From Leucobacter coleopterorum (lineage in GTDB: Bacteria > Actinomycetota > Actinomycetes > Actinomycetales > Microbacteriaceae), in assembly GCF_011382985.1 (NCBI RefSeq), contig NZ_CP049933.1, forward strand, positions 682,001 to 746,000: DNA of 64,000 nucleotides, in the 5' to 3' direction. A model generated the notes under the pieces. The model was not told where the DNA came from. It did no database searches and worked only from the letters and a program-made list of their open reading frames with translations. Position 1 is the first letter of the stretch; every line of letters starts with the position of its first letter. Made by a program: the position numbers and the translations under genes. Shown here one piece after another: positions 1-64,000 of the stretch.

Positions 1-180
1 TGGCACAGAACCGGCCGACTCCGTCGCGGGTGTGCGGTCAAGCGCTCCAAAGAGAATCAGAACTGAGGATCGCCGGGTCGGGCGATCAGCGAGGTGCCCC
101 TGCGGTCGGTAATCGAGATGCACGTCCCGCTGCATGAGTTCGCGGAGATCCTGCTGCACCTGCTTCACCGTCGACGACAT
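1..180 (-). CDS. NUDIX hydrolase, probable CoA pyrophosphatase (N-terminal part only)
   Basis: The first 60 codons of a gene that runs off the left edge. The visible protein has a charged helical start, then a strand reading RRSSVLILFGAL, which resembles the first strand of the NUDIX fold in actinobacterial CoA pyrophosphatases; the NUDIX box itself would lie outside the window. The ATG at 180 has no Shine-Dalgarno sequence but sits 7 nt after TAGGCT (minus strand, 193-188), so the transcript is probably leaderless. It lies downstream of the carboxylase epsilon gene on the same strand. The family call rests on a short stretch and is tentative. Confidence 0.5.
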   Translation of the reverse strand, partial: MSSTVKQVQQDLRELMQRDVHLDYRPQGHLADRPTRRSSVLILFGALDRTPATESAGSVP

Positions 181-187
181 AGGGGTT

Positions 188-193
188 AGCCTA
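188..193 (-). promoter_or_regulatory. -10 box of a leaderless promoter for the NUDIX gene
   Basis: TAGGCT on the minus strand, 7 nt before the ATG at 180. The same box and spacing recur at other genes in this window. Confidence 0.5.
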
Positions 194-242
194 GTGCGCG
201 ACCTCTGACATTGAGCGAGATGTTCGCCGTCGGCGGGAAGAG

Positions 243-518
243 CTATCCGTCTGCGAGAAGCTCGCCGATCCCCTCGGGAACACGTTGTGATCTGGCCCAA
301 GGCTCACGATCGCGCCTTGCTACTCGCTTCACACGCTGTGTCTCTTCAGTGCGCACCTGGGTGAGCACGGCGATAGTCGCGGCTCGCTCCTCGGCACTCA
401 CGCCGCGGGTGACAAAGTGAATGTCGTCGCCGGTAACGGTCGTGTCGACCTCGCCCACTTCTTCGCGCTTTGCTGCGTCGCGTGCGGCTGCATCGGGCGG
501 TAGTAAACCGTGTTTCAC
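243..518 (-). CDS. Acyl-CoA carboxylase epsilon subunit
   Basis: A 91-residue protein directly downstream of the carboxyltransferase beta gene (44 bp gap). It shows the pattern of the small epsilon subunits of actinobacterial acyl-CoA carboxylases: a short strand (VTRGVSAEERAA), an alanine-rich helix (ATIAVLTQV), then a basic tail with a tryptophan (PWARSQRVPEGI). Epsilon subunits stabilise the alpha-beta biotin-dependent carboxylase complex in the cytoplasm. The GTG start at 518 is the furthest upstream plausible start. The family is poorly conserved, so position next to the beta gene carries much of the weight. Confidence 0.75.
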   Translation of the reverse strand: MKHGLLPPDAAARDAAKREEVGEVDTTVTGDDIHFVTRGVSAEERAATIAVLTQVRTEETQRVKRVARRDREPWARSQRVPEGIGELLADG

Positions 519-562
519 TGTGTTGCCGATCTGTCTCTTGAACTGAGGGGATGATGCCGCAC

Positions 563-2151
563 TTACAGCGGAATGTTTCCATGCTTCTTGGCGGGCAGCT
601 CGGTGCGCTTTCCGCGCAGACCGCGCAGAGCCTTGATCACCGCGAGGCGAGTGCCCGCGGGCTCAAGCACGTTGTCAAGCTCGCCGCGTTCGGCCGCGAG
701 GAACGGTGAGGTCACGTCGGCGGTGTACTTTGCCGTGAGCTCGGCGCGCAGGGCCTCGACGTCCTGCCCGGCGGCCTCAGCAGCGGCGAGTTCCTTGCGA
801 TAAAGGATGTTGACCGCGCCCGCACCGCCCATCACGGCGATTTCGGCGGTGGGCCACGCGATGTTAATGTCGGCGCCCATCTCTTTCGAACCCATCACAA
901 TGTACGCGCCACCATAGGCCTTACGAGTGATGATCGTGACAAGCGGCACCGTGGCCTCAGCGTATGCGTAGAGCAGCTTCGCGCCGCGGCGAATAACTCC
1001 CTGGAACTCCTGATCGGTACCGGGCAGGTAACCTGGCACATCAACGAGGGTGAGGATCGGGATCGAGAAGGCGTCACAGAACCGCACGAATCGTGCAGCT
1101 TTTTCGCTCGCGTCGATGTTGAGTGTGCCTGCCATCTGGTTCGGCTGGTTCGCCACGATGCCCACTGTGCGGCCCTCAACTCGACCAAAACCGATGAGCA
1201 TGTTCGGGGCGAACAGCGGCTGCACCTCAAGGAAGTCGCCGCCGTCGAGGATCGCCTCGATAGCGACCTTCATGTCGTAGGGCTGGTTGGCGCTGTCGGG
1301 GATCAGGGCGTTGAGGCGGCGGTCTGCTGCGGTGATCTCGAGCGCGGTGTCGCTGTCGTAGACCGGAAGCTCTGACATATTATTGTCGGGCAAAAAGCTG
1401 ATCAGGGTGCGCGCGTAATCGAGCGCGTCGTGCTCGTCGCTCGCGAGGTAGTGTGAGACGCCGCTCGTCTTGTTGTGCGTGAGTGCGCCGCCGAGCTCCT
1501 CGAAGCCAACCTCTTCGCCCGTGACGGTTTTGATGACGTCGGGCCGGTCACGAACATGTGGCTTGTCTTGTCGACCATAATCACGAAGTCGGTGAGCGCG
1601 GGGGAGTACACCGCACCGCCCGCAGACGGGCCCATGACGATCGAGATCTGCGGGATCACACCCGAAGACATTGTGTTGAGGCGGAAGATCTTGGCGTAGT
1701 TCGAGAGTGCAACGACACCCTCCTGGATACGTGCGCCACCCGAGTCGAGAATGCCGAGGATCGGCGCGCCGGTCTTGAGCGCAAACTCCATGGCTTTCAC
1801 GATTTTCTCACCGGCAACTTCGCCGAGTGAACCGCCGAAGGTTGTGAAATCTTGCGAGTAGACAACGACCTGGCGCCCATCAATGGTGCCAGCACCCGTG
1901 ACAACAGCGTCGCCGAAGGGGCGGCTGTTCTCCATGCCGAAGCCCTGTGTGCGGTGTTTGACGTACTTGTCAAACTCAACGAATGAGCCGGGATCAAGCA
2001 GTGCGGTGATCCGCTCTCTCGCTGTCATTTTGCCGCGGGGGTGTTGCTTCGCTGCTGCGGCTGCGTCGCGGTCACCAACCGCTTCTTGATACTTGCGGCG
2101 GTGGTCGGCGATGCGTCCTGCCGTTGTACTGAGATTCATGTCTGCGGTCAC
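563..2151 (-). CDS. accD: Acyl-CoA (propionyl/acetyl-CoA) carboxylase carboxyltransferase beta subunit, frameshifted
   Basis: The carboxyltransferase beta subunit transfers CO2 from carboxybiotin to acetyl- or propionyl-CoA for malonyl/methylmalonyl-CoA synthesis. It has the crotonase-like fold of this family: an N-terminal [12 protein letters not shown] segment, the oxyanion-hole glycines around [10 protein letters not shown] and [13 protein letters not shown], and the C-terminal half with DVPGYLPG and [21 protein letters not shown]. Two reading frames join at about 1540, where one C is missing (VTGP then DVIK); the restored length is 529 aa, normal for the family. The start is GTG at 2151, 7 nt after a TAGGCT box, or ATG at 2139. 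Epsilon follows. Substrate preference cannot be read from the sequence. Confidence 0.93.
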
Positions 2152-2158
2152 GCGCTCT

Positions 2159-2164
2159 AGCCTA
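2159..2164 (-). promoter_or_regulatory. -10 box of a leaderless promoter for the carboxylase beta gene
   Basis: TAGGCT on the minus strand, 7 nt before the GTG at 2151, with no Shine-Dalgarno sequence between. Confidence 0.5.
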
Positions 2165-2259
2165 GCGTGGGGCGTTTCTTCAAAGTGGGAGATATTCTCT
2201 AATGACTTCGAAGTTTTGTGTGAGGAGTGCCACTAATGCTGTGGTTCGATCGTAACTGT

Positions 2260-2282
2260 GAGAAGTGAGGGTGAGACTTCTC
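2260..2282. repeat. 7-bp inverted repeat in the accD-birA divergent promoter region
   Basis: GAGAAGT at 2260-2266 and ACTTCTC at 2276-2282 with a 9-bp spacer, about 30 bp upstream of the birA -10 box. It could be an operator; nothing identifies the binding protein. Confidence 0.3.
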
Positions 2283-2310
2283 GCCGGGGTTTAGTATCGC
2301 CACGGCGCGA

Positions 2311-2316
2311 TAGTCT
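2311..2316 (+). promoter_or_regulatory. -10 box of a leaderless promoter for birA
   Basis: TAGTCT followed by 7 nt and the ATG at 2324. Confidence 0.5.
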
Positions 2317-2323
2317 CTCAATC

Positions 2324-3150
2324 ATGGAACTGACGCGCACGCGATCACTTTTGCCCCTGGTTGTCTGGCGCGACGCTGTTGCCTCAACGAACGCGGAGCT
2401 GCGCGAACTGGCTGCGGGGGTGAGGATCTGGCCCCACACGGTACGCTGCTTGCTACGTCAGATCAGACGGTTGGGAGGGGGCGCCTCGGCCGCGACTGGG
2501 TCATGCCGCCAGACACGGCCGTTGCCGCCTCGGTGCTCATCCGCAATTTTGGGCGGGGCGAGATGCCCGCTAGCTGGCTGCCCCTACTCGCAGGTTCCGC
2601 CGTGGTGAGCGCACTCCAGCCGCTGTTTACCGAGGGCGTGCGCGTCGGCGTGAAGTGGCCGAACGACGTGCACGTCCGCACGGAAGACGATGCCGAGGCG
2701 GGCCGCGTTGGCAAGAAACTGTGCGGGATACTGTGCGAAATGCTGCCAGACGGTGCCGTCGTGGTGGGAATGGGGATCAACCTGCTCATTCCAGACTGGG
2801 AACTTCCCACTGATCGGGCGACCTCGCTGCTGGCCGCCGGGGCAAACGTCGGTGAGGCAGGGTTCCTATCGGATTCCGCCGGTCAGGATCTGCTCGACCG
2901 TGTACTGCGCGACGTGTGTGCAGAGCTGCTGCGGCTCGTGGATCTCGCGTCGGGCGATCCGCGAGCCGTTCGTCAGCGCATCATGAGGCACTCGTTGACG
3001 CTGGGCACAGAAGTTCGAGTTCACCTTCCAGGCGACCAGATAGTTGATGGCCGGGCTCGGAAGCTGGCGGATGACGGCTCGCTCGTTGTAGATCTGCCGA
3101 CCGGTGGCGAACTCACGGTGTCGGCTGGCGACGTCGAGCACCTGCGGTAG
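2324..3150 (+). CDS. birA: Biotin--[acetyl-CoA-carboxylase] ligase BirA, frameshifted
   Basis: Attaches biotin to the biotin carboxyl carrier domain of carboxylases via biotinyl-AMP. The protein starts directly with the catalytic domain (class I ligase, no helix-turn-helix): DAVASTNAEL, then the biotinyl-AMP binding loop GRGRLGRDW, VKWPNDV with the conserved lysine, and GMGINL; the C-terminal small beta-barrel follows (GRARKLADDGSLVV). One G is missing from the G run at 2416-2420; restored length 275 aa. It is divergent from the carboxylase beta gene, whose holoenzyme needs its activity. Confidence 0.93.
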
Positions 3151-3154
3151 CACC

Positions 3155-3190
3155 CTGTCGTTCTGCGCTATCGCTAGCGCAGAACGACAG
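3155..3190. terminator. Perfect 16-bp stem-loop between convergent birA and the permease gene
   Basis: CTGTCGTTCTGCGCTA at 3155-3170 is matched exactly by its complement at 3175-3190, with a TCGC loop. It sits in the 44-bp gap between two convergent genes, as expected of a bidirectional terminator. There is no T tract on either side, so it may act by another route. Confidence 0.7.
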
Positions 3191-3194
3191 ACAC

Positions 3195-4612
3195 CTACCC
3201 CCGCGTCCCCTCAAGCGGGTATTCCTCACCGAGCTGATCGATCTGCTGGGTCGTAGGATCCTGTTCGGAGAAATCGAGCTTCGGCACTGGGCGCTTGAAG
3301 CCCCCGGTGACGAGTGCGATGATGCCGACGCCAATCACGAGCCAGATGCCACCAACAATCCAGGTGCCAGGCTGAAGTGAGGTCCACAGCCAGATAGTCA
3401 TTGCGAAGCCGATCAGCGGGAACACAAAGAAACGAAGAATTCGCCAGAAGGTGATGTGCTCGCGTAACCCACCCTTCGGAAACATGTACGTGCGAATCAC
3501 CGAGAGATTCACCATGGCAAACGCGGCGAGAGCGCCGAAGCTGATCATGAAGGCAACGACATCAAGCGACAGGAATAGCGCCGAGAGCGCGAACACCGAC
3601 ACCGCGATCGCGGCGACAATAGGGGTGCCAAAGCGCTTGTGCAGACGGGAGAGTGGCCTCGGCAGCATCCCGTCACGACCCATCGCGTAGAGAATACGCG
3701 AGACCGAGACCTGCCCGGTCATGCCAGAACCGAACGCACCCGCGACATAGACCGCAACAAAGAAGGCTGTGAATCCTTCGCCGCCAATATTGTTCATGAC
3801 GGTAACGCCCGCCGCATCGATTTCTGCACCGCTGAGCGAGGCCCAGTCAGGCTGATAAGCGATAGCACCGGCCCACGACACCAGAATAAAGAAGAGCCCG
3901 CCCAGCAGCGTCGAGAACACGATTGCGCGCGGGATGTCTCTGCGCGGGTGCTTTGCTTCTTCGGACAGTGTTGACACCGCGTCGAAGCCGAGGAACGAGA
4001 GCGCAAGCACCGCCGCCCCGAGGCCACGGCGCCGATGCCGCCCTCACCAAATGTGAACGGTTCGATGAGGTCGACCGACGCGTCCCCGCCCAGGGCGTGC
4101 TTAAACGCCAGCACCATAAACACTGCAACCAGGATCACTGATAGCCCGATGATCGCAAAGTTCAGCTTGTTCACGAGCGTTATGCCGAGAATGTTGAAGA
4201 GGAGAACCAGAAGGAGCGCGGCGAGGGTGAACGCCCAGCTTGGGATCGCGGGAAACTGCGTGTTGAGATAAATGCCGATGAGCATAAAGTTGATCATCGG
4301 AATGAACAGGTAGTCGAGCAGCATCACCCAGCCGGTGAGAAAGCCTGCGGCTCCGCCGAACGATTGTTGTGAGTATGTGTAGGCCGAACCCGCGACCGGG
4401 TAGCGCCGCACCATTGCGGCGTAACTTCCCGCAGTAAAGAGCATCGCGACGACCGCAACAATGTAGGCCGCGGGCAGGTGACCGTCAGTGACCTGATTGA
4501 CAATGCCGTAGGTGGTGAAGACCGTGATGACGGTCATGTAGGTGACGCCGAAGAGGGTGAGGCCGGTGAGGCCCAGAGCCCTCTTGAGCTGGGGTTGTTT
4601 GGTATCGCTCAA
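3195..4612 (-). CDS. APC superfamily amino acid permease, frameshifted
   Basis: An integral membrane protein with about twelve hydrophobic segments. The first helix carries the APC substrate-binding signature (LTGLTLFGVTYM), followed by GSAYTYSQQSFGG and, in helix 6, SFLGFDAVSTLSEEAKHPRRDIP, all typical of amino acid/polyamine permeases. One base is missing in the C run at 4016-4019; restored length 472 aa. The TTG start at 4612 has a good Shine-Dalgarno (AAAGGAG). It lies 38 bp downstream of the amidohydrolase gene and is probably co-transcribed, suggesting that it imports the amidohydrolase substrate or product. The substrate is unknown. Confidence 0.88.
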
Positions 4613-4650
4613 AATATCTCCTTTGAAGTGTTGCGAAAGCTAAAGACGTG

Positions 4651-6279
4651 TCATGTAGTGGGGCTAAAAGTGCGTTCGCCGGCGAGCCAGGTGCCGTGGA
4701 TCGTAAGGTCAGCGATGGCTTCGGGCGCAACGCTGAGGGGGTCGGCTGACAGCCACACGGCATCGGCAACCATACCCACTTCGAGCGTGCCGCGATCCTG
4801 AACCAACGCCTGCCGCGCGATGCCAGTTGTGTACGCCGCGAACGCCGTGGCTGCATCAATGCGTTCCTCGGGCAACCACGACTCCGCATCGGGATTCTCG
4901 TGGCTGTGCCGCGTGATGGCCGTGGAGAGTGCGGGGCGCCAGTCAAGTGTGGTGACGGGCCAGTCGCTGCCGAATGAGACCGTTGCCCCGCTCCGCTGCA
5001 CCGAGCCGATCAGGTATTGCCAGCTGTCGCGCGGATGACCGAGGTGGGGGATCGTGAGGTCGCGCATCACGGCGTCGCACTGCGCCCAGTACGGCTCGAA
5101 GTTTGCGATCACGCCGAGCTTGGCGAAGCGCGAAACATCGGCTGGATCGAGTAGGGCGACGTGGGCGATCACGTGATGGCGTTCGCGATCGGGGTCAGCG
5201 AGGGTCGCCGCCTCGATGGCATCAAGCGCGTTGCGGTTCGCGGCATCGCCGATCGCGTGCAGGTGCAACTGGAAGCCCTCCGTGTCAAAGGCCTGCGTTG
5301 CCGCGAGAAGCTCTTCTCTGCTCCAATTGGGCAGCCCCTGTTCCTCTGGCAGATCGGCGTAGGGTTCAAGTAGTGCCGCGGTGTGGCTCTCGATAACCCC
5401 GTCTAGAAAGAACTTCACCGTTTCGCCGTTCAGGCGGTCTGCTCCGAGGTTCCGCACCGTTTCTCGCGCTGCCACAAACTCGTGAAGCTGCGCGCGCCAG
5501 CGCGCGGGATCAGCGCGGAACGCAAGATTGACTCGGGTGTGCAGGCGGTTCTGCGCGACGGCCGCGAGGTACACCTCAAGATCGTTTGCCTCGACCCACG
5601 CGTCTTGAATCCAGGTGGTGCCCTGCGCCGCATAAGCGAGTGTTGCTCGTTCGAGCGCCCCTATCCGCTCCTCAACGGTGTAGGACGGCGCGATGTTCGC
5701 GAGGAAATCGTTGGCTGCGGCCTCCTGCAGGGTGCCGAGCGGTGAACCATCTTCGCGGCGCACGATGCGTCCGAGCGGGGGGTCAGGGGTTTCGGCGGTC
5801 ATGCCCGCTGCCGCGAGCGCCGCGGAGTTGACCCAGACCGTGTGGTAATCCCATGAGCGAAGAACCGTCGGGATATCGCCGGTGACCTCATCGAGCCAGT
5901 GCGCGTCGAAGTGGCCGCCGGGCGCGAAAGTTGCATCGTAGCTGCCACCCACGATCCATGTCGCAGCGGGGTTCTCCGCACGCCAGTTTTTGACCGCCTC
6001 GAGAATGCCTGGAATATCTGCCGCCTGCCGTATAGCTGGCCCGAGTGATTCAAGGCCACCGAGCATGGGGTGAGCGTGGCCGTCACCGAGTGCAGGTGCA
6101 AGTGTTCCTCCGGCGAGATTTATGACCTCGACATTGTGCCCGGTTGCGAGCGCCTCCGCCTCGGACCCGATCGCAACGACCACACCACCTTGTATTGCGA
6201 GCGCGTGGCTGGTGGTGCCCTCGGTTTCTGGGGTTGGGTGAACGAGGATCGTGCCACCCGTAAACACCGTGGTCTGCAT
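4651..6279 (-). CDS. Amidohydrolase family 3 protein (YtcJ / N-substituted formamide deformylase type)
   Basis: A 542-residue metal-dependent hydrolase. Visible metal and active-site features in order: GDGHAHP (HxH after strand 1), a central VKFFLDGVIESHTAAL segment, LHLHAIGDAAN, and FGSDWPVTTLDWRP with the late aspartate. These are characteristic of amidohydrolase_3 proteins, which hydrolyse N-acyl or formamide-type bonds. The start at 6279 is preceded by AAGGAGG at good spacing; the frame stays open further upstream but without support. The gene is first of a two-gene operon with an amino acid permease and faces a TetR regulator, which suggests an inducible small-molecule utilisation unit. 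Confidence 0.85.
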   Translation of the reverse strand: MQTTVFTGGTILVHPTPETEGTTSHALAIQGGVVVAIGSEAEALATGHNVEVINLAGGTLAPALGDGHAHPMLGGLESLGPAIRQAADIPGILEAVKNWRAENPAATWIVGGSYDATFAPGGHFDAHWLDEVTGDIPTVLRSWDYHTVWVNSAALAAAGMTAETPDPPLGRIVRREDGSPLGTLQEAAANDFLANIAPSYTVEERIGALERATLAYAAQGTTWIQDAWVEANDLEVYLAAVAQNRLHTRVNLAFRADPARWRAQLHEFVAARETVRNLGADRLNGETVKFFLDGVIESHTAALLEPYADLPEEQGLPNWSREELLAATQAFDTEGFQLHLHAIGDAANRNALDAIEAATLADPDRERHHVIAHVALLDPADVSRFAKLGVIANFEPYWAQCDAVMRDLTIPHLGHPRDSWQYLIGSVQRSGATVSFGSDWPVTTLDWRPALSTAITRHSHENPDAESWLPEERIDAATAFAAYTTGIARQALVQDRGTLEVGMVADAVWLSADPLSVAPEAIADLTIHGTWLAGERTFSPTT

Positions 6280-6425
6280 GCGAAAGCCTCCTTGCTTGGT
6301 GTGGTGCGCGGAATAAACTCTGCCATAAATGAACAGGGTTCTTTTTCTCCCAGAGTCGAGGATAATACGAAAAGGCAAAAAAGTGTTACCCGAGAGAAAA
6401 ATTGGATGCGATAGGGGCATTGCTT

Positions 6426-7109
6426 GTGTTAGATGAGAAACAGGGGCGACGGGCAGGGCGCCCGAAAACTCCACTGTTGAGTCGGCAAATGATTTTGGAA
6501 ACCGCCTTGCGCTTGCTCGACGAGCGTGGCGAGGGTGGGGCAAGTATGCGCGAAGTTGCTCGCGAGCTCGGCGTGCGACCCTCAGCGCTCTACAACCACG
6601 TTTCTGGTCATGAGGATCTGATTGCGGGCATTCGCGAACTGATCAGCGACCGCATCGATGTCGACATGTTCGCGAGCGTGGAGTGGGGTGAAGCATTGGT
6701 TCGTTGGGCTGATTCCTATCGTGCGGCATTCGCCGCCCACCCGCCCACGATTGCATTGCTTGCGACACAGCCGCTGAGCTCCAACGCGCGCACTAGCCTC
6801 ATGTATGACGCGGTTGCCCGTGCCATGGTTGTGGCGGGCTGGCCGCGGGGTCAAGCACTCTCTGTGATCGTGGCTATTGAATCGTTTGTGCTGGGTTCGG
6901 CTCTCGACGCCGCGGCCGACCCCGCGATGCTGGACCCTGGACCCCGCAACGACGTCGCCGACTTTGCAGCAGTGTATGCGGCCCGGGATCGATACCTTAC
7001 TGAATCCGGTGTTTCTCCCGCGGATCAAGCGTTCTATCTCGGTATTCGCGCGATGGTGCGCGGTTTGCGTGCCGAACTCGAAGCGCTGGCAGGTGTTGAT
7101 GATGCTTAG
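6426..7109 (+). CDS. TetR/AcrR family transcriptional regulator
   Basis: The N-terminal DNA-binding domain is clear: ILETALRLLDERG, then a helix-turn-helix (MREVARELGVRPSALYNHV). The C-terminal half is an all-helical ligand and dimerisation domain ending in AFYLGIRAMVRGLRAEL. I chose GTG 6426, 8 nt after GGGG; a TTG at 6402 in the same frame is the alternative. The gene is divergent from the amidohydrolase-permease pair across 146 bp, so it most likely represses that operon and itself. The ligand is unknown. Confidence 0.85.
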   Translation: MLDEKQGRRAGRPKTPLLSRQMILETALRLLDERGEGGASMREVARELGVRPSALYNHVSGHEDLIAGIRELISDRIDVDMFASVEWGEALVRWADSYRAAFAAHPPTIALLATQPLSSNARTSLMYDAVARAMVVAGWPRGQALSVIVAIESFVLGSALDAAADPAMLDPGPRNDVADFAAVYAARDRYLTESGVSPADQAFYLGIRAMVRGLRAELEALAGVDDA

Positions 7110-7187
7110 GGGAGAACTGTGTCATCTTCTGCGGGGTGCGAGGTGCGCCTGGCCGTTCGCGGGAGTGCGCTACGCAAGAGCCTGGGG

Positions 7188-8072
7188 CTAGCGGAAAATG
7201 ATGGTGCGGTCGCCGTCAGCGAGGATGCGGTTCTCCGCGAACCAGTTCACCGCTCGACGCAGCACGCGCGCCTCTTCATCTTGTCCCAGCTGCACCAGCT
7301 CACGCGGTGAATATGAGTGGTCAACGCGGGTCACATCCTGCTCAATAATCGGACCCTCGTCGAGATCCGTCGTTACGAAGTGTGCGGTTGCTCCGATCAA
7401 CTTCACACCACGCTGGTGCGCCTGCTTGTAGGGGTTTGCGCCTTTAAAACCAGGCAAGAACGAGTGGTGAATGTTAATGGCCTTGCCTGCGAGTGCCTCG
7501 CACAATTCAGGCGACAGGATCTGCATGTAGCGCGCAAGCACCACGAGCTCGATATCGAGTTCTTCGACGGCTTCAAGCACACGCGCCTCGAACTCAGCTT
7601 TGTCAGTGGCGTTTGCGATCCTGCGCTCTTCAAACGGAACACCATAGAACTCGGCGATGTCTCGTACGGTGTCGTGATTCGAAAGCACCAGTGGCACCTC
7701 TATGGGCAGTTGCCCACCGCGACGACGGTACAGCAGATCATTGACGCAGTGGGTAGCGGTAGAGGCGAGGATCAGTGTGCGCACCGGGCGCCCCACCCGG
7801 TCAAGGCGCCAGTTCATGTTGTAGCGCTCGGTTACGGGTGCAAGTGTGCCGCTGAAGCGTTCCTCAAACGTCTCGGGCTGCGAGACGGCCTCGACCTGCA
7901 GACGCATGAAGAATCGTCCAGTATCGGCGCTCGCAAACTGCTGGCTCTCGGCGATGTTGCCGCCAGCGGCGACGATGGCACCGCTAATGGCGTGCACGAT
8001 TCCTGGGCCATCGATGCAGGAAAGAGTGAGGACCCACTGAGAGGCGGAGCTGTTCTGAGCGCTGGTGTTCAC
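7188..8072 (-). CDS. purU: Formyltetrahydrofolate deformylase PurU
   Basis: Hydrolyses 10-formyl-THF to THF and formate, balancing the one-carbon pool and supplying formate. It has an N-terminal ACT domain (VLTLSCIDGPGIVHAISGAI) and a C-terminal formyltransferase-like domain with NINIHHSFLPGFKGANPY and ATAHFVTTDLDEGPII, where the catalytic asparagine, histidine and aspartate of the family lie. With the GTG start at 8072 the length is 294 aa, normal for PurU; the frame stays open to 8240 but that stretch overlaps the signal peptidase gene. TACCCT lies 8 nt before the start. Folate genes glyA and folD lie about 4.5 kb away. Confidence 0.93.
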   Translation of the reverse strand: MNTSAQNSSASQWVLTLSCIDGPGIVHAISGAIVAAGGNIAESQQFASADTGRFFMRLQVEAVSQPETFEERFSGTLAPVTERYNMNWRLDRVGRPVRTLILASTATHCVNDLLYRRRGGQLPIEVPLVLSNHDTVRDIAEFYGVPFEERRIANATDKAEFEARVLEAVEELDIELVVLARYMQILSPELCEALAGKAINIHHSFLPGFKGANPYKQAHQRGVKLIGATAHFVTTDLDEGPIIEQDVTRVDHSYSPRELVQLGQDEEARVLRRAVNWFAENRILADGDRTIIFR

Positions 8073-8163
8073 GAGATACAAGGGTAGCGGGTCAGAACGA
8101 CATGGCCAGCACCTTAGACCGGTGGGTGCCTCCACGCCAATGTCGGCGGTGAGCGCTTCTTGC

Positions 8164-8790
8164 TTAGGATGTAGGTTTTTTGCGCGCCCGATCGCGCAGG
8201 CTCGAGACCACCATCCAGGCTGCGTATGTGAGGAGTCCACCGACGGCGATCGCTATTGCGATCGCTTTGCTTTGCCCGGTGAACACTGCTGTAACCCAAC
8301 CCACGTAGGGAATCGCGTACCAAACAGTTCCTCTGATTTGCACCTCTTGAACGGGGGCGGGGTCCGGTTGGGGGTTGGCGTCTCCCTTGGTGACAAATAC
8401 CGGGGATCCGTCGGCCAGGAACTGTTTCTGGGTGACACGGTGAGTGACCAGGGTGTCTTTGCCGCTGTTCAGTTGATAAGTCAACACCATGCCAGGGCGA
8501 ATATCTGAGACCTGAGTTGGCCGCACCACCACCATGGTTCCGGGAGGAAGAGCGGGCTCCATTGAGGAGGTCCTGACGGTGAGCGCAGTGGAGCCGGTGA
8601 CTGCAGGGACGACAATAGTGGCTATTCCTATGCCAACAAAAAGCAGTAATAATCCAAACGTGAGACCGGTGCCAAACGCTCGAAACGTTGCTCGAACTCC
8701 CCGTCGACTACTCGTTGCGCGGTCGGCCGCCCTGCGAGCACGTCTGGAATCTGCAGGCTGGTCCGCCTGCTGCACGGCACTATCAGTCAT
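8164..8790 (-). CDS. sipW: Signal peptidase I of the SipW/Sec11 type
   Basis: A 208-residue membrane protease that removes signal peptides outside the membrane. An acidic/basic N-terminus precedes one membrane segment (about 40-64), then the catalytic RTSSMEPALPPG (Ser76), LVTHRV with His117 in place of the bacterial lysine, and the KGDAN box; a second membrane segment closes the protein. A Ser-His enzyme is the ER/SipW type, which in Bacillus processes TasA-like proteins. The start overlaps the preceding gene by 8 bp. It is the last gene of an operon in which three proteins carry SipW-type signal peptides, so those are its likely substrates. Confidence 0.92.
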   Translation of the reverse strand: MTDSAVQQADQPADSRRARRAADRATSSRRGVRATFRAFGTGLTFGLLLLFVGIGIATIVVPAVTGSTALTVRTSSMEPALPPGTMVVVRPTQVSDIRPGMVLTYQLNSGKDTLVTHRVTQKQFLADGSPVFVTKGDANPQPDPAPVQEVQIRGTVWYAIPYVGWVTAVFTGQSKAIAIAIAVGGLLTYAAWMVVSSLRDRARKKPTS

Positions 8791-9583
8791 GCGCTTCCAC
8801 GATCGTGGCGAGATTTTTGGGGTGAGCGTTGAGACCTACAAGCTTGTGCCTTCTGCGGACGAGCACACCCAACAGCAGCCCTCCGGCAACCCCGAGAGCG
8901 CCAGCCCACACCGCTAGTACAAACGATGCGCCACCCGTGGTGACCAACTTGGGGCTTGCCAATGGGGCCTTTTGCGTCGATGTCATCTCGCAGGCTGCCC
9001 CAACGGCACGCCGTTCTACTGCCGCTGCCTCTTCGAGCACGCCACGCAGCTGAAACCGCACAGTTCCGGTCGCTCCATCGCGTTTGTTGAGGTGAGGATC
9101 AATAGCCGCGGTTAACGAGAGTTCTTTGACTTCCCCTGGATTGAGGAGAACCTCATGCGACAAAACCGTACAGGTGCCGTTGCGGATGCCGTGTGCAATT
9201 GAAACCGGCTCAGTCCCTGAGTGGTCCTTTTCTGCGATGGACAGCGAAAAGCCTCGGGCGAGTTCCGAACTGTTGGAGATGGGGTTGATGAGCTCGATCT
9301 GAAGTCGTCCGGTTGCGGGCCCTTCGTTGCGCACCCAGACTCTCTCAACGTTTTGCGCTCCGGGCACCGATATTCCCATGTCCTCGAAAACCGGAAGAGA
9401 GGTGTTGGAGTCGAAGTTCGTTCCATCGTGAGAAACGGTGAGGCCACCAGGAGACGCATGCGCAGTGGTGGGGTTCATGCCGCTGCAAACTAGAAGAAGT
9501 AACGCGACAACGCACACTGCCGCACCGAGGGGAGTGCGACGTACGCGGAAGAGTTGATCGAGCTTCATATCCTGCATGGTCAC
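8783..9583 (-). CDS. Secreted surface protein with C-terminal membrane anchor, function unknown
   Basis: A 266-residue exported protein. After a hydrophobic signal segment (about 16-35) the mature part looks like beta-sandwich domains (FEDMGISVPGAQNVERVWVRNEG, VLLNPGEVKELSLTA), similar in style to proteins that depend on companion fibre subunits. The C-terminus has LVTTGG, a hydrophobic helix and RRRHK, the layout of a sortase sorting signal, though LVTTG departs from LPxTG and LAxTG. The GTG start overlaps the previous stop (GTGA). I do not recognise a named family. Its place in the SipW operon suggests a cell-wall-linked partner of the surface proteins. Confidence 0.75.
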   Translation of the reverse strand: MTMQDMKLDQLFRVRRTPLGAAVCVVALLLLVCSGMNPTTAHASPGGLTVSHDGTNFDSNTSLPVFEDMGISVPGAQNVERVWVRNEGPATGRLQIELINPISNSSELARGFSLSIAEKDHSGTEPVSIAHGIRNGTCTVLSHEVLLNPGEVKELSLTAAIDPHLNKRDGATGTVRFQLRGVLEEAAAVERRAVGAACEMTSTQKAPLASPKLVTTGGASFVLAVWAGALGVAGGLLLGVLVRRRHKLVGLNAHPKNLATIVEAHD

Positions 9584-10943
9584 CCGACGCCGGAGGTCGC
9601 CGTAACATTGTTGCCGACGCGCGAGAGTTGAATGTCGTCCCATAGCACGACCCCGGTTGTATCCACGATTCTGAATTCACTTGTGCCGCTGGGAAGGTGA
9701 TTCGTTGACGAAGGACTGCCCGCGGTGTAGGTGTACTGAATGTAGGTACTCGCCGCTGCGGCGGTCGTCACGTTGATCCACTCTGTCCCCCTCAAACGCT
9801 GGAGGGTGGCAGAGGCCGAAAGAGATGACCCCCAAACGTAAAACGGAGGGTGGAGCCTGACTGAGAATACGTAAGCGGTTCGCGCTCAAGAACAATTTGA
9901 GCGGTGGAATCTGTACAGGGTACGGTTGGCATACTCGCGGTATTTGAGGTGCTTCTGAGGCTCAGGCATCTTCCGTTTGCCACACTGACGAACTGGAACG
10001 TTAGGGGCGCGGTAGTAGTAATTTGCTGCACGTACCATTGTTGAGAGGCGCTGGAAGAAGCGTTTTGGATTAGTTCGCTGTTCGAAGCGTCGTAGGTGAG
10101 TCTCGTGCCCAAAGCGTGTCGAGGGCGAATGGTGACGAGAGACTGGTCTGATTCAGATACGGGAACAAACTCCCACCGTTGGTTCGAAGCAGCGTGGCAG
10201 CCGTATGAAATGGCGGAGGATCCAGCGCCGCCGCTCGCAGTCACATCCATGCAAATGCCATTGTTTGCTTTGCTGCGCATCGTAAACCAGTGTGAAAGTT
10301 CTGGGGTAAAGAAGCCTGGTGTAAGCGGAAACATTCCCTGTGTCCGCTGAGTGTTTGTCGCAGAAGTCGCCGACGCTATCCAGCCATCAGAGTTGAGTGT
10401 GACCCTTATTTGGGGCTGCGCCTGCTGTGTCCCTGACGTCGTTGCCAAAGCGGTCCAATCGGGGATGGTCGTGCGAACGCAGTATGTGATGCTCTGGCCC
10501 GCTGCAAGCGAAGGCGTGAGCGTCGGCGACGCACCCCAGGTGCCGCTTGCAGCACCGCCAGGAACGGTCGCACCAGAGACACATTCGGATGTGTTTGACA
10601 CGGCCCAGACCGAGATCGGTAGCTGTGCGCCGAGCGTCTCACCGGACGTCATCTGGACGTTCGCTACTCCCGCGATTTGACCCGTGTTGGTGACGGTGAA
10701 CGTGCCCGTGCTAGTCAACGAGTTCGGAAGGTAAGTCGCCGAAAGATTGGGAAAATTCGAGTGTGTGATACTGACGCTTTGTGTGCTGATCGTCCCAGTA
10801 GCTGACACTGTTGTGCTCCAGAATGCCCATGCTCCGCTGCCGCCAGCCGCGAGGAGAAAAGCAACGAGTCCAGCGACCAAGGGGATTCTTCTCCGGCGAA
10901 ACCAAGATTGGGTTTTCTGGAGAGTAGGGCTCTTATCCTGCAT
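9580..10943 (-). CDS. SipW-dependent exported protein with ricin B-type lectin domain, frameshifted
   Basis: The N-terminus is a long basic stretch followed by GLVAFLLAAGGSGAWAFWS, a SipW-type signal peptide. A beta-rich domain with a conserved-looking disulfide pair follows (about 35-190), then a ricin-type beta-trefoil (about 215-340) marked by GICMDV, NQRWEF, QQWYVQ and GRCLSL, the usual Q-x-W and C/L positions. A further beta-rich tail is reached only by restoring one base in the C run at 9829-9833; full length is then 454 aa. Ricin-type trefoils bind sugars, so it may attach the surface structure to polysaccharide. ATG 10943 overlaps the preceding gene by 11 bp. Confidence 0.82.
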
Positions 10944-11528
10944 TCTGCTCACCCGTAACATTCAGAGCGAAATTGAGTGATTGCCCACTCGCACTCACAG
11001 GGGTATTGGCCGCAAGACCAACTTCGAGGCACAGCCAGCGCGTTGTTCCCGCGGCGGCTGTACTGAAAGCACTCGGCGTAACGTATCCGTTGAGGGTCCC
11101 TGCGTGCCCGTGAGACCCGGTGCGCAACTCGCAGAGTTTTGAACAGGTGTAACCCGTGCGGTGGCGTAAGACATCAGGGACGGTGTTGTTGTTGCGGTTA
11201 TCTGCACAGTGAGAGAGCTGCTCGCGTCTCCAGTATTTTTCACGGCAAATGCCTTGGCGATTGGTTTTGCTGGTGCGACTGACCAGGTGCCAAGCGCTGC
11301 CGATGTCGAGTCGTTAATGAGAAGGGTGAGTGTTCCAGAGCTCACGGTAGCTCCCGGGGCCGAACCGCTTGCTGAAAGCCAAGCATAGGTTCCGCCTGCG
11401 CCACTCAGGCCAAGTATGACCGCAAGCCCTGTTGCAAAAGTGGAGGTGACCAGTGCGCGTCGCTTTGAACGCAGGGCAAGATCTCGACGTTGTCGACGTG
11501 TGCCATGCTGAGGTATTGTTCCCCGCAC
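10933..11528 (-). CDS. SipW-dependent-type signal peptide protein (second subunit), frameshifted
   Basis: A basic N-terminus leads into TGLAVILGLSGAGGTYAWLSASG, the alternate signal peptide recognised by SipW-type peptidases. The mature protein is small, Ser/Thr/Ala-rich and probably a beta-sandwich (VSSGTLTLLINDS, FAVKNTGDASSSLTVQI), similar in layout to TasA/CalY fibre proteins. One G is missing at the run at 11098-11100; restored length 198 aa. The GTG start at 11528 has an excellent AAAGGAGG. It is the second gene of the operon. The role as a fibre or coat subunit is inferred from the signal peptide and the neighbouring peptidase. Confidence 0.82.
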
Positions 11529-11574
11529 CGAGTCACCTCCTTTCTTTTGCGATTGTTACTTGTCAAGCTGACTG

Positions 11575-12171
11575 TTATAGGGAGGCGTCAACCTGAGTCA
11601 CAGTAAGCGTGAAGTTCGACAGGTTTACCTTGCCGCTCTTCGCGGGATTATCTTGTGCCGTGGTGCCAGTAAAGGGCCAGTCGATGGTTGCAGTAATGGT
11701 CGTCGTATAGCTCGCCGACGAGTTGCTCTTGTGGTCGAACGTGTCGGGTTGCGCCGCGACAGGGGTTGCTCCTGTGACGGCGTAACTGACGCTGTTTGTC
11801 AAGCGAGCCGCGAGTGCGGTGTCTGCGCTCGTTGGGCTGGCGGGCGCGGCAACCGAGCCCCCTGCCAGGCCGACTTTGAAGCGCAGGTCTTGGCCCTGAG
11901 TCGTAATCGATGCCGGGAAGGAATATGTGAGCTTGTCTCCGGGTACCATGCGCAGAGCGGAAATGTCAGCAACAGTTGTCTCCGCTCCCGTCGTGTGTTT
12001 GATCTTCCAGGTGGGTGTTCCTGTGGCTGTCAGGTGCAGATTGCCGGCCGTGATCGCGCTCTGGCCGCTAATGTTTGCGCTGTCGTTCCAGTAGGCGAGT
12101 GTTCCGCCTGAACCGATGAGCAGCAGCGCTGCTGCACCCGTTGCAATTGCGGCCTTTGCTATTTTCTTCAT
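11575..12171 (-). CDS. SipW-dependent-type signal peptide protein (TasA/CalY-like), first gene of the operon
   Basis: A 198-residue secreted protein. KKIAKAAIATGAAALLLIGSGGTLAYWND is a textbook alternate signal peptide ending in the YWN motif used by SipW substrates; the mature part is a beta-rich sandwich (SAITAGNLHLTATG, NLSNFTLTVTQVD). TasA family proteins with this layout form extracellular fibres in Bacillus. ATG 12171 has GAGAGGA upstream. The promoter-proximal position fits a major structural subunit. A palindrome at 12211-12225 lies just upstream. Assembly into fibres is inference. Confidence 0.85.
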   Translation of the reverse strand: MKKIAKAAIATGAAALLLIGSGGTLAYWNDSANISGQSAITAGNLHLTATGTPTWKIKHTTGAETTVADISALRMVPGDKLTYSFPASITTQGQDLRFKVGLAGGSVAAPASPTSADTALAARLTNSVSYAVTGATPVAAQPDTFDHKSNSSASYTTTITATIDWPFTGTTAQDNPAKSGKVNLSNFTLTVTQVDASL

Positions 12172-12467
12172 GTGTAAGGTGTCCTCTCGCGTTTTGGGGG
12201 TTGTCAATCGTCGCCAAATTGGCGATTGCTCAAGTCAGACGAAGTTCGCGCCCCAAAGTGCGGCAAAAACCTCGCGAAATATTTGAAGCTGTCTTCCACG
12301 TGCGATCATAGTCATGAATCTAAGAGCGTCACCGTAAAATATATGAATCTTGCCTAAGTCATATTTTCGCGGCCTGATTGCGTTGATTTTCTGTTACTAG
12401 TCCACAATTGTTCTTTAAGTCGTGACAGTGGATCTGGTGTGTTAGGGCGTTCAACGCTCACTTTTGC
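12172..12467. other. Divergent intergenic region between the SipW operon and glyA
   Basis: About 300 bp without a gene. It is more AT-rich than its surroundings between 12270 and 12420. Apart from the palindrome at 12205-12228 I see no repeat and no convincing -35/-10 pair for the leftward operon. Confidence 0.6.
12205..12228. promoter_or_regulatory. Palindromic operator candidate upstream of the SipW operon
   Basis: TCGCCAAATTGGCGA (12211-12225) has 7-bp arms around one base. Wider, CAATCG (12205-12210) is matched by CGATTG (12223-12228). It lies 40 bp upstream of the first start codon of the surface operon and is a good candidate for a dimeric regulator site; no regulator gene is adjacent. 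Confidence 0.5.
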
Positions 12468-12473
12468 TACACT
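12465..12473 (+). promoter_or_regulatory. Extended -10 promoter element for glyA
   Basis: TGCTACACT is an extended -10 box (TGnTACACT). It would start transcription near 12480, at the 5' edge of the riboswitch. No good -35 is visible, as is common for extended -10 promoters. Confidence 0.5.
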
Positions 12474-12556
12474 CCTGTCTAGTCGTAACTGGCGTGCAGA
12501 TGGGACACCATCGGGGAACGACACACGAGTTTTAGGCCGCTCGCCTGGGTCGCTAA
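12474..12556 (+). promoter_or_regulatory. ZTP (pfl motif) riboswitch upstream of glyA
   Basis: The leader contains the conserved blocks of the pfl/ZTP RNA in the right order: AGTCGTAACTGGCG, ATGGGACACCA, GGGGAACGA, then after a variable stretch GCTCGCCTGGGT. ZTP/ZMP builds up when 10-formyl-THF is scarce and turns on one-carbon genes; glyA and folD, the two genes that follow, are classic members of that regulon. The motif ends 17 bp before the glyA start, which favours control of ribosome access, though no structure was computed. Confidence 0.85.
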
Positions 12557-12573
12557 GTTCATGGAGGATTTCT

Positions 12574-13857
12574 ATGTCAACCCAGTCCGCTTTTTTCAAC
12601 GAGCCGCTTGAGGTCGTCGATCCCGAGATCGCAGAAGTTCTGAAGAACGAGCTCAACCGCCAGCGTTCCACGCTTGAAATGATCGCGAGTGAAAATTTCG
12701 TGCCTCGCGCGGTACTTGAGTCGCAGGGCTCCGTGCTCACGAATAAGTATGCCGAAGGTTACCCTGGGCGTCGTTACTACGGCGGCTGCGAGTTTGTTGA
12801 CGTTGCAGAAGACCTCGCTCGGGATCGGGCAAAGAGCCTCTTCGGGGCAAAGTATGCCAACGTGCAGCCCCACTCGGGTGCCTCGGCTAACGCCGCGGTG
12901 CTGAGCGCGATTGCTGAGCCCGGCGACACGATCCTTGGCCTTGAACTCTCGCACGGTGGACACCTGACCCATGGCATGAAGCTGAACTTCTCGGGCAAAC
13001 TCTACAACGTTGTCTCATATGGCGTTGACCCCGAGACCTTCCTCGTTGACATGGATGTGGTGCGCCAGAAAGCGCTTGAGACGAAGCCCAAGGTCATCAT
13101 CGCGGGCTGGTCGGCATACCCCCGCACGCTCGATTTTGCTGCGTTTCGTGCGATCGCCGATGAGGTTGGTGCAACCCTCTGGGTCGACATGGCCCACTTT
13201 GCAGGCCTCGTCGCAGCGGGCATTCACCCGAGCCCCGTGCCGCACGCGCACGTCACCTCGTCCACCGTGCACAAAACCATTGGTGGCCCGCGCTCTGGCT
13301 TCATCCTCACGAACGATCTTGAGATTTACAAGAAGCTCAACTCGAACGTATTCCCCGGCCAGCAGGGTGGCCCGCTGATGCACGTGATCGCTGCCAAGGC
13401 GACTGCGTTCAAGCTTGCGGCGACCGACGAGTTCAAGGAGCGCCAGCTGCGCACGGTGTCGGGAGCCAAGTTGCTCGCTGACGCACTGACCACCGATGCT
13501 TCCCGCGCAGCGGGTGTTGACGTGCTCACCGGTGGCACCGACGTGCATCTTGTGCTCGCCGATCTGCGTAACTCGCCGCTTGACGGTCAGCAGGCGGAGG
13601 ATGCGCTGCACGCCGTTGGCATCACTGTCAACCGCAACGCAGTTCCGTTCGACCCCCGCCCTCCGATGGTCACCAGCGGCCTGAGGATCGGCACCCCCGC
13701 TCTAGCAACCCGTGGCTTTGGCGACGCAGAGTTCACCGAGGTTGCCGACATTGTGGCCCAGACGCTGCAACAGTCGGGCGATGTTGCGGCGCTGTCGGCA
13801 CGCGTGAAGGCGCTCGCCGACGCGTTCCCGCTGTACCCCGGCCTCGAGGAGTGGTAA
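12574..13857 (+). CDS. glyA: Serine hydroxymethyltransferase
   Basis: Converts serine and THF to glycine and 5,10-methylene-THF with pyridoxal phosphate. The 427-residue protein is collinear with the family: [49 protein letters not shown] and [13 protein letters not shown], where Lys234 forms the PLP Schiff base. The ATG at 12574 follows GGAGG by 7 nt; the frame is open further upstream but that DNA is the riboswitch. It is followed at once by folD. Confidence 0.97.
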
Positions 13858-13862
13858 GCCGC

Positions 13863-14762
13863 GTGACAAGCGAAACTGCTAGTCAGTCAGCGCAGATCCT
13901 CAACGGCACGGCTGCGGCAGCCGCGATCAAGCAGGAACTCACCGAACGAGTTGCCGTTCTTAAGTCCCGCGGGGTCACCCCGGGGCTTGCGACGGTGCTC
14001 GTCGGTGAGGATCCGGGATCGCAGTGGTATGTCGCGGGCAAGCACCGCGACTGCGCTGAAGTTGGCATGAAATCGATCAAGCGTGAGCTTCCTGACACCG
14101 TGTCCCAGGAAGAGCTTGAGGCGGTCCTTGCGGAGCTGAACGCCGACGAAAGTTGCACCGGCTACATTGTGCAGTTGCCGCTGCCGAAGCACATTGACAC
14201 CGACCGCATCCTTGAATGCATAGACCCCGCGAAGGATGCCGACGGCCTGCACCCGACCAATCTTGGTCGTCTCGTACTGAACGCCAACACCAAAATCAAT
14301 TCACCCCTGCCGTGCACGCCGCGCGGTGTGATCGAGCTGGTGGAGCGCAACGGTCTCTCGTGGGCCGGCAAGCACGTTGTGGTTGTCGGCCGTGGTGTGA
14401 CGGTTGGGCGACCCATCGGCCCGTTGCTTACCCGCCGCGAGTTTAATGCGACGGTGACGCTGACCCACACTGGTACACAAGATCTGGGTGCCGAGCTGCG
14501 ACGGGCCGACGTTATCGTGGCCGCGGCGGGCGCTGAAGGTATTGTGCGTGCTGAAGACGTGAAACCCGGTGCGATCGTGCTTGATGTGGGTGTATCTCGC
14601 AAGGTTGACCCCGAGACTGGCAAGAGTAAGGTCGTGGGCGACGTCTCACCAGAAGTCGCACAGGTCGCGGGCTGGATCTCGCCCAACCCGGTGGGTAGGC
14701 CCATGACCCGGGCCCTGCTCTTAAAAAACGTGGTGGAGATGGCTGAGCGCGCTTCGGCGTAG
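13863..14762 (+). CDS. folD: Bifunctional methylene-THF dehydrogenase / methenyl-THF cyclohydrolase FolD
   Basis: Oxidises 5,10-methylene-THF to methenyl-THF and hydrolyses that to 10-formyl-THF. Visible: [20 protein letters not shown] with the catalytic Lys60, [26 protein letters not shown], the Rossmann loop [16 protein letters not shown], and the C-terminal [18 protein letters not shown] (the usual PGGVGP is PNPVGR here). Length 299 aa is normal. GTG 13863 is 5 bp after glyA; GTG 13851 overlapping glyA is an alternative. It shares the glyA riboswitch leader. Confidence 0.95.
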
Positions 14763-14854
14763 TCGCTCAGGGTTCGTCCCAGCGGAGAGGTGCATAATGA
14801 GTCGGGGCCATTGCTTCGCGCTCAAAATCAACGACACGAAAGTCGAGCCTTTCT

Positions 14855-15556
14855 GTGACACTGCCGATTTCCGCCGCGAGCGCGCTCGCGACCGTTCCAG
14901 CACTTCTCGGGATTGACTGGCTTGACCCTGAAACGCTTCTCAAGACCGGTGGTTGGATCGCCCTGATCCTCGCGTGCGCCTTTGTGTTCTTGGAAACCGG
15001 CGTGCTGGTGCTCGCGTTTTTGCCGGGTGACTCACTGCTATTTACCGTCGGGCTGTTTACCGCCACCGGTGTGATCGATGTGCCGATCTGGATCACCTGC
15101 ATCTTGCTGTTTATCTTCGCGTTTGCTGGTGACCAGATGGGCTTTATGATCGGTCGAAAACTTGGGCCTGCGATTTTCAAGAAAGAGAAGAGCCGCCTCT
15201 TCAATCCCGAAAACGTTGCGCGTACGCACGCCTTCTTCGAAAAGCACGGACCGAAGGCGATCATTATTGCCCGCTTTCTGCCTGTGTTCCGCGCCTTTGT
15301 GCCAGCCGCCGCCGGCGTCGGCCAGATGCGGTACCGCCACTTTGTCACCTACAACGCAATTGGTGCGCTGCTCTGGGGCGTTGGTGTGACGCTGCTCGGG
15401 TTCTTCCTTGGCCAGATCCCCTTTGTGCGCGAGTACAGCGAGATCTTCATTATCGTGCTTGTTCTGATTCCGGGCATCCCGATTTTGATCGAGGCGATTC
15501 GCGCATTTATGTCGTGGCGTGCGAATCGTCGGAGTGTCCCAGAAGAGCAGGCTTAG
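14855..15556 (+). CDS. DedA family membrane protein
   Basis: A 233-residue membrane protein of the DedA/SNARE-associated family. Diagnostic stretches: FLPGDSLLFTVG, AGDQMGFMIGRKLG, the ARFLPVFRAFVPAAAG motif with its arginines and proline, and YNAIGALLWGVGVTLLGFFLGQ. Several DedA proteins act as undecaprenyl-phosphate or phospholipid flippases; others affect membrane potential homeostasis. The GTG start at 14855 has no Shine-Dalgarno sequence. It sits 92 bp after folD and may have its own promoter. Confidence 0.9.
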   Translation: MTLPISAASALATVPALLGIDWLDPETLLKTGGWIALILACAFVFLETGVLVLAFLPGDSLLFTVGLFTATGVIDVPIWITCILLFIFAFAGDQMGFMIGRKLGPAIFKKEKSRLFNPENVARTHAFFEKHGPKAIIIARFLPVFRAFVPAAAGVGQMRYRHFVTYNAIGALLWGVGVTLLGFFLGQIPFVREYSEIFIIVLVLIPGIPILIEAIRAFMSWRANRRSVPEEQA

Positions 15557-15629
15557 CCTCTGCTCAGACGCAACTAATGCGAGCCTAACCTTGCTTGCGG
15601 GGGTACGACCCAGCGAGGATGATGAAGAC

Positions 15630-16369
15630 ATGACTAGCAAACCCAGTGACATTGAGGCCGCGATTCATCACCTGCACGAGGCCCACACCGATGAAAAGGT
15701 TGGGCAGCGCCTGAACTGGCTTCGAGCCGGTGTGCTCGGTGCAAACGATGGCATCGTGTCGGTAGCGGGAGTCGTTGTTGGTGTGGCCGCGGCGACACCG
15801 GGTAATGTCGTCGCGATCCTGACGGCGGGTGTTGCTGCCCTGGTCGCCGGAGCCTTCTCGATGGCCGGTGGTGAGTACGTGTCGGTGAGCACGCAACGCG
15901 ATACCGAAAAGGCCCTCATCGCGAAGGAAATTCAGGAGCTCAACGAGCAGCCCGCTGCTGAACTGGCTGAACTGACTGGCTTGTATCGCAAGCGGGGGCT
16001 CTCCGCGAAGCTCGCGCGTCAGGTCGCGGAAGAACTCACCGCGCACGATGCGCTCGCAGCTCACGCCGAGGTTGAACTTGGCATAGATCCCGAAGAACTG
16101 ACGAGTCCGTGGGTTGCGGCGCTCTCCTCTTTTGTCGCTTTCACCGTTGGTGCGCTGATCCCGCTTATCTTGGCGGTCGTCTCGGGTGATCATACGATTC
16201 TAGTGACGGCTGGAGCGGTGGTTATCGGTTTGTTCTTGACGGGTGGATCAGTGCTCGGCTCGGCAAGGCACCGCTGCTTCCAGCGATCCTGCGCAATGTG
16301 CTGATGGGGTCCGCGACAATGGTGGCGACCTATGCGATAGGTCTGCTGTTTGGTGTCGCGATTGGTTAA
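15630..16369 (+). CDS. VIT1/CCC1 family iron/manganese transporter, frameshifted
   Basis: A membrane transporter of the vacuolar iron transporter family. LRAGVLGANDGIVSVAGVVVGVA and GAFSMAGGEYVSVSTQRDTEKA are family hallmarks; a helical cytosolic metal-binding segment with many Glu residues (KEIQELNEQPAAELAEL) follows, then SSFVAFTVGALIPLI. The last membrane segments (KAPLLPAILRNVLMG to GLLFGVAIG) are in another frame, restored by adding one base near 16257-16259; length is then 246 aa. It would export Fe(II)/Mn(II) from the cytoplasm. Direction is inferred from family members. Confidence 0.88.
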
Positions 16370-16436
16370 GTAATTCCAACGGGCGTGGAATAAGATCTGT
16401 GCCCATCGAGCGATTTCTGATTCAAAGGATGTAAGG

Positions 16437-17357
16437 TTGAGCTTTGTGCTGACTGAGCTGGAACAATACTCCACGATTCTTCTGTATTCGGCGATGGTTG
16501 TGTACGCGATTGCCTTTGTGTTCTACGCGGTGGATCTCGCAAACCGAAGCGGTGACGTTGATGTTGTGCAGACGGCAACGCCGGCAAAACCTTCGCGATC
16601 CCGCAGCCTGCGGATTGGCTTCTCGCTCACCGTGCTCGGCTTCATTCTGCAACTGGGTGCGACGATTTTGCGCGGGATCGGTGCCGAGCGAGTGCCGTGG
16701 GCCAACATGTACGAGTTTGCGCTTACCGCCACCTGCGCCATCGTCTTTATCTTCTTGCTGGTGCAGTTCTTCGTTGATCTGCGCTTTCTCGGTGCGCTTG
16801 TGACCGGCATGACCGTGCTGTTCCTCGGAGTGAGTAAGGTCAACTTCTACGTTGAAATTGTGCCGCTGCCACCGGCCCTTGACTCTTATTGGCTGGTCAT
16901 CCACATACTTGTGGCAGTGCTGGCAGTTGGATTCTTAACGCTCTCGTTTGGTCTCTCGGTGCTTCAGCTCTTGCAGTCCCGCCGCGAGGCTCAACTTGCC
17001 GCCAAGGAGCCTGTCAAGGGTCTACGCTTCCTGACGAGCCTGCCCACAGCCGTGCGTCTTGAAGACTTGTCCTACCGCATGGCCATCATCGGCTTTGTGT
17101 TTTGGACCTTCACGCTGATCGCTGGGTCCATCTGGGCAGAGGCCGCGTGGAGCCGCTACTGGGGATGGGACACAAAGGAAGTCTGGACCTTTGTCATCTG
17201 GGTGCTCTACGCCGGGTTTATTCACGCCCGGGCGACGCGCGGCTGGCGCGGCACGCGCTCAGCGTGGCTGTCTATTATCGCCTACACGGCGGTCATCTTT
17301 AACTTCACTATCGTGAACGTCTTCTTCAAAGGCCTGCACGCGTACTCGGGGCTGTAG
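16437..17357 (+). CDS. ccsB: Cytochrome c biogenesis protein CcsB (CcsA/ResC type haem handling protein)
   Basis: System II cytochrome c maturation component that presents haem to apocytochrome c outside the membrane. The 306-residue protein has about eight membrane segments, the tryptophan-rich WGWDTKEVWTFVIW (WWD-type) motif, and conserved histidines at VIHILVAV, FIHARAT and KGLHAYSGL. TTG at 16437 follows AAAGGA by 8 nt. Its partner ResB/Ccs1 is usually adjacent but is not seen here; the upstream neighbours are VIT and DedA genes. Confidence 0.9.
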   Translation: MSFVLTELEQYSTILLYSAMVVYAIAFVFYAVDLANRSGDVDVVQTATPAKPSRSRSLRIGFSLTVLGFILQLGATILRGIGAERVPWANMYEFALTATCAIVFIFLLVQFFVDLRFLGALVTGMTVLFLGVSKVNFYVEIVPLPPALDSYWLVIHILVAVLAVGFLTLSFGLSVLQLLQSRREAQLAAKEPVKGLRFLTSLPTAVRLEDLSYRMAIIGFVFWTFTLIAGSIWAEAAWSRYWGWDTKEVWTFVIWVLYAGFIHARATRGWRGTRSAWLSIIAYTAVIFNFTIVNVFFKGLHAYSGL

Positions 17358-17385
17358 CTCGGACACGCGGTTCGTCCAGCACACG

Positions 17386-17444
17386 ACGAGAGCCCGGTTT
17401 TACATGACTTTCCCGAGGTGAAAGATGTAAAACTGGGCTCTCGT
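17386..17444. terminator. Long stem-loop between convergent ccsB and ppk2
   Basis: Arms at 17386-17405 and 17425-17444 pair over 20 bp with one mismatch, with a further CTTTC/GAAAG pairing inside the loop. It contains TTTTAC/GTAAAA stretches so a T-rich segment follows the inner stem in both directions. The location between two converging genes fits a bidirectional terminator. Confidence 0.75.
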
Positions 17445-17461
17445 GCAGCTGGCCGAAAAGA

Positions 17462-18420
17462 CTAGCCTCCGTTGACGACCGGGAAGGTGCCCGTCGGGGT
17501 TTCACCGTCGTCGTAAACCTCAGAAGGCGGCCCGATCAGCTTCGGGTCGGGAGTACCAACAACCGCGTGATCCTTGTCCGGGTAATCGAACCGTGAGAGC
17601 ACCCATCGCATCGCCTCAAGGCGTGCGCGCTTTTTGTCGTTTGACTTCACCACTGTCCACGGTGCGTGCGGCGTATCAGTGTAGAAGAACATCGCCTCTT
17701 TTGCGGCCGTGTAATCGTCCCACATATTGACGCTCGCGAGGTCAGTCGGCGAGAGCTTCCACTGCTTCACGCGATCCTGTGAGCGCGAAACGAAGCGCTC
17801 GTGCTGCTCCGCTTTGCCAACGGAGAACCAGAACTTCATGAGGTGGATACCGGAGTTGGTGAGCATACGCTCGAACTCAGGAGCCGACCGTGTGAACTCG
17901 AGGTACTGCTGTGGGGTGCAGTAACCCATGACACGCTCAACGCCGGCACGGTTGTACCAGGAGCGATCAAACAAGACGATCTCGCCCGCAGCTGGAAGGT
18001 GCTGCGTGTAACGCTGGAAGAACCACTGGGTCTGCTCACGCTCGGTCGGAATCTCAAGGGCGACAACGCGTGCGCCACGAGGATTCATGTGTTCAGTGAA
18101 GCGTTTGATCGCACCGCCCTTGCCCGCGGCATCGCGGCCTTCAAACAGAATGACGATACGCTCGCCCGACTCCTTGACCCAGGCCTGCAGCTTTAGTAAC
18201 TCGATCTGCAGCTTGCGCTTTTGCTTCTCGTACTCCTTGCGCGAAATCTTTGTGTCGTAGGGATACCCCTGTCGCCACGGCGCGTCCTTGCTGTTGTCTT
18301 CTTTGGTGTCTTCGCCGAGCAACTCACTGATTTCGTCGATTTCGGGAGTGACGTCGACCTGTCCGGGGGCGCCATGTCGAAGTTGTCAGGCTTCTGAGCA
18401 GTAGTTAGTTCGTGTTCCAT
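17462..18420 (-). CDS. ppk2: Polyphosphate kinase 2, frameshifted
   Basis: PPK2 uses polyphosphate to phosphorylate nucleotides (or the reverse). Visible: the Walker A loop FEGRDAAGKGGAIKRF, the WFFQRYTQHLPAAGEIVLFDRSWYNRAGVE region with the Walker B aspartate, and the lid RVMGYCTPQQYLEF. One base is missing in the G run at 18365-18369, separating the first 19 residues from the rest; restored length 319 aa, normal for a one-domain PPK2. ATG 18420 follows GAAGGAA. Nucleotide preference cannot be told by eye. Confidence 0.93.
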
Positions 18421-18540
18421 GGGTGTTCCTTCGCTGTGAGGACCGGCGCGATCACGCACACGCCACCTCTCAGTCTAAAGAATGCAGCGCGTTCTCACAG
18501 AATCGTCTGGCAAAATGCTCCAATTCGCTGCGCAATCTGA

Positions 18541-18849
18541 CTAGCGCACGAGTCGTGCGATGGCCGCCGAGACCTCTTCGAGTTTCTCCGCGGCAACCTG
18601 TCCTCCTTCGGCGGCTGCCGCGGTGACGCAGTGGCTCAGGTGATCGTCGAGCAAGGCAAGAGCAACCTGTTCCAGTGCTTTCGTTGCCGCTGAAACCTGG
18701 GTAAGAATATCGATGCAGTACTTGTCTTCTTCGACCATGCGCTGCACCCCACGAACTTGACCCTCGGCACGCCGCAATCGCTTGAGTACCTGGTCTTTGT
18801 TCTCAATGTAGCCGTGCCCGGTGGGTTCGTTGTTGATGGTGTCTGCCAT
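18541..18849 (-). CDS. csoR: Metal-sensitive transcriptional repressor, CsoR family
   Basis: A 102-residue all-helical repressor. Cys45 (DKYCIDIL), His70 and Cys74 (DDHLSHCV) reproduce the C-H-C Cu(I) site of CsoR; the basic RRAEGQVRGVQRM helix is the DNA-binding face. Copper binding releases the protein from operator DNA. No copper ATPase or chaperone gene lies within the window, so its targets are elsewhere. The ATG is 7 nt after TAGTGT, so the message is probably leaderless. Confidence 0.9.
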   Translation of the reverse strand: MADTINNEPTGHGYIENKDQVLKRLRRAEGQVRGVQRMVEEDKYCIDILTQVSAATKALEQVALALLDDHLSHCVTAAAAEGGQVAAEKLEEVSAAIARLVR

Positions 18850-18856
18850 GCCCAGA

Positions 18857-18862
18857 ACACTA
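18857..18862 (-). promoter_or_regulatory. -10 box of a leaderless promoter for csoR
   Basis: TAGTGT on the minus strand, 7 nt before the ATG at 18849. Confidence 0.5.
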
Positions 18863-18894
18863 CACGCGGTGGCGGTGAAACACGTAGTTGCGTG

Positions 18895-19809
18895 CTAGCT
18901 CGATCCGGGCCGCCGTCGGGATCGCAGTACGGTCGCGACGCCTCCGATGACGAGGATGAGAACCGCGGCCCAGATCATGATGTAGATGTACCACTCGCCT
19001 CCGGTAATTCGTTCGCCAATGAGGAGCGAAGCCACGACCAGCAGAGCCGGTTCGAGGTAACTGAGCAGCCCGAACAAGCTCAGCGTCAGCAGCCGGGACG
19101 CCACCACATACAGCACGAGTGCGATCCCGGTCCACACGCTAAACAGTGGGGCTGACCACCACAGCGAGGGGTTCTCTGCGATCGCCGTTCCCTGAGTAAT
19201 TTCGATGACAACCAGCACGAGGGCCAGGGGCGCGAGCGCCGAGAACTCCCAGAACATTCCACCGAGATGGTTGGTGCCCAGGGAGCGCCTGAACACAAAA
19301 TAAACGGGGTAACCGAGGCAGACCAGCAGAGTCTCCCACGAGATGCCCCCCACGCGTATGAGTTCAACAGTTACCCCGGCAGCGGCGACTCCCGCGGCCA
19401 GCCACTGCCACCAACTGAGTTTGTCCTTGTACAAGAACCGCCCGATCACAACAAGCACCAGCGGCAGCAAGAAATAGCCGAGCGCCACGTGCAGCCCCCG
19501 CCCATGCATAGGAGCCCAGGTAAAGACCCAGAGCTGGGCAGCGATCAGGAGTCCACAAACGATGCTGCCCAGCAGCAGAAGTGGCTGGCGGCGAATGCGA
19601 TGAGCGATCTCGGTGACGAGGTGCCACTGCCGCACTGCCAACAGGGCGAGCAAAATAACCGGAATGGTTACGAGATTACGGACACCCCAGATCGCCTCCG
19701 CCGGGGCAGGCGCGAGCATCGGCGTGACAAAATACACACCCGCGAAGGCGACGGAAGAACCGACGGAAGCGAGTGCTCCGCGAGAACCTCGACTGGGGGA
19801 GAGCGTCAC
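18895..19809 (-). CDS. rarD: EamA/DMT family transporter, RarD-like
   Basis: A 304-residue protein with ten predicted membrane helices. AEAIWGVRNLVTIPVILL, ALGYFLLPLVLVVIGRFLYKDKLSWWQWLAAGVAAAGV and LSYLEPALLVVASLLIGERI match the RarD branch of the drug/metabolite transporter family. Members export small metabolites; the substrate of RarD is not established. GTG 19809 is 3 bp after the acetyltransferase stop, so the two are co-transcribed. Confidence 0.85.
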   Translation of the reverse strand: MTLSPSRGSRGALASVGSSVAFAGVYFVTPMLAPAPAEAIWGVRNLVTIPVILLALLAVRQWHLVTEIAHRIRRQPLLLLGSIVCGLLIAAQLWVFTWAPMHGRGLHVALGYFLLPLVLVVIGRFLYKDKLSWWQWLAAGVAAAGVTVELIRVGGISWETLLVCLGYPVYFVFRRSLGTNHLGGMFWEFSALAPLALVLVVIEITQGTAIAENPSLWWSAPLFSVWTGIALVLYVVASRLLTLSLFGLLSYLEPALLVVASLLIGERITGGEWYIYIMIWAAVLILVIGGVATVLRSRRRPGSS

Positions 19810-19812
19810 GCC

Positions 19813-20265
19813 TTACAGGTCGATGGCGCCGATAACTTCGCCGTAGGGAGTCTCTCCCACTGGCTTGAAGCCCATAAATAAAAAGAACTCTTCTGGGCCG
19901 TCTTCGCCACGCTCCCACAGCACGGTGAGGCGGTCGACGCCTCGGCTGCGAGCCTCTTCAATCAGCGCGTTCACGGCGAAGGTGCCAACACCCATTCCCT
20001 GGGCGTCCGCATCGACGTTAATGCGCCACAGTGCCGCGCGGAACTCTTCCTGCGGAGCATCGGGGTCGAAGTTTCCATGAATGAACCCGACAACGCGGTC
20101 GTTGTCGAGCACCACACGCTGCCAGGCTGTGTGGGCTGGGGTGACTGCTGCTGCTGCCGCGTAGGAGACAGGAGTGATGAACTGTTCCTGTCCAGGCTTC
20201 AGGCTCAGCGCGTTGACGTGCATGATCGTCGCGGCCGAGAGTTCTTCGAGTCTGAGTTGGCTCAT
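19813..20265 (-). CDS. GNAT family N-acetyltransferase
   Basis: A 150-residue acetyl-CoA dependent acetyltransferase. The acetyl-CoA pyrophosphate loop is LWRINVDADAQGMGVGTFAV (motif A, Q-x-x-G-x-G), followed by FFLFMGFKPVGET (motif B, substrate side). The early RVVGFIHGNFD strand resembles spermidine/diamine acetyltransferases such as BltD. ATG 20265 lies 6 nt after TAGCCT, pointing to a leaderless transcript shared with the downstream transporter. The acetyl acceptor is unknown. Confidence 0.85.
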   Translation of the reverse strand: MSQLRLEELSAATIMHVNALSLKPGQEQFITPVSYAAAAAVTPAHTAWQRVVLDNDRVVGFIHGNFDPDAPQEEFRAALWRINVDADAQGMGVGTFAVNALIEEARSRGVDRLTVLWERGEDGPEEFFLFMGFKPVGETPYGEVIGAIDL

Positions 20266-20271
20266 GGTTCC

Positions 20272-20277
20272 AGGCTA
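20272..20277 (-). promoter_or_regulatory. -10 box of a leaderless promoter for the GNAT gene
   Basis: TAGCCT on the minus strand, 6 nt before the ATG at 20265. Confidence 0.5.
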
Positions 20278-20334
20278 GCGTGTGTGGGCGGAACCGCAAG
20301 CACGGGTTCCTGCGAAGAGGCTCAAATCCGTTCG

Positions 20335-21242
20335 TCAAGACTGATATGAGAGTGCAGCGCCCACGGCTGCCGCCGAAGAATCTTCGGGCAGGATCCGAAT
20401 CCGTGAGCTAATTTCCAGGCTCGCAAGAAACGGAGATTCTGAGGCACTGTGGTCAAGGTTTTTGCGGATCCCGTCGATGAGCGGTTCCCCAAGCAAGCGA
20501 AGACCCCCCCAATCACAAGCGTGTGTGGGTCGAGTGTCAGCACCAGCAGTCGAACCGCGGTCGCGGCACCGTCAATGAGGTGTTCAAGGGCCGCCAGGGC
20601 GTCAGCGTCTCCGGCTGCAATAGAGGTCAGGAGCACATGTCCGCTTGCATCCGGGCGCCAGAACGAGGTCAGTGCTGAGCCACTCGCCACAGTTTCAAGG
20701 CAGCCCTTCTGCCCGCACGGGCACTGCCGCTGCAACGGATCGATTGCGAGGTGCCCAATCTCTCCAGTGATACCGTGCGCGCCGCGCACGGGGAGGTCGT
20801 CGATAACGTAGCCCGCGGCTAGGCCGGTGCCGAGATTCAGGTAGGCGGTGGTGCCCTCAAGCTGCATGAGGTGTGCGGCACCAATCGCAGCGGCGGTCAC
20901 GTCGTTGTCAATGGAGACTGGGATGCTGAGCCTCTCCTGCAGGAGGGGGCCGAGATCAAGGCTGTCGATGCCGATGTTGTAGGCGTGCCGCACCATTCCG
21001 AGTTCGTGGTCGATCTGGCCCGGGATCCCAATGCCGAGTGACGCGAACTCTGAACGCTCGCGTCCGCAGCGTTCGGTGAGCCCAGCAACGGCCCGCTCAA
21101 CGGTGTCGAGCAAACCCTGGGTGCCTTTCAGCGTGGGCAACTGGATCTCAGCCTCGATCTGGCCGCTAGGGTCGAGCGCCAAGGCCACGGTGGAGGTACC
21201 GCCGATGTCCATGCCGATGTGAGCTTGGTGTGATTCGGTCAT
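20335..21242 (-). CDS. ROK family sugar kinase (probable N-acetylglucosamine kinase), frameshifted
   Basis: Phosphorylates a hexose, probably GlcNAc released by NagZ, to feed NagA. ATP-binding GMDIGGTSTVALALD, catalytic DNDVTAAAIGAAH, and the zinc motif GHLAIDPLQRQCPCGQKGCLE (H-x-C-x-CG-x2-GC-x-E) define a ROK kinase rather than a repressor; there is no helix-turn-helix. One G is missing in the 7-base run at 20504-20510; with it restored the protein reads IGGGLRLLGEPL and ends AALSYQS at 302 aa. The start overlaps the nagZ stop (ATGA). Confidence 0.88.
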
Positions 21243-22761
21243 ACGGGGGTTTCCTCGATTAGGCTGAGTAGTGCGGAACCGACGAGTCGTGTGGCTCCAT
21301 AGCAGGCAATATCAGCGTACCCCGCTGGGCTGGCAGGCCACCCGGTTTCTATCGTCAAGATTGGGACCCCGGCAGCACGAAGCGCATCGATGCCGTCGCG
21401 GGCGAATGCGTGGCGATGCAGATCACGACCTATGACGATGGCTCCGCTACTGTTGGAATCCGCCACAGGCCAGGGCAGTGGGCTGCCGCTGTCTACTGTG
21501 AATTGATCTCGGTGCGCAAAACGCTCGGCAGCGGCTGCCGCTGCGGCCAGGGGAACTTCAGCCGCAGCGAAGGGGCCCCAAGGCACGTGACCAACGGCCA
21601 TGTTCGATTCGGTCTCCACTCGGATTACGCGTGCACCCGGGTGTGCGCTGATCCATGCCCGAGCGGCGGTGGCTCCCGAAAAGCTCTCAGCGATTCTCGT
21701 GAGTTCGATCGCTGAAATCTCACGCTGGGCTGCGTTTTCTGAAGTGGCACTCGCGAATAGGGTTGCGCCTGCGGCGGCAAACTCTCGCACTCGCTCCTGC
21801 GCTTCTTGCACGCGCGCCTCCGCAAGAGTGCCGCTCGCGACCGCTTCAAGAACATGGTCTTCAATTTCGCGCAGCTGTTCTAGGGATGTGTGTGCGCCAA
21901 GGCACAGCAGATCGCAGCCTGCCTTCAGTGCTCGCACGGCTGCCTCCGGGATCCCAATCTCGCCACTCGCCCGCGCATGTCGAGGGCGTCAGAGACGATG
22001 ACTCCGGTGAACCCCAGTTGCTCCCGCAACAGTCCTTGCAGAATCGTCTGGCTCAGCGTCGCAGGATTAACCGGATCAAGCTGCGGCAACAAAATGTGGG
22101 AGGTCATGATTGCGCGAGCCCCAGCCTCAATTGCCGCACGGAATGGTGGAAGGTCACGCTGCTCGAGCAGTGAAAGGGGAACGTCAACAACAGGAAGTGC
22201 AAGGTGCGAGTCCTGTGTGGTGTCTCCGTGTCCAGGGAAATGCTTGGGGCAAGCCTGTGCCCCGGTTCGCTGGAGTCCTCGCACCCATGCGGCCGTGTGC
22301 TTCGACGCGAGTTCGGGATCCGCACCAAAACTCCTGGTCCCAATGACCGGGTTCTCGGGGTTGCTATTGACGTCGGCGTCGGGAGCGAGGGCAAGGTTGA
22401 AGCCTGCTTCCAAAATGTCGTAACCGACACGGGCACCGATTTCGGCCGTGTACTCAGAGTTGTTGATGCGGCCCAGCACAGCAGCACCAGGGTAGGGAGC
22501 GCCCGTGAGGTAGTGCAGTCGGGTGACCTCACCGCCCTCTTCGTCGATGGCGAGGATCGCCTGCGGTGCCGCCTCACGTAGTGCGTTGCCAAGGGCTTGT
22601 AGCTGCGCAGTGTCGGCCACGTTTTCACCGTACACGCAGGTCGATTGCAATCCATCGTTTAAGGCGTCGATCAGCCAGGTGGGCGGAGTGAACCCTGCAA
22701 AACCGGGCATGAGCGTTCCGCGAATAGTGCGTCGCAGACGTTCTGTGTGCACGGCGCTCAC
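21239..22761 (-). CDS. nagZ: Glycoside hydrolase family 3, NagZ-like beta-N-acetylhexosaminidase, frameshifted
   Basis: Hydrolyses terminal beta-GlcNAc from chito-oligosaccharides or muropeptides. The family 3 motifs are present: AIDEEGGEVTRL, the NagZ catalytic loop CPKHFPGHGDTTQDSHLALP with the His/Asp dyad, and the nucleophile SDALDM. One base is missing in the C run at 21970-21972; restored length 507 aa includes the C-terminal domain present in many actinobacterial members. No signal peptide is seen, so it acts in the cytoplasm on imported sugars. The GTG start overlaps the permease stop. Confidence 0.9.
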
Positions 22762-23582
22762 CCCTTCACCGCTCCGCTCACGAGGCCGCTCGTCATTCGG
22801 CCCTGCACAAACAGGAAGAAGATGATGACGGGGACAGCCACGAGCGTGGAAGCAGCCATGACCTCTCCCCAATCGATCGCGCGTGAGGAGGATTGCTGAA
22901 TGAAGCCGCGCAACCAGAGCGGGAGCGTCTGGGTTTCGGTGTCCTGGAGAATAACGAGGGCAACGGTGAACTCGTTCCAGGCCTGCAGGAAGGCATAGAC
23001 ACCACTCGCAACGAGACCGGGTGCGAGGAGAGGGAAGGTGATCCGCAGGAACGCCTGTGTGCGACTGAGGCCGTCGACCATCGCCGCCTCTTCGAGGTCG
23101 GCGGGCACACCCGCGACAAACCCGCGCAGCATCCAGATGGTGAACGGCACAACCGCGGCGATGTAGATGATGCTCACACCAATGACCGAATTGAGTAGGC
23201 CGAGTGATCCCATCAGTTTGTACTGCGCGATGAACATACCCTCAGCAGGGAGCATCTGAATAAAGAGCACCGCCAGCACAAAACTACGGCGTCCCTTGAA
23301 TCGGAATCGGCTAATGGCGAGGGCCGCCAAAAACGCGAAGATAAGGCAACAGACGACGGCGAGCCCGGCGACTGTGAGGCTGATCCCGAGGGCCTGGAAG
23401 AAACTGCCGTCTTCGGTGACGGAGGCAAAATTCTTGAATGATCCGCCGACCGGAAGCAGCGTGGGGGTTGTCTGCTCGAGCACCACACTCGGCAGTAGCG
23501 AGGAGTTGAGCATCCAGTACACAGGGAAGACCCAGACGATCGCGATCACAATTGCGAGTAGACCCAGAAGCGTGCGTTTCAT
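22758..23582 (-). CDS. Carbohydrate ABC transporter permease (MalG type)
   Basis: A 274-residue inner-membrane permease with six helices. The EAA loop that contacts the ATPase reads DLEEAAMVDGLSRTQAFLRITFPLLAPG. An N-terminal VFPVYWMLNSSLLP segment is typical of MalG/CUT1 permeases. ATG 23582 follows GGAGG by 9 nt and overlaps the previous stop by one base (TAATG). Together with the preceding permease it forms the channel for the sugar bound by the lipoprotein encoded upstream. Confidence 0.92.
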   Translation of the reverse strand: MKRTLLGLLAIVIAIVWVFPVYWMLNSSLLPSVVLEQTTPTLLPVGGSFKNFASVTEDGSFFQALGISLTVAGLAVVCCLIFAFLAALAISRFRFKGRRSFVLAVLFIQMLPAEGMFIAQYKLMGSLGLLNSVIGVSIIYIAAVVPFTIWMLRGFVAGVPADLEEAAMVDGLSRTQAFLRITFPLLAPGLVASGVYAFLQAWNEFTVALVILQDTETQTLPLWLRGFIQQSSSRAIDWGEVMAASTLVAVPVIIFFLFVQGRMTSGLVSGAVKG

Positions 23583-24501
23583 TACGACTCGTCCTCCTTG
23601 AGTAGATTGCGCACATAGGCCCAGCTCAGCGCGATGGTCAGGAGTAGCACGAAGATAGACATGGCACTCGCCATGGCGAAGTCGCTTGACCCAACCCGAG
23701 CTTGTAGATGAAGGTGCCGAGCACATCGGTCTGGCTGGCGATGGAGCCGCGATCCTGCAGTAGTTTGATTTGGGCGAACACACGGAGATCCCAGATGATC
23801 TGCAGGAGCATTACGATGCCGAGCACTGGCTTGATGATTGGGACGATGATGAAGCGTAGCCGCTGCCAGGGACCGGCTCCGTCAAGCTGAGCAGCTTCGA
23901 GGACCTCACCCGAGACCTGGGTGAGGCCGGCGTAAATTGCGAAGGCGGCAAACGGAACCGACATCCACACCACGATGATGAGGGCAACGCCAAAAAACGA
24001 GAGCGGATCCTGCAACCAGTTGTGGCCCTGCGAGGGGATCCCAAGATTTGTGAGCAGCCAGTTGACGAAGCCGCGACGCCAATCGAACATCCAGTTCCAG
24101 ATGGTCATGGCCGCGACTACAGGGGTTGCCCAGGCCAGCAGAAGCGCAATCTGTAGGGTGATGCGGATTGGGGTGGAGACAGCCTGCATGAGTAGGGCAA
24201 GACCGATGCCAAACGCCATCGTTACCGCGGCAGTGACTAGGCAGAATGCAACGGAGCGACCGACAACCAGCCAAGTCTCGGGGTTCGTGAAGAGTGTGAT
24301 GTAGTTGTCGAACCAGACCCAGTCGGGTGCCTGTCCGAACTGCTGCGCAAGGCCGAAGTGCTGCATCGAGGTAATGAGCTGCCAAATGATCGGGTAGCCC
24401 AGAGCGAGAAGCACAATCAGTACGGCCGGCAATAGCAAGGTGTACGGAGTGAGTAATCGACGGAGTGGCCGCCGCGGGCTAGGTGGGGCACCTGAACTCA
24501 T
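23582..24501 (-). CDS. Carbohydrate ABC transporter permease (MalF type), frameshifted
   Basis: The second CUT1 permease: a proline/arginine-rich cytosolic start, then six membrane helices and the EAA loop VLEAAQLDGAGPWQRLRFIIVPIIKPV. One base is missing in the C run at 23690-23692, after which the last helix (SAMSIFVLLLTIALSWAYV) and tail continue in another frame; restored length 306 aa. I chose ATG 24501 because GAGGA precedes it; ATG 24513 is also in frame. Confidence 0.9.
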
Positions 24502-24532
24502 CGGGATCCTCATTCTTACGTGTGGAAGAAGT

Positions 24533-24558
24533 GTTGGGGCGGCTCACACCGCCCCAAC
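24533..24558 (-). terminator. Stem-loop between the binding-protein and permease genes
   Basis: GTTGGGGCGG (24533-24542) and CCGCCCCAAC (24549-24558) pair perfectly with a 6-base loop. It lies in the 63-bp gap between the binding protein gene and the first permease gene and lacks a T tract. Such hairpins often stabilise the binding-protein message or let only part of transcription continue. Confidence 0.6.
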
Positions 24559-24564
24559 AGGTGG

Positions 24565-25907
24565 TTACTTGACGTTCAGCAACTCGTCGAGCTTCGTGTT
24601 GGTGTCTTTTGCGAGCTTGCTGAGGTCTTTCGAGTCACGAATCTGGGCGAAGAACTCCTCCATGATGCCCTTCGACTCGATGGCGGCCCAGCCCGGTGCG
24701 GCGGGTGTGAGCTTCGAGTTCGAAGCCGACTCGATGAGGGCCTTCGCAAACTGATCGTCACCGAGTGAAGAGGTGTAGTTCTGGTTCGCGGGGCCGAGAC
24801 CGTTCTTGCCGAGCATGGTCTGGTAATCCTCAGAGTAAATGATCTTCAGCAACTCCTTGGAGAGCTCGGGCTCCTTTGTTTTTGCCGAGATACCGATGTT
24901 CGAGCCACCGGCGAAGACAGGGGCGGGTTTGCCGTCGTTGCCTGGCAAAACGAACGTACCAAAGATGTCGTCGTTCCACTCGCGAACGGGGTTGCCGTCC
25001 TTGTCTTTTGTGAGATCACCAATTGACCAGTGTGCCCAGCCTGGAGCCATGATGGTTGCGGCAGACAGTGAGACGTCTGAGGTGACGTTGCCGTTTTCGT
25101 CCTTCACCTGATCTGAGTCGTTCAAGAACTGGTACTGATTGGCGTCTTTGGCGTCGTTCGGAGCCTGAGAAGCGGTCTTGTAGAGCTGCTGTAACTGCTC
25201 CATGCCCTTGATTGATTCAGGAGAATCGAGTGTTGCGACCCACTTGCCGTCCTTCAGCTGCGCGATATCGCCGCCGTTCGCGAATATCCACGAGATGCCA
25301 TCGCGCCAGTCCTGGCCGCCGAGGTAGAAACCCGAGAAGTTATCGATCTTCTTGGGATTCTTTTCGGTTATCGTCGCCACATTGGTGTTGAACTGGTCGA
25401 GTGTTGTTGGCACGTCGACGCCAGCTGCTTTCCACACGTCCTTGCGGTAGAACATGTAGCGCGAGCCGAAGTAGTAGGGGAGAGTGTAGTTCTTGTCTTC
25501 AAACTTGCCCGCCTCAACAAATGACTGCAGCAGATCGCTGCCCCGAGTTCGTCGTACATGTCGCTGACATCAAGAAACGCGCCCACGTTGGTAAATGTGG
25601 GCGACTGAGTGTTGCCGATCTCCGTGACGTCGGGAGTGTTGTTTTCGTCGGGCAGAGCTGTGGTCAGTTTCGTGACCAGGTCATTCCAGTTCTGCTCTTC
25701 GATTTTGAGGGTAGCACCTGTTTTCGCCTTGAACTCATCCTTGAGATACGTGCGAAGTTCGTCAGGGGTGTCACTTCCTGCGAGCCAGAGAGTGATCGAC
25801 TTGCCCTCGCCGCTCACCTTGTCATCGGACGCGCCCTGGCTGCAGCCCGTCAGCAGCATTGCGGAGGCAACGACCGCGGCGGTGATGCCCGTGAGCTTTC
25901 GTTTCAT
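24565..25907 (-). CDS. Sugar-binding lipoprotein of an ABC transporter (family 1), frameshifted
   Basis: A secreted lipoprotein (signal ending AMLLTGC, lipidated cysteine) that captures the transported sugar outside the membrane. The mature part shows the family 1 layout: SITLWLAG, KAKTGATLKIEEQNWND, YMFYRKDVWKAAGV, and late GGSNIGISAKTKEPELSKELLK. One base is missing in the C run at 25541-25544; restored length 447 aa. ATG 25907 is preceded by GAAAGG. Its neighbours (NagZ, GlcNAc kinase, NagA, NagB) argue for GlcNAc or chito-oligosaccharides as ligand. Confidence 0.9.
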
Positions 25908-25983
25908 GGTGTGTACCTTTCTTCTCTGCGTTCCGGCGGGTGCCGGGCCGCGGTCTGTGGGTTGGTTGTTGGCCTTGTGGCCG

Positions 25984-27192
25984 TCAGCTCACCCCAAGCT
26001 GTTCTGTGAGCACGATCGCGGTGGCGCCGCGCAGCACCAGGTCCTTGCCCTGGGAGCTTGTGCGCAACACGAGGTTGCTGTGGGAATCGGGCATGGTGCG
26101 ACGCTGCAAGATCTCGAGTGTTGCTTCTGCGAGGGTGCCCTCAACGAGTTCTTCTGGTCCCGCAATAACCACCTCGGCGAGGTTGAGAACACCGACCACT
26201 GGGGCGAGCGCGATGCCGAGCCGTTGACCGGCCTCGCGTAGAACCCGTTCCCGGCCCGGGGTGTTGAGCCCGCTTGGGGATCCGCCGCTGGCCTTGAGCG
26301 CTCTCGTGAGTGCAGGGACCGACAACCAGTGTTCAAGGACCTGCTCGCGAGAGTAGGGGGCGTCGAGGCCAAGGTCGGTGCCGACCATCACCTGGCCGAT
26401 CTCACCCGATGCAAAATAGGTGCCTGTGACGGGCCGACCGCCGATGATGAGTCCTGAACCGACACCGTCGCCGATCGCAATGAGAATAAAGTTGTCGCTT
26501 GAGTCGCCGTAGCTGTACTCGGCGAGGGCCGCCACGTTTGCATCGTTTGCGACCACGGTGGGTAGACCGGTGCGCTCTTCGAGAATGCTGCGAAGCGGCA
26601 GATCCTCCCAAGCAAGGTTTTGTGCGGTGCGCACAACGCCCTCGTCGTCGACCACACCTGGAGTGCCAACGCCGAGCCCGAGGAGCGATATGTTGGGATT
26701 TACCTGCTGCTGCAGATGCAATGCCAGGTTTGCAGCGAGGGTGCAGGCTTCGTCTCCGACAGCGCCGTCGTTGGCGGCCTCCGCGCGTGCGAGCACCTCA
26801 CCCGCGATGGTCATGACCGCTCCGCGGAGGCGACGATGGTCACTGAGGTCGAGTGCCACAACTGCGTGGTTATCGCGCGCGAGGTCTACTAGGGTGGCCG
26901 GTTTGCCGGGGCGCTGTGACTCTTGATGTCCGAGTTCTCGCAGGAGGCCTTCATTAAGAAGTTCCGCAACCAAGCCTGAGATGGTCACCTTGGTGAGACC
27001 GGTCGCCCGCGCGAGGTCGGCTCGGCTGAGCGGATCCGAAAGATACAGGGTCTGCAGCACGAGAACGCGGTTGTGCTGTTTGGCATCACCTGGCGTAGCC
27101 TTGAGCGCCGTGCGGGGCGAGCCAGCGCGAAATGCTGCTCCGGACGGGCGTGTGCGCCTGTCGGAGTTTTGGTGCTGCAATGCGACCTTCAT
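25984..27192 (-). CDS. ROK family transcriptional repressor (NagC/XylR type)
   Basis: A 402-residue repressor with an N-terminal winged helix (LSRADLARATGLTKVTISGLVAELLNEGLL) and a C-terminal sugar-binding ROK domain (LGLGVGTPGVVDDEGVV, VANDANVAALAEYSYG, GDGVGSGLIIGG). The zinc cysteine cluster of ROK kinases is absent, as in some repressors. It is placed between the two halves of the GlcNAc locus, 76 bp ahead of the binding-protein gene and divergent from the ATPase gene, so it probably controls both directions through one operator region. ATG 27192 is the preferred start; the frame is open further upstream. Confidence 0.88.
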   Translation of the reverse strand: MKVALQHQNSDRRTRPSGAAFRAGSPRTALKATPGDAKQHNRVLVLQTLYLSDPLSRADLARATGLTKVTISGLVAELLNEGLLRELGHQESQRPGKPATLVDLARDNHAVVALDLSDHRRLRGAVMTIAGEVLARAEAANDGAVGDEACTLAANLALHLQQQVNPNISLLGLGVGTPGVVDDEGVVRTAQNLAWEDLPLRSILEERTGLPTVVANDANVAALAEYSYGDSSDNFILIAIGDGVGSGLIIGGRPVTGTYFASGEIGQVMVGTDLGLDAPYSREQVLEHWLSVPALTRALKASGGSPSGLNTPGRERVLREAGQRLGIALAPVVGVLNLAEVVIAGPEELVEGTLAEATLEILQRRTMPDSHSNLVLRTSSQGKDLVLRGATAIVLTEQLGVS

Positions 27193-27196
27193 AAGA

Positions 27197-27211
27197 GTTA
27201 GTAAAGCTAAC
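27197..27211. promoter_or_regulatory. Probable operator of the ROK repressor
   Basis: GTTAGTAAAGCTAAC is an inverted repeat (GTTAG-N5-CTAAC) 5 bp upstream of the repressor start, followed by a further partly symmetric CTAACGAACTAA. Sites of this AT-rich symmetric type are typical of ROK repressors. It overlaps the likely repressor promoter. Confidence 0.55.
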
Positions 27212-27253
27212 GAACTAAATAATTGCAAGTCCATTATTTTGCGCCGATGCCGT

Positions 27254-27261
27254 GTTACGCT
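27254..27261 (+). promoter_or_regulatory. Candidate -10 element for the rightward GlcNAc operon
   Basis: TGTTACGCT is an extended -10-like element (the TACGCT part is at 27256-27261), about 90 bp before the ATPase start; no good -35 is visible. Confidence 0.3.
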
Positions 27262-27350
27262 GACCTCGACCGGTGGATTACGGCGATGCTCCGGGCAACA
27301 ACTCTTCACAATGGATCGTCCGGCGCGTACCTGTCGGTGAGAGGAATATC

Positions 27351-28429
27351 ATGGCGTCAGTAACTTTTGAGGGCATCTCACGCACCTATCCCGGGGCGAA
27401 ATCGGCCTCTGTTGAGGATCTCAACCTAGAGATAGGCGACGGCGAATTTCTGGTTCTTGTTGGCCCATCTGGGTGTGGCAAGTCAACCACGCTGCGCATG
27501 TTGGCGGGCCTTGAAGATGTAGATGCCGGCCAGATTCGAATTGGGGATGAGGACGTTACAAGCACACCCCCGAAGGATCGGGACATCGCGATGGTGTTTC
27601 AAAATTATGCCCTCTACCCCACATGACAGTTGCCGAGAACATGGGTTTCGCTCTAAAAATTGCGGGAGTAAGCAAGGAAGAACGTATCGCCCGCGTGGGG
27701 GAGGTCGCAAAGATGCTTGACCTGGAACCGTTCCTCGACCGCAAACCAAAGGCGCTTTCTGGTGGACAACGACAACGGGTCGCAATGGGGCGTGCCATTG
27801 TGCGTCAGCCTCGTGTGTTTCTGATGGATGAACCGCTCTCAAACCTCGACGCAAAGCTGCGGGTACAGACACGAACGCAGATTGCCTCGCTGCAGCGGCG
27901 GCTCGATGTCACAACGGTCTACGTCACGCACGATCAGACCGAAGCGCTCACAATGGGGGACCGCATTGCAGTATTGAAAGAGGGCAAGCTGCAACAGGTC
28001 GGGACACCCCGAGATCTGTATGAGACCCCGAAGAATGAGTTTGTGGCCGGGTTTATCGGGTCACCGGCAATGAACTTCTTTGCCTCGAAGATCTCCGACG
28101 GTGGGGTGGAATTTGGATCACTCACGATCCCGGTTGAGCCAAACCTTCTCGAGCAGTTGACTAGCTCGGAGGTGACCATCGGGGTGCGGCCGGAAGACCT
28201 GGTTTTGGTGGGTTTGGGTGAGCCCGGCCTCGACATCGTTGTTGACCTGGTTGAAGAGCTCGGCGCTGACGGCTATCTCTACGGTCACACACTGGGGGAT
28301 CGCGTGGACATTGTGGCGCGCGTCGACGGGCGTAACCACCCAGCGGCGGGTGACGCTGTTGCCGTGATACCGAATTCCGAGCATATTCACTTATTCGATA
28401 GTGAGAACGGTGAGCGGCTGAGCCGGTAG
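27351..28429 (+). CDS. ugpC: ABC transporter ATP-binding protein (UgpC/MsmK type), frameshifted
   Basis: The ATPase energising CUT1 sugar importers. Walker [11 protein letters not shown]-loop QNYALYPHM, signature LSGGQRQRV, Walker [18 protein letters not shown]-loop YVTHDQTEA, and a C-terminal TOBE domain ([12 protein letters not shown]). One base is missing in the C run at 27617-27620, inside YALYPHM; restored length 359 aa. ATG 27351 follows AGAGGA. It is divergent from the repressor and its two permeases; single ATPases of this type often serve several sugar transporters. Confidence 0.93.
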
Positions 28430-28452
28430 ATGGCCTCGGGAAAGGACACCAG

Positions 28453-29250
28453 ATGCGAGTGTTGATAGTCGAAAACGAGACTGACGTCGCGCGAGCGGCG
28501 GCCGAGCAAGTCGCTGGGGTGATTCGGGCTGGCCGAGCCTCGGGCAGAGCGGCCGTGCTCGGGATAGCAACCGGATCCTCACCGCTCGGCATCTACCGTG
28601 AGCTCGCCAGCGAGATTCGGGGTGACAAGCTCGATACGGCAGGGGTTTCCGCGTTTGCGCTCGACGAATACGTGGGACTCGATGCGGCGCACCCCGAAAG
28701 CTATCACTCGGTTATTCGGCGTACGGTTACGGAGCCGCTGCGGCTCGATCCCGATCGCGTCCACGTACCCAATGGCACTTCTTCTGACCTTGAAGCGGAG
28801 TGTGCGGCGTATGAGCGGGCGATTCGGGGCGCGGGCGGGATTGATCTGCAACTGCTCGGGGTCGGCAGCAACGGGCACATCGGATTCAACGAACCCGTCT
28901 CTTCGTTTGCATCGCGGACCAGGTTGAAGACCCTCGCGCCACAAACCCGGGCAGACAACGCCAGATTCTTTGACTCGGCAGAGCAGGTTCCCGTGCACTG
29001 CATCACGCAGGGGCTCGGCACGATCTTAGAGGCTGATCGTCTGCTATTGGTGGCACACGGCGCAGCTAAAGCCAACGCGGTCGCGCGCATGATCGAGGGG
29101 CCACTCACGAGCATGTGCCCGGCTTCCGTGCTGCAACTGCACCCCGACGCGACGGTGATTGTGGATCGCGAGGCCGCCGCCGAACTCCAACTGGTGGACT
29201 ATTACGAATGGGTGCAACACCACCTGCCCGAGGAAGCCCAAGGTTCGTGA
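28453..29250 (+). CDS. nagB: Glucosamine-6-phosphate deaminase NagB
   Basis: Converts glucosamine-6-phosphate to fructose-6-phosphate and ammonia, the entry into glycolysis. The 265-residue protein has GIATGSSPLGIYREL (phosphate binding), FALDEYVGLDAAHPESYHS with the catalytic aspartate, and GVGSNGHIGFNEPVSSFASRTRLKTL with the ring-opening histidine. It is intact and follows the ATPase gene by 23 bp. Confidence 0.96.
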   Translation: MRVLIVENETDVARAAAEQVAGVIRAGRASGRAAVLGIATGSSPLGIYRELASEIRGDKLDTAGVSAFALDEYVGLDAAHPESYHSVIRRTVTEPLRLDPDRVHVPNGTSSDLEAECAAYERAIRGAGGIDLQLLGVGSNGHIGFNEPVSSFASRTRLKTLAPQTRADNARFFDSAEQVPVHCITQGLGTILEADRLLLVAHGAAKANAVARMIEGPLTSMCPASVLQLHPDATVIVDREAAAELQLVDYYEWVQHHLPEEAQGS

Positions 29251-30485
29251 CTGAGACGCTGCTCGCGGCGCGCGTAGCGACCGCAACGGAAGTCCACTCG
29301 CCGGGATGGATCACGATTCGCGGTGAACGGATTGCGGGAGTGGGGAGCGGAAGGTGGCCTGCGACCGAGGGAGGTGTGCGAGATCTGGGCGACGTGACTC
29401 TGGTACCCGGGTTTGTTGACGCTCACGTGCACGGCGGGGGCGGAGCGGGTTATACCGGGATTGGCGTTGAAAGCCAACGGAAATCCGCGCTGGTTGCGCG
29501 GGAAGCGCACCTTCAACACGGCACAACTGCAACTATGGCCAGCCTCGTGACCGCGAGCCCTGAGGCGTTGCGGCAAGGGGTGCAGGGTCTTGCTGAGCTT
29601 GTGCGCGAGGGTCTTATTGACGGCATCCATCTTGAGGGGCCGTGGTTGAGTCGATCCCGCGCAGGTGCGCACACCATCTCACAGTTGCGGGATCCCGATC
29701 CTGTCGAAATTGAGGCATTGCTTGCGGCGGGCGGTGGCACTATCTCAATGGTCACAATTGCGCCTGAGCTGCCCGGAGCCCTTGACGCGGTGAAGCGACT
29801 TGTTGAGGCAGGTGTTGTGGTTGCTGTTGGTCACAGCGACGCGGACTACGCGACTGTCGTTTCTGCGATCGAGGCCGGAGCGAGGGTCGCCACGCACCTG
29901 TTTAACGCGATGCGACCGCTGGATCATCGTGAACCCGGGCCAATTCTTGCCCTCATGGAGGATCCGCGGGTCGCTCTTGAGCTCATCGCTGACGACGCAC
30001 ACCTGCACGCCTCAGTGCCAGCCTGGGTAGAGGCCGCTGCAGGTGTCGATCGAGTGCTGCTCGTGACCGACGCCATGGACGCCGCAGGGTGCGGCGACGG
30101 TGCGTACCGCCTCGGAGGGCTCGAAGTTGAAGTGCGTGGCGGAGTCGCGCGACTCTGTGGCAGCGACACCATCGCGGGCAGTACCGCCACGATGGATGCG
30201 CTGTTTCGGAGGCGTGCGAGTGTCGGCGAGTGGAGTGATGAGGCGATCCTGGCGGCTGTGCGTGAAACCTCTACTAACCCGGCGCGGGTGCTCTCTTGGG
30301 GTGACGTGGGTGATCTTGCTGTCGGCAAACACGCGAGTCTTGTTGTGCTCGATAGTTCGCGCAGGGTGACCGGGGTCATGCTGCGCGGTGAATGGGTTCG
30401 TGGGGTGGGGAGAGCTACGCTCGGTAGTTCTCGACTAGGCGGTACACGAACGCCGCCATGGCCTCTCGCGACAGGGAATCCTTAG
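29247..30485 (+). CDS. nagA: N-acetylglucosamine-6-phosphate deacetylase NagA
   Basis: Removes acetate from GlcNAc-6-phosphate to give the NagB substrate. Family features: VPGFVDAHVHGGGG, GIHLEGPWLS, VGHSDADYA, THLFNAMRPLDHREPG and LVTDAMDAAG with the catalytic aspartate. GTG 29247 overlaps the nagB stop (GTGA). The last 24 codons run 71 bp into the opposing SLH gene and do not look like NagA; adding one G to the run at 30407-30410 would end the protein at 30427 after VRGVGESYAR, so the true end is probably there. Confidence 0.93.
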   Translation: MTETLLAARVATATEVHSPGWITIRGERIAGVGSGRWPATEGGVRDLGDVTLVPGFVDAHVHGGGGAGYTGIGVESQRKSALVAREAHLQHGTTATMASLVTASPEALRQGVQGLAELVREGLIDGIHLEGPWLSRSRAGAHTISQLRDPDPVEIEALLAAGGGTISMVTIAPELPGALDAVKRLVEAGVVVAVGHSDADYATVVSAIEAGARVATHLFNAMRPLDHREPGPILALMEDPRVALELIADDAHLHASVPAWVEAAAGVDRVLLVTDAMDAAGCGDGAYRLGGLEVEVRGGVARLCGSDTIAGSTATMDALFRRRASVGEWSDEAILAAVRETSTNPARVLSWGDVGDLAVGKHASLVVLDSSRRVTGVMLRGEWVRGVGRATLGSSRLGGTRTPPWPLATGNP

Positions 30486-31836
30486 ACAGGAACTTGCGGC
30501 CGTTGGCCGTTTTGCTGCCGGTCGTAAGCTTTGCCTCGTGTAACCAGGTGATCTCAGTGTAGAACTTCGATTTGGGTGTTAGGTCTGCAAATGGCGACTT
30601 CTTCGGCGCCTTGAAACCTTTGGGCGCCTCAAGACGGTACATGAACGCTGCCATTGCTTCTCGGCTGAGGCTGTTATTTGGTCGGAAATCGGGTTTGCCT
30701 GATTGGTTTGCATACCCCCTCGATAGGCCCCGCTGCCACATCCAGGTGATTTCTTTGTAGAACGGATCACCCGGGTTCACGTCTGCGAAAGGGGATTCGC
30801 TCGGAGCTTGGTAGTTCTTTGGGGCCTCGAGGCGGTAAACGAAGGCAGCCATTGCTGAGCGCGTGAGATTTTCACTTGGCTTATAGAGAGGTAGTTCAAA
30901 CCCCTGTGACCAGCCCCGTGAGTAGCCGTTGCAATACATCCAGGCGATTTCCTTGTGAAATTTGTGCTGGAGCGACACGTCTGAAAAGGCCTGGAATGAC
31001 TCTGGCCAGCGGCAAGGGCCGTAACAAACAACGACGACTCCAGCAGTTGCAGTGGAAGCTGAGTGGTTGCCGTCGCCAACATAGCTCGCAACGAGGTCGT
31101 GGGAAGAGGTGAGGCCCTGAGCAAGAGTGAAAGAGCCTTTGAAACTGCCGTCTTTTGCGAGCTGTGCAGAGCCCACGGTTTTGCCGCCCAAGCTGAAGAT
31201 AACCGAGCCGGTGGGAGAGGTGCCCAATTGTGTGGTGACTCGGCCCCCTACTGATTCGCCGTTGTCGGTCGTCCACGAAGCATCAATCTTCGTTGTGGCT
31301 TGCTTCACCGTGAGTGAACCCTCTGCGGTCGCAAGCACCGTGGCTATCGCAGCGGCATCAACTATGGATACTGAGAGTCGGTGATCGCCCGCCGCAATTG
31401 ATGCCTTTGGGAGCGTGAGTTTTGCTGTGCCAGATGAAGTGAGTGAAACCGTTTTCAGCACCGCACCGTCAACGGAAACGATCGCTGCAAGTGCAGTGTC
31501 AACTGGAACATTAGTGGCTTGCAGAGAGACTGCGGTTGTTTGTCCGAAGCTGATGGTTGGGGCAGTGATCGATACGCTCGGCAGCGGAGCCTCAACGGTC
31601 GTCGGGGAAACTTCCGGAGTTTGTGTTTTTATCGGGTCGGCTGCTTCGCTTGAGAGTGATGAGGGATCCTGTACCTCTCCTGCGGAGGTCTGTTCGTTTG
31701 CGGTCCCCGAACCCTCTGAGTCCAGTGGTGAAGCGAAGGCAGTGCTTGTGGGAGCCGCCACTGCCATGACGAATGTGGCTGAGAGGACTACGCCGAGCAG
31801 GCGCGCGTTTTTTGCTCGGAAAATGGTCTTGCGCAT
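30415..31836 (-). CDS. Secreted protein with Ig-like domain and three C-terminal SLH-type repeats
   Basis: A 473-residue exported protein. A signal peptide (about 1-36, ending STAFA) is followed by an acidic Ser/Thr linker, an Ig-like region (about 90-265) with GSVIFSLGGKTVGSAQLAKDG and ASYVGDGNHSAS as in bacterial Ig-like repeat families, and three repeats at about 283-340, 345-405 and 410-473. Each repeat has F-x-D-V/L, FYKEITWM, a glycine turn and LSREAMAAFMYRLE, matching S-layer homology units of Microbacteriaceae. Such modules bind cell-wall polymers, so the protein is probably surface-attached. It is monocistronic and convergent with nagA. Confidence 0.85.
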   Translation of the reverse strand: MRKTIFRAKNARLLGVVLSATFVMAVAAPTSTAFASPLDSEGSGTANEQTSAGEVQDPSSLSSEAADPIKTQTPEVSPTTVEAPLPSVSITAPTISFGQTTAVSLQATNVPVDTALAAIVSVDGAVLKTVSLTSSGTAKLTLPKASIAAGDHRLSVSIVDAAAIATVLATAEGSLTVKQATTKIDASWTTDNGESVGGRVTTQLGTSPTGSVIFSLGGKTVGSAQLAKDGSFKGSFTLAQGLTSSHDLVASYVGDGNHSASTATAGVVVVCYGPCRWPESFQAFSDVSLQHKFHKEIAWMYCNGYSRGWSQGFELPLYKPSENLTRSAMAAFVYRLEAPKNYQAPSESPFADVNPGDPFYKEITWMWQRGLSRGYANQSGKPDFRPNNSLSREAMAAFMYRLEAPKGFKAPKKSPFADLTPKSKFYTEITWLHEAKLTTGSKTANGRKFLSKDSLSREAMAAFVYRLVENYRA

Positions 31837-32055
31837 GCTGGGATCACAAGCTTTCTAAGGGGTCCAGGGGTTGGTGACGATTGTAACCCAGGTTTTTGGG
31901 TTGGCAATATGGAATTGGAAAGTAATTTATATAGAAGTGACACAAGTTCAAAAATATCTTGACGTCGAGATACTCTTGAAATCTCAGGTAGGATGGACTC
32001 TGGCCTCACAAAGGCATGCCCACGGTAGCGATGAATCAAGATATTGGGAGAAACG
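31837..32055. other. AT-rich divergent intergenic region (SLH protein / icd)
   Basis: Contains a 6-bp hairpin, AACCCA (31885-31890) with TGGGTT (31897-31902), and a TTGACG at 31959-31964 that could be an icd -35, though no -10 lies at the usual distance. TTCAAA with TACTCT (31971-31976) is another possible pair. No gene is seen. Confidence 0.4.
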
Positions 32056-33269
32056 TTGGCGAAGATCAAGGTTGAAGGAACAGTTGTCGAGCTCGATGGC
32101 GACGAGATGACCCGCATCATCTGGCAGTTCATCAAGGATCGCCTGATCCACCCCTATCTCGACCTGACGCTCGAGTACTACGACCTCGGCATCCAGTACC
32201 GCGATGAGACCAACGACCAGGTCACCATCGACGCGGCGCACGCGATCCAGAAGCACGGCGTCGGTGTGAAATGCGCGACGATCACGCCCGACGAGGCGCG
32301 CGTTGAAGAGTTCGGTCTCAAGAAGATGTGGCGCAGCCCGAACGGCACGATCCGCAACATTCTCGGTGGCGTGATCTTCCGTGAGCCCATCATCATCTCG
32401 AACATCCCGCGTCTTGTGCCGGGATGGAACAAGCCGATTATTATCGGTCGTCACGCGTTCGGCGATCAGTATCGCGCGACCGACTTCCGCTTTGTGGGTG
32501 AGGGCACCCTCACTGTTGAGTTCACGCCGAAGGACGGCTCCGAGCCGCAGAAGTTTGAGGTCTACCAGTCGCCCGGCGACGGTGTAGCCCAGGTGCAGTA
32601 CAACCTTGACGATTCGATTCGCGACTTCGCGCGCGCCTCACTGAACTACGGCCTCGGCCGCAACTACCCCGTCTACCTCTCCACTAAGAACACGATCTTG
32701 AAGGCCTACGATGGTCGCTTCAAGGACATCTTCCAGGAGATCTACGACGCAGAGTTCAAGGAGCAGTTCGAGGCCGCTGGTCTCACCTACGAGCACCGCC
32801 TGATTGACGACATGGTCGCGTCGGCCATGAAGTGGGAGGGGGCTATGTCTGGGCTTGCAAGAACTACGATGGCGACGTGCAGTCGGACACCGTTGCGCAG
32901 GGCTTCGGTTCGCTCGGACTCATGACCTCGGTGCTCGCTACTCCCGATGGCAAGGTTGTTGAGGCTGAGGCCGCGCACGGCACCGTGACCCGTCACTACC
33001 GCCAGCATCAGCAGGGCAAGCCCACTTCCACCAATCCGATCGCCTCGATCTTTGCGTGGACTCGTGGCCTGCAGCACCGCGGCAAGCTTGACGGCAACCA
33101 GGCGCTGATCGAGTTCGCCCTGGCGCTCGAAGACGTTGTGATCAAGACCGTTGAGTCGGGCAAGATGACAAAGGATCTCGCGCTTCTGGTGGGCCCAGAG
33201 CAGTCGTATTTGACGACCGAGGAGTTCCTCGCCGCAATCGACGAGAACCTGCAGGCGCGACTCGCGTAG
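32056..33269 (+). CDS. icd: NADP-dependent isocitrate dehydrogenase, frameshifted
   Basis: Oxidative decarboxylation of isocitrate to 2-oxoglutarate in the citric acid cycle. The sequence is of the homodimeric eukaryotic-like type [63 protein letters not shown], and after the break [20 protein letters not shown] and [11 protein letters not shown]. One G is missing in the run at 32838-32842; restored length 404 aa. TTG 32056 has GGGAG upstream. This is a central metabolic gene, so the frameshift is very unlikely to be real. Confidence 0.95.
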
Positions 33270-33298
33270 TTGTTTACCGCGTGTCACTCACGTGGGGA

Positions 33299-33328
33299 GG
33301 GGTCGGTGCTTCGGTGCCGGCCCCTTTT
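33299..33328 (+). terminator. Rho-independent terminator of icd
   Basis: A GC-rich hairpin (GGGG at 33299-33302 pairing with CCCC at 33321-33324, CGG with CCG) closed by a TTCG tetraloop and followed by TTTTGTT. Confidence 0.8.
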
Positions 33329-33367
33329 GTTCTACAAAGCGGGGTGAGAAGAGAAAGCTGAGCGGGA

Positions 33368-34392
33368 TCAGCGGGCCGTCGACTGCCGCAGGTTGAGCGT
33401 CGCGCGCGGAGTGACCAGGGGGCCCTTGACGCGCTGACCCTCAGCGAGCTTGACCGCGATTTCGACGGCGAACTGCGCAATCGCCTCCGGCTTCAGATCG
33501 AGGGTGGTGACCGTCGGGGTGGAGGTCTGGTTCTGCAGTGATCCTGAGCCCGCGGCAACCATGAGGTCCTGGGGAATTCGCAAGCCTCGTCGAAGGGCTG
33601 CGGCTGTAACTCCGGCAGCGTGGCGTCCGGTAAGGCAGTAGATGGCGTCGGGGTGCTCTGCGGGGTCTCCCGAGAAGAACTCGTCCATCACTGCGTCACC
33701 GACGCGCTCACCCTCGGCCTCGGGCACTGACATGACAAGTGGTCGGAGATTCCGCGACTCGCTCCAGCGAACAATGGCGGTCTGTGATGCGAGGTTCCAG
33801 TCATTGCGGTCGGTGCCGGTGACGAGCGCGATGCGGTTGGCGCCGGCATCTGAGAGGTGGGCAAGCATCATCTCGGTTTGGGTGTCGGCGTGCTCTTCGA
33901 TCGCGAGGAACTGACCGCGCCGAGCAGGATCCTCACCCACGCATACAAAGGGGATGCGCTGCTCAGAGAGCATCGTGAGTACGGGGTCGTTTTCGAAGGG
34001 TTCGGTGACGATGTACGCGTCCGCCGCGAGTGCGCTGAAGGGGACCCCGGGCTTCGTTGGATCGTCGATGAGCATCATGCTGTAGCCGTGCTCCATCGCG
34101 GCGAGTGAGGCGGCGCCGGCGGTGCGCAGAAAGTAGTCGACGCCCTCGGGTAAGAAGGTGTCGAGGCTATGGAAAGGCCTGATCACGAGCGCAAGTAGGC
34201 CGAGTTTGGAGTTCTGTAGACCGCGCGCAATTGGGCTGGGGCGATAGCCGACCTCCGCCGCGATTTGTTCGATGCGATCGATGGTTTCTTGCCGCACGAT
34301 GCCCTTGCCGTTGAGAGCGTGCGACACGGTCGTGGGGACACCCCCGCGGCTTTCGCGACGTCGCGGATTGTTGCTCTGCGGCTCTCCTGCAT
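33368..34392 (-). CDS. LacI family transcriptional regulator, frameshifted
   Basis: The N-terminal LacI helix-turn-helix reads TIRDVAKAAGVS, then after the break PTTVSHALNGKGIVRQETIDRIEQIAAEVGYRP with the hinge; the C-terminal periplasmic-binding-like domain follows (LLALVIRPF, ADAYIVTEP, RIALVTGTDRNDW). One base is missing in the G run at 34334-34337; restored length 341 aa. The ATG lies 6 nt after TACTCT. It is divergent from the peptide transporter operon, whose promoter carries two LacI-type operators, so it most likely controls that operon. Confidence 0.9.
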
Positions 34393-34398
34393 TTGGCT

Positions 34399-34404
34399 AG
34401 AGTA
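34399..34404 (-). promoter_or_regulatory. -10 box of a leaderless promoter for the LacI regulator
   Basis: TACTCT on the minus strand, 6 nt before the ATG at 34392. Confidence 0.5.
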
Positions 34405-34479
34405 CCGGTTTCGGTGCCGCGTCGCTGAATCACCTGTCTCAAAACGTCGATTCTTCGCCCGTTATGAAACCGCAACAAC

Positions 34480-34505
34480 CAAACCGTTTTGCACAAACCG
34501 TTTTG
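34480..34505. promoter_or_regulatory. Two tandem LacI-type operators upstream of the peptide transporter operon
   Basis: CAAACCGTTTTG occurs at 34480-34491 and again at 34494-34505. Each is a near-palindrome with central CG and CAAA/TTTG ends, the usual LacI-family pattern. They end 6 bp before the -10 box at 34511 and so cover the -35 region. Confidence 0.7.
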
Positions 34506-34507
34506 GG

Positions 34508-34516
34508 TGATACTCT
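34508..34516 (+). promoter_or_regulatory. Extended -10 promoter element of the peptide transporter operon
   Basis: TGATACTCT (TGnTACTCT), immediately downstream of the tandem operators and 74 bp before the start codon. Confidence 0.5.
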
Positions 34517-34589
34517 CCTCGTGGATCTTCAGTCCAGCGCTGTGCCGGATCGGTTGGATTCAATGACGAATTTCGAATGGAGAGATATC

Positions 34590-36239
34590 TTGAAACTCGC
34601 AAAGACGAGAGCTTCGATTGCACTTCTTGCGGCGGCGAGCCTTGCGCTCGTGGGGTGCAGTTCCGCAAACCGCGGCGGCGACGAGACTAAAACCCCCAAC
34701 GCAGAGCTACTGCAGACCACCCCCGCTGCAAAGGGCGACGCGGGCAAGGTCGTGTGGAACTCTACCTACGGTGAGCTGGCAAACCTCGACCCGATCAAGG
34801 CGTTCAACTACCCCGAGAACACGGTGGTCGCAAACCTCTGCGAGGCGCTGTTCCAGATGCAGCCCGACTTCTCCATCAAGGAGAACCTCGCAACTGGCGC
34901 TACCACCGAAGACGGCACCGTCTGGAAGATCGGCATCCGCGACGATGTCACGTTCTGGGACGGAACCCCCATGACCGTTGAAGACGTTATCTTCTCGCTC
35001 AACCGCAACATCGACCCCGCCGAGGGTAGCTACTGGGGTGGCGGTGTTGTCGCCAACATCACAGACATCAAGAAGACCGGCGACAACGAGATCACCATCT
35101 CGCTGAAGCAGCCGGACAACCTGCTGCCTTCCTCGCTCTCCACGATCATCGGCACCGTCGTGCAAGAGAAGCAGCGCAAGGCTGCTGGTGACAACTACGG
35201 CAACCCAGACACTGGCGTGATGTGCACCGGTCCGATGAAGTACACCCCCGGAAAGTGGAAGCAGGGCCAGTCGATCACGCTTGAGCGCTACGACGGCTAT
35301 TGGAACTCCGAGGAGGCCGCAAAGTCGAAGGAGGTTGAGATCGGCTTTGTGGTTGATCCGACTGCAATCGCAAACGGACTCAAAACCGGCGAAATTCAGG
35401 GTTCCTACGACGTGCCGCTTCCCGCGCTCGGTGAGCTGTCGAGCGGCACTTCGGGCTCGATGTTCAGCGGTCAGGGCATGCAGATCATGGCTATCATTTC
35501 GACCGGCAACGGGGCGTTCGGTGATCCCGCTGTGCGTCGCGCTCTCACCAGGGCTACGGATCGCCAGGCTATTGCCGACACGGTCTACGAGGGCACGGGA
35601 ACCCCGTCCCGCTCGGTCGTGCCGCAGTCGGCGTGGGATCGTTACCCCGACGCCGCGAAGTCGCGCGACGAGAAGCTGCCCGACCTCGGCTTTGATATCG
35701 AAGCTGCGAAGGAAGAACTGAAGACGGCAAAGGTCGACACCTCAAAGCCCATCAAGATCGCGTACCCCAGCGAGCGCAGCTTCTACGCCGACATTCTCAA
35801 CGAGATGGCGAATGGTGCGAAGGAACTCGGACTGACTCTCGAACCCACGGGTGTGCCGAGTGCGCAGTTTGGTGCGTTCTTCTCGGATCCCGAGGCACGC
35901 AAGGGCTACGACGGTTTCGTGACAACGAACTACCTGAGCGCACCTGAGCCGCTGCTGCACCTGATCAGCGTTGCGAAGACCGGCAGTGACCAGAACTACT
36001 CCGGCTTCTCCGACCCGAAGGTTGACGCCGCACTCGACGCTGCTCTGGCGGAGACCGACGAAACGAAGCGCTCGGAGCTGACCGTCGATGCAGAAGCACT
36101 GATCATGCAGCAGCAGCCCTGGGTGCCGATCAATGACCTCGCGGTGCGCATGTACATGAACGGCGAAATTACCGGTGCACCCGCTTCGTTCGTGTACCTC
36201 TACTACCCCTGGGCCGCGGACCTTGGCTCCGCCAAGTAA
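34590..36239 (+). CDS. Peptide/nickel-type ABC transporter substrate-binding lipoprotein (family 5)
   Basis: A 549-residue lipoprotein (signal ending LALVGCSS) of the DppA/OppA family. VVWNSTYGELANLDPIKAF, TVWKIGIRDDVTFWDGTPMTVEDVIFSLNRN and YPSERSF strands are typical. TTG 34590 follows GGAGAG; the frame is open upstream but that is promoter DNA. It is the first gene of the LacI-controlled operon and defines the ligand, probably oligopeptides or a related polar compound. Confidence 0.93.
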   Translation: MKLAKTRASIALLAAASLALVGCSSANRGGDETKTPNAELLQTTPAAKGDAGKVVWNSTYGELANLDPIKAFNYPENTVVANLCEALFQMQPDFSIKENLATGATTEDGTVWKIGIRDDVTFWDGTPMTVEDVIFSLNRNIDPAEGSYWGGGVVANITDIKKTGDNEITISLKQPDNLLPSSLSTIIGTVVQEKQRKAAGDNYGNPDTGVMCTGPMKYTPGKWKQGQSITLERYDGYWNSEEAAKSKEVEIGFVVDPTAIANGLKTGEIQGSYDVPLPALGELSSGTSGSMFSGQGMQIMAIISTGNGAFGDPAVRRALTRATDRQAIADTVYEGTGTPSRSVVPQSAWDRYPDAAKSRDEKLPDLGFDIEAAKEELKTAKVDTSKPIKIAYPSERSFYADILNEMANGAKELGLTLEPTGVPSAQFGAFFSDPEARKGYDGFVTTNYLSAPEPLLHLISVAKTGSDQNYSGFSDPKVDAALDAALAETDETKRSELTVDAEALIMQQQPWVPINDLAVRMYMNGEITGAPASFVYLYYPWAADLGSAK

Positions 36240-36282
36240 GCATCGCGAATAAGTCAGTGAGTTTCGCAGAAAGGGGTCGTTC

Positions 36283-37233
36283 ATGACCTACGTGCTGAGA
36301 CGAATCGGCGCGCTCATCGCCGTGCTCATCGTATCCAGTTTCATCGTGTTCTCGGGCATGTATCTAGCTCCGGGAAGCCCCGAACAGTTTCTTGTTCAGG
36401 GTCGCACAGTGAGCCCGGAGGTGCTCGAAGCGATTCGAGCACAGTACGGCTTGAACGACCCCTTCCTGCTTCGCTACTGGCACTGGCTGATTGATGTCTT
36501 GCAGGGTGATCTTGGGCGGTCATTACTGACACAGCAGGACGTGTCTTCGCTCGTCGCCTCGCGCCTCCCGACAACCCTTTTTTTGGCCGCCTTCGCCGCG
36601 CTCCTCATCGTCGTCTTTGGCGTGGGGCTTGGTATTCTTGCAGCTACTCGCTCGGGCGTCTTCGAGAAGCTCGTGGTGTTCGGCTCGAACCTCGGCTTTG
36701 CGGTGCCGACCTTTTTTGCGGCGTTGATCTTGATGTTTCTCTTCGGCTCAAACCTCGGGTGGTTTCCGGTTTCGGGTTCGGGCACCGGCTTTGCCGACCG
36801 AGTCTGGCACCTGACACTGCCCGCGATCGCGCTTGCCTTCCCAGGAATAGCCGTGGTCGCGCGCATCACGCGAACTGCGGTGCGCGAAGAGCAGGATTCA
36901 GACCACGTGGTGATGGCGATTGCTCGAGGAGTACCGAAACAGCTTGTGCTGTGGAGACACACGATCCGCAACTCGATGCTGCCGGTGACGACGGTGCTCG
37001 GCACCAACATTGCCGGACTTCTCGCGAGCGCGTTTGTGATCGAGTACGCATTCACCCTCGACGGCATCGGATCGCTGCTCGTCAACTCGGTGCAGAAAAA
37101 GGACTTCGCGGTGGTGCAGGCGATCGCGCTCATTATGGTGCTGGCCTTTGGCCTCATCAATCTGATCGTTGACCTGCTGTACGCGGTGATTGATCCGCGA
37201 GTCCGACTGAGCACAAAGGTGGCAGCACGATGA
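36283..37233 (+). CDS. dppB: Peptide ABC transporter permease (DppB type)
   Basis: A 316-residue inner-membrane permease. MTYVLRRIGALIAVLIVSSFIVF is the DppB/OppB start, followed by the AxYGLNDPFLLRYWHWL periplasmic helix with LGRSLLTQQDV, and the ATPase contact loop HVVMAIARGVPKQLVLWRHTIRNSMLPV. It follows the binding-protein gene by 43 bp and overlaps dppC by 4 bp (ATGA). Confidence 0.93.
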   Translation: MTYVLRRIGALIAVLIVSSFIVFSGMYLAPGSPEQFLVQGRTVSPEVLEAIRAQYGLNDPFLLRYWHWLIDVLQGDLGRSLLTQQDVSSLVASRLPTTLFLAAFAALLIVVFGVGLGILAATRSGVFEKLVVFGSNLGFAVPTFFAALILMFLFGSNLGWFPVSGSGTGFADRVWHLTLPAIALAFPGIAVVARITRTAVREEQDSDHVVMAIARGVPKQLVLWRHTIRNSMLPVTTVLGTNIAGLLASAFVIEYAFTLDGIGSLLVNSVQKKDFAVVQAIALIMVLAFGLINLIVDLLYAVIDPRVRLSTKVAAR

Positions 37234-38147
37234 TGAAGACAAGCACTAACACAACTTCGCAGGACACGGTTGCGGTGCAATTGCTGCGCAAGCACCGGAA
37301 CGATGTGCCAACTGGGGGCTGGCGACTGCTCACGCGGCGCCTCGGCCCGGTTGGAGTTATGAGCGCCGCTATCATTCTTCTCGTCATCTTGGTAGCGATC
37401 TTTGCGCCGCTGCTTGCTCCCTACGATCCACTCGAGGGCACAGTGACCATGCGGCACCAGGCCTCGAGCATTGAGCACCTCATGGGCACTGACCAGTCGG
37501 GCCGCGATATTCTCTCGCGGATCATCTGGGGCGCGCGCACAAGCCTCCTTGGCCCGACAATCGTCGTGGTAATCACGGTGGTACTCGCCACGACACTCGC
37601 ACTTACCGCAGTGTGGTTCGGTGGCAAGGTCGACGCCCTCATCAGCCGAGTGCTCGACATCCTCTTCGCGTTCCCGAACATGCTGCTTGCGATCCTTGCG
37701 GTTGCCATCTTCGGGCCTTCGCTGCTGACCGCGTCGATCGCCCTGGCAATCGGATTCACGCCCTATTCGGCGCGCGTGATCCGCTCCGTTGCGCTCCGCG
37801 AGCGTAACCTGCCCTACGTCGCTTCTGCACGACTGCAGGGCATCTCGGGCTTTATCATCACGATTCGACACATTTTGCCGAACGTGCGCACGCAGATCCT
37901 CACAGGTATGACGATTAACTTCGGCTACGCCATGATCGAGCTCGCAGCGCTCTCGTTCCTCGGGCTGGGTGTGCAACCGCCAACCCCCGACTGGGGCCTG
38001 ATGGTGTCGAATGGGCAAGCCTCGCTGCAGCAGGGCTACTGGGAGCAGAGCGTCTTTGCTGGTCTCGCAATCGTGATCACCGTCGCGGCTTTCGGGTACG
38101 TCGGTGAGCAACTGGGCGGCCGTCGAGCCGCAGGAAGGGTCCGCTGA
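37230..38147 (+). CDS. dppC: Peptide ABC transporter permease (DppC type)
   Basis: A 305-residue permease with the DppC hallmarks: FAPLLAPYDPLEG, HLMGTDQSGRDILSRIIWGARTSL, the EAA-like loop PYVASARLQGISGFIITIRHILPN, and ALSFLGLGVQPPTPDWGLMVS. It overlaps both neighbours (ATGA with dppB, TGATG with dppD), a sign of translational coupling. Confidence 0.94.
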   Translation: MMKTSTNTTSQDTVAVQLLRKHRNDVPTGGWRLLTRRLGPVGVMSAAIILLVILVAIFAPLLAPYDPLEGTVTMRHQASSIEHLMGTDQSGRDILSRIIWGARTSLLGPTIVVVITVVLATTLALTAVWFGGKVDALISRVLDILFAFPNMLLAILAVAIFGPSLLTASIALAIGFTPYSARVIRSVALRERNLPYVASARLQGISGFIITIRHILPNVRTQILTGMTINFGYAMIELAALSFLGLGVQPPTPDWGLMVSNGQASLQQGYWEQSVFAGLAIVITVAAFGYVGEQLGGRRAAGRVR

Positions 38148-38979
38148 TGCTCAAGATTAATAACCTTGTACTCACCGTGACCGATCCCGACACTGGGCAG
38201 CAAACAGAGATCTTGCACGGTAATTCGTTCGAGCTTGCGCAGGGAGAGGCCCTCGGCCTGGTTGGCGAATCGGGCTCGGGCAAGTCAATGACCCTGCGCT
38301 GTGTGCTCGGGATTGAACCGCCCGGTGCCCGCGTCACCGGCGAGATCGAACTCGACGGCACCGACATGCTCCGGGCCAACGGAGAAGCACTTCGAAGGAT
38401 TCGTGCGAACGACCTCGCCCTCATTGCGCAGAACCCGCACGGTGCGTTGAACCCGGTGCTACCCGTGGAGCGCTTCTTGATCGAGGGCATGTCCGACGCC
38501 CGTTCGATGGATAAAAAGGCTGCCAGAGCGCTCGCCGCAGACCTGCTGCGCCAGGTCGGCATCGACGATACCGAGCGCGTGTTGCGTTCGTACCCGCACC
38601 AGCTGTCGGGGGACTGCTGCAGCGCGTTGTGATCGCCGGGGCGATCTCGGGCGACCCCAAGCTGCTGCTCGCCGACGAACCGACCACCGCCCTCGACGTC
38701 ACCACGCAGGCGGAGGTGGTTGCGATTCTCGACGAGAAGAGGCGCGAGCACGGGCTCTCGATGGTTTTTGTGACGCACGATCTCGATTTGGCCGCAGCCG
38801 TGTGTGACCGCCTCGCTGTGATGAAGGATGGCGAGATCGTCGAGATCGGTACACCAGAGGGGATCCGGGATCACCCCCAGACCGAGTACACCCGTAACCT
38901 GATGGCAGCTAGGCCGATGCTGTATCCCAAGGGCCACCCCGCGGCGTTTCTTTCAGAAGACAAGGAGGCCCAAGCATGA
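38147..38979 (+). CDS. dppD: Peptide ABC transporter ATP-binding protein (DppD type), frameshifted
   Basis: Walker A GLVGESGSGKSMTLR, Q-loop AQNPHGALNP, signature LSGGLLQRVVIAGA (interrupted by the frameshift), Walker B LLLADEPTTALDVTTQ, and H-loop VFVTHDLDLAA. One G is missing in the run at 38608-38612; restored length 277 aa. The signature LSGGLLQ differs from the common LSGGMRQ/LSGGQ. It is a little shorter than typical DppD and lacks the long C-terminal oligopeptide_CTD. Confidence 0.92.
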
Positions 38980-39794
38980 GCGCGATCATCGAGGTCGAGC
39001 AGTTGAACCGTACCTTCCACCTGTCACGGAAGTCATCTGTGCACGCACTCAACGATGTCTCTTGCGAGCTGCGTCAGGGCACGTGTTTGGCGGTTGTCGG
39101 TGAATCGGGATCGGGCAAGTCGACTCTCGCTCGTGTGATTGTCGGCCTGGAAACCGCCGACTCTGGCACGGTGAAGATCGCGGGCACCGAGGTGAAACCA
39201 ACCACAGCACGGCGCCAGCTACGCGAGCGGGCCAAGCTCGTGCAGATGGTATTTCAAGATCCTCAGGGGTCACTCAATCGTTCTCTGCCTGTCTCCGCCA
39301 CCATCGATGAGATGCTACAGGCGCACCGCAACGATCTCGACCGGGCGGGTCGCAGAGCTCGTATGCTTGAGCTGTTCGCAGAGGTCGGACTCACCGAGCG
39401 TCACGCCGACGCAAAACCCGCGGCGCTCTCGGGAGGCCAAAAGCAGCGCGTCGCGATTGCGCGGGCGCTCGCCGCTGAGCCGCAGATTCTGGTGCTTGAC
39501 GAAGCCGTTTCGGCACTCGATGTTTCGGTACAGGCGCAGGTGCTCGACCTGCTGAAGCGGCTGCGCGCTGGGCACGGGCTGTCGTACCTCTTTATTACCC
39601 ACGACCTGTCAGTCGTGCGCGATATCGCGGACGACGTTGTGGTGATGCGGACGGGGCAAATTATCGAGCGCGGCACCGTTGACAAGGTGCTTGATGATCC
39701 TCAACAGGCCTACACAAAACTCCTCATCGCTTCAGCACCGAGGCCCGGCTGGAAGCCAGAGAGAGGGCTGCGGGCAGCACTCGTTGGATCCTAG
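38976..39794 (+). CDS. dppF: Peptide ABC transporter ATP-binding protein (DppF type)
   Basis: A 272-residue ATPase: Walker A VVGESGSGKSTLARVIVG, Q-loop MVFQDPQGSLN, signature LSGGQKQRVAIARAL, Walker B ILVLDEAVSALDVSVQ, H-loop FITHDLSVVRDIADDV. It overlaps dppD by 4 bp and pairs with it to drive the importer. Confidence 0.94.
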   Translation: MSAIIEVEQLNRTFHLSRKSSVHALNDVSCELRQGTCLAVVGESGSGKSTLARVIVGLETADSGTVKIAGTEVKPTTARRQLRERAKLVQMVFQDPQGSLNRSLPVSATIDEMLQAHRNDLDRAGRRARMLELFAEVGLTERHADAKPAALSGGQKQRVAIARALAAEPQILVLDEAVSALDVSVQAQVLDLLKRLRAGHGLSYLFITHDLSVVRDIADDVVVMRTGQIIERGTVDKVLDDPQQAYTKLLIASAPRPGWKPERGLRAALVGS

Positions 39795-39865
39795 CCTGAG
39801 CCTCACTGCAAGATGGATTTGATAAACAATTGTTCGATCACAATGAATTGACGGGAAAATTGGGG

Positions 39866-40929
39866 ATGCTGAACACCACCGAACGGCTGCACCTGCGAGT
39901 TGCTGGCGCGACGAGTCGCGAGCTTGGCCTCAGCCGAGGCACACAACTGCGAGGCAGTCTTACCGCTGCCTACACGAGGTACGCAGAGCTTTTTCGTGTG
40001 CTGGGGGTGAGCGAGGCGCAAGAGCACGAGGGTGCTGACCGCGTGATCGAGGTACTGCATGAGTGGCGACCTGCTGTGGTCGAAGAACTCGCGGGGATCG
40101 CCGAGGGGTCGGGCCTCCAACTCGCTCAGATTGCGGCGCTGAACGCGCGGACCGAGATCATCGCAATGGGGCCGCGCGGATCGAGCGAGTGCTCGACCGT
40201 GACTGCGCAGATCAATGGACACCGCTACGGGGTGCAGACCTGGGACTGGCATATTGAACTTGATCCGTTCTGGCACACACACGAGGTCACCGGCCCGGGT
40301 TATCGTTACGCGGGCCTGACCGAACAGGGCATTGTAAGTAAGATCGGCGTCAACGAGGCCGGTCTCGCCCTGCACTTCAACATCTTGGGGCATCAGGCTG
40401 ACGGACCAGGGGAGTTCCGATGCACGTGCTCTCTTCCGCTGTGCTTTCTGAGTGTGCGACCGTGCGTGAAGCAATCGACCTGATCAGCTCCGCGCCGATT
40501 GCCTCGTCGTCGGCGTTCACGATGCTCGACGGAACTGAGGCCGTGTCGGTCGAGATGAGCCCGACCGGCATCTTCGAAATCGCCGAGGTTGACGGGGCCG
40601 TGCAGCGCACGAACCACTTTCAAAACAGCACCCCACTCGCTGAGCAGAAGACCGAAGTTTATGAACCCGACTCGACAGAGAGACTGATACTCATCCGGGA
40701 GCGGCTGGGCTCGGGTGCGCCCGGTGATCTCCCCGCAATGGTGGAGCTGTTGGTAAGCGGTGCCGGTGATCCGCCCCTCAGCTGCGTTGCCGACATGTCT
40801 AAGCAGTACGGGGAACGCTGGGCGACTCTCGCCACCATCGAAACCGACCCCGACGCGCGAACGATCCGCATCCTCGACGGCATGCCAACCGAGGCGGCAA
40901 ACGGTGAGTGGCGGGAACTGCAGGCATAA
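39866..40929 (+). CDS. C45 family autoproteolytic acyltransferase/hydrolase, frameshifted
   Basis: An N-terminal-nucleophile hydrolase related to acyl-CoA:6-aminopenicillanate acyltransferase and other C45 proteins. GSSECSTVTAQ holds the expected nucleophilic cysteine freed by self-cleavage; QTWDWHIELDPFW and GVNEAGLALHFNILGH are further conserved blocks. One base is missing in the G run at 40409-40412; restored length 354 aa. ATG 39866 is preceded by CGGGA. It follows dppF by 71 bp in the same direction, so it may act on what the transporter brings in, cutting an amide bond of an N-acyl amino acid or small peptide; that role is inference. Confidence 0.85.
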
Positions 40930-41010
40930 TCGTGTGAGCGCTGGATGATCGGTCGGACGGTCGGGACAGCGAGTCGGGTGGAGCGCTCGAAACCCGGGGA
41001 ACATGGAAAC

Positions 41011-42246
41011 ATGACAACGACTGCCCCCATTCCACTGCAAACGACCGCGCACAAGCAGAACGCCGCGCACCAACAAGGCATGCCGTACGGCGCGCTGATC
41101 ACGATGATGCTCATGAGCTTCTTTTTGGTCACGGCCGAGTTCTTGCCGAGCGGCATGCTCACTCGAATTGCCGAGGGCCTGGGCGTGACAACGGGCCAGG
41201 CAGGCCAGATGGTGTCGATCACGGCGCTCGCTGGCCTGCTGGCCGCCCCAACGGTGGGCATACTGCTGCCGCGCCTTGACCGGCGTTCACTGCTGATATG
41301 GATGGCGATTGCCGCAACAATTTCGAACGCGCTGGTTGCGGTTGCCCCGAGCCTGATCCTCGTGATTTTCGCGCGTTTTTTGCTGGGTGTCGCCATTTCT
41401 GGTTTCTGGTCGATGTCGATCACGGTAGCCGCTCGTGTCGCAGGGCCGGAACGTCTTGGGCGCGCGGTCATGTTCAACTCCGCGGGTGTTTCGCTGGCGA
41501 CGGTGGCCGGGGTGCCGCTGGGAGTGATGCTGAGTGAGCTGATTGATTGGCGCGGTGTGTTTGGTGTTGCGGCCCTGCTGAGCGCCATTCTTGCTGTGGT
41601 GTTGCGTGTGATGCTGCCGTCGGTGCCGGCCGCGGGATCGGCACGGCTGTCGACGCTGGTCGCTGCACTTCGCAGGCCAGGCATCGGGTTCGGTGTTGTC
41701 GCCAACGTGTTTGTTGTTGCTGGCCACTTTCTTGCGTACACCTACGTGCGGGTGGCGCTTGAACGGGTAAGTGAGGGCGGAACTCGGATCGGAGCCGACA
41801 CCATCGTTATCTTGCTTGCCTTCTTTGGGTTGGGCGGTCTCATTGGCAACGCCGTCATTGGCATGATTGTGGATCGTCGCTACCGCGTGCTCGCCGTTCT
41901 CACTCCGCTGGTCATCGCTGGGTTTGTGCTGCTTGTCGCGGCGGCTTCCGGATCCCTGTGGGCAACCGGAGTCGCGGTGTTTGCGTGGGGATTTTTCTTT
42001 GCATCGTGGTTGCTCATCGCGAACACCTGGGCTGGGCACCGGCTACCCGATCAGCTGGAGGCTGGCGGAAGCCTGATCGTTGTTGGGTTCCAGTCCGGCA
42101 TCATGATTGCCGCTGCCGCGGGCGGGGCGCTAGTCGACGTGCTCGGGATCGGACCCGTGTTTGTTACGGCGGCGATTCTGTTGCTGCTTGGTGCACTGCA
42201 GTTTGGGCTCTCCGACAGGATTTCGGAGCGGCACAGCAAACAGTAG
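41011..42246 (+). CDS. Major facilitator superfamily transporter (DHA1 type)
   Basis: A 411-residue, twelve-helix transporter. FFLVTAEFLPSGMLTRIAEGLGVTTGQAGQM is the start of the sugar-efflux/arabinose (AraJ/SotB) branch; RLDRRSLLIWM is the loop 2-3 motif and FARFLLGVAISGFWSM follows. Such proteins usually export drugs or sugars by proton antiport. The AraC regulator gene converges on it. ATG 41011 was chosen because the frame upstream is not helical or hydrophobic. Confidence 0.9.
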   Translation: MTTTAPIPLQTTAHKQNAAHQQGMPYGALITMMLMSFFLVTAEFLPSGMLTRIAEGLGVTTGQAGQMVSITALAGLLAAPTVGILLPRLDRRSLLIWMAIAATISNALVAVAPSLILVIFARFLLGVAISGFWSMSITVAARVAGPERLGRAVMFNSAGVSLATVAGVPLGVMLSELIDWRGVFGVAALLSAILAVVLRVMLPSVPAAGSARLSTLVAALRRPGIGFGVVANVFVVAGHFLAYTYVRVALERVSEGGTRIGADTIVILLAFFGLGGLIGNAVIGMIVDRRYRVLAVLTPLVIAGFVLLVAAASGSLWATGVAVFAWGFFFASWLLIANTWAGHRLPDQLEAGGSLIVVGFQSGIMIAAAAGGALVDVLGIGPVFVTAAILLLLGALQFGLSDRISERHSKQ

Positions 42247-42272
42247 TAGCTGCCGAGACAACCTCTCGCTGG

Positions 42273-42344
42273 CGCCCGTGGTATTTATGCCGCGGACGCC
42301 AGTGCTGGTTATGCAGCGGGCGCCTGTGCTGGTTATGCCGCGGG
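42273..42344. repeat. Three tandem copies of a 24-bp unit
   Basis: Units at 42273-42296, 42297-42320 and 42321-42344. Units two and three differ at two positions; the first is more diverged. The shared core on the plus strand is GTGCTGGTTATGCNGCGGG. The third unit includes the stop codon and last codons of the AraC gene, so extra copies could have arisen by duplication of that gene end. Confidence 0.85.
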
Positions 42345-43235
42345 TGTCTGCGTTGCGTCGATGCGCCAAGCTGACGGTGACTTGCCAACGTGACGCCGGA
42401 AGGCGCGGCTGAAGCCGTCGTCCGAACCGTAGCCGATCATGCGTGACACCTCGGAAACACCAACCCCTTGAGCAAGCAGCTCTTGCGCTGAGCGGATTCT
42501 CACCTCGGTGACGTAATTCACCGGTGACACCCCGGTTGCAGATCTGAAGCGTTCGGCAAAAGAGGAACGTGACATCGCTCCAGCCTTGGCGAGGGTGTCG
42601 AGGGTCCATTCTTTACCGGGATCGGCGTGGATCGCCTCGACCACTCGATCTAAAAATGGGTCATTCGTAGACGATGGCCACCCGGCCGGGGCGCAGCCAC
42701 GCAGCACCCAAGCCCGAATGACCGTCACGAGTACAGTGTTTGCCATCATCTTGCACACCACCGAGCTGCCGATCTGATCGGCGCAGGGGTCTTGATCGTA
42801 GCTGACGTCTGGGCCGAGCTGTGAGGCAAGAGCTGCAACGGCCGGCTCACTTGTTAGCAGGTCACGCACGGTAATGGTGTCTGGCAGCAACGCAAGAAGG
42901 TGCGCCGCAGATTCGGTGAAGTCGAGTGACGACACAAAAATAAACGCGGGATCGGAGGTTCGCAGCGAGTGGGGGTGCTGGCCGGTAAAGAGCAGGGCGT
43001 CACCGCTCGTGTACTGCGCTGCACGAGAAAGTGTGTCCACACCAATGGTGCCGTTGATCACATAGACCAGTGTCACGCTGTTTTTTGGTACCGCGATGAC
43101 GTCTTTGGGCTTCAGCGTGACGCGGTGCTGACGCAGCAGGCGAGCGTCAATGCCCGCGAGCACGCGGTCGATGGCCGCAGCGGAATTGCGCGGAGCCAAG
43201 GGCGCCGAGCTGTCGGCGAGCGGGAGGGAACTCAT
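42333..43235 (-). CDS. AraC family transcriptional regulator
   Basis: A 300-residue regulator with an N-terminal cupin-like sensor domain (VTLKPKDVIAVPKNSVTLVYVINGTIGV) and a C-terminal double helix-turn-helix: WTLDTLAKAGAMSRSSFAERFRSATGVSPVNYV and VSEVSRMIGYGSDDGFSRAFRRHVGKSPSAWR. It lies 28 bp downstream of the flavin oxidoreductase gene on the same strand and converges on the MFS gene; either could be a target. Confidence 0.9.
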   Translation of the reverse strand: MSSLPLADSSAPLAPRNSAAAIDRVLAGIDARLLRQHRVTLKPKDVIAVPKNSVTLVYVINGTIGVDTLSRAAQYTSGDALLFTGQHPHSLRTSDPAFIFVSSLDFTESAAHLLALLPDTITVRDLLTSEPAVAALASQLGPDVSYDQDPCADQIGSSVVCKMMANTVLVTVIRAWVLRGCAPAGWPSSTNDPFLDRVVEAIHADPGKEWTLDTLAKAGAMSRSSFAERFRSATGVSPVNYVTEVRIRSAQELLAQGVGVSEVSRMIGYGSDDGFSRAFRRHVGKSPSAWRIDATQTPAA

Positions 43236-43263
43236 GCGGGAGACAACGCTGGGATGCCTCCCG

Positions 43264-44349
43264 CTATTCCGCGTAGCTCTCGGCCAGCAGTTCGCGTACG
43301 CGCGGGATCACCGCGGTGCCGTAGAGTCCGATGCTTGAGATGAGTTGCTCGTGCGGCATCGTGCCGCTCGAGTACTTGAGATCGAAGCGATCAGCCCCGA
43401 GTGTGCGCACGGTTGCGGCTATGCGCTGCGCGACCGTTTCGGCAGAGCCAACATACAGGGACCCAGAATCTGCCTCGCGTTCAAACTCGGCGCGAGTGGT
43501 GTTCGGCCAGCCTCGTTCGGAACCGATGCGGTTACGGTTCTTCTCGAAGTGCGGCCACAACTGATCTCGAGCCTCCGCGTCGGTCTCGGCGACATGCCCC
43601 GGTGAGTGCACGCCTAAGGGCATCGGGGCGCGGCCCAGCTCGTCCTGTGTCTGCCGGTACAGGTTTGCGAACGGCAAGAAGCGGGAAGGATCACCACCAA
43701 TAATAGCGAGCATCATTGGGATGCCTGATTGCACGCTACGCAGCACCGAGTGCGGGCTGCCGCCGACACCGATCCAGGAACGCACTCCGTTCGGCTGCTC
43801 CGTTGTCGGGTAGATGTGCTGATTTACGAGTGGACTGCGGTGTTTGCCCGACCAGGTCACCGGACCTTCGCGGCGTAGCAGATCGAACAGGTCGAGCTTT
43901 TCTGCAAAGAGCGCCTCGTAGTCACTGAGGTCGTAACCAAATAGCGGGAAGGACTCGGTGAACGAGCCTCGCCCGAGGATCACCTCTGCGCGCCCGTTGC
44001 TCACCGCGTCGAGCGTCGCGAAGCGTTGGTAGACTCGCACGGGATCGTCGCTCGACAGAATTGTCACACCGGTTCCCAGCAGGATCCGCTCGGTCTTTCC
44101 CGCGATGGCCGCGAGCGTGATTTCGGGTGCACTGATGGCGAAGTCATCGCGGTGGTGCTCACCGAGAGTGATTGCGTCAATGCCGAGCTGGTCGGCGAGA
44201 ACCGCCTGCTCAACAACGTTGCGGAGAACCTGGGCGTGACTCTCGGGTTCGCCACTTGGGGTGTGGGTGATGTCGCCGAAGGTATCGAGGCCGAGGATCA
44301 GCTCGGCGGCATTCGCACCGGCGACCGCTTGAATGGGGGAGTTGCTCAT
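43264..44349 (-). CDS. LLM class flavin-dependent oxidoreductase
   Basis: A 361-residue luciferase-like monooxygenase or F420/FMN oxidoreductase. TLGEHHRDDFAISAPEITLAAIAGKTERILLGTGVTILSSDDPVRVYQ and GRAEVILGRGSFTESFPLFGYDL are typical of the alkanal monooxygenase-like family, as are WIGVGGSPHSV and YVGSAETVAQRI. The ATG at 44349 lacks a clear ribosome site; no better start is evident. The AraC gene follows. Substrate unknown. Confidence 0.88.
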   Translation of the reverse strand: MSNSPIQAVAGANAAELILGLDTFGDITHTPSGEPESHAQVLRNVVEQAVLADQLGIDAITLGEHHRDDFAISAPEITLAAIAGKTERILLGTGVTILSSDDPVRVYQRFATLDAVSNGRAEVILGRGSFTESFPLFGYDLSDYEALFAEKLDLFDLLRREGPVTWSGKHRSPLVNQHIYPTTEQPNGVRSWIGVGGSPHSVLRSVQSGIPMMLAIIGGDPSRFLPFANLYRQTQDELGRAPMPLGVHSPGHVAETDAEARDQLWPHFEKNRNRIGSERGWPNTTRAEFEREADSGSLYVGSAETVAQRIAATVRTLGADRFDLKYSSGTMPHEQLISSIGLYGTAVIPRVRELLAESYAE

Positions 44350-44402
44350 GCCGACTGTAACGGCGCTGACTGCCTCTGTATTCCGGGAGGTCGGCCTTGA
44401 GG

Positions 44403-44777
44403 CTAGCGACGCGGCGTCGAAGCGAGGTAACCGACAGTCGCCGCGATGATGCCGAACAGCGCGGCCCACACCCAGAAGATGCCGAAGGTCAGCATTGCGG
44501 CGACCGCAGCCGCGAGCAGCAACAACTCAACGAGCGCCTGCCCGAAGCGATCAGTTCGTAGCACCGGTCGCGGGGAGAGGAAGAGCGCCCAGAGGAGCAC
44601 CGAAAGTACAAGAAACCCGATGCCGGTCAGGACGCCAGGGAAGGGAAGCGGCCACTCGACAAATCCCCACACCGTCACCGCGACGATGGCGATGAGGTGG
44701 AAAGCTCCGCGCAACAGCACCAGGGTAGAGCCTGTGCGGGCGGACTGTGCGGGGGAAGGATCAGAAGTGCTGGTCAC
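44403..44777 (-). CDS. YrdB family (DUF2568) membrane protein
   Basis: A 124-residue protein with four membrane helices. The pattern VTVWGFVEWPLPFPGVLTGIGFLVLSVLLWALFLSPRPVLR matches the small YrdB/DUF2568 family, whose function is unknown. The GTG at 44777 is 6 nt after TAAGCT, so the transcript is probably leaderless. Confidence 0.8.
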   Translation of the reverse strand: MTSTSDPSPAQSARTGSTLVLLRGAFHLIAIVAVTVWGFVEWPLPFPGVLTGIGFLVLSVLLWALFLSPRPVLRTDRFGQALVELLLLAAAVAAMLTFGIFWVWAALFGIIAATVGYLASTPRR

Positions 44778-44783
44778 CCGTAC

Positions 44784-44789
44784 AGCTTA
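44784..44789 (-). promoter_or_regulatory. -10 box of a leaderless promoter for the YrdB-family gene
   Basis: TAAGCT on the minus strand, 6 nt before the GTG at 44777. Confidence 0.5.
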
Positions 44790-44937
44790 CCGGCAAGACA
44801 GGTTTTCAGAGTTGCGCCCCTGGTCGACCGGCGACCTTGCGCGACGAAGCGGACTTCGCATCTCTTCTAAGAATGCTGGAAGATTTTCGCTGGATCATGA
44901 ACTCACGCGCTTACGAAACGCAAGTGAGGAGACGGCA

Positions 44938-46353
44938 ATGACTGTCATAGATCGATCCCAGAAGCTCTTGAAGCCACCTCTGAGCTCCTCGAAGGTGCGC
45001 CTACCTGCTGCCTCCCGTAAACGACTATTGGTTTTTGACGTGCTCATTGTGGCGTGCTGGGTGTCTACCGGAGTTGCGGTGGCGCTCTACCTCTCCTCAG
45101 GTGGATTAGCCGCGGTGGTGGATCCTGGCACCGCGCTTGAAGGCGCTGGGATTGTCGCCGGCCTGATAGGCACGAATCTGATTTTGATCATGCTGGTGCT
45201 TGCCGCACGCATTCCTCTGATTGACCGGGCGGTAGGTCAAGACAGAGCGATGATCCTGCACGGCAAACTGGGTAAGCCCGCACTGCTCTTGCTGATTGCT
45301 CACGGGCTGCTGCTGACTGTTGCCTACTCGCTCGAAAACGGGGACGGCATCGTGTCTGAGACCGCCGCGCTCCTGGGTACCCCAGACATGCCTACCGCCT
45401 ATGTGGGGTTGGGGCTAATGCTTGTTGTTGTTGGCACATCGATTGTTGCGGTGAGAAAGCGTCTGCCCTACGAGGTGTGGCATGCGATTCATCTGGTGAG
45501 CTACGCTGCGGTGGTGGTGGCGTTGCCACACCAGCTCAGTGCTGGAGCCGTGCTCGGAGAAGGAACCCTGCAGCGAACCTACTGGATCACCCTCTACGTC
45601 GTGGCTTTTGCGTCGATTCTGGTGTTCCGGTTTGTGCGTCCGATCGTGGCGACGTTGAAGCACTCGTTCAGGGTGCTCGCGGTGGAGCGGGTCTCGAACG
45701 ACGTTGTGTCAATTTATCTCTCGGGAGACAACCTGGATGCCTTCCAAGCGGTTGGTGGACAGTACGCGGTGTGGCGATTCTGGTCACGAGGGACCTGGTG
45801 GCATGCCCATCCGCTCTCTTTCTCAGCAGCTCCGAACCCGGCCGCTGTTCGTGTGACACTCAAGGTGAGCGGTGCTGGAACCCGCGCGATAGCCGGGGTG
45901 AAACCAGGAACACGGGTGAGTTTTGCCGGACCCTACGGAACATTTACGAGCAAGACCCGCACTTCGCCGTACCTGTCAATCATGTCGGCCGGAATTGGGG
46001 TCACCCCGGTTCGTGCGCTGCTCGAACACTCCGCACTCCGCCCGGGAGAAGCCACCATTCTGTTGCGCGGAAGCGATAGCAGTCAGACCTATCTTTGGGG
46101 TGAGGTCGAGCGCCTTGCTCAGCTCACAGGTTCCTCTATCTCGGCGATGGTGGGTCGACGGGCCAGCGGACAATCTTCGTGGATGTCGGCTGAGGCCGCC
46201 TCGAACGGAGTGTCACTACTCAGCTTGTTTCCCCACTTACTCGAGTCAGATTTTTACTTCTGCGGTCCAAAAGGTTGGGCGAACGCAGTACTTCTTGAGG
46301 CGCGGGCCGCGGGGCTGCAGCCTCATCAAATCCACGTAGAGAGGTTTGACTGA
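44938..46353 (+). CDS. Membrane flavoreductase with ferric-reductase-like haem domain and ferredoxin reductase domain
   Basis: A 471-residue membrane oxidoreductase. The N-terminal half has six helices with paired histidines at MILHGKLGKPALLLLIAHGLLL and VWHAIHLVSYAAVVVALPHQL, the haem-binding layout of the FRE/NOX transmembrane domain. The C-terminal half has an FAD-binding barrel (GGQYAVWRFW, HPLSFSAAP, GTRVSFAGPYGTF) and an NAD(P) domain (MSAGIGVTPVRALLEH, DFYFCGPKGWA). It would carry electrons from cytosolic NAD(P)H across the membrane. ATG 44938 follows GAGGAG. The next genes encode an FMN-carrying protein and its flavinylating enzyme. Confidence 0.9.
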   Translation: MTVIDRSQKLLKPPLSSSKVRLPAASRKRLLVFDVLIVACWVSTGVAVALYLSSGGLAAVVDPGTALEGAGIVAGLIGTNLILIMLVLAARIPLIDRAVGQDRAMILHGKLGKPALLLLIAHGLLLTVAYSLENGDGIVSETAALLGTPDMPTAYVGLGLMLVVVGTSIVAVRKRLPYEVWHAIHLVSYAAVVVALPHQLSAGAVLGEGTLQRTYWITLYVVAFASILVFRFVRPIVATLKHSFRVLAVERVSNDVVSIYLSGDNLDAFQAVGGQYAVWRFWSRGTWWHAHPLSFSAAPNPAAVRVTLKVSGAGTRAIAGVKPGTRVSFAGPYGTFTSKTRTSPYLSIMSAGIGVTPVRALLEHSALRPGEATILLRGSDSSQTYLWGEVERLAQLTGSSISAMVGRRASGQSSWMSAEAASNGVSLLSLFPHLLESDFYFCGPKGWANAVLLEARAAGLQPHQIHVERFD

Positions 46354-46763
46354 TGAGAAAACGTGCACTTGCAATCGGTATTCTTTCGACCTCGGCGGTG
46401 CTCGGTGTTGGGTGGCAAATCGGGACGACGATTCAGCCAGCCATTTCGACGGCAGCTCCGACTCAGACCCAGGCTGTGACTGGTGTTGACGGAACGTTCG
46501 TTGGCGCAGTCTCACAGACTCCCTATGGCAATGTCCAAGTGCAGATTACGGTTGCCAAGGGAACCATTACCGACGTATCGGCGCTTCACTTGACCGACTC
46601 GAACGGCAGATCAGTGAGTATTAGTAACCGGGCCGAACCCGTGCTGCGTCAAGAAGCGCTGAACGCCCAATCTGCATCGATCCAGTCGGTCTCGGGGGCA
46701 ACCTACACGAGCGAGGGGTACATCTCCTCGCTGCAAGCCGCTATTGATCAGGCAGGACTCTAA
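46353..46763 (+). CDS. Exported FMN-binding domain protein
   Basis: A 136-residue protein with a signal peptide or N-terminal anchor (about 1-30) and an FMN-binding domain (GNVQVQITVAKGTITDVSALHL, VSGATYTSEGYISSLQAAI). SGATYT contains the threonine that ApbE enzymes link covalently to FMN in this family. The start overlaps the flavoreductase stop (TGATG), and apbE follows 2 bp later. It is the likely extracytoplasmic electron carrier accepting electrons from the flavoreductase. Confidence 0.92.
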   Translation: MRKRALAIGILSTSAVLGVGWQIGTTIQPAISTAAPTQTQAVTGVDGTFVGAVSQTPYGNVQVQITVAKGTITDVSALHLTDSNGRSVSISNRAEPVLRQEALNAQSASIQSVSGATYTSEGYISSLQAAIDQAGL

Positions 46764-46765
46764 TC

Positions 46766-47556
46766 ATGTTCACTCACGTCTTTTCCACCATGGGTACGGT
46801 TGTGAGCATCCAGTCTCTTGCGCCGCTTCGTGACGAGGTGGCGCGGGGTGTTGAACGAGTATTTGCAGAGTACGACCATCGTTTTAGCCTGTACCGACCA
46901 GACTCAGAAGCCTCCCAAATTGCGGGGGCGAACTCTCCCTTACCCGCGCTAGCGAGGCATTTCGCCGTGTGTATGCCCAATCTGTTGAGTGGGAACAGCT
47001 CACAGACCGAGCATTCACTCCCTACAGGCCTGACGGCGTGCTTGATCTGAGCGGCATCGTGAAGGCGGTCGCGATCGCGGCGGCAGGGAAGTTGCTTGAG
47101 GATCAGGGCCCCGCGAACTGGATGCTCAACGCAGGGGGTGATCTGCTGGCAGCGGGTGCCGCCGGTGACGGTTCGTGGAGATTTGGGATCGTTGACCCCT
47201 CCGATAGAGCCCGACTGCTTTGTGCGGCATCACTTGAAGGGGCCCAGAAGGCAGTGGCGACGTCGGGCACCTCAGAACGTGGGGACCACATTTGGCGCAC
47301 GAACGAGCGCTCCGACATTCAGCAGGCCACCGTGGTTGCGGGGTCTATTGAAAAAGCGGATGTGCTGGCAACAGCCATTGTCTCTGGTGGCTCCGAGACC
47401 ATGCAGAGTGTGCTTGAGTATCGAGACGTAGATGTTGTTGCGGTGGATACACAAGCAACTATCTGGGCATCGCCTCGGTTGCGCTGCAACTCCACTCTGC
47501 AAGCAGCACCCCAGCAATCTCCTGCGTTTAGCGCCATGAAACTCCAAACTGCATGA
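46766..47556 (+). CDS. apbE: FAD:protein FMN transferase ApbE, frameshifted
   Basis: Transfers FMN from FAD to a threonine of an FMN-binding protein, here almost surely the preceding gene product. FSTMGTVVSI is the family start, LDLSGIVKAVAIAAAGKLLE corresponds to the DLGGIAKG motif, and WMLNAGGDLLAAG is conserved. One base is missing at 46950/46951 (CTAGCG where CTNAGCG is needed), not a homopolymer; restored length 263 aa, short for the family. No signal peptide is seen, unlike many ApbE proteins. Confidence 0.9.
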
Positions 47557-47576
47557 CTGTCTGGTGGAGTTCTTCC

Positions 47577-47582
47577 TATAAT
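47577..47582 (+). promoter_or_regulatory. Consensus -10 box for the response regulator gene (leaderless)
   Basis: A perfect TATAAT 6 nt before the GTG at 47589. ATGACT at 47553-47558 is a fair -35 at 18 bp. It gives the two-component genes their own promoter inside the cluster. Confidence 0.65.
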
Positions 47583-47588
47583 TCAGGT

Positions 47589-48260
47589 GTGACGGAAACG
47601 GCCAGAGTTCTCGTGGTGGAGGATGACCCACGCCTCCTATCAATGCTGGTTGATCTGTTGCGGTCAGAGGGGTACGAAGTGGTGTCGGCCCGAGACGGTC
47701 AACGAGGGTTGCACGAAGGGCTCACGCAGCGCTTTGATGTGCTGTTGCTCGACCGTGGGTTGCCCGCCATCGAAGGACTCGATGTGCTCACAAAACTCCG
47801 GTCTCGTGGTGTGCTCACCCCAGCACTTATTCTTTCAGCGCTCGCGAACCCCGCTGACCGGGTAGAAGGGCTTGACCGAGGCGCCGAAGATTACCTCTCA
47901 AAGCCGTTCGATATTGACGAGCTTCTCGCCCGCATTCGTGCGCTACAGCGGCGGGTACTCTCGAGCACACCGGTGCTGTCCATTCCCGGTGGTTCTCTTG
48001 ACACCCAGAGTCGTGCGATTTCGCAGAAAGAAGGATCTGTGATCCACCTCTCTGAACGGGAGTGTGACCTGCTTGAACTGTTTGCGCGGCACCCTAGCCA
48101 GGTGTTCTCACGCGCTGACCTTCTGCGCGGGGTGTTCCCAGAAGCCGAGGATCTTGGCATCATCGACACTTACGTGCACTATCTCCGCAAGAAGAATGGT
48201 CGAAACACCGTCGAAACCGTGCGGGGAATCGGGTATCGACTCGGGCGGATGCCGTCGTGA
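47589..48260 (+). CDS. OmpR family response regulator
   Basis: A 223-residue regulator: receiver domain with VLVVEDDPRLL, the phosphorylated aspartate in LLLDRGLP and lysine in DYLSKPF, then a winged helix (LSERECDLLELFARHPSQVFSRADLLRGVF, VETVRGIGYRL). It overlaps the kinase gene by 4 bp (GTGA) and follows apbE, so it may adjust the flavin redox genes. Confidence 0.93.
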   Translation: MTETARVLVVEDDPRLLSMLVDLLRSEGYEVVSARDGQRGLHEGLTQRFDVLLLDRGLPAIEGLDVLTKLRSRGVLTPALILSALANPADRVEGLDRGAEDYLSKPFDIDELLARIRALQRRVLSSTPVLSIPGGSLDTQSRAISQKEGSVIHLSERECDLLELFARHPSQVFSRADLLRGVFPEAEDLGIIDTYVHYLRKKNGRNTVETVRGIGYRLGRMPS

Positions 48261-49503
48261 CGAGTTCAAAGCGTTCGTTTGTGCGGCGACCGGGTATGCT
48301 CGCGCGGCTCACCGCGCAATTTGCGGGTCTCATCTTCGTAATTCTGGCGCTGGTGGGCGTGCTGGTGTACTCAATCGTTGCGGGCAGTACTGACGAGGCC
48401 AACGAGCGCGCGCTGCAGAGCGCCGTTCGTATGGATTCTCCCCAGGACGCGCCCAGCGATATGCTGGTGACCTTCTGGGGCGGCCCGCAGCGACCTGACC
48501 GGGCTCAGGTTCCACCCAAACTTCCGCCCGGACTGCCGGACACAGACGCAATAGAGCGGGTCGCGCAGACTGGCGCTGAAGAAGTTGGCCGAGTGACTAT
48601 TGGCGGTGATCCTTTTCTGGTTTTGACCTCTCCGCAGGGGATCGTGTTGTGCAGGTCGCACTCAACACACACGAAACAGAGGAAGAGCTGCGGCGCTTAT
48701 TGGCAGCGCTGCTCGCGTCGGGTCTCGTGGCGACGCTGGTTGGCGCCGGTCTTGCAGCTCTCATGGCCAGGCGTGCGATGCGTCCAATGGCGGAGGCACT
48801 CGCCATCCAGCGGCGCTTCATAGCTGACGCAAGTCACGAGCTTCGTACGCCACTCACTCTCATGAGCACACGAGCGCAAATGTTACGACGCAGCGCTGTC
48901 GCTGCGAATGAAGACCCAGCTGGTCTAGATGAATTGATTACTGACGCGAACCAATTGACCGAAATTTTAGAGGATCTTCTTTTGGCGGCTGACCCGCGCG
49001 CTGATGGAGAACTGGAGACAGTTGAGTTGGTCGGGGTCGCCCGTGAAATCTATGCTCGCTTCACAGAATATGCCGCCGAGAGATCGATTGTGCTGAAGCT
49101 TGGGCATGTTCCTGCGCACGCGCTGGTGCGGGCCAGAGCTGCTGCGTTGCAGCGTGCAGCGACAGCCCTGCTCGAGAATGCGCTCGATCACGCCGAGTCG
49201 AGTGTGGTGATCGAGGTGAGGCATGAAGCAAAACGTGTGCTGTTTGAGGTCTTGGACGACGGCCCCGGTTTGCCCGTGGATGCTGAGCAGCACCTGTTCG
49301 AACGGTTTGCGAGCAGCCGGGTACACAACCGTGACTCCGAGCCGCGCTCGGGTCGCCACTACGGACTCGGACTCGCCCTTGTCTCTGAGATAGCTCACCG
49401 CTTCGACGGGGGAGTGTACGCCACCTGTGCGCCGGGTGGCCGCGGTGCGCGAATTGGTGTGTGGTTGCCAGCTACGAACACAACCGAGCGTGCGGCGCAG
49501 TGA
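48257..49503 (+). CDS. Sensor histidine kinase, frameshifted
   Basis: An N-terminal membrane helix (LTAQFAGLIFVILALVGVLVYSIV), an extracytoplasmic sensor of about 90 residues, a second helix (LLASGLVATLVGAGLAALMA), H-box DASHELRTPLTLM, N-box LLENALDHAE, G1 EVLDDGPGLP and G2 YGLGLALV. One base is missing in the G run at 48637-48640, at the end of the sensor domain; restored length 415 aa. It pairs with the response regulator just upstream. Confidence 0.92.
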
Positions 49504-49576
49504 ATAGGGGTGGAGGCGTCCAGCCGGATGCGACCGGTGGGCACCGGGGGCTGCAGAAGCGGCACACTCGCTCCGT

Positions 49577-50730
49577 GTGCTGACGGATCGTGGCGATTTT
49601 ACGCAACCCACTCGTGTGAGCTGGGCCGACGGTACGTTTGCGCTGGGAGGTGACCCGCAGCCCACGGATCTTGACGGCACTGGGCTCTGGATCATTCCGG
49701 GAGTCGTTGATGCACACCTGCACGCGGCCTGGCACGAGTTTGCTGCCTCCGACAGGGAATCCGCGGATCCCGAGCACGTGCGATTGGCAACCGCCGCCGC
49801 ACTCGCACGCACCCTTGCCGCGGGTGTGACGAGTGTGCGTGACGCTGGTGGGCTCACAGCGGCTGCACTGCGTGGGGTTCCGGGGGCACGCGGCCTCGTG
49901 TGCAGCTCTCGGTGTCTCTTATTGATCGTGCTGCGGCCGACGCGGCCGGGGGTGTTGCTGCGGCTGCTGAGCACGCACTTGCGTCGGGGGCACGGTGGAT
50001 CAAGCTTGTCGCAACCGCGGGGGTCGCTGCCTCGCCATCCGCCGAGTTAGATCCCGCGTTTTCGCGAGCGGAACTGCGTGACGCGGTGTGCCGAGCAGAT
50101 CGAGAGGGGGCAGGTGTGATGGTGCACGCTTGGGGCGGAAGCGCCATAGACGACGCGATTGCTGCGGGGGCGATGAGTATTGAACACGGCATGTACATGA
50201 CTTCCGCGCAGGCAGCGCATGCTGCCGCAAACGGCATGACCTATGTGCCCACACTTCGTATCTACCGCCTGGTGCAACGCATGATTATCGAGAAGAAATT
50301 GCCGCGGGCGTTCCGTGCCCGGGTCGACGATGCAGTTGCGGTGCATCCCGGGGCCGTCCTGCGAGCCCGCGACGCGGGGCTCACTGTCGCGCTCGGCACC
50401 GATTATGGTACTTCGCAGCAACACGGCACAAACCGCCTCGAGTTTGATGCTCTCTTGGGTGCCGGGTTGAGTCCTGAAGAAACGTTACTTGCAGCCACCC
50501 GCTCTGGTGCGGCCCTGCTCGCGAGGGTAGCGGCTGATCCTGCGGCGTTGCCTGACGGCCGGATCGCGGAGGGCTCTATCGCCGATGGTGTCATCTTGCG
50601 AAAAAACCCTTTGGAACCAAGCGGGTTCGCTGATCCCGAAACCGTTGAGGCCGTCATAGTGGCGGGAAGGATGATCGGCGCGAAACAACTTGCAGAATTG
50701 CGCTCGCTAGGTGGGTGCCCGACAGAGTGA
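49577..50730 (+). CDS. Metal-dependent amidohydrolase (imidazolonepropionase/prolidase-like), frameshifted
   Basis: A TIM-barrel amidohydrolase: VVDAHLHAAWHEF (HxH), GARWIKLVATAG with the bridging lysine, VMVHAWGG, MSIEHGMYM and the late aspartate in VALGTDYGTSQQHG. One base is missing in the G run at 49882-49886; restored length 384 aa. The GTG start at 49577 is uncertain, with no clear ribosome site. It precedes a peptide-type ABC system by 115 bp, suggesting the two work on the same imported amide or peptide. Confidence 0.85.
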
Positions 50731-50845
50731 TTGAACTGGTTTAGTGCCACGTGGCCAAAGTGGTCCATCCGTGCTGATGGTTGTACGGTCAGTTAATAGA
50801 CCATTTTGCTGCGCTCAATTGCGCACCTCAACGGAAGGACTAGCC

Positions 50846-52431
50846 GTGCTTCGCCAGATCAGAACCCGACGCAGGGGACTCACCCTCGCGGCCTCAGCCC
50901 TTGCCGCTGCCCTCTTGCTCAGCGGGTGTGCGTCGGGCGCTGCCCCCGCAGAGACCCAGGGCGGCGGCGCAGCAAAGCCCGTGAGTGGCGGCACCCTCAC
51001 CTTTGGTCGGGTGGCAGCCGTGAATGACCTCGATCTCAATCAGCAGATCACGGCCAACAATGCATTTGCGATCGACAAGATTTTCGAGCCTCTCGTCAGC
51101 TTTGACGAAAAGGGGAAACTTATCCCGTGGCTTGCCGACTACGCGGTTTCTGACGACGGTCTGAGCTACGTGTTTACGCTGCGGGACGGGCTTCAGTTTT
51201 CGAACGGCAAAGCTGTGACACCAAAAGATGTCGACTTCTCGCTCAGCCGCCACCTCAAAGTTGAGGGGCCGCTGCCGCTGGGGCACCCATTGAGTCGATT
51301 ACAGAGACCGGTGAGCGTGAGGTCACGATCACCCTCAGCGAGAAGTACACGCCGTTTTTGTCGGAGCTGGCGGGGTTTTCGAACGGCATTTTCCCTGCAG
51401 ATTTTGGCGGTAAGCCTGAGAAAGAGTTTTTCAAGAGCCCAGTTGGTACCGGTCCGTTTGTTGTTGACAAGTGGGATCCGAATGGTGACATCAGCTTCGT
51501 GAAGAACACACACTACTGGCAGAAGGGGAAGCCGTACCTCGACGGTCTCGTCTACAAGTTCATCGCTGACGACACACAACTACAGCAGCAGCTTGCCGCC
51601 GGTCAGATTGACGCGATCGATACCGTGCCAGCAGCGAACGCGGCTGCTATTGACTCCGCTGGCGATACGGTGCTCTCAAAGACCGAATCCTGGTCGACTG
51701 AGCAGGTGTTCTTTAACACACAGCGTAAAGAGTTCGCTGATGAGCACGTGCGTCGCGCCATCGCCCATGCCCTCGACCGCGAGGGGATCACCGGGGCAAC
51801 CACCTTTGACACGGCCGAAGTGGCCAACGTGCTTCTGCCACCGAGCATCCTTTATTCGGCGAACGATGAAAAGGGAATTGCACTCTCCCACGACGTCGCG
51901 GCGGCCAAAAAGGAACTCGCGGCCTCTGCGTTCCCAGATGGCTTCTCTGTCACGCTGCTGCTCGCGAGCGGCAATTCGCAGCGCGCCCAGATCGCCCAGG
52001 CTGTTCAAGAGCAATTGGCAGAGATCGGGATCACAGTCAAGATCGAGCAACTCGACATCGCCGTGTTCCGCGAGCGCTTCTTTGCCTACGACTACGACTT
52101 CATGCTGAATAGCGGGCAGTCAGACGCACCCGACCCCAACGGGTTCATTACCTTCCAGGCCGACCCGGACGGTTTCAGCAAGTCGTACTGGACGCACTAT
52201 TCAAACGACGAGGTGACCAAACTCATGCTTAAGGGGCGCGCCACACCGGACGGGCCCGAGCGCGAGGCAATCTACCGCAAGATTCAGCAGATTCTCGCGG
52301 ACCAGGTGCCATACATTCCGCTGTTCTTCCCGTCGAACCTCAAGGCGACGACCGACAAAGTACACGATTTTGCAGTGTTGCCGAACGGCAGCGTGCGCTT
52401 TGAAGATGCGTGGATCGAGGCAGTCAGCTAG
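50846..52431 (+). CDS. Peptide-type ABC transporter substrate-binding lipoprotein (family 5), frameshifted
   Basis: A lipoprotein (signal ending LLLSGCASG) with the family 5 fold: NDLDLNQQITANNAFAIDKIFEPL, FTLRDGLQFSNGKAVTPKDVDFSLSRHLK, GTGPFVVDKWDPNGDISF, VFFNTQRKEFADEHVRRAIAHALDRE. One base is missing in the G run at 51280-51283; restored length 528 aa. GTG 50846 follows AAGGA by 8 nt. It supplies substrate to the permease and fused permease-ATPase downstream. Confidence 0.92.
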
Positions 52432-52491
52432 CTGAGGCACTTTCGCAGGCGTCGCTGAACGACGCAACCCGGAGCAGTTCGAGATGCAAGA

Positions 52492-52497
52492 TAGTGT
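52492..52497 (+). promoter_or_regulatory. -10 box of a leaderless promoter for the permease gene
   Basis: TAGTGT 6 nt before the GTG at 52504, so the permease pair may be transcribed apart from the binding-protein gene. Confidence 0.45.
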
Positions 52498-52503
52498 GAA
52501 CTC

Positions 52504-53481
52504 GTGGTGAAGCAGGCGATGATGACAGTCGCTCGGGTGACCGGGCGGCTGCTTGCGCGTGTGCTTCCCGTGATGCTCGGTGTGGTTATTGCCGTCTTTT
52601 TTCTACTGAGGCTGGTACCGGGAGACCCCGCACGCATGATTCTTGGTGAGCGGGCGACTCCAGAGTCTATCGCTGCCCTGCGTGAACAGCTTGGTCTTGA
52701 TCTGCCGCTGTGGCAGCAGTTCTGCAACTTTGTGGCGCAGTTGTTCACCCACTTCGATACGGGTAACTCTCTGGTCACGGGCACCTCCACACGTTTGCTC
52801 ATCGCTGAACGCGCACCTGTGAGCCTAGGAATTGTTGCGCTTGCGGTGGTGCTTGCAATCGTCATCGCCGTTCCTTTGGCCGTCATGGCGGCGCGTAACA
52901 GAGACGGTTTCGTAGACCACGTTGTAAGAATTTTGCCCACGGTAGGCATGGGCATGCCGCTGTTCTGGGTCGGCCTGCTGCTCATCATCGTGTTTGCCGT
53001 CCAACTGCGCTGGTTTCCCGTCGGTGGAGTTGGATCGGGGCCGGGTGAACCGCTGCGGAGCCTGTTTCTGCCAGCGCTTGCGGTTGCGCTCGGACTTGCT
53101 CCGCCGCTCATTCGATCTCTGAGAACTCAACTTGTTGAAGTGTTTGAGGCTGATTTTGTAACGACGTTTAGGGCGGCCCGGGTGCCCGAACGACGTATTC
53201 TAGGGAGACACGTGCTGCGAAACTCGGTGCTTCCCACCCTCACGCTGTTAAGCGTCAGCACTGCGTACCTGATCGGTGGCACGCTCGTTGTCGAGAAAGT
53301 TTTTGGTGTTAACGGTCTTGGCACACTGCTGTTTCAATCAATCGGGAGCCGAGATTTCCCCGTGGTTCAGGGAGTTGCACTGTATTGCGCCGTTCTCGTC
53401 GTCCTCGTGACGACGGTTGCGGGAGCGCTTGCTGCGCTGCTTGATCCACGGTTGCGGTCGGCCAAGGGGAATCCAACATGA
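52504..53481 (+). CDS. Peptide-type ABC transporter permease (DppB type)
   Basis: A 325-residue permease: VARVTGRLLARVLPVMLGVVIAVFFLLRLVPGDPARMILG is the DppB/GsiC start, then LREQLGLDLPLWQQFC, and the ATPase contact loop DFVTTFRAARVPERRILGRHVLRNSVLPTL. It overlaps the next gene by 4 bp (ATGA). GTG 52504 is followed by a second GTG. Confidence 0.92.
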   Translation: MVKQAMMTVARVTGRLLARVLPVMLGVVIAVFFLLRLVPGDPARMILGERATPESIAALREQLGLDLPLWQQFCNFVAQLFTHFDTGNSLVTGTSTRLLIAERAPVSLGIVALAVVLAIVIAVPLAVMAARNRDGFVDHVVRILPTVGMGMPLFWVGLLLIIVFAVQLRWFPVGGVGSGPGEPLRSLFLPALAVALGLAPPLIRSLRTQLVEVFEADFVTTFRAARVPERRILGRHVLRNSVLPTLTLLSVSTAYLIGGTLVVEKVFGVNGLGTLLFQSIGSRDFPVVQGVALYCAVLVVLVTTVAGALAALLDPRLRSAKGNPT

Positions 53482-55880
53482 GGGCGTGGCGGCGAGCGCT
53501 GCACTCGCCCACGTTGCTCGCGGGTTCCCTGCTGTTCGCCGTGATCGTGCTCCTCGCGTTTTTCGCGCCCGTGATCGCACCCTATTCGCCGACCTCACAA
53601 GATCTCTCCGGTGGGTTGCTTCCGCCCTCACCTGAGCACTGGTTTGGAACCGACCAACTCGGCCGAGACGTGCTCTCACGCATGCTGTTCGCCGCACAAA
53701 CTGATCTTCGTGTTGCGCTCGCCGCTGCGGCTGCACCGTTTGTGATCGGGGTGACGGTGGGGCTTGTCTCGGGATACTTCGGTGGCGCGACAGACTGGCT
53801 TGCCTCGCGCGTCACCGACACCGTCATTGCGTTCCCCTTTTACGTGATTGTGATTGCGATTGTGTTTGCGGTTGGTGCGGGCGAGATCGGCATCATCGTT
53901 GCGTTCGCCCTCGTCGGGTGGACCGGCTATGCGCGCGTGTTGCGCGCGATGGTTTCTGCGCTGCGTGATTCTGGTTGGGTTCAAGCGGCGCGTGGCGGTG
54001 GTTTTTCGCACGCGCGTGTGTTGGTTCGACATATCTTGCCAAACATTCTTCCGCAAGCCCTCGCGCTGCTTGCCAGTGAGATTGTGCTGATTATGGTGGC
54101 CATTGTGACGCTGGGCTACCTTGGCCTGGGAATCCAGGCACCAACGCCGGAGTGGGGTACGATGATTGCTGATTCCCAGCAGTTCATCACCACTCACTGG
54201 TGGTTGAGCACTCTTCCGGGACTCGCTGTGGTCGTGACCGGCATCGCGTTTTCACTGCTGGGCGACGGGCTCGGAGATGTGTTGCGTGTCGCTGGCGGTC
54301 CCGATCGTTCAAGACGTCTCACCGCGAAGGTTAGCTCGCTCCGGCGCAACGGTGAAATCACTCCCGGTGCGGTGCGGCTGAGGGGACTCAGGGTTGTGAC
54401 CACCGGTTCAGCTGAACCACGTGAGCTGGTGAAGGGCATTGATCTCGACGTTCAACCCGGTGAGGCCGTGGGACTTGTGGGTGAGTCCGGCGCAGGCAAG
54501 AGCCTGACGCTGCGTGCGATCCTCGGGTTGATGCCTCGAGGGACACGAGTGTTAGAGCATCATGAGTCAGGGACGAGCGCTGTTGCTGGCGGCACCATTG
54601 GCATGGTGTTTCAAGATCCACTCACCGCTCTTGACCCGCTCTCCAGAGTAGGATCTCAGCTTCGTGAAGCTCTTAAGGTGGACGGGAGAGCGTCGCAACA
54701 CCAGGTACGTAGCCTGTTGGAAATGGTGAGGCTCCCCGACCCTGAACGGATTGCGCGCTCGTATCCGCATCAACTGTCGGGTGGACAGCGGCAGCGCGTA
54801 GTCATAGCAATGGCACTCGCTGCTGATCCTGCGGTGTTGCTCTGCGACGAGCCGACCACCGCGCTGGATGTGACGGTGCAGAGTGAGGTACTCACGCTGC
54901 TGCAGCAATTGCGGCGAGAGCGCGGCTTGACACTTATTTTTGTGAGCCATGACCTTGCAGTGGTGGCTTCGGTGTGCGAGCGCATAGTGGTGATGCGCCA
55001 GGGTAGAATTATAGAGACCGGAAAGACTCGCCAGATCGTGAATGCTCCTCGTGAGGCGTATACTCGGGCGCTCGTGAACGCAGTGCAGGAGCTGCCGCCC
55101 GTGTCGTCAATTCGGGACGGCCTTCCGGCACCTCGCTCCGGCGTCACCACTAAGGGCAGCGCTGCCATTGAGCTTGAAGTCCGTGCAGCAGAGATTCGAT
55201 ACGGTGGTGTTGCCGCGGTGAAGAATGTCTCGTTCCAGGTCGAGTCAGGTGGGGCTCTCGGTATTGTTGGTGAGTCCGGGTCTGGCAAGACCAGCATTGC
55301 GCGTGCGATTGCGGGTCAGCTGTCATTGGTGAGTGGTGATGTGCTTTTTGAGGGAAATAATCTGAACGGCAGGCGTGATCCGCGAATTCAGCTGGTGCAG
55401 CAGGAGCCCGCTTCTTCGCTCAATCCACGCATGAGCGTTGCCCAAACGCTTCGCGAATTTCTGAGGCACCACCGTAACCCCACATCGGTTGAAGAGCTTC
55501 TGGCGCTCGTGCACCTGGAAGTTGAACTGGCGGACGCCTACCCCCACGAGCTTTCTGGTGGACAAAAGCAGCGCGTCGCGATCGCGCGAGCGCTCGCCGC
55601 AAGACCGCGGGTTCTTCTTGCAGACGAGATAACGAGCGCGCTTGACCTCTCTGTGCAAGCAGCAATTATCAAGCTTCTGGCGGATCTGCGGCGAGATCTG
55701 GGGCTCACACTGCTGTGCATCTCTCATGACCTTGGAGTCGTGCGAGCGCTATGCGATGCAGTCGTAGTAATGCGGAGTGGCGAGGTTGTCGAGATTGGTG
55801 GTGCCGATTTCTTCACTGCTCCGCGTACCACATACAGTCGAGACCTACTTGCAGCGGTGCCGAGACTACCGCAGGGTTAA
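53478..55880 (+). CDS. Fused DppC-type permease and two ABC ATPases in one polypeptide
   Basis: An uninterrupted 800-residue protein. Residues 1-275 are a DppC permease (FGTDQLGRDVLSRMLFAAQTDL, YLGLGIQAPTPEWGTMIADS). NBD1 has Walker A GESGAGKS (about 335), LSGGQRQRV (about 432) and LLCDEPTTALDVTVQ (about 454). NBD2 has GESGSGKT (about 599), LSGGQKQRV (about 692) and LLADEITSALDLSVQ (about 714). Fused DppD-DppF ATPases are well known; joining the permease too is less usual. The join between permease and NBD1 (about 276-310) is a basic linker. There is no sign of a sequencing join: the frame is open throughout. Confidence 0.93.
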   Translation: MRAWRRALHSPTLLAGSLLFAVIVLLAFFAPVIAPYSPTSQDLSGGLLPPSPEHWFGTDQLGRDVLSRMLFAAQTDLRVALAAAAAPFVIGVTVGLVSGYFGGATDWLASRVTDTVIAFPFYVIVIAIVFAVGAGEIGIIVAFALVGWTGYARVLRAMVSALRDSGWVQAARGGGFSHARVLVRHILPNILPQALALLASEIVLIMVAIVTLGYLGLGIQAPTPEWGTMIADSQQFITTHWWLSTLPGLAVVVTGIAFSLLGDGLGDVLRVAGGPDRSRRLTAKVSSLRRNGEITPGAVRLRGLRVVTTGSAEPRELVKGIDLDVQPGEAVGLVGESGAGKSLTLRAILGLMPRGTRVLEHHESGTSAVAGGTIGMVFQDPLTALDPLSRVGSQLREALKVDGRASQHQVRSLLEMVRLPDPERIARSYPHQLSGGQRQRVVIAMALAADPAVLLCDEPTTALDVTVQSEVLTLLQQLRRERGLTLIFVSHDLAVVASVCERIVVMRQGRIIETGKTRQIVNAPREAYTRALVNAVQELPPVSSIRDGLPAPRSGVTTKGSAAIELEVRAAEIRYGGVAAVKNVSFQVESGGALGIVGESGSGKTSIARAIAGQLSLVSGDVLFEGNNLNGRRDPRIQLVQQEPASSLNPRMSVAQTLREFLRHHRNPTSVEELLALVHLEVELADAYPHELSGGQKQRVAIARALAARPRVLLADEITSALDLSVQAAIIKLLADLRRDLGLTLLCISHDLGVVRALCDAVVVMRSGEVVEIGGADFFTAPRTTYSRDLLAAVPRLPQG

Positions 55881-55947
55881 TTGTCGGCTGAGAGGACTGG
55901 TGAGACCCGGAGTATCTCTTCGGCACTGCCCTTTGCTTCCGCATAGG

Positions 55948-55953
55948 TAGACT
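55948..55953 (+). promoter_or_regulatory. Candidate -10 box upstream of the NfeD-flotillin operon
   Basis: TAGACT, about 34 nt before the start codon at 55987, leaving room for the GGAGG at 55976-55980. No matching -35 is clear. Confidence 0.35.
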
Positions 55954-55986
55954 GGAGCGAATTGGTAGTCACAATGGAGGCGGACT

Positions 55987-56571
55987 TTGGACGGCGTCAT
56001 GAACTGGGTTGATCGGCTCCTTGACGGTTCCCTCTTTGCGGGTAGCATTTTTCTCGTTATTGGCATCGTTGGTGGTGTGCTGCTGATTCTTTCGCTTGTG
56101 CTCGACGGAATCTTTGATGCCTTTGATTTTGGTGATGGTCCACTGAGTCTCACTACCATCGCTGCGTTTACCTCAATATTTGGATTCACCGCTTTTGCCA
56201 GTGTGGGGGCTGGAATGGCGACTCCCGTTGCCGCGGTTGTCGGAGCGGTCGTGGGGGTTCTGGGTGGCGCAGCCGCTTGGTGGCTCAGCAGACTCATTCG
56301 CAGTGCCGAGTCAAGCACCGCGGTGAGTGGAAGCGATCTGATCGGTGCTGAGGGTGCTGTCGTGCTCGCGATTCCTGAGGCTGGCCTTGGCGAAGTTGCA
56401 CTGACCATGCACGGGGAGCGGGTATCGCTCGCCGCCTCAGCTGACGCTCCAATAGCGCGCGGTACCGCAGTACGTGTGGTGCAGACCCTCACTTCTACAT
56501 CAGTCCGCGTTGAGCCGGTCCTCCCCGGGACGGGCTCGACAGATAGCCCAGTCGACCACTCGAACCCTTGA
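55987..56571 (+). CDS. NfeD-like membrane protein
   Basis: A 194-residue protein with three or four helices (GSIFLVIGIVGGVLLILSLVLDGIF, TPVAAVVGAVVGVLGGAAAWWLSRLI) and a C-terminal OB-fold (DLIGAEGAVVLAIPEAGLGEVAL, VRVVQTLTSTSVRVEPV) typical of short NfeD proteins, which partner flotillins. TTG 55987 lies 6 nt after GGAGG; ATG 55999 is the alternative. The flotillin gene follows within 11 bp. Confidence 0.85.
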   Translation: MDGVMNWVDRLLDGSLFAGSIFLVIGIVGGVLLILSLVLDGIFDAFDFGDGPLSLTTIAAFTSIFGFTAFASVGAGMATPVAAVVGAVVGVLGGAAAWWLSRLIRSAESSTAVSGSDLIGAEGAVVLAIPEAGLGEVALTMHGERVSLAASADAPIARGTAVRVVQTLTSTSVRVEPVLPGTGSTDSPVDHSNP

Positions 56572-56581
56572 TCGGAGCCCC

Positions 56582-58282
56582 GTGATATTTGCTAGCCCTG
56601 CCATTATTGGCATCTTTGGTGCGGTCATCGCACTCGTACTCATCGCGCTTGTCATTATTAAGCGATACCGCATCGCAAAACCCGATGAAGCCATCATTGT
56701 CACCGGTGGCAGAGGCAAAGAAGTTGTCGACCAGGTGGGTAACAAGACGCGCGATCTCTCCGGGCAAAAGGTTGTTACGGGCGGCGGGGTTTTTGTGCTT
56801 CCGTTTGTTCAGAAATCTTTCACAATTTCGCTGCGTTCTCGTCGGCTCTCAATTGTCACCGGGGCTCAGACCACTGACGGTATTACTATTCAGGCGCAGG
56901 CCGTTGCCGTTGTGAAGGTTGGCGGCTCACAAGAGATGATCCGCGCCGCGGCTCAGCGATTCCTCTCGAATTCTGACGAGATCGACGAATCCACCCAAGA
57001 AGTGCTTTCTGGTTCGCTACGCTCGATCATCGGTGGGCTCACCGTGCTCCAGATCATTCGGGATCGTGCGGTAGTTGCACAGAGTGTGCTTGAGGCGGCA
57101 GAGGAAGCACTAACAAAGCAGGGTCTAGTTGTCGATACTCTGCAGATTCAAGAGATTCGCGACGGCGCCGACTACATCTCGAACATTGGTCGCCCCGAGG
57201 CCGCGAAGGTGCGCCAGGAAGCCGATATCGCTGAAACCAATGCGTACCAGGCGTCACAGGAAGCAAAAATTGCTGCCGAGCGGGTGCTGCTTGACCGAAA
57301 TCGTGAGTTGAAGCTGCGCCAGGCAGAGATCCAGGTAGAGACTGACAAAGCAACCGCGCAGGCATCTGCAGCGGAGCCGCTTGAGCAAGCGATTCAGCAG
57401 CAGGCGATTGTTCAGCAGCAGCAGATCACCGCGCAGAAAGAGGTTGCGCTCCGCACCGAGCAGCTGAACGCCGACGTGCGTGCCGTCGCTGAGGCCGAGG
57501 CTTACCGTGTTGAGGCCCTCGCGAAGGCCGAGGCCGCGGCCTCCGTTTCAGCGGCCGAGGGTCGCGCGAAGGCCATTGAACGTGAAGGCCTCGCAAACCG
57601 TGCGGCGCGTATCGCTGCCTCTGAGGCGGTTGAGGCCGAGGGCAGGGCTGAGGCGGCCGCCCTCGAGGCAAAAGGAACAGCCGAGGCAATTGCAATCGAC
57701 GCCCGCGCTCGCGCGCTTGAAACGCAGTCGCAGGCGGTGCTTGCTCAAGAACTCATTCAGCTGCTGCCTCAGATCGCTGGCGAGTACGCGCAAGCGATTA
57801 GCGCTATCGATAGCATGACCGTTGTTTCTGCAGACGGCACCTCAAAGGTTGCGGCTGACGCGATGGGCAACATCAAAGGCATGCTTGAGATGACGAAGGA
57901 GACCGTCGGCATCGACCTGGTCGGAATGCTGAATGGAGTTGTCGTTGGGGGCGCCACTGGCGCCGCGGCAGGTCGCGCTTCGAGCGCTCCACGAGCCGGC
58001 TACAACAGGCCCACTGCAGATATCGCGCAGGCTTCACATGGGCGCGAAAGCTCTCAGCTGACTTCGGACACCGTGCAAAAGTTGGGAAATACTGCGGAGT
58101 CACTCGCTCGCTCAGCTGAAGGGCTTGCAAGCTCCGCAGAAGAGATCGCTGGTTCGACAACAGACATTGCGTCGAAGGCACAAGCGGCTACGCAACGTGT
58201 TGCCGCCGAGAGCGGCGGTGCAGCGACAGAAACCGCTCCTGTTGCCCCGGCTGCAGACGCCGCCGACAACTCAGTGGTGTAG
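56582..58282 (+). CDS. Flotillin/SPFH domain protein
   Basis: A 566-residue membrane-microdomain scaffold. N-terminal hydrophobic hairpin (IIGIFGAVIALVLIALVII), SPFH domain (about 30-200; KPDEAIIVTGGRG, TTDGITIQAQAVAVVKVG), a long Ala/Glu-rich coiled coil (about 205-400; repeated AEAxA motifs), and a Ser/Ala-rich tail. Flotillins organise membrane proteins and fluidity. GTG 56582 follows GGAG; the frame continues upstream into the NfeD gene and is not used. Confidence 0.93.
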   Translation: MIFASPAIIGIFGAVIALVLIALVIIKRYRIAKPDEAIIVTGGRGKEVVDQVGNKTRDLSGQKVVTGGGVFVLPFVQKSFTISLRSRRLSIVTGAQTTDGITIQAQAVAVVKVGGSQEMIRAAAQRFLSNSDEIDESTQEVLSGSLRSIIGGLTVLQIIRDRAVVAQSVLEAAEEALTKQGLVVDTLQIQEIRDGADYISNIGRPEAAKVRQEADIAETNAYQASQEAKIAAERVLLDRNRELKLRQAEIQVETDKATAQASAAEPLEQAIQQQAIVQQQQITAQKEVALRTEQLNADVRAVAEAEAYRVEALAKAEAAASVSAAEGRAKAIEREGLANRAARIAASEAVEAEGRAEAAALEAKGTAEAIAIDARARALETQSQAVLAQELIQLLPQIAGEYAQAISAIDSMTVVSADGTSKVAADAMGNIKGMLEMTKETVGIDLVGMLNGVVVGGATGAAAGRASSAPRAGYNRPTADIAQASHGRESSQLTSDTVQKLGNTAESLARSAEGLASSAEEIAGSTTDIASKAQAATQRVAAESGGAATETAPVAPAADAADNSVV

Positions 58283-58322
58283 TTGCAACCCCTGACGCCG
58301 CCTGAACAGGCACAATAGGGGG

Positions 58323-58876
58323 ATGGCTTCTCGAGACAGTGGTGTGCCGAGCGCAGATTTTGATGCTGCGCTCGGCCCCGTACCCGCAAGTTTTTCACGA
58401 CCCGAGATTGTGGTGGTGCGGTTTCGTCGCCACGGTAGCCGACTTGTTCTGCCAGTTCTTGTGCTTGTCGCCGTCGCTGCAGCCACAGGCTACTGGGTCG
58501 GCGGGCTTCCGAACGCATGGATGAATATCGCCGCGGCGGCGGGTGCTGCATTGCTGGCCCTGTTGTTCGGGATCGTCCCTATTTTGATCTGGTTAACCCG
58601 CCGAACAACCATCACCACAAGGCGGATTATTCTGCGGAGCGGGTTTTTTGTTCGACACCGCACTGAGGTCATGCTTGCGAGAGTGCGCGAGGTGAAGTCA
58701 AGCCGGACTCTTGCGCAGCGGATGCGTGGCTCAGGTGACGTCGTGCTGCTTCACGGAATTGATCGTACTGTCCTAAGCGATGTGCCAGGATCAGAGGGGT
58801 CATCGATGCGCTTCAGGAACTCAGCGAACGAAACTATGAGCACTCCACCAGTGTGGTGAACCCGACTCTGGGGTAA
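58323..58876 (+). CDS. PH-domain-like (YdbT/bPH2 type) membrane protein, frameshifted
   Basis: Two membrane helices (LVLPVLVLVAVAAATGYWVGG, IAAAAGAALLALLFGIVPILI) are followed by a bacterial PH domain (TTITTRRIILRSGFFVRHRTEVMLARVREVKSSRTL, GSGDVVLLHG). One base is missing in the G run at 58796-58799; restored end reads VIDALQELSERNYEHSTSV and the length is 184 aa. It lies 40 bp after the flotillin gene and may belong to the same membrane unit. Confidence 0.82.
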
Positions 58877-58889
58877 CAGAGAAGATGGC

Positions 58890-59476
58890 TCAGCTGGTAC
58901 GAGCGATGAGTTCATCGATCAGCTGGCTTGCGAGCTTGACCAGGCGTTCGATTTCCGTTTCGTCGCGGTCAACCCAGCGACACTCAGGATCCCCCACCGG
59001 CACGAAGTTTTCGTGACGCTCCCACACCATGAGCGTGCGCTCTGCGCCGAGCACGTACTGCTGCCACCACACCTGGCGAAGGTAGTTCCTTGGGATCGTG
59101 CGCCATGCCTTGTTGGTCGTTTTGATCTCGGCGAGTTCTATAGTTCCCTGCTCGCGAAACGCGAGTCCGTCGGGGTGGCAAGGTGTCGCAGATCCGCCTC
59201 CGCGTGAAACAATGCCTGGCTTGGAAGGATCCCGTATTCTCGAAGCACCCACGCGGCTATCTCGGGTTCGCGAGCTTTGCCGTGCTCTGTATAAGCATTA
59301 CCCACAAAACGGCTACCGTGCAGCTTCTCATGTGCTGCGGCATTGATTGAGTGTGGCGTCGATAGCTTTGCGACGTCCGTTGCGGTAATGCCCCGTGCCC
59401 GCGCGCGCATCCAAGCCATTCGGTCGGTTCCGTCAGTGACGACTCTTGTGAGATAAGCGGGTGAAAGGTCGTGCAT
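58890..59476 (-). CDS. YqaJ-type viral recombinase/exonuclease domain protein, frameshifted
   Basis: A PD-(D/E)xK nuclease-like protein. GITATDVAKLST opens the YqaJ fold, NAYTEHGKAREPEIAAWVLREYG follows, and PDGLAF ... IELAEIKTTNKAW supplies the D and E-x-K active-site residues; RNYLRQVWWQQYVLGAERTLMVW is the usual C-terminal helix. One base is missing in the G run at 59172-59175; restored length 195 aa. Family members resemble lambda exonuclease and are common in phages, but no other phage gene is seen here. The start (ATG 59476) is not supported by a ribosome site. Confidence 0.8.
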
Positions 59477-59820
59477 CCTGTAAGTTTGACATGGTGGCCC
59501 GAACGTGGCTCCCAACTCGCCGGTTCCTGAGCTGTTTCAAGGGTATGAAGAACGGTACTGTGACCTCGTGTTGTGGGACACGACAAAGAAGTCATTACAT
59601 TATTGTCTACATGAGTAGATTCGACGGGAAAGTATTAAAAATACTGGAGGAAACCCCCGGTTTTTGGGAGAACTTGTCAGTCTGAATGACTACACTCTCA
59701 AAGAGGGGTTCCACGATGGGGACAGCGTGGAGAGTTCAAGCGCCAGCTGTGATTAGGGTCAATCGGTACGAAGGAACCCTGTTTTACAGACGCAATTCGT
59801 AATAGGGAATCAGGTAAAAA
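59477..59820. other. AT-richer intergenic region before the orphan response regulator
   Basis: A stretch of 344 bp with no convincing gene. It holds a palindrome AGTATTAAAAATACT (59631-59645) and short inverted repeats near 59650-59690. Base composition is lower in GC than the flanks between 59580 and 59660. It likely contains the promoter of the regulator gene; short open frames inside it have no family resemblance. Confidence 0.5.
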
Positions 59821-60543
59821 ATGGCAACACAAACACCGAAGAACGGTGGCGGGGACAAAATTCGTGCGCTTATCGTAGACGACGAAGAGTCGATCACGCA
59901 GCTTATCGCGATGGCGTTGCGCTACGAGGGATGGCACGTTGATACCGCTTCGAGTGGTCAAGAGGCTCTCGAAAAAATCCGCACGACCTCACCTGATGTC
60001 GCAGTGTTTGACATCATGCTCCCCGACTTTGACGGCATGCAGATGCTTTCCCAGCTGCGCAGCTCGGGTGAAATGCTTCCCGTGCTGTTCCTGACCGCGC
60101 TCGATTCGGTAGAGGATCGTGTGAATGGTCTGACTGTCGGTGGAGATGACTACGTCACCAAGCCGTTTAGCTTGGAAGAACTTATTGCACGTCTGCGCGG
60201 TCTCGTACGCCGCTCTCAGATGACGGCAGCGCTGCAGCCCGACCCCGTGTTGCGTGTGGGTGATCTCACTTTGAATGAAGAGAGCTATGAGGTTGAGCGT
60301 GCCGGAGAACCTCTCACCGTCACCAATACAGAGTTCGAGCTTCTGCGGTACCTCATGCGTAACCCGAATCGCGTTCTCTCGAAGGCGCAGATCCTTGATC
60401 GCGTTTGGGCCTACGACTTCTCCGGAAAGTCGACGGTGGTTGAGCTCTACGTGTCGTATCTCCGCAAGAAGATCGACACCGGTCGCCCGACAATGCTGCA
60501 CACGGTTCGCGGTGCCGGGTACATGCTGAAGCCTGCGAACTAA
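59821..60543 (+). CDS. OmpR family response regulator without adjacent kinase
   Basis: A 240-residue regulator. Receiver: RALIVDDEESITQLIAMAL, phospho-site FDIMLPDFDGM, DDYVTKPFSLEEL. Winged helix: LTVTNTEFELLRYLMRNPNRVLSKAQILDRVW and VSYLRKKIDTGRPTMLHTVRGAGYML. No histidine kinase follows; the next gene, with its own -10 box, is a P-type ATPase. The short leader shows CAGG before the ATG. It resembles TcrX/TrcR-type actinobacterial regulators. Confidence 0.93.
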   Translation: MATQTPKNGGGDKIRALIVDDEESITQLIAMALRYEGWHVDTASSGQEALEKIRTTSPDVAVFDIMLPDFDGMQMLSQLRSSGEMLPVLFLTALDSVEDRVNGLTVGGDDYVTKPFSLEELIARLRGLVRRSQMTAALQPDPVLRVGDLTLNEESYEVERAGEPLTVTNTEFELLRYLMRNPNRVLSKAQILDRVWAYDFSGKSTVVELYVSYLRKKIDTGRPTMLHTVRGAGYMLKPAN

Positions 60544-60577
60544 CCTCGGCTTCACAAAACTGACTGCAATAACCCCG

Positions 60578-60583
60578 TAGGCT
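60578..60583 (+). promoter_or_regulatory. -10 box of a leaderless promoter for the P-type ATPase gene
   Basis: TAGGCT, 6 nt before the ATG at 60590. Confidence 0.5.
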
Positions 60584-60589
60584 CGTTCC

Positions 60590-63046
60590 ATGCAATCGGG
60601 GACTGAAGAGACACGCGACAAAAGCGAACCGCGTGTCTCTTCAGTGTTTTCCGGGCTCCGTGAAGCGGAAGCTGAGAGGCGGCACCTTGCTGGACTCGGT
60701 AACGTTCTGCCAAACGGGTCCAGCCGATCCCTCTGGGAAATTCTCCTCGCGAACGTATTCACGCTGTTCAACGCAATCGTCTTTACGGGCTTTGGGATCT
60801 TGCTTGCGCTCGGGCGCTGGCAAGATGCGCTCTTTGGGCTACCGGCACTCTTCAACACGATCATTGGGGTTGTCCAAGAGTTCGGTGCGAAGCGAACGCT
60901 TGATCGACTCGCCGTGCTGAACGCACCCACCGCCCGGGTTATGCGTGAGGGGCGCGTCTCTGAAATTGCTCTCGATCGTGTGGTTATGGGCGATCTTTTG
61001 GTGCTGCGCACGGGCGACCAGATCACCGCTGATTCCAGGGTTGTGCAGACAGACGAGTTCGGGCCGGGCGGGCTTGAAATCGATGAATCACTGCTCACCG
61101 GTGAATCGGTCGCTGTTCGCAAACGTGTTGATGCCGAGGTGCTTTCGGGCTCGAGTGTGGTCGCAGGATCAGGACTGGCCGAGGTGATTCGAGTCGGAGC
61201 TAATTCGTACGCCGCCAAGCTGACCTCGGAAGCCCGCAAATTTTCGCTCGTGCGTTCCGAGCTTCGCAGCAGCATCGACCGCCTACTTCGCTGGATCACC
61301 TGGGCCTTGGGGCCCATGATCCTGATCGTCGTGAACGGCCAGATGCAAGCGCAGGGCGGCTGGGAAGTCGCAATCGAAAATGGACAGTGGCGCGAGGCCG
61401 TCGTGGGTGCTGTTGCTGCGGTGATTGCGATGGTGCCTCTCGGGCTTGTGCTCGTGACCAGCATTGCCTTCGCTGTGAGTGGTGTGGCTCTTGCAAATAG
61501 GCAGGTACTGATTCAAGAGTTGCCGGCTGTTGAGGGGCTAGCCAGAGTTGACATACTTTGCTTGGACAAAACGGGCACACTCACAACCGGCGAGATGATG
61601 TTTGACCGATCCCACATGCTTCACGAGGTACCAGGGTGGCAACAGGTGCTGGGCTACTTAGGGGAGTCGCCGGAGGCGAACGGGACCGCGCGCTGTCTCG
61701 CTGAGCCTTTTGGTAGTGCGACAAACGGTTTTGAGCCGGTCGGTGCGGTGCCGTTTGACTCCGTGCGAAAGTGGAGTGCACTTGCCAGTGATAGCTCCAC
61801 TGGCTCCGTAACTTCGGGAACCTGGGTGCTTGGTGCTCCTGACTTCGTGCTTGTGTCAGAGGGAGGATCCGATGCGGCTGACGGGCCATTGTCACTGGCG
61901 GGTGAACTCGCTGAGGCCGGTCTCAGAACACTGGTACTCGCTTACAGTGCTCAGACAATTCACCTCACCTCCGACGATGATCCCGAATTGCCCGAGGGGC
62001 TGATCCCCGTTGCGATGCTCACTTTCCGCGAGCAGGTGAGATCCGACGCCGCGCAAACACTGAGCTATTTTGCTGAGCAGGGCGTTGGCGTCAGAGTGAT
62101 TTCCGGGGACGATCCGCGAACCGTCTCAGCGGTGGCGCGGGAGGTCGGGCTGAGCAGCGAGGCCGGTTTTGATGCCCGGAAGCTGCCTCAAGACCTGGAT
62201 CAGCTCGCTGAGGTACTTGAGCGAGAACATGTGTTTGGGCGAGTGACGCCGGCGCAGAAACTCGCGATTGTGCATGCTCTGCAGAGTCGTGGACACGTAG
62301 TTGCGATGACTGGGGACGGTGTCAACGACGCGCTCGCGATCAAAGAATCTGATCTTGGCATCGCAATGGACACCGCTGCGCAGGCCACGAAGGCCGTCGC
62401 GCGCATCATTCTGCTTGATGGGCGGTTTGACCGTATGCCCGGTGTGGTTGCAGAAGGGCGGAGGGTTATTGCGAACATCGAGCGCGTTTCAATGCTCTTT
62501 CTCACTAAAACCACCTACGCCTTCGCGGTTGCTGTTGTGTTTGGTGTGCTCTCCTGGAGCTTCCCCTTTTTGCCGCGACAGCTTTCGATTACCGACGGCC
62601 TGACGATCGGCATTCCAGCATTCTTTCTCGCGCTCATGCCTAACGCGACGCGATACCGCTCCGGATTCTTGAAGCGCTCTCTTGCCTTTGCGATTCCCGC
62701 GGGGCTCATTGTTACAGCCGGACTCATTGCGCTCAAAATACTTGGGGATCAACTTGGTCCGTTCAGTGTTGAAGAAATGCAGTCCGCTTCGACGTTGACA
62801 CTCGCGGGGATCGCCCTTTGGGTGCTCGCTGTGATGGCACGGCCTGTGAGTCCATTTCGGATTCTGATTGTGCTCTCGATGTATGCGGGGCTGGCGCTCA
62901 TCTGGTTGATCCCGCTCAGTCAAGGGTTTTTCCAGGTGACATGGCTGCCGAACCCACTGGGGGCGATAGTGCTTGGCGTCGTAGTGGTCGGCGTGGTGCT
63001 TGTTGAGGTTCTGCGAGCTTGGCATCTGCGGTTTACGCGCAAGTGA
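60590..63046 (+). CDS. ctpE: Cation-translocating P-type ATPase, CtpE-like
   Basis: An intact 818-residue ion pump. Actuator TGES (DESLLTGESVAV), phosphorylation site LDKTGTLTTGE (Asp326), and hinge MTGDGVNDALAIKESDLGIAMD are all present. There is no N-terminal heavy-metal domain or CPC motif; helix 4 reads AAVIAMVPLGLVLVTSIAF, the pattern of CtpE-type ATPases, which in mycobacteria move calcium. Ten helices are expected. It lies 46 bp after the orphan regulator. Calcium transport is inferred from the family. Confidence 0.88.
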   Translation: MQSGTEETRDKSEPRVSSVFSGLREAEAERRHLAGLGNVLPNGSSRSLWEILLANVFTLFNAIVFTGFGILLALGRWQDALFGLPALFNTIIGVVQEFGAKRTLDRLAVLNAPTARVMREGRVSEIALDRVVMGDLLVLRTGDQITADSRVVQTDEFGPGGLEIDESLLTGESVAVRKRVDAEVLSGSSVVAGSGLAEVIRVGANSYAAKLTSEARKFSLVRSELRSSIDRLLRWITWALGPMILIVVNGQMQAQGGWEVAIENGQWREAVVGAVAAVIAMVPLGLVLVTSIAFAVSGVALANRQVLIQELPAVEGLARVDILCLDKTGTLTTGEMMFDRSHMLHEVPGWQQVLGYLGESPEANGTARCLAEPFGSATNGFEPVGAVPFDSVRKWSALASDSSTGSVTSGTWVLGAPDFVLVSEGGSDAADGPLSLAGELAEAGLRTLVLAYSAQTIHLTSDDDPELPEGLIPVAMLTFREQVRSDAAQTLSYFAEQGVGVRVISGDDPRTVSAVAREVGLSSEAGFDARKLPQDLDQLAEVLEREHVFGRVTPAQKLAIVHALQSRGHVVAMTGDGVNDALAIKESDLGIAMDTAAQATKAVARIILLDGRFDRMPGVVAEGRRVIANIERVSMLFLTKTTYAFAVAVVFGVLSWSFPFLPRQLSITDGLTIGIPAFFLALMPNATRYRSGFLKRSLAFAIPAGLIVTAGLIALKILGDQLGPFSVEEMQSASTLTLAGIALWVLAVMARPVSPFRILIVLSMYAGLALIWLIPLSQGFFQVTWLPNPLGAIVLGVVVVGVVLVEVLRAWHLRFTRK

Positions 63047-63062
63047 TCCGCCAGCAAAACTG

Positions 63063-63071
63063 TGCTAAAGT
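63063..63071 (+). promoter_or_regulatory. Extended -10 promoter element of the rplJL operon
   Basis: TGCTAAAGT (TGnTAAAGT), placing the start of transcription near 63078 and leaving a leader of about 210 nt. Confidence 0.5.
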
Positions 63072-63077
63072 ATCCAA

Positions 63078-63290
63078 CGGCCCAAGACCGCCGGTAGGAT
63101 TCGCAAGAACCCCAGAACGTTCGTGAAAGCGAAGACCAGCGCAGGTACGATTTTCCTTGAGTAGGGATCTGATCCCGAACTTTTTGAAGCTCCGTGCGTG
63201 CGCGCCGGAGCTTTTGTTGTTTCATGAGCTCTGAGTGGCACGGCCCTCGAGTAGCATCCGCTACCCGGGTACAACAAGCTAGGGAGCGCC
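63078..63290 (+). promoter_or_regulatory. Ribosomal protein L10 leader RNA with attenuator
   Basis: A leader of about 210 nt before rplJ. CCAAGACCGCCGGTAGGA resembles the L10-binding leader of actinobacterial rplJ operons, where L10(L12)4 binds its own message. A GGGAT/ATCCC hairpin near 63164-63176 and a terminator-like stem (next entry) follow. The match was made by eye. Confidence 0.65.
63187..63222 (+). terminator. Attenuator-like stem-loop with T-rich tail in the rplJ leader
   Basis: AAGCTCCG (63187-63194) pairs with CGGAGCTT (63206-63213); TTGTTGTTT follows. Located inside the leader, it is placed to end transcription when L10 is in excess. Confidence 0.7.
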
Positions 63291-63800
63291 ATGGCTACGA
63301 AGGATGCTACGGTTGCCGATCTTCAGAAGAAGTTTGAAGAGTCGTCCGCCGTTCTGCTGACTGAGTACCGCGGTCTCACGGTTGCACAGTTGCGGGATCT
63401 CCGTAACTCCATCCGCGAGCACGCGACGTACGCTGTGGCGAAGAACACGCTGACCAAGATTGCGGCGAACAAAGCCGGGATCACTGTTTTCGATGACGAG
63501 CTTGCCGGTCCTTCGGCTCTCGCTTTCGTTCACGGTGACACCGTTGCTGTCGCAAAGGCACTGCGTGACTTCGCCAAGGCAAACCCTCTTTTGGTGGTGA
63601 AGGCGGGCTACTTCGATGGCAAGCCTCTGACCGCCGTTGAGGTAGGCAAGCTTGCCGATCTCGAGAGCCGCGAGGTGCTGTTGGCTAAGGCCGCTGGCGC
63701 CATGAAGGCTTCGCTGATCGGTGCTGCACAGCTGTTCAACGCTCTGCCCGCTAAGGCCGCTCGCGGCTTCGGCGCGCTGCAGGAGAAGCAGGACGCATAG
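63291..63800 (+). CDS. rplJ: 50S ribosomal protein L10
   Basis: The 169-residue stalk-base protein that anchors L7/L12. ATVADLQKKFEESSAVLLTEYRGLTVAQLRDLRNSIRE and YAVAKNTLTKIA are typical, and the C-terminal helix that binds L7/L12 dimers is present (LFNALPAKAARGFGALQEK). ATG 63291 is preceded by GGGAG. rplL follows by 80 bp. Confidence 0.97.
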   Translation: MATKDATVADLQKKFEESSAVLLTEYRGLTVAQLRDLRNSIREHATYAVAKNTLTKIAANKAGITVFDDELAGPSALAFVHGDTVAVAKALRDFAKANPLLVVKAGYFDGKPLTAVEVGKLADLESREVLLAKAAGAMKASLIGAAQLFNALPAKAARGFGALQEKQDA

Positions 63801-63880
63801 ATTCGGCTCTTGCCGGTTCGGAACCAATAAGATCCGCTCTTTGCGCAGCTGCGTAAGAGCAAATATCAAGGAGAAACACA

Positions 63881-64000
63881 ATGGCTAAGCTTTCAACAGA
63901 AGAGCTGCTTGAGCAGTTCAAGGGCCTCACCCTCATCGAGCTCTCCGAGTTCGTGAAGGCATTCGAGGAGGAGTTCGACGTTTCCGCTGCTGCTCCGGTT
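63881..64000 (+). CDS. rplL: 50S ribosomal protein L7/L12 (N-terminal part only)
   Basis: The first 40 codons before the window ends: [20 protein letters not shown] followed by [18 protein letters not shown], the dimerisation domain and start of the Ala-rich hinge. AAGGAG lies 7 nt before the ATG. Confidence 0.96.

What the first reader, a model, noticed from the sequence alone, without database searches (positions are those of the whole stretch)
8164..12171. SipW-type peptidase operon with three dedicated substrates, one a lectin, plus a wall-anchored partner
Five overlapping or close genes encode two small TasA/CalY-like proteins, a ricin-trefoil protein with the same unusual signal peptide, a protein with a C-terminal sorting-like anchor, and the Ser-His signal peptidase. 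This looks like a complete surface fibre or matrix module in which the lectin could bind polysaccharide and the anchored protein tie the structure to the wall. A lectin as SipW substrate is, to my knowledge, not a standard part of the Bacillus tapA-sipW-tasA model.
Basis: partly seen in the sequence, partly recalled or inferred. Interest (0 to 1): 0.75.

Follow-up and report, generated by a model that had tools for sequence, protein, structure and literature searches.

The report
Likely wall-anchored, lectin-tipped fibre operon
Five neighbouring genes, kept in the same order in dozens of actinobacterial genomes, look like a kit for building a protein fibre that is tied to the cell at one end and carries a sugar-binding or other binding domain at the other; this is a reading of the sequences and has not been shown by experiment.

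Summary
The five genes are at 12171-8164, minus strand: A (TIGR04089), B, C (ricin-type trefoil), D (C-terminal anchor), E (Ser-His signal peptidase). Frames of B and C are broken in this assembly; relatives have them open. Order A-B-C-D-E stands at 35 of 84 peptidase genes in 80 named loci (the best 80 of 251, so a favourable sample). 27 of 48 C proteins match RicinB_lectin_2. Profiles link B to C's N-domain and to D; B's profile reaches AbpX and TasA; D's predicted fold matches archaeal bundling pili and the TasA fibre first, with low TM-scores; A's fold search is inconclusive. TasA's interface 'proline box' is kept in A 60/60, B 38/39, D 45/46, but a proline near it in only 5/46 C. The aromatic SipW-type start is common in A, B, C, rare in D. 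Reading: a TasA-type fibre with D as acceptor-only base, A/B as chain, C as donor-only cap with an exchangeable binding domain. Fibre, polarity, sugar binding and SipW dependence are inferred. New variant of a known kind.

The parts
11575..12171 (-). A: small SipW-type substrate, likely fibre subunit (TIGR04089; PF12389), 198 aa, no cysteine in the mature part
   Evidence: AlphaFold model pLDDT 83.6; VPGD proline box and AYWN mature start
10933..11528 (-). B: second small subunit; ORF 11528-10995 is broken in this assembly, the conserved C-terminal part lies in another frame ending at 10933
   Evidence: profile of the B family reaches AbpX and TasA
9580..10961 (-). C: N-domain related to B plus ricin-type beta-trefoil; ORF 10961-9792 is broken, the conserved C-terminal part lies in another frame ending at 9580
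9890..10290 (-). trefoil lectin domain of C (residues about 225-357; QRW and QQW at residues 261 and 307)
8783..9643 (-). D: anchored partner with ordinary AxA signal, TasA-like beta domain, LVTTGG + hydrophobic stretch + RRRHK; start probably the ATG at 9577, just after the end of the second C frame (by eye)
8164..8790 (-). E: SipW-type (Ser-His) signal peptidase, 208 aa; start overlaps the end of D

Best explanation
The operon encodes a SipW-dependent, TasA-type surface fibre. E removes the signal peptides of A and B, and in this copy probably C, exposing an N-terminal strand of nearly constant length. A and B polymerise by donor-strand exchange, each subunit giving its N-terminal strand to the groove of the next. 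D has a TasA-like domain, keeps the acceptor-side proline box, lacks the N-terminal donor segment and is fixed to the envelope by its C-terminus: it is the acceptor-only base. C keeps a donor-type start, has lost the proline box and carries the trefoil lectin (or fn3/other domains in relatives): it is the donor-only outer cap that binds glycan. Shown by computation: gene order, homology, trefoil, anchor tail, residue patterns, D's predicted fold. Inferred: polymerisation, polarity, sugar binding, SipW dependence.
For: Order A-B-C-D-E at 35 of 84 peptidase genes in 80 named loci and in same-genus L033 and L034. B vs C N-domain hhalign 99.1%, E 4.6e-19, two conserved cysteines in register; B vs D 97.0%, E 1.2e-10, aligned outside the signal peptides. 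B profile vs PDB: AbpX 5.9e-4 and 6.3e-4, TasA 1.3e-3 and 1.6e-3. D model, domain 68-205 mostly above 90 pLDDT; Foldseek first two hits archaeal bundling pili 7ueg E 2.9e-4 and TasA fibre 8aur E 9.9e-4. Proline column: A 60/60, B 38/39, D 45/46; a proline 11-14 residues before the conserved Asn in B 36/37, D 43/44, C 5/46. Aromatic mature start: A 50/60, B 32/39, C 37/48, D 5/46; mature start to first strand 15-16 residues in 44 of 50 A and 31 of 37 B with such a start, against 2-15 in D, measured to another landmark. Same-genus copies outside those counts have proline at -12 in B 5/5, D 4/4, C 0/6 (1/6 at 11-14). Membrane segment plus basic tail in 45/46 D; NCBIfam LAVTG 15/46, LPXTG 11/46; four sortase matches in the genome. 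Roske 2023 (PMC10151520, abstract and passages): the proline box lies at the TasA protomer interface; TapA gives but cannot receive a strand.
Against: A's model has no significant fold match (best E 0.033; TasA fibre rank 14 at E 0.26), and A's profile finds no TasA in the PDB; D's sequence profile neither. A vs B similarity lies mainly in the signal and first strands. D's TM-scores to 7ueg and 8aur are only 0.27-0.39, and an unrelated enzyme follows at E 1.0e-3; an unrelated chain (8zvk, 1.2e-3) scores between AbpX and TasA for B. C was not modelled. Four of six same-genus C proteins lack the aromatic start. 26 of 46 D proteins show no LxxTG-like motif by my pattern, which misses a few; the window D hits no anchor model. 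L041 has no detected D. Frames of B and C are broken here. Strong C matches in only 3 of 54 genus genomes. The HMMs that fetched the families were seeded with the window and same-genus copies, which can favour their residue pattern.
Confidence: 0.55

Rival explanations
1. A TasA-type matrix, but without a lectin tip: C decorates the fibre sides or cross-links fibres to exopolysaccharide, and D is a wall-bound assembly helper like TapA or B. cereus CapP rather than the fibre base.
For: TapA and CapP are membrane- or wall-associated helpers of TasA/CalY (PMC10151520 and PMC13082335, abstracts and passages). Nothing here shows where C sits.
Against: TapA donates its N-terminal strand, D lacks that segment; loss of the proline box in C (5/46) suggests it cannot sit inside the chain.
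Confidence: 0.25
2. No fibre: a set of separately secreted or surface-bound glycan-binding proteins that share a dedicated signal peptidase.
For: No evidence of polymerisation; A has no significant fold match; the trefoil suggests adhesion or substrate binding.
Against: B, C and D are related to one another, and B and D to fibre-forming TasA and AbpX/AbpA; the near-constant 15-16-residue N-terminal segment with a proline box is what a donor-strand system would need.
Confidence: 0.12
3. In this particular organism the operon is decaying: B and C are pseudogenes and the module no longer works. (Not exclusive of the readings above, which concern the family.)
For: The ORFs of B and C break before conserved C-terminal parts; close relatives are open.
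Against: A codon-usage scan flags three other same-strand frame switches without a nearby stop (4022, 25532, 48621) and the one-contig genome is rated 89.6% complete, so assembly indels are the simpler reason. This is weak: the scan did not itself flag the breaks in B and C, and no reads were seen.
Confidence: 0.15

Closest known systems
Bacillus subtilis tapA-sipW-tasA (TasA fibre)
   Same: Dedicated SipW peptidase, TasA-like subunits, proline box, aromatic mature start; B by profile and D by fold match TasA.
   Different: The passages read mention no lectin and no sortase-type base; A scores 9.7 bits against the TasA equivalog cut-off of 450.
Bacillus cereus sipW-calY1-bc1280(CapP)-calY2
   Same: Two related subunits plus a wall-associated helper; TasA and CalY form heterofilaments (PMC13082335 abstract and passages; operon as given in PMC10151520).
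   Different: CapP is described as sortase-independent with a disordered C-domain; D has a TasA-like domain and in part of the family an LxxTG-type tail. No lectin is mentioned in the passages read.
Clostridium perfringens sipW-bsaABCRSD (BsaA polymer)
   Same: SipW needed for export and polymerisation of a small subunit, with accessory secreted proteins (PMC7395162 passages); 13 of 39 B proteins match the BsaA model TIGR04090 at E up to 0.01.
   Different: The authors predicted no LPXTG-like motif (passage cut); a two-component system lies in that operon and none between these five genes; no lectin in the passages read.
Archaeal bundling pili (AbpA/AbpX)
   Same: Best fold match of D (7ueg) and best sequence matches of B (9sj2, 9rhp).
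   Different: Archaeal; the main paper is not held, so anchor and tip could not be compared.
Chaperone-usher P/type 1 pili
   Same: Works-like only: a donor-strand chain with a sugar-binding adhesin at one end (recalled); pilin domains are the top, non-significant, fold matches of A.
   Different: No usher or chaperone gene among the five; no homology claimed.

Membership tests
TasA/CalY (Pfam PF12389; TIGR04089/TIGR04088 signal families) | Score above curated cut-off | tested here: met
   A only: PF12389 24.3/22.5, TIGR04089 118.4/60, TIGR04088 29.6/19; B not met (18.8/22.5; 14.8/19); C and D no hit to these
TasA equivalog (NF046066) | Score above cut-off 450 | tested here: not met
   A 9.7 bits; 10 of 39 B and 3 of 48 C proteins match at E up to 0.01
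TasA-like fold | Structure match to TasA fibre | tested here: inconclusive
   D: 8aur E 9.9e-4, prob 1.00, TM 0.33/0.39 and 7ueg E 2.9e-4, in favour. A: 8aur E 0.26, rank 14. B and C not modelled
TasA-like fibre | Donor-strand polymerisation | not testable with these tools
   Only residue patterns
SipW / ER-type signal peptidase I | Ser-His dyad and TIGR02228 above cut-off | tested here: met
   Ser76 and His117 invariant in 7 aligned sequences; TIGR02228 89.8/51.85
Bacillus SipW equivalog (NF046067) | Score above cut-off 190 | tested here: not met
   64.3 bits
SipW | Required for export of the neighbouring proteins | not testable with these tools
   -
R-type (ricin B) trefoil lectin | Pfam score above cut-off; QxW motifs | tested here: met
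   PF14200 44/25.6, PF00652 35/29; two QxW motifs in the trefoil
R-type lectin | Binds sugar | not testable with these tools
   -
Sortase substrate (LPXTG class) | Motif, membrane segment, basic tail; curated anchor model | tested here: inconclusive
   LVTTG + segment + 5 basic residues in the window copy but no anchor model hit for it; family: LAVTG 15/46, LPXTG 11/46; 4 sortase matches in the genome
BsaA (TIGR04090) | Score above cut-off 60 | tested here: not met
   window C 11.9 bits, E 0.14; window B no match
Camelysin metallopeptidase (the name of PF12389) | HExxH zinc motif | tested here: not met
   0 of 60 A, 39 B, 48 C, 46 D
TapA | Sequence family membership | not tested
   No TapA model was run by name; D lacks an N-terminal donor segment, which TapA has

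The most novel reading that the evidence does not exclude
A Gram-positive donor-strand fibre whose two ends are written in the genes: an envelope-anchored acceptor-only TasA-fold base (D), A/B repeating subunits, and a donor-only cap (C) that carries an exchangeable binding domain, most often a trefoil lectin. This would be a monoderm counterpart of the adhesin-tipped, base-anchored pilus, built without usher or pilus-type sortase polymerisation and spread through Microbacteriaceae and related actinobacteria.
Probability: 0.35. Interest if true: 0.85.

Novelty: new variant of a known kind. Interest (0 to 1): 0.68.

Why it matters
How TasA-type fibres are tied to the cell, which end grows outward and what they hold on to are, as far as I know, little understood. 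This operon offers one candidate protein for each job, with residue patterns that make direct predictions, in a bacterial group for which my ten library searches listed no described TasA-type matrix.

Tried and rejected
The VIA aligner was not on the machine; I went on with Foldseek only. PMC9245690 (archaeal bundling pili) is not held.

A regulator idea: STAND-like regulator ORFs (by eye) stand beside modules in same-genus loci and L044, but only 8 of 80 named loci hold a matching ORF over 250 aa anywhere, so it is not part of the core. Promoter-like sites: 1 found, 1.5 expected from shuffles; terminator-like sites: 10 found, 5.3 expected (sd 2.0), none that I could place at an operon end with confidence. 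A's profile and D's sequence profile found no TasA relative in the PDB; only the fold search linked D to TasA. The CDtoxinA Pfam matches in 8 of 48 C proteins I take as a cross-match between trefoil domains, not as toxin relatives. Horizontal transfer from a Micropruina-labelled MAG (L044) was considered: C is closer (51%, against 37-38% in L033 and L034) but A is not (66%, against 67%), so I do not claim it.

Limits of the counts: 251 relatives were found and the 80 most similar to the window's E kept, so 35 of 84 overstates the share among all such peptidases. Gene letters come from home-made HMMs, seeded with window and same-genus proteins, on ORFs of 90 aa or more; missing letters can be missed genes, and several ORFs carry long upstream extensions. 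The family census scored at most 6 candidates per genome, and many of its 89 hits are weak or cover only one domain. For the residue counts I used 59 of 86 A, 38 of 72 B, 47 of 52 C and 45 of 58 D references plus the window copy each, in score order with a few partial or very long ones dropped. In one search rows without the conserved Asn were dropped (2 of 39 B, 2 of 46 D, 2 of 48 C). The window B row carries an out-of-frame end.
Full report
What is there. On the minus strand of 12171-8164 five genes follow one another. A (12171-11575) is a 198-residue protein of the alternate-signal family TIGR04089 with a SipW-cognate signal and a PF12389 (CalY/TasA) match, all above cut-off. B (from 11528) has a similar start (TYAWLS) but stays below cut-offs. 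C (from 10961) starts with AFWS, has an N-terminal domain and a ricin-type trefoil (Pfam 44 and 35 bits, both above cut-off). D (9643-8783, start probably 9577) has an ordinary AxA signal and ends in LVTTGG, a hydrophobic stretch and RRRHK. E (8790-8164) is a Ser-His signal peptidase (TIGR02228 89.8/51.85), with Ser76 and His117 invariant in seven aligned sequences. A ZTP riboswitch lies upstream on the other strand, before an ORF that looks like glyA.

Frame breaks. B's ORF ends at 10995 and C's at 9792, both before C-terminal parts that relatives have; those parts are readable in another frame, ending at 10933 and 9580. The same-genus copies L033 and L034 are open. A codon-usage scan of the window finds six adjacent same-strand frame switches, three of them without a nearby stop (4022, 25532, 48621), but it did not flag the breaks in B and C themselves. 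The single-contig genome is rated 89.6% complete.

Where it occurs. The genome belongs to Microbacteriaceae: a genome that the tool calls 'same family' (G284) is 100% identical over 4101 bases to a Protaetiibacter mangrovi contig (taxonomy). A scan of named genomes with the peptidase alignment kept the best 80 of 251 relatives; most bear genus names that I place in Microbacteriaceae from memory, others are Rhodococcus, Prescottella, Gordonia, Nocardioides, Arthrobacter, Cellulosimicrobium, one Micropruina MAG, one record labelled Sporosarcina and some more. Home-made HMMs found 84 strong peptidase genes in these loci; 35 stand in the exact order A-B-C-D-E, with 1 ABCDDE and 1 ABCCDE; 4 are ACDE, 4 ABDE, 5 ABCE, and the rest other or simpler sets, many of them in Rhodococcus-like genera and Nocardioides; 3 had no other letter. 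With the seven-sequence lectin alignment, 89 of 249 sampled family genomes (43 of 85 genera) match (many matches are weak or cover one domain, and only 6 candidates per genome were scored). In the genus 5 of 54 match, 3 strongly (own genome, G009 with three copies, G034 with five). So the module is widespread in the family and patchy in the genus. G034 carries a tandem A-B-C-A-B-C-D-E (L040), G009 a copy without a detected D (L041).

The lectin is usual, not fixed. Of 48 C-position proteins scanned one by one, 27 match RicinB_lectin_2 and 26 Ricin_B_lectin; 14 match fn3. Frigoribacterium, Curtobacterium and Salinibacterium copies end in a short part without trefoil (by eye). C therefore looks like a carrier of an exchangeable binding domain on a constant N-domain.

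One domain type in B, C and D. Profile comparison: B with C's N-domain 99.1% (E 4.6e-19), two conserved cysteines in register; B with D 97.0% (E 1.2e-10), outside the signal peptides; A with B 97.4%, but mainly over the signal and first strands. Among PDB sequences the B profile's first five hits are AbpX (5.9e-4, 6.3e-4), an unrelated chain (8zvk, 1.2e-3) and TasA (1.3e-3, 1.6e-3). D's AlphaFold model (mean pLDDT 76.1, domain 68-205 mostly above 90) gives as first two Foldseek hits the archaeal bundling pilus (2.9e-4) and the TasA fibre (9.9e-4), both with probability 1.00 but TM-scores of 0.27-0.39; two entries of an unrelated enzyme, Pyrodictium cannulae, CS20 pili and the Sulfolobus thread fill ranks 3 to 7. 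A's model is confident (83.6) but has no significant hit; its top five rows are chaperone-usher pilin domains (best E 0.033) and the TasA fibre is rank 14 at E 0.26. A's and D's sequence profiles find no TasA. So the TasA link is fair for B and D, rests on family models for A, and on relation to B for C.

Donor and acceptor parts. In TasA each subunit gives a strand to the next (PMC9674648, abstract and passages); the most conserved place, the proline box, lies at that interface, and TapA can give a strand but not receive one (PMC10151520, abstract and passages). In the present families the proline column is proline in A 60/60, B 38/39, D 45/46. Counted back from the conserved Asn, a proline 11-14 residues before is found in B 36/37, D 43/44, C 5/46 (the window C is one of the five; exactly at -12 it is 1/46). 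The aromatic SipW-type start is found in A 50/60, B 32/39, C 37/48 and D 5/46. From mature start to the first strand there are 15-16 residues in 44 of 50 A and 31 of 37 B where a start was found; in D, from the last AxA site to the Ser before the first strand's DG, 2-15. Same-genus copies outside these counts give proline at -12 in B 5/5, D 4/4, C 0/6 (1/6 at 11-14); against the idea, four of the six C proteins lack the aromatic start. The HMMs that collected the families were seeded with these same-genus copies and the window. I read the pattern as: A/B give and receive, D only receives, C only gives. With D fixed at the envelope this makes a fibre with C outermost. This step is inference.

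Anchor. 45 of 46 D proteins have a C-terminal hydrophobic segment with basic tail; 20 of 46 show an LxxTG-like motif by my pattern, which overlooks a few. NCBIfam's LAVTG and LPXTG anchor models match 15 and 11 of 46, not the window copy. The genome has four sortase matches above cut-off. So sortase anchoring is likely in part of the family and plain membrane anchoring possible in the rest.

What it is compared with. The nearest systems are tapA-sipW-tasA, B. cereus TasA-CalY-CapP (PMC13082335, abstract and passages) and C. perfringens sipW-bsaA (PMC7395162, passages). None of these, in what I read, has a lectin or an anchored TasA-fold base. No A, B, C or D protein aligned has HExxH, so the Pfam name 'camelysin metallo-endopeptidase' should not be taken as function. 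Ten full-text searches, judged from their listings, some of them capped, showed no paper on such an actinobacterial operon; subscription papers are mostly not held.

Verdict. New variant of a known kind; function not shown.

Noticed in passing
window 12475-12557 +: ZMP/ZTP riboswitch (52.9 bits, cut-off 39) in front of an ORF that looks like glyA, divergent from the operon.
   Followed up: no
window 27294-27351 +: msiK cis-regulatory RNA (48.3 bits, cut-off 33).
   Followed up: no
window 4022, 25532, 48621: Same-strand coding-frame switches without a nearby stop, hinting at indel errors in the assembly. The ORF 15519-16304 also seems, by eye, to end out of frame.
   Followed up: partly
L035, L036, L037 (own genome): Three further SipW-type peptidase loci in which I saw no lectin: two stand beside RCC1-repeat-like surface proteins and LPxTG/LAATG-type tails, one beside three alternate-signal-like proteins and an anchored protein (by eye).
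   Followed up: partly
L035:7172-8703: A protein resembling A, only 82 aa long, lies next to IS3-type transposase-like ORFs, as if an insertion hit that SipW locus (by eye).
   Followed up: no
L034:10933-13143, L037:14087-15982, L038:7474-9990, L039:11385-13544, L040:29-2089, L044:2520-5252: Large STAND/LuxR-like regulator ORFs beside SipW modules in the genus and in L044; matching ORFs in 8 of 80 named loci. Family named by eye only.
   Followed up: partly
L040:2357-8908: Tandem module A-B-C-A-B-C-D-E with one shared base and peptidase, as expected if several subunit/tip sets share one anchor.
   Followed up: no
L044: The peptidase match with the highest identity (67%) lies in a MAG labelled Micropruina; transfer or misbinning is possible.
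   Followed up: partly
L098: A record labelled Sporosarcina beigongshangi carries an A-B-E-D-B set like those of actinobacteria; mislabel, contamination or transfer.
   Followed up: no
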